This document shows, piece by piece, positions 1-9,173 of a DNA stretch of 9,173 nt; position 1 is the stretch's first letter; every line of letters starts with the position of its first letter. Under the pieces are notes generated by a model. The model was not told the origin of the DNA and ran no database searches. It saw nothing but the letters and a program-made list of their open reading frames with translations. Source of the stretch: Desulfocapsa sulfexigens (lineage in GTDB: Bacteria > Desulfobacterota > Desulfobulbia > Desulfobulbales > Desulfocapsaceae). Location: contig DQVD01000116.1 in assembly GCA_015661935.1 (NCBI GenBank), positions 1-9,173 of the forward strand, read 5' to 3'. Made by a program: the position numbers and the translations under genes.

Positions 1-296
1 AGGCGCTCTTTAATGTTCATCCTGATGTTTTTCGTTCGGCACTGGTTGGTATTCCAGTCTCTTCCGGCAATGATTTGATTCCAGCAATTATTGTCGAATT
101 AGAAAAAGATTCTACCATTGATACGCAACAACTTGTTCACGAGTTACAGGAAATTGGTAAAAACAATCCTTTAACCGCTGAGATTGATAAATATCTCATC
201 CATCCGGATTTCCCTGTTGATATCAGGCATAATGCCAAAATTTTCAGAGAAAAACTCAGTATCTGGGCAGCTTCCAAATTGGTGGGACAAGTATGA
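1..296 (+). CDS. oleC: OleC-type beta-lactone synthetase, C-terminal fragment (5' end outside window)
   Basis: This is the last ~97 residues of an ANL-superfamily adenylating enzyme. The frame is open from base 3 to a TGA at 294-296. The fragment carries HPDVFRSALVGI, the start of the C-terminal subdomain, and ends with HPDFPVDIRHNAKIFREKL. In that tail the Lys of NAKI sits where ANL enzymes place the catalytic lysine of the mobile C-terminal domain. The DIRHNAKI tail is one I associate with OleC rather than with ordinary acyl-CoA ligases. OleC converts 2-alkyl-3-hydroxyacids to beta-lactones with ATP in long-chain olefin synthesis. The stop overlaps the start of the next gene (ATGA at 293-296), and that gene is the OleD-like reductase acting just before OleC in the pathway, which supports the assignment. 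The AMP-binding core is outside the window, so a general acyl-CoA ligase is not fully excluded. Confidence 0.85.
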   Translation, partial: ALFNVHPDVFRSALVGIPVSSGNDLIPAIIVELEKDSTIDTQQLVHELQEIGKNNPLTAEIDKYLIHPDFPVDIRHNAKIFREKLSIWAASKLVGQV

Positions 297-1279
297 TAAA
301 ATCCCTTGTAACCGGAGGAGGAGGATTTGTTGGAAGTTATATTGTAAAACAACTCCTTGAGCAAGGAGTGCATTGTACAGTTCTTGGGCGTAATGAATAT
401 CCTGAACTTTCAAAACTTGGTGTAACCTGCCTTCGTGGTGATATTTGTGACGCTGCTTTTGTATCAGACTCAATGAAGGGTGTGGATACTGTGTTTCATG
501 TCGCAGCCTTAGCCGGTATCTGGGGGAAACGGGAAGACTATTACAAGGTGAACGTGAAGGGAACTGAAAACGTTATAACTGCTTGTATAAAAAATAAGGT
601 TTCCTCACTCATTTATACGTCTACCCCATCCGTTGTTTTTAATGGTGCAGATATTGTAAATGGTGATGAGACGTTACCGTACGCAAAACATCCCCTCTGT
701 CATTATGCAAAAAGCAAGGTTGTTGCCGAGAAATTAGTGCTTAACAGTAATAATAAAGATAATAGATTTCGAACTTGTGCAATTCGGCCTCATTTAGTGT
801 GGGGCCCGGGGGATCCTCATCTTATTCCTCGTCTTCTTGAACGTGGGAGGCTGGGACAGTTAAAAAAAATTGGTAATTGCAAAAACCTGGTGGATATAAG
901 TTATGTAGAAAATGTTGCTGAAGCCCACATTCTTGCTGCTATGAACCTGGAAGGATCTGGCAGCGCAGCCGGACAGGCATATTTTATCAGTCAGGGGGAG
1001 CCGGTTAATCTCTGGCAATGGATTGATGAATTATTCAGGCAGATGGATGTTCCCCCGATCAAAACTGCCGTACCTTTTTCGTTGGCCTATTGTGCGGGAG
1101 CGATTCTTGAGACCTTACACCATATCTTCGCTCCCCAAAAAGAACCGAAAATGACTAGATTTCTTGCTGAACAACTGGCTAAGTCGCACTGCTTTTCAAT
1201 AGCTAAGGCAACTAAAGATTTAGGATACAAAGCGCGCATTAGCACAAATGCGGGTATGAAAAAGCTAAGACAATGTTGA
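293..1279 (+). CDS. oleD: OleD-like NAD(P)-dependent 2-alkyl-3-oxoalkanoate reductase (extended SDR)
   Basis: A 328-residue extended short-chain dehydrogenase of the 3-beta-HSD/epimerase type. The dinucleotide-binding TGGGGFVG is at residues 7-14, an acidic D50 (RGDI) lies at the end of an early strand, a Ser/Thr-rich active-site strand (YTSTPSVVF) is at 108-116, and the catalytic YAKSK (Y138, K142) follows. The downstream RPHLVWGPGDPHLIPR stretch (165-180) is typical of this family. OleD reduces the 2-alkyl-3-ketoacid made by OleA to the 3-hydroxyacid, which OleC then lactonises. The ATG at 293 overlaps the oleC stop by 4 bases and has GGTGGG at 281-286 as ribosome-binding site. Length and order match known oleC-oleD pairs. 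oleA and oleB are not in the window. The alternative is a sterol or sugar dehydrogenase of the same fold, less likely given the neighbour. Confidence 0.87.
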   Translation: MIKSLVTGGGGFVGSYIVKQLLEQGVHCTVLGRNEYPELSKLGVTCLRGDICDAAFVSDSMKGVDTVFHVAALAGIWGKREDYYKVNVKGTENVITACIKNKVSSLIYTSTPSVVFNGADIVNGDETLPYAKHPLCHYAKSKVVAEKLVLNSNNKDNRFRTCAIRPHLVWGPGDPHLIPRLLERGRLGQLKKIGNCKNLVDISYVENVAEAHILAAMNLEGSGSAAGQAYFISQGEPVNLWQWIDELFRQMDVPPIKTAVPFSLAYCAGAILETLHHIFAPQKEPKMTRFLAEQLAKSHCFSIAKATKDLGYKARISTNAGMKKLRQC

Positions 1280-2739
1280 AGACTGTGTTGAAGACTGCAA
1301 AAAAAAGGGGTGATTGCTTGCTGGTTAACAAATATCTGCATAAAGCTTTTAATTGTTTTCTAATAATTTGTTTTCTGATAGTCACCAGTGGCAGTAAGTG
1401 TATGGCTTTGACTGTTGGTGAAGAAAGAGAAATCGGGCAGCAGTTACTCTATCAGATACGGCTTGCGTTCCCACTCCTTGATGATCCAGACATCTCTCAA
1501 TATATCAATGAACTTGGTGGTGAAGTTCTTGAAGTCGCAGGCTTTCAATTTTTTGATTACCATTTTAATATCATCGAATCGTCCCAATTCAATGCTTTTG
1601 CAGCACCTTCCGGGTTGGTCTTTTTCTATTCAGGGCTTATTGAGAAAATGGATCATGAAGATGAGCTGGTTTCGGTTCTTGCTCATGAGATTGGGCATGT
1701 TGTAGCCAGGCATATTGCACAGGGAATGGATACGGGAGCAACAATAACCGTGGCCACAACTCTGCTTGCATTAGCAAGCCTGGCACTGGGTGTGGATGCA
1801 ATCAGCCAGGCACTGCTCACCGGATCTCTAGCTGCTGGCCAGGCTGCAAATCTTCACTTTAGCAGAAAGCATGAAGAAGAAGCCGATCGACTCGCTTATG
1901 GCTGGATGAAAAAAATGGGAAGGCATCCACAGGGGCAGGAAGCCATGCTTCATGTCATGCGTCGTATAAACCGATATACAATGGGAAATAATATTCCACA
2001 GTATTTGCTTACGCATCCCTATCCCGATGAAAGGCTTGACTATGTGCAATCTCTTATAGCCTACGAGGAAGATGAGTTGCAGGGTTTTAAGGAAACCGAT
2101 GATTTTGCTTTTTTACGCCTGAAATACCGTATTCTATCACTTGTGAAAGAAGGTAAAAAATTAAGGAATCTCCTCCACAACCGCCTTGCAGATTCGACAC
2201 TTACTCAGAGTGAAAGAATTATGCTTCATTACGGTCTTTCACAGCTGGATAGAATGGAAAACAATTATGAATCCAGTAAAAAATATTTACAGGAAGTAAT
2301 AAAATTCTACCCGCATAAATCCATACTTCTGGTTGATCTGGGACTGGTTGAAAAGGAGGCTGGAAACAAAGAGCATGCACTCACATTATTCCGAACTGCC
2401 TATGATAAAAACCGGCATGATATGTGGGCTACCTTTCAGCTTGCTCGCCTGTGGCTTGAGCTTGAAAATTATGATAAGGCTGAAAGATATCTTAAGGAAG
2501 TTCAGATTGAAATGCCTGCTTACTCCAAAGTCTATTTTGAGCTTGGAAAACTCAAAGCAGCAATCGGGGAGAAGGCAAACTCTGCCTTCTATCTTGCCAG
2601 GTATAATCTCTATGAAGGTCGCCTGAAACTGGCCAAGCATAATATAAAGATTGCCTTAAAGGGGCAAGGGTTGTCTGAGGAGTATAAAGAAGAAATTAAG
2701 AAAATGCAAAAGACAATACAAATATTAGAGGAAAACTGA
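1273..2739 (+). CDS. bepA: M48-family zinc metalloprotease with C-terminal TPR-like region (BepA/YfgC architecture)
   Basis: A secreted zinc peptidase of 488 residues from the ATG at 1273, close to E. coli BepA in length. A hydrophobic signal segment (about 25-38) is followed by Ser-Lys-Cys-Met-Ala-Leu, a plausible signal peptidase I site. HEIGH at 138-142 gives two zinc-ligand His and the catalytic Glu. HEEEAD at 200-205 supplies the third ligand (E201) and D205. LLTHPYPDERL at 245-255 carries a His (H248) at the position of the BepA regulatory His. Residues ~310-440 form helical TPR-like repeats. BepA-type enzymes degrade or help assemble outer-membrane proteins such as LptD and BamA in the periplasm. 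The ATG start overlaps oleD by 7 bases and has a poor ribosome site. The in-frame TTG at 1318 has AAGGGG 7 bases upstream and would place the signal peptide at the N-terminus, so it may be the true start (473 residues). The symbol rests on architecture only. Confidence 0.88.
   Translation: MLKTVLKTAKKRGDCLLVNKYLHKAFNCFLIICFLIVTSGSKCMALTVGEEREIGQQLLYQIRLAFPLLDDPDISQYINELGGEVLEVAGFQFFDYHFNIIESSQFNAFAAPSGLVFFYSGLIEKMDHEDELVSVLAHEIGHVVARHIAQGMDTGATITVATTLLALASLALGVDAISQALLTGSLAAGQAANLHFSRKHEEEADRLAYGWMKKMGRHPQGQEAMLHVMRRINRYTMGNNIPQYLLTHPYPDERLDYVQSLIAYEEDELQGFKETDDFAFLRLKYRILSLVKEGKKLRNLLHNRLADSTLTQSERIMLHYGLSQLDRMENNYESSKKYLQEVIKFYPHKSILLVDLGLVEKEAGNKEHALTLFRTAYDKNRHDMWATFQLARLWLELENYDKAERYLKEVQIEMPAYSKVYFELGKLKAAIGEKANSAFYLARYNLYEGRLKLAKHNIKIALKGQGLSEEYKEEIKKMQKTIQILEEN
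1274..1297 (+). repeat. 12-bp perfect tandem duplication at the oleD/M48 junction
   Basis: TGTTGAAGACTG occurs twice in a row (1274-1285 and 1286-1297). The first copy contains the oleD stop codon (TGA 1277-1279) and follows directly on the A of the ATG at 1273. Because the unit is 12 bp the reading frame of the protease ORF is kept, giving the repeated Leu-Lys-Thr near its predicted N-terminus. It looks like a slippage or short duplication event. Confidence 0.85.
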
Positions 2740-2750
2740 TTCAGACTGAG

Positions 2751-3479
2751 TTAGCGGGTTATATAAAGGAGAAACTCGCGGTTCCCTTTGGGCCCGAGGA
2801 TGGGACTTGGTTCGAGGCCTCCTGCATTTAAACCCAAAGTGACAACAAAAGTTTTGATCTTTTCAATAGCTTGCTGATGATGTTCCGGGTCTTTTACCAC
2901 GCCTCCCTTGGGAATCAGACCGGGAGGAAGTTCAAATTGCGGCTTAATCAGACAGATAATGGAAAGATTTTCTCCAAATAGTGGTATAAGCGGTGGAATA
3001 AGTTTAGTAAGAGATATAAAGGCTGCATCAATAACAGCAAGCTCAACAGGTTCAGGGATCTGTTTTTCACTGATGTTTCTGGCATTAAAACGTTCGATGA
3101 CAACAACACGTGAATCCTGCCGCAACTTCCAATCAAGCATTCCATAAGCCACATCCACAGCATATACTTTTTCGGCTCCATGCTGAAGCAGACAATCGGT
3201 GAATCCACCGCTTGAGGCTCCCACATCAACACAGATCATCCCTTTTGGATTAAAGCCAAATTTTTCTAATCCACCTTTTAATTTATATCCGCCTCGTGAG
3301 ACATAAGGGCATTTGCTTTTCACAAGGGGGGTAGATTTTTCCGGGAATAAAGTTCCGGCCTTGTCAACGCATTGACCATTAATGGTCACTTCACCGGCAC
3401 CAATAATTCTTTGTGCCTGCTGCAGGTTGGTGCTTAATCCTGAACGAACCATTAGCTCGTCCAGACGAAATTTAGCCAT
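2751..3479 (-). CDS. tlyA: TlyA family 23S (16S) rRNA cytidine 2'-O-methyltransferase
   Basis: A 242-residue protein with an N-terminal S4 RNA-binding domain (FRLDELMVRSGL onward, residues 4-60) and a FtsJ-like SAM methyltransferase domain. The SAM-binding motif VDVGASSGGFTDCLL is at 84-98. The K-D-K-E catalytic tetrad can be placed at K66, D151 (IDAAFISL), K179 (IKPQFE) and E235 (NREFLL). These are all offset by exactly 3 from the tetrad I recall for mycobacterial TlyA (K69, D154, K182, E238). The protein is shorter than that one, which fits the type I form thought to modify only 23S rRNA. Old annotations call the family hemolysin. It is last in the tol block: its ATG lies 15 bases after the cpoB stop, with no strong ribosome site seen. 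The family often has DVSFISL where this one has DAAFISL. Confidence 0.94.
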   Translation of the reverse strand: MAKFRLDELMVRSGLSTNLQQAQRIIGAGEVTINGQCVDKAGTLFPEKSTPLVKSKCPYVSRGGYKLKGGLEKFGFNPKGMICVDVGASSGGFTDCLLQHGAEKVYAVDVAYGMLDWKLRQDSRVVVIERFNARNISEKQIPEPVELAVIDAAFISLTKLIPPLIPLFGENLSIICLIKPQFELPPGLIPKGGVVKDPEHHQQAIEKIKTFVVTLGLNAGGLEPSPILGPKGNREFLLYITR

Positions 3480-3494
3480 GATGAGAATGCACTC

Positions 3495-4523
3495 TTAGAG
3501 TGAATTGATTCTTTGCCTTGCAGTTTCAGCTTCAGGTGATGATCCATAGGAAGCTGTTATTTTCCTGTAAATAATCCGGGCAGTTTCCGTATCAGAAAGT
3601 TGTTCAAAGGATTCCCCTTGTCGAAGAAGTGCTTTGGCGGCCTGAGGATTACCAGGATAATTGGATATGATTTGCTGATATTGTATGATTGCCTTGTCAA
3701 ATTGACCCTGTTTAAAAAGGCATTCACCCATCATATATATGGCTCTAATAGAAGTCTCTGTAGAGCTTTTTTGGGAGATGCTTTTTTCAAAAAGTCTATA
3801 AGCTTCTTTGTATTTGCCATCCCTGAATTTTTCCTGGGCTTTATCAAGAGTATTTGTTGTTTTCTTAACAACAGGTTTAGGGGTGCCGGTTATCGTTCCA
3901 GCGGAACCTGCAGAAGTTGAAATGGGATTAACTTTGGTTGTTTTCTTTGCTTCTTGACTGCTTTTTGCAAAAAGAATTTTTTTGGATGAAGGGGAAAGAT
4001 GGATCATATCTGAAGATCGTGACGATGGTGCAGCTTTAGCAAGACTTGCCTGCCGGGCCCTTCGCATTGCATCATCGGCAGCTTTTTTGGCTGCTTTTGA
4101 ACGCCTTTCAGCTTCTTGAACACGAGCTTGCTGCATTGCAGTAAGAGATTCTTTTTGGGAGTTTATTTTAGAATCAAGTTCTGCGATTTTGGTGTTTATT
4201 TTTTCTTCCTGCTGCAGTGATAAATTCTGTATAGCCAGTTGCAGCTCTTTATTCTGCTCCTGCAGCATACGGTTCATATGCGCGTTTTCTTCAAGTTTAC
4301 TTTTCAGCTGGAGCATATCTGATTGTAACTGATCAAGCTGACTGGAAGATGTTGCCTGACGCTGCTGCATTTGATCTACAGTATTAACCTTCATGTTCTC
4401 AAGCTTTTTATTAATTGACCTGACATGATAATTGAGGTTTTGTACGTCTTTCTGAGATGCACAGTTGCTCAGAAGAGGCGCAAGGCCAATAAGGATGAAT
4501 GTGGTAAGGTATCTTTTTTTCAT
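3495..4523 (-). CDS. cpoB: Tol-Pal system protein CpoB (YbgF), probable lipoprotein
   Basis: A 342-residue periplasmic protein with a coiled coil and TPRs. The N-terminus MKKRYLTTFILIGLAPLLSNC is a lipoprotein signal peptide with a somewhat unusual lipobox (LSNC, Asn at -1), giving lipidated Cys21. Residues ~26-160 form a long Gln/Lys/Glu-rich coiled coil, corresponding to the trimerising region of YbgF. A Ser/Lys/Pro linker (~165-222) follows, then C-terminal TPR-like helices (225-340: KAQEKFRDGKYKEAYRLFE, MGECLFKQGQFDKAI, RQGESFEQLSDTETA). CpoB binds TolA and coordinates peptidoglycan synthesis with outer-membrane constriction. E. coli CpoB is soluble and shorter (~260 residues), so the lipid anchor and long linker are notable. 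The open frame extends to an ATG at 4625, but that part lies in an intergenic repeat. The ATG at 4523 is chosen for the signal peptide. Confidence 0.9.
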   Translation of the reverse strand: MKKRYLTTFILIGLAPLLSNCASQKDVQNLNYHVRSINKKLENMKVNTVDQMQQRQATSSSQLDQLQSDMLQLKSKLEENAHMNRMLQEQNKELQLAIQNLSLQQEEKINTKIAELDSKINSQKESLTAMQQARVQEAERRSKAAKKAADDAMRRARQASLAKAAPSSRSSDMIHLSPSSKKILFAKSSQEAKKTTKVNPISTSAGSAGTITGTPKPVVKKTTNTLDKAQEKFRDGKYKEAYRLFEKSISQKSSTETSIRAIYMMGECLFKQGQFDKAIIQYQQIISNYPGNPQAAKALLRQGESFEQLSDTETARIIYRKITASYGSSPEAETARQRINSL

Positions 4524-4558
4524 GGGGTTCTCTATGTCTATATGAATAAATAAAACAA

Positions 4559-4650
4559 GTGACTGTTCAGGAGTACTCAGGTAAGCGAGTACACCTAAAC
4601 AGTTACAGTACGGTGGTTTAGCCAAATTCGGGTGCCACCTGAATAGTTAC
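4559..4650. repeat. Palindromic intergenic repeat: imperfect 20-bp hairpin plus a third copy of its arm
   Basis: The 138-bp gap between tolB and cpoB contains two arms, 4559-4578 (GTGACTGTTCAGGAGTACTC) and 4587-4606 (GAGTACACCTAAACAGTTAC). They are reverse complements except at three positions and enclose an 8-base loop. A third copy of the arm end, CACCTGAATAGTTAC, is at 4636-4650 and matches 4592-4606 closely. On the + strand the consensus is CACCT(A/G)AA(C/T)AGTTAC. A short GGTGG/CCACC pair (4612-4616, 4635-4639) lies between. It resembles a dispersed palindromic element or a decayed insertion-sequence end, not a coding region. There is no T-run after the stem on the - strand, so it is not a classical terminator. 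Confidence 0.75.
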
Positions 4651-4661
4651 TGAAACAATAT

Positions 4662-5948
4662 CTAATTACGGTTGCTTGTCCACTGGGGATAGGTTTGATT
4701 CCCTTTCATGTTAAAAAGTTGTCTCATATGAGTACCATCTTTGAGGACAGCATATACTTTCTGTGTTCTCCCGGATCTATATGAAAAGAGTATCTGTTTC
4801 CCATCAGGGGACCAGGTCGGTGATTCATGGTGCCCAGGACCGTTTGTTATCTGCATAGGGGCACTGCTGGGGCGTGCAGTAATGGTGAAAATCTGATAGG
4901 AGCCATCAACAAGACTTGAATAGGTAATCAACTCACCATCAGGGGACCAGTTGGGCTCGGCATTTTCATGACCTTTAAATGTGATTCGCTGGACTGCACC
5001 GCTTTTTAAGTGCATGGTATAAATTTGAGGGCGTCCACTTCGGTCTGAAACAAATGCTATCTGTTTGCCATCCGGCGACCATGTTGGTGATACATTTATT
5101 CCTGAACGACGGGTCAGCTGTTTGATGATTTTTCCTTTTCTGTCACACATGAAAAGATCAGGGTTTCCATCTTTGCTTAAGGTAAGTATCATCGTCTTAC
5201 CATCGGGAGACCATGCAGGGGCTAAATTCATACCTTTTCGGCGGGAGAGGGGCCTCGTTGTCTTGCTTTGTTTGAGGTCGGTAATATAGAGGTTTTGATT
5301 TCCTGAATGGTAAGATGTGTAAGTGAGAAACCTGCCCCCAGGTAAAAAGCGAGGGGAGACAACAAGATTTTTGTGTCGTGTAACCTGTCGTATTTCTTTA
5401 CCAAGAATATCCGTTGTATAAATTTCCTTAAATCCGTTGTGGTCAGATACAAAGGCAATCTTTGACGATGCAATTCCATTCTGGCCTGTCATATTTTTGA
5501 TTACAGAGTCTGTAAATTTATAGAGCATACTCTGTTCATGGTTTCGATTCCCCTTATATCGTTTACCCATGAGCATATCTCCTCCACCAACATCCAGGAG
5601 TCTGATTTCCATCTGTACACCTTTGGCTGAAAGGCTGTAGCTTCCAAGTACAACAAAATCAGCACCAAGGGATTTCCAGTTGGCATTTTGGGTTTTGCCA
5701 TACTGTTCGTATGGAATAATAGAAAATATTCCATGAAAATCCAGAGCGTCCCCAAGGGTTTCTGAAAGGTCTCGTCCATAAACCTGCAATTTTCCGGGTT
5801 GTTCTTTATTAACGAACCAGGGGACAGCGATGTTAATTCTGCGGGCATCCGGTGAAGTGATATCTATATATGCAATCTCTTTAGCCTGCATGTCAGTAGG
5901 AACAAAAAACGAAATAAACAGGAAAAAGCTAAATACAAATGATTTCAT
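4662..5948 (-). CDS. tolB: Tol-Pal system periplasmic beta-propeller protein TolB
   Basis: A 428-residue periplasmic protein, about the usual TolB length. The signal peptide is residues 1-22 (hydrophobic FVFSFFLFISFFV, cleavage after MQA). The N-terminal domain (23-155) includes GADFVVLGSY at 95-104. The C-terminal six-bladed propeller has the TolB/WD40-like WSPDG turn at 246-250, 290-294, 334-338 and 379-383, and a degenerate SPRFLPGGR at 198-206. TolB links TolA and Pal at the peptidoglycan/outer-membrane side during constriction. It follows tolA in the same direction after a 158-bp gap that holds its own promoter-like sequence. The ATG at 5948 gives a good signal peptide, but the bases upstream are pyrimidine-rich with no Shine-Dalgarno. 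The normal downstream partner pal is missing, and a repeat element and cpoB follow. Confidence 0.95.
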   Translation of the reverse strand: MKSFVFSFFLFISFFVPTDMQAKEIAYIDITSPDARRINIAVPWFVNKEQPGKLQVYGRDLSETLGDALDFHGIFSIIPYEQYGKTQNANWKSLGADFVVLGSYSLSAKGVQMEIRLLDVGGGDMLMGKRYKGNRNHEQSMLYKFTDSVIKNMTGQNGIASSKIAFVSDHNGFKEIYTTDILGKEIRQVTRHKNLVVSPRFLPGGRFLTYTSYHSGNQNLYITDLKQSKTTRPLSRRKGMNLAPAWSPDGKTMILTLSKDGNPDLFMCDRKGKIIKQLTRRSGINVSPTWSPDGKQIAFVSDRSGRPQIYTMHLKSGAVQRITFKGHENAEPNWSPDGELITYSSLVDGSYQIFTITARPSSAPMQITNGPGHHESPTWSPDGKQILFSYRSGRTQKVYAVLKDGTHMRQLFNMKGNQTYPQWTSNRN

Positions 5949-5993
5949 AGTTATGAGTAGTTGTTGGGAAAAGGGAAAATGATTTATATTTCG

Positions 5994-6021
5994 ATTATAA
6001 ATGTTTGATACTACCAGTCAA
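5994..6021 (-). promoter_or_regulatory. Sigma70-type promoter for tolB
   Basis: Read on the - strand, TTGACT (6021-6016) and TATAAT (5999-5994) are separated by 16 bases. That is 5 of 6 and 6 of 6 consensus matches. It lies in the tolA-tolB gap, with the -10 about 45 bases ahead of the tolB ATG. It would let tolB-cpoB-tlyA be expressed separately from tolQRA. Confidence 0.7.
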
Positions 6022-6046
6022 CCTTTTTCAGTGAACGCCTATAGCT

Positions 6047-6078
6047 CCTGGTATACTGCAGCAAATCTTTATACCTGG
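6047..6078. repeat. Imperfect inverted repeat in the tolA-tolB gap
   Basis: CCTGGTATA (6047-6055) and TATACCTGG (6070-6078) pair over 9 positions with one central mismatch and enclose a 14-base loop. The element lies after the tolA stop and before the tolB promoter. No T-run follows on the - strand, so it may be an mRNA-stabilising or weak pausing hairpin rather than an intrinsic terminator. It could also be chance. Confidence 0.4.
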
Positions 6079-6106
6079 TGAACGGCTGCCAAAAATCCAA
6101 TAGATA

Positions 6107-7042
6107 CTACTGAATCCTTCCTGGCTTAAAGCGCAGTCCAATGCTGTATTTCTGAACACGCATGGCAGCAGGAATGGCGGGTAAAGGATTTGCTTCCCGA
6201 ATAGTTCTGCTGACAAATTGATCGAAAATTCGATCCCCGGATCTTTTTTCAAAACTGTGGCTAATGATCCGACCATTTTTGGCAATATGTATCACGACCA
6301 CTGCAGTAAGATCAGGGTTCCATGGTTTTATCTCTGGTAATGCCCAGTGTTCATGGAGACTGCTGAATATGGTTGATTGATACTGGCTTTCTATAATGTT
6401 GCTGGAGCCACCGCCAGTTCTTGAAGTGGGGGAGTTATCTGTTGGCAAAGTTGAAGCAACAACTGCTGCATCAGTAAGCAGCAGTTTTCTGAGTGCGTTT
6501 ACTGCATCATTCGCTGCAGCTTGTTCGGCATCTGCAAGAGCCTTTGCACGTTGTGCTTCTTGTAATAGTTGTTGACGTCGTCTTTCAATTGCCTGCTGTT
6601 TTTTTAGTTTGGCGTCTCTTGCTTTTCTCGCATCGGCCGCGGATGTGTCAGGTTTAATCTTTTTCTTAATTTTACGTTTAATAGGCTTAATGGAGATAGC
6701 CTTAACAGGAACTGGTTCAGGAGCCGCGGAAACCTTCTCAGGAATCACCGGTGCAATGGGAGCTGTTTTTTTGGGCTTTGTAAGTTTTGGTTTTGGCTTG
6801 CTGACAATGGGTTTTGAAGGATGTTTCTGAGTTTGTGGTGCTGTTTTAACAACAGGCGCTGGTAAAGGGGCGGACATGTTTACCAGATCAACGGTGAGAA
6901 ATTCTGGAATGATAGGATTTTTATCGAGATATTCTGGTATGATAAGCGCAGCTGAAAGGACCAGAATATGAAATAAAACGGCCAGGTTGAAAGGCAGTTT
7001 CCATCCTGTCGATCCAAAAGTCATTTCAGAGCCAGAGGACAC
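6107..7042 (-). CDS. tolA: TolA-like energy-transducing protein (TonB C-terminal family)
   Basis: A 311-residue inner-membrane-anchored periplasmic protein. It has a short cytoplasmic start, one membrane segment (about 17-36), a Pro/Lys-rich stretch (60-132), an Ala/Gln/Arg-rich helical segment (134-190) and a C-terminal TolA/TonB-like domain (about 220-308: SSLHEHWALPEIKPWNPDLTA, then VVVIHIAKNGRII). TolA couples the TolQR motor to TolB, CpoB and Pal at the outer membrane. The membrane segment keeps a His (H25) but has Ala at the -4 position, where E. coli TolA and TonB have Ser in their SxxxH motif. The helical stalk is far shorter than in E. coli TolA (421 residues). The chosen start is GTG at 7042, two bases after the tolR stop. 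An in-frame ATG at 7024 is the alternative, and neither has a strong ribosome site. Position after tolQ-tolR favours TolA over TonB. Confidence 0.88.
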   Translation of the reverse strand: MSSGSEMTFGSTGWKLPFNLAVLFHILVLSAALIIPEYLDKNPIIPEFLTVDLVNMSAPLPAPVVKTAPQTQKHPSKPIVSKPKPKLTKPKKTAPIAPVIPEKVSAAPEPVPVKAISIKPIKRKIKKKIKPDTSAADARKARDAKLKKQQAIERRRQQLLQEAQRAKALADAEQAAANDAVNALRKLLLTDAAVVASTLPTDNSPTSRTGGGSSNIIESQYQSTIFSSLHEHWALPEIKPWNPDLTAVVVIHIAKNGRIISHSFEKRSGDRIFDQFVSRTIREANPLPAIPAAMRVQKYSIGLRFKPGRIQ

Positions 7043-7044
7043 GA

Positions 7045-7464
7045 CTAGTGAAGCTCTTTTTTTGGCTGAGTGATCATACCAAGTTTGTCAAATCCTGCAG
7101 CTTTGATGTCAGCCATAATAGCTACGACCACGCCATAGGCGACTGCTCTGTCAGCTTTCAGAAAAATAGGCTGATCTTTATTCTTACCATAAGCTTTTTC
7201 AAGTTGCTGTCGAAACATGGCCTGGCTTACTTCTATTTTGCCAAGCATAATCTTCCCGTCTTTGTCCAGAGTAACGATAACAGGTTCTTCTTTCTGGTTA
7301 AGGGATTTAGCTGTTGTCTCGGGGAGATCAACATCCAGGCCCTGAGTCATCATGGGGGCAGTTATCATAAAGATGATCAGGAGGACCAGCATTACATCGA
7401 CAAGCGGGGTTACATTAATTTCAGATACCAGCCCACCCCTTGTTTTGGAGGAATTTAATCCCAT
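7045..7464 (-). CDS. tolR: TolR, ExbD/TolR-family proton-channel component
   Basis: A 139-residue protein with a short cytoplasmic start, a single membrane helix (about 19-38) and a periplasmic domain. The INVTPLVDVMLVLLIIFMI segment holds Asp23, the proton-relay residue with the same number in E. coli TolR. The periplasmic part ends with the family's KADRAVAYGVVVAIMADIKAAG region (103-124). It works with TolQ to harvest the proton motive force for TolA. The ATG at 7464 follows the tolQ stop after 6 bases, and the tolA start follows its own stop after 2, so the three are one translational unit. Length matches the family. Confidence 0.95.
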   Translation of the reverse strand: MGLNSSKTRGGLVSEINVTPLVDVMLVLLIIFMITAPMMTQGLDVDLPETTAKSLNQKEEPVIVTLDKDGKIMLGKIEVSQAMFRQQLEKAYGKNKDQPIFLKADRAVAYGVVVAIMADIKAAGFDKLGMITQPKKELH

Positions 7465-7470
7465 CTTATT

Positions 7471-8172
7471 TTATGCCCGGCTTAAGAGATCTCGTTCAAC
7501 AAGATTGAGAAAATCAGTGGAAAAATTCTGCATTTCATTTTCTATCTCATTCAATTGATTTGCAAAATAATTATAAGCAATAACTGCGGGAATGGCTACT
7601 GCAAGTCCTGCAGCAGTAGCCACAAGTGCCTCGGAAATACCAGGGGCCACAACAGCGAGAGACGCGGAACCACGCATTCCTATGTCGTGAAAGGATGCCA
7701 TGATCCCCCATACTGTTCCAAAAAGACCAATAAAAGGTGCGGCAGAACCTGTGGTAGCAAGAAAGGAAAGAGATTTGCCAAGATGAGAAAGTTCCTGGGA
7801 TTCGGCCTTTCTAATAGCCCGTTTTAGATTATCCATTGTGGCAAGCTGCATTTCAAGCGGTTCATTGCTGGTGTCGCCTTCACTGCGGTTTCTTATTTTA
7901 TTAATTTTTTGCAGTTCAGAGAAACCAGCTGAAAAAACAGCTGCTTCAGGGCTTAAGTGGAAATTTTTTGCAGCAGCATCGGCATCGTTTAATGTTTTGG
8001 ATGACCAGAAGGATTCCAGAAAATTTTCTGTCTCTCTTACAGCTTTTTTAAACATCCTGGTTTTCATAAAAATAATAGACCAGGACGCTAAAGAAAAAAC
8101 AAGAAGGGTAAGCATGACCATCTGCCCTATGGGACCGGCATGCATAATCATATTGGAAATTGAAAGTTGCAC
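7471..8172 (-). CDS. tolQ: TolQ, MotA/TolQ/ExbB-family proton-channel component
   Basis: A 233-residue inner-membrane protein with three predicted membrane helices (about 14-36, 135-158 and 172-200). TTGSAAPFIGLFGTVWGIM (140-158) and APGISEALVATAAGLAVAIPAV (176-197) are the signature membrane segments. T153 and T186 match the pore-facing threonines of the TolQ/ExbB family. TolQ forms a pentamer around TolR and drives TolA at the division septum. The start is a GTG at 8172 with AAAGGA ten bases upstream. The in-frame ATG at 8151 has no ribosome site. A sigma70-like promoter is at 8251-8223. The pentapeptide-rich cytoplasmic loop (about 60-130) is poorly conserved, as is usual for the family. 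Confidence 0.95.
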   Translation of the reverse strand: MQLSISNMIMHAGPIGQMVMLTLLVFSLASWSIIFMKTRMFKKAVRETENFLESFWSSKTLNDADAAAKNFHLSPEAAVFSAGFSELQKINKIRNRSEGDTSNEPLEMQLATMDNLKRAIRKAESQELSHLGKSLSFLATTGSAAPFIGLFGTVWGIMASFHDIGMRGSASLAVVAPGISEALVATAAGLAVAIPAVIAYNYFANQLNEIENEMQNFSTDFLNLVERDLLSRA

Positions 8173-8182
8173 TATTGGAGAT

Positions 8183-8188
8183 TCCTTT
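8183..8188 (-). promoter_or_regulatory. Ribosome-binding site deciding the tolQ GTG start
   Basis: AAAGGA on the - strand, 10 bases before the GTG at 8172. It is the only Shine-Dalgarno-like sequence near any tolQ start candidate, so it selects GTG over the later ATG. Confidence 0.6.
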
Positions 8189-8222
8189 AAAATAAAGATA
8201 AAGCTTTTAAGAGTTATTACCG

Positions 8223-8251
8223 TTTATATATTGAATTAATTAAAAGGTCAA
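8223..8251 (-). promoter_or_regulatory. Sigma70-type promoter for tolQRA
   Basis: On the - strand TTGACC (8251-8246) and TATAAA (8228-8223) are spaced by 17 bases, each one mismatch from consensus. The -10 is about 50 bases ahead of the tolQ GTG. The -35 overlaps the stop codon of the small upstream zinc-ribbon ORF. The tol genes can therefore be transcribed apart from the fab genes. Confidence 0.7.
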
Positions 8252-8439
8252 TCTTCTGCAAGTTGACATAGTTTATTTATATGTTCATCCATTTGATCCT
8301 GATAATTTGAGACCGAAACTTCCATTCCACACGCCGTGCAGAATACAGTAGCATTTTGTCAACGGCCTCGTAACTCTGCCTTGGGCTCCTTGCAGAAGAT
8401 GCATTTAAAAAGAGGCTCAAGGCTTTCTTTCAGCTTCAT
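8248..8439 (-). CDS. Small Cys4 zinc-ribbon protein with one in-frame TGA (possible pseudogene or recoded gene)
   Basis: An unannotated frame of 64 codons including the stop. Its ATG (8439-8437) overlaps the stop of the fabZ-like gene as ATGA. The first part reads MKLKESLEPLFKCIFCKEP, with CxxC at 13-16. A TGA is at codon 27 (8361-8359). The same frame continues with NATVFCTACGMEV, with CxxC at 34-37, then a helical acidic tail ending ..LCQLAED. Two CxxC pairs 17 residues apart on both sides of the TGA are what an intact zinc ribbon looks like. The frame is therefore preserved across the stop. Explanations: a recent nonsense mutation (for example TGG to TGA), a sequencing error, or UGA recoding as selenocysteine. 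The last is weakened because codon 27 is not in a CxxU-type redox motif. I do not recognise the family and assign no function. Confidence 0.6.
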
Positions 8440-8876
8440 TTGAGAACAGCTAAAGTACAAGCGAAATTAACCTGAACAGCAATCTTTTCTCTGACACGAA
8501 GCGTTCCTTTTAAAAACCATGCACCACCAAGCGTTTCCTTAAGCGTTACTTTCATAAGGATGGTGTCACCCGGACCTACCGGGCGTTTGAATTTGATCCC
8601 TTCAACTCGTGTTAATACAGGCACACCCTCTTTAGGCTCTGTAGAGTCTTTTAAGCGAAGTGCGATAAGAAGGGCACCTGTCTGGAAAATCGCTTCGCAT
8701 AGCAGAACCCCAGGCAGGATAGGATTATCGGGGTAATGCCCTTTAAAAACATCCAGGTCTTCAGGGATATATTTTTCGGTGATAAGTGATGACTGGTCAA
8801 ATTCAATCATGGAATCGACCCAGAGAAAAGGAGCACGATGGGGGATAAGATCCGTAACTTTCAGATCCTGAATCAT
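8436..8876 (-). CDS. fabZ: FabZ-like 3-hydroxyacyl-ACP dehydratase
   Basis: A 146-residue single-hotdog protein, close to the ~150 of FabZ. IPHRAPFLWVDSM at 11-23 corresponds to the LPHRYPFLLVDRV start of FabZ. FKGHYPDNPILPGVLLCEAIFQTGA (44-68) contains the catalytic His47 and Glu61. FKRPVGPGDTILMKV (96-110) is the usual later strand. It removes water from 3-hydroxyacyl-ACP in the cytoplasm. The ATG at 8876 has GGAGGT nine bases upstream, within the last codons of fabG, and the gene sits 3 bases after the fabG stop, so it is coupled to the ketoreductase of the same cycle. It may serve primary fatty acid synthesis or a dedicated acyl or polyketide pathway upstream; the deviations from the FabZ consensus make me cautious on which. 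Confidence 0.87.
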   Translation of the reverse strand: MIQDLKVTDLIPHRAPFLWVDSMIEFDQSSLITEKYIPEDLDVFKGHYPDNPILPGVLLCEAIFQTGALLIALRLKDSTEPKEGVPVLTRVEGIKFKRPVGPGDTILMKVTLKETLGGAWFLKGTLRVREKIAVQVNFACTLAVLK

Positions 8877-8879
8877 AGC

Positions 8880-9173
8880 TTACAAACCTCCATTCACATC
8901 AAGCACTGTTCCACTTATATATGAGGCATTTTTTGAGGCAAGAAAAAGGACTGCATCTGCAATCTCTTCTACTTTTCCAAACCTGCGCATGGGCACTGAT
9001 TTTTTATAACTTTTAAGTAAGTCAGGGCTGAGATCTTGAATAAGCTCTGTTTCAATAAAACCGGGGGAAACACAATTGACCGTGATTTTTTTGCGAGCAA
9101 CTTCTTTGCAGAGGCTCCTTGTAAGGCCAATTTGTCCGGCTTTTGAGGCTCCATAATTAGTTTGACCGGCAAA
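8880..9173 (-). CDS. fabG: FabG-like 3-oxoacyl-ACP reductase (SDR), C-terminal part; 5' end outside window
   Basis: The last 97 residues of a classical short-chain dehydrogenase, open in frame from base 9173 to a TAA at 8882-8880. The catalytic YxxxK is visible as NYGASKAG (Tyr7 and Lys11 of the fragment). It is followed by the VNCVSPGFIETEL strand-turn and ends with ISGTVLDVNGGL, the FabG-like C-terminus that contributes to the tetramer. FabG reduces 3-oxoacyl-ACP with NADPH. It lies directly before the fabZ-like gene (3-bp gap), in the order of the chemistry. The cofactor-binding N-terminus is outside the window, so assignment within the SDR family rests on the C-terminus and neighbour. A shorter ATG-initiated frame here in another phase is a shadow. 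Confidence 0.88.
   Translation of the reverse strand, partial: FAGQTNYGASKAGQIGLTRSLCKEVARKKITVNCVSPGFIETELIQDLSPDLLKSYKKSVPMRRFGKVEEIADAVLFLASKNASYISGTVLDVNGGL
8886..8891 (-). promoter_or_regulatory. Ribosome-binding site for the fabZ-like gene
   Basis: GGAGGT on the - strand lies nine bases before the ATG at 8876. It is part of the last codons of fabG (Gly-Gly), so the fabG C-terminus and fabZ initiation share sequence. It is a near-perfect Shine-Dalgarno and fixes this start. Confidence 0.75.

Follow-up and report, generated by a model that had tools for sequence, protein, structure and literature searches.

A conserved small gene between fabZ and tolQ in Desulfocapsa sulfexigens, interrupted by one TGA, is a likely selenoprotein gene of the dual-CxxC type

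Introduction

The closest described relatives of the gene analysed here belong to NCBIfam NF041197 (CxxC_Se_CxxC), the 'dual CXXC motif small (seleno)protein', which is listed as a predicted selenoprotein family (PMC13188914). A 2026 review places two entries under this model: OS_HP3, with the motif RxU, and DW, with the motif GxU (PMC13188914). The second entry, 'hypothetical protein DW', goes back to the 2025 deep-Sep survey, which reported it from two Desulfosarcina (PMC12013277) and credited Desulfolithobacter dissulfuricans GF1 with 22 known and no new selenoproteins. Assignment to the two entries has not been uniform, as SMF39960.1 was assigned to OS_HP3 in a 2022 review and to DW in the later one (PMC13188914). 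A survey of the literature by titles and abstract openings found no functional study of the NF041197 family. The family is already known as a predicted, uncharacterised selenoprotein; what is new here is the gene described below as a member.

This gene lies in the window, i.e., the whole 9,173-nt stretch of D. sulfexigens DNA that was analysed. Like NF041197 proteins, its product has two CxxC motifs that flank a Sec or Cys position six residues before the second CxxC. The NF041197 model scores the window protein at 35.0 bits (E 1.2e-8) against a curated cut-off of 40 bits; the protein is therefore related to NF041197, but is not filed in the family as curated. At E 0.001 or better, the same model matches every row of the A1 profile (24 of 24) and of A3 (28 of 28). 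Between its CxxC pairs, the window protein carries the motif GRU, and thus the GxU type, in contrast to the RxU/RxC type that characterizes OS_HP3 within NF041197. In the tree, which leaves out duplicates, fragments and decayed copies (L144, L146, L132, L020, L015, L129, L124, L127, and L128), GxU and GxC sequences separate from RxC and RxU sequences with branch support of 100/97. DW, as described in its sources, shares with the window gene the GxU motif, the NF041197 assignment and a Sec predicted from TGA, and the two are likely, by motif and family assignment, to be the same protein. They differ in that a number of Cys homologues are described for DW by deep-Sep (PMC12013277), whereas Cys was found in just 2 of the 140 GxU/GxC loci analysed here.

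A frame with a single in-frame TGA

From the letters of the window, the initial annotation had described a 64-codon frame that starts by an ATGA overlap with the stop of a fabZ-like gene, contains two CxxC motifs (codons 13-16 and 34-37), and is intact except for a TGA at codon 27. All these points proved exact, and the frame lies on the minus strand (Table 1). Read from 8439 to 8248, the window sequence translates to MKLKESLEPLFKCIFCKEPKAELRGR, the internal TGA, QNATVFCTACGMEVSVSNYQDQMDEHINKLCQLAED and the terminal stop. The 64 codons include this terminal stop, which is itself a TGA (8250-8248), and codon 27 is the sole interruption. The start ATG (8439-8437) overlaps the fabZ-like stop TGA (8438-8436). 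The frame had also been said to escape standard ORF calling, and it is indeed absent from the list of open reading frames at 60 aa: ordinary gene finding overlooks a conserved bacterial gene next to tolQ.

Table 1. Features of the window around the interrupted frame
Feature	Position	Strand	Details
Predicted selenoprotein gene	8248..8439	-	63 codons + final TGA; CxxC-x10-U-x6-CxxC with Cys58
In-frame TGA, codon 27, predicted Sec codon	8361-8359	-	TGA in 93 class + 44 phylum loci
First CxxC, codons 13-16, likely Zn ligands	8392..8403	-	Invariant, 24/24 A1 rows
Second CxxC, codons 34-37, likely Zn ligands	8329..8340	-	Within hairpin; invariant, 24/24 A1 rows
Cys58, possible partner of Sec27	8266..8268	-	Invariant, 24/24 A1 rows
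Predicted bacterial SECIS hairpin	8323..8345	-	10 bp, loop GGC, -8.1 kcal/mol
fabZ-like gene, upstream	8436..8876	-	FabZ models E ~1e-30, below their cut-offs
tolQ, downstream	7471..8172	-	TIGR02796 246.5 bits, cut-off 221

Residues invariant over the 24 A1 rows are C13, C16, G25, the TGA residue, C34, C37, Y46, and C58. In the wider sets, the second CxxC is intact in 92 of 93 class loci and in all 44 phylum loci, and a Cys lies somewhere between residues 52 and 67 in 80 of the 93 and 36 of the 44 loci, respectively.

Homologues across the TGA

Sequence comparisons revealed that the interrupted frame is widespread. The 24 best matches that 56 related genomes yielded reach E 5.9e-6 or better; 23 of them contain an internal TGA, which the translations put at the same column, and one, from genome G002, does not. 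Of 257 genomes in the class, 96 were matched by the A1 profile; the 97 rows obtained comprise 93 distinct GxU-type loci with TGA at this column (loci of identical nucleotides were merged before counting, and two decayed copies in which the TGA persists, L015 and L129, are included). The remaining four class rows are the decayed copy of G002 with CGA at the column, a contig-edge fragment in G243 (L132) that does not span the site, and two RxC paralogues with Cys codons, namely the G177 row and the second hit of G248. In the phylum, 53 of 395 genomes were matched in 54 rows, of which 49 were new: 44 GxU with TGA (L144 and L146, from genomes already counted, are left out), two GxC with TGC, two RxU with TGA, and one RxC with TGT. 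Genome G117 has the TGA form of the gene.

Over all 140 GxU/GxC loci, the site codon is TGA in 137, TGC in two (L170 and L171), and CGA in one (G002). Neither TAA nor TAG occurs at the column among the 93 class and 44 phylum loci. Their terminal stops are TGA (42), TAA (33), and TAG (18) in the class set and TAA (19), TGA (17), and TAG (7) in the phylum set, in which one is lost to a contig end.

The substitution pattern indicates that both halves of the frame are under purifying selection. For 91 pairs from 14 loci, pN averages 0.234 versus a pS of 0.824 over the 20 codons before the TGA, and 0.271 versus 0.703 over the 35 codons after it; pN is smaller than pS in 91 of 91 pairs on each side. 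With 93 class and 44 further phylum loci matching across position 27, the view of the initial annotation that translation runs, or once ran, through the entire frame is supported by homologues on both sides of a conserved TGA.

Two variants stand out among these homologues. In L168 and L169 (G328 and G360), the GxU frame continues into a C-terminal extension, perhaps a fused domain, with open frames of 170 and 186 aa. G320 carries an RxU and a GxU gene together (L173 and L174), each with a TGA.

A SECIS-like hairpin downstream of the TGA

The sequence UAUUCUGCAC-GGC-GUGUGGAAUG (8345-8323) is predicted to form a hairpin whose 3-nt loop begins 23 nt downstream of the TGA. The published bSECIS model, as given in the review, specifies a loop of 3-9 nt, a stem of 4-16 bp, a G in the first two loop positions, a spacing of 16-37 nt, and a minimum free energy of at most -7.5 kcal/mol (PMC13188914); the predicted hairpin lies within all four of the published constraints. 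Only 1 of 200 dinucleotide shuffles of the hairpin itself is equally stable; the 48-nt stretch after the TGA, taken as a whole, is not unusual (26 of 200 shuffles as stable).

Comparison with synonymous recodings, which use local codon usage, gave a further signal. Nucleotides 16-42, numbered from the T of the TGA, are more stable than the mean recoding in 89 of 93 class loci (mean z -1.64). A scan of 14 offsets peaks here (z -1.67, 87 of 93 loci, 47 with p 0.05 or less), with z of -0.90, -0.54, and -0.45 at overlapping offsets and -0.31 to +0.41 at the others. The phylum set behaves similarly (z -1.24, below zero in 40 of 44 loci, p 0.05 or less in 13). The signal is weak in the Cys forms, both in GxC loci (z -0.43, n = 2) and in RxC rows (z -0.22; 8 below zero of 13 rows, which contain one gene twice, L030 = L138), while the two RxU loci give z of -0.33 and -3.04. 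At Thr35, ACG accounts for 69 of 71 Thr codons in the class set versus 19% in the surroundings; the phylum set is without this bias, with ACG at the corresponding place in 5 of 44 loci.

All 93 loci have a G within the first two loop positions. In 67 of them, standard pairing extends over all six inner pairs; the outermost pair is standard in 31. Three pairs vary on both sides: 20-36 (T-A 59, C-G 11), 21-35 (C-G 85, T-A 4), and 26-30 (C-G 63, G-C 4, A-T 1, T-A 1). Covariation of the stem is modest, and it is only partly useful as proof of the hairpin because the stem covers the nearly invariant second CxxC. The synonymous-recoding test is the stronger of the two, and by this test the hairpin is kept beyond protein-coding demand. 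In two congeners (L012 and L013), most of the common stem is missing and a shifted hairpin forms instead, which also beats synonymous recodings (z -2.2 and -3.1).

Selenocysteine machinery and the reading of codon 27

The genome that contains the window encodes selB (372.4 bits, cut-off 242.25) and selD (370.2 bits, cut-off 125). The latter has an in-frame TGA in AAGUAAKL, the known active-site Sec/Cys place of SelD. Of the three genes that the initial annotation had named as a check, selB is present over its cut-off; the assembly, 78.1% complete, gave no selA, and its tRNA-Sec (selC) match, at 42.1 bits, stays under the gathering score of 47. Among the 19 congeners, selA is over its cut-off in 17, tRNA-Sec in 16, and selB in 14. 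The complete congener G008 has the gene, selB and tRNA-Sec, and selA was undetected in it. More broadly, the family model finds no selA in G008, G024, and G031, three genomes of 1-2 contigs with selB and tRNA-Sec over cut-off; a relative's SelA protein likewise finds none in these three and does find SelA in G012. Masked stretches or another Sec synthase are possible reasons. G023 has four tRNA-Sec matches above the gathering score, and the extra ones may be unusual tRNA-Sec-like genes.

Where the TGA is replaced, the substitute is mostly Cys. A Cys swap occurs in two neighbouring lineages, and the other sense codon, CGA, is confined to a decayed copy. L170 and L171, which have TGC at the position, fall among the GxU rows on a long branch (fork 87/72). 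Database proteins P0007-P0011 also have Cys, P0007 and P0008 being named as Desulfatibacillum. P0002 and P0006 have W, as expected from code 4 translation, and the Leu of P0005 is unexplained. Furthermore, the source genome and 47 of the 56 relatives have an RxC paralogue that scores over the NF041197 cut-off and contains no stop; paralogues inspected at the codon level have Cys at the TGA column.

Given the SECIS-like hairpin, the Cys in relatives, and the presence of selB and of a TGA-bearing selD, codon 27 is very probably decoded as selenocysteine, yielding a functional protein. The hairpin, with its GGC loop 23 nt downstream, would then position SelB and Sec-tRNA at UGA27. Three other readings were weighed against this one. 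That the TGA is read as Trp, or by non-specific read-through, is highly improbable: W does appear in P0002 and P0006, but code 4 translation would give W in any case, TGG is absent from the 140 GxU/GxC loci spanning the site, the sense codon found there is Cys and never Trp (apart from the CGA of G002), TGA also terminates this gene and fabZ in the window, and a SECIS-like hairpin follows. Still less credible are two separate short peptides, one of 26 residues and another started after the TGA. Met39 could serve as such a start in the window, but residue 39 is Met in just 59 of 93 loci, and the residues that precede it, 28-38 (H/Q/S-N-A-x-V-x-C-T-x-C-G), show conservation. Finally, a sequencing error or recent nonsense mutation, i.e., a fresh pseudogene confined to this assembly, can practically be dismissed, since the presence of this TGA in a further 92 class and 44 phylum loci and the purifying selection on both of its sides outweigh the draft state of the assembly (435 contigs) and the decayed copies in relatives (G002, G015, and G184). 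Thus, of the three options that the initial annotation had kept open, recoding is supported, and base error and recent mutation are removed by the homologues, with TGA at position 27 in 137 of 140 loci and Cys in 2.

An intact RxC member of NF041197 is encoded in the source genome as well (L194 = G000:C8, 116-268, minus strand, 67.6 bits), so that a Cys-type and a likely Sec-type member coexist there.

Protein structure and proposed function

An AlphaFold2 model based on four sequences has strands at 21-24, 31-34, and 40-42 and a helix at 43-62 (mean pLDDT 70.6, pTM 0.48). A fold search of the PDB gave no match at E 0.001; the best hits, at E 0.09 or worse, were translation-factor ribbon domains, and the weak matches include aIF2-beta, eIF5, and TFIIS-type ribbons. 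Pfam searches returned sub-threshold ribbons only, among them Elf1 (PF05129) and Lar (PF14354), which share two CxxC knuckles with the window protein but match it under their gathering scores. The zinc-ribbon features noted in the initial annotation are likely real, as judged from the motifs, the sub-threshold profile matches and a moderate model, and the small protein is likely a zinc ribbon.

In the mechanism that we propose, the start within the fabZ stop makes it likely that the two genes are translated together. The two CxxC motifs would together offer Zn four Cys ligands. Sec27, which adjoins the second of these motifs, would act as the reactive residue and might pair with Cys58 as a reversible selenenylsulfide. 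The reading that we favour is a zinc ribbon with a redox-active selenol, and the protein may accordingly act as a redox switch or as a thiol- or peroxide-handling protein; this is the weakest step, and we hold it to be possible, at somewhat less than even chances. Somewhat less probable again is an alternative without a redox role, in which Sec is decoded but provides one more metal ligand, or the ribbon has RNA, DNA or a protein as its binding partner. The weak similarities to Elf1-type ribbons in profiles and to aIF2-beta, eIF5, and TFIIS-type ribbons in the fold search point in this direction. However, no match passes a curated cut-off or, in the fold search, E 0.001, and a residue retained as Sec rather than Cys is, as general knowledge, usually the reactive one. 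A bolder form of the redox proposal, that this is a phylum-wide zinc ribbon almost locked to Sec, in which a Sec between Zn knuckles acts as an undescribed selenium redox switch, seems rather unlikely on present evidence.

Visibility in databases

The GxU subfamily is nearly invisible in protein databases. A single-sequence search of a protein database with the window protein gave no match, and profile searches against 5.77 billion proteins returned 2 matches in one run and 7 in another; these numbers are lower bounds because the search requires shared words. Furthermore, 11 of 14 scored GxU proteins fall under the 40-bit cut-off of NF041197, and annotation based on this cut-off would therefore skip them. 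As described in its report, deep-Sep demands at least two Cys homologues within the ten best hits (PMC12013277), and a clade in which Cys forms are this rare may be missed by it. If the ribbon is truly locked to Sec, methods that need several Cys homologues would be blind to such proteins. A seemingly 'broken' frame is likely a working selenoprotein gene, and its 63-residue product would serve as a small test object for the role of Sec in a zinc ribbon.

Gene neighbourhood and gene loss

Within 19 congeners, 13 retain the TGA form, although the frame of one of them, G015, is broken further downstream. The copy in G002 is the decayed one with CGA, and five congeners (G004, G009, G010, G014, and G017) gave no match. 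In G004 and G017, the gene is absent, and 86 and 72 nt, respectively, separate the aligned end of fabZ from that of tolQ. In G009, the fabZ-tolQ gap measures 481 nt and holds no recognisable gene. In G010, the stretch examined does not include fabZ, and tolQ went undetected in G014. An explanation of these absences by loss of the Sec machinery was considered and rejected, since all five gene-less congeners keep selA over its cut-off. The gene looks useful yet dispensable.

In the window, tolQ and then tolR follow the frame on the same strand. The order fabZ-gene-tolQ was rejected as a functional clue because both neighbours are present in just 29 of 93 class loci: TolQ only is found in 10, FabZ only in 2 (both at contig ends), and neither was detected in 52, a number inflated by short contigs and diverged neighbours. 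By eye, later genes of the run in the window resemble tolA and tolB. In L022 and L024, from two families of the order, the gene is followed by an ilvC-like gene, also recognised by eye, in place of tolQ.
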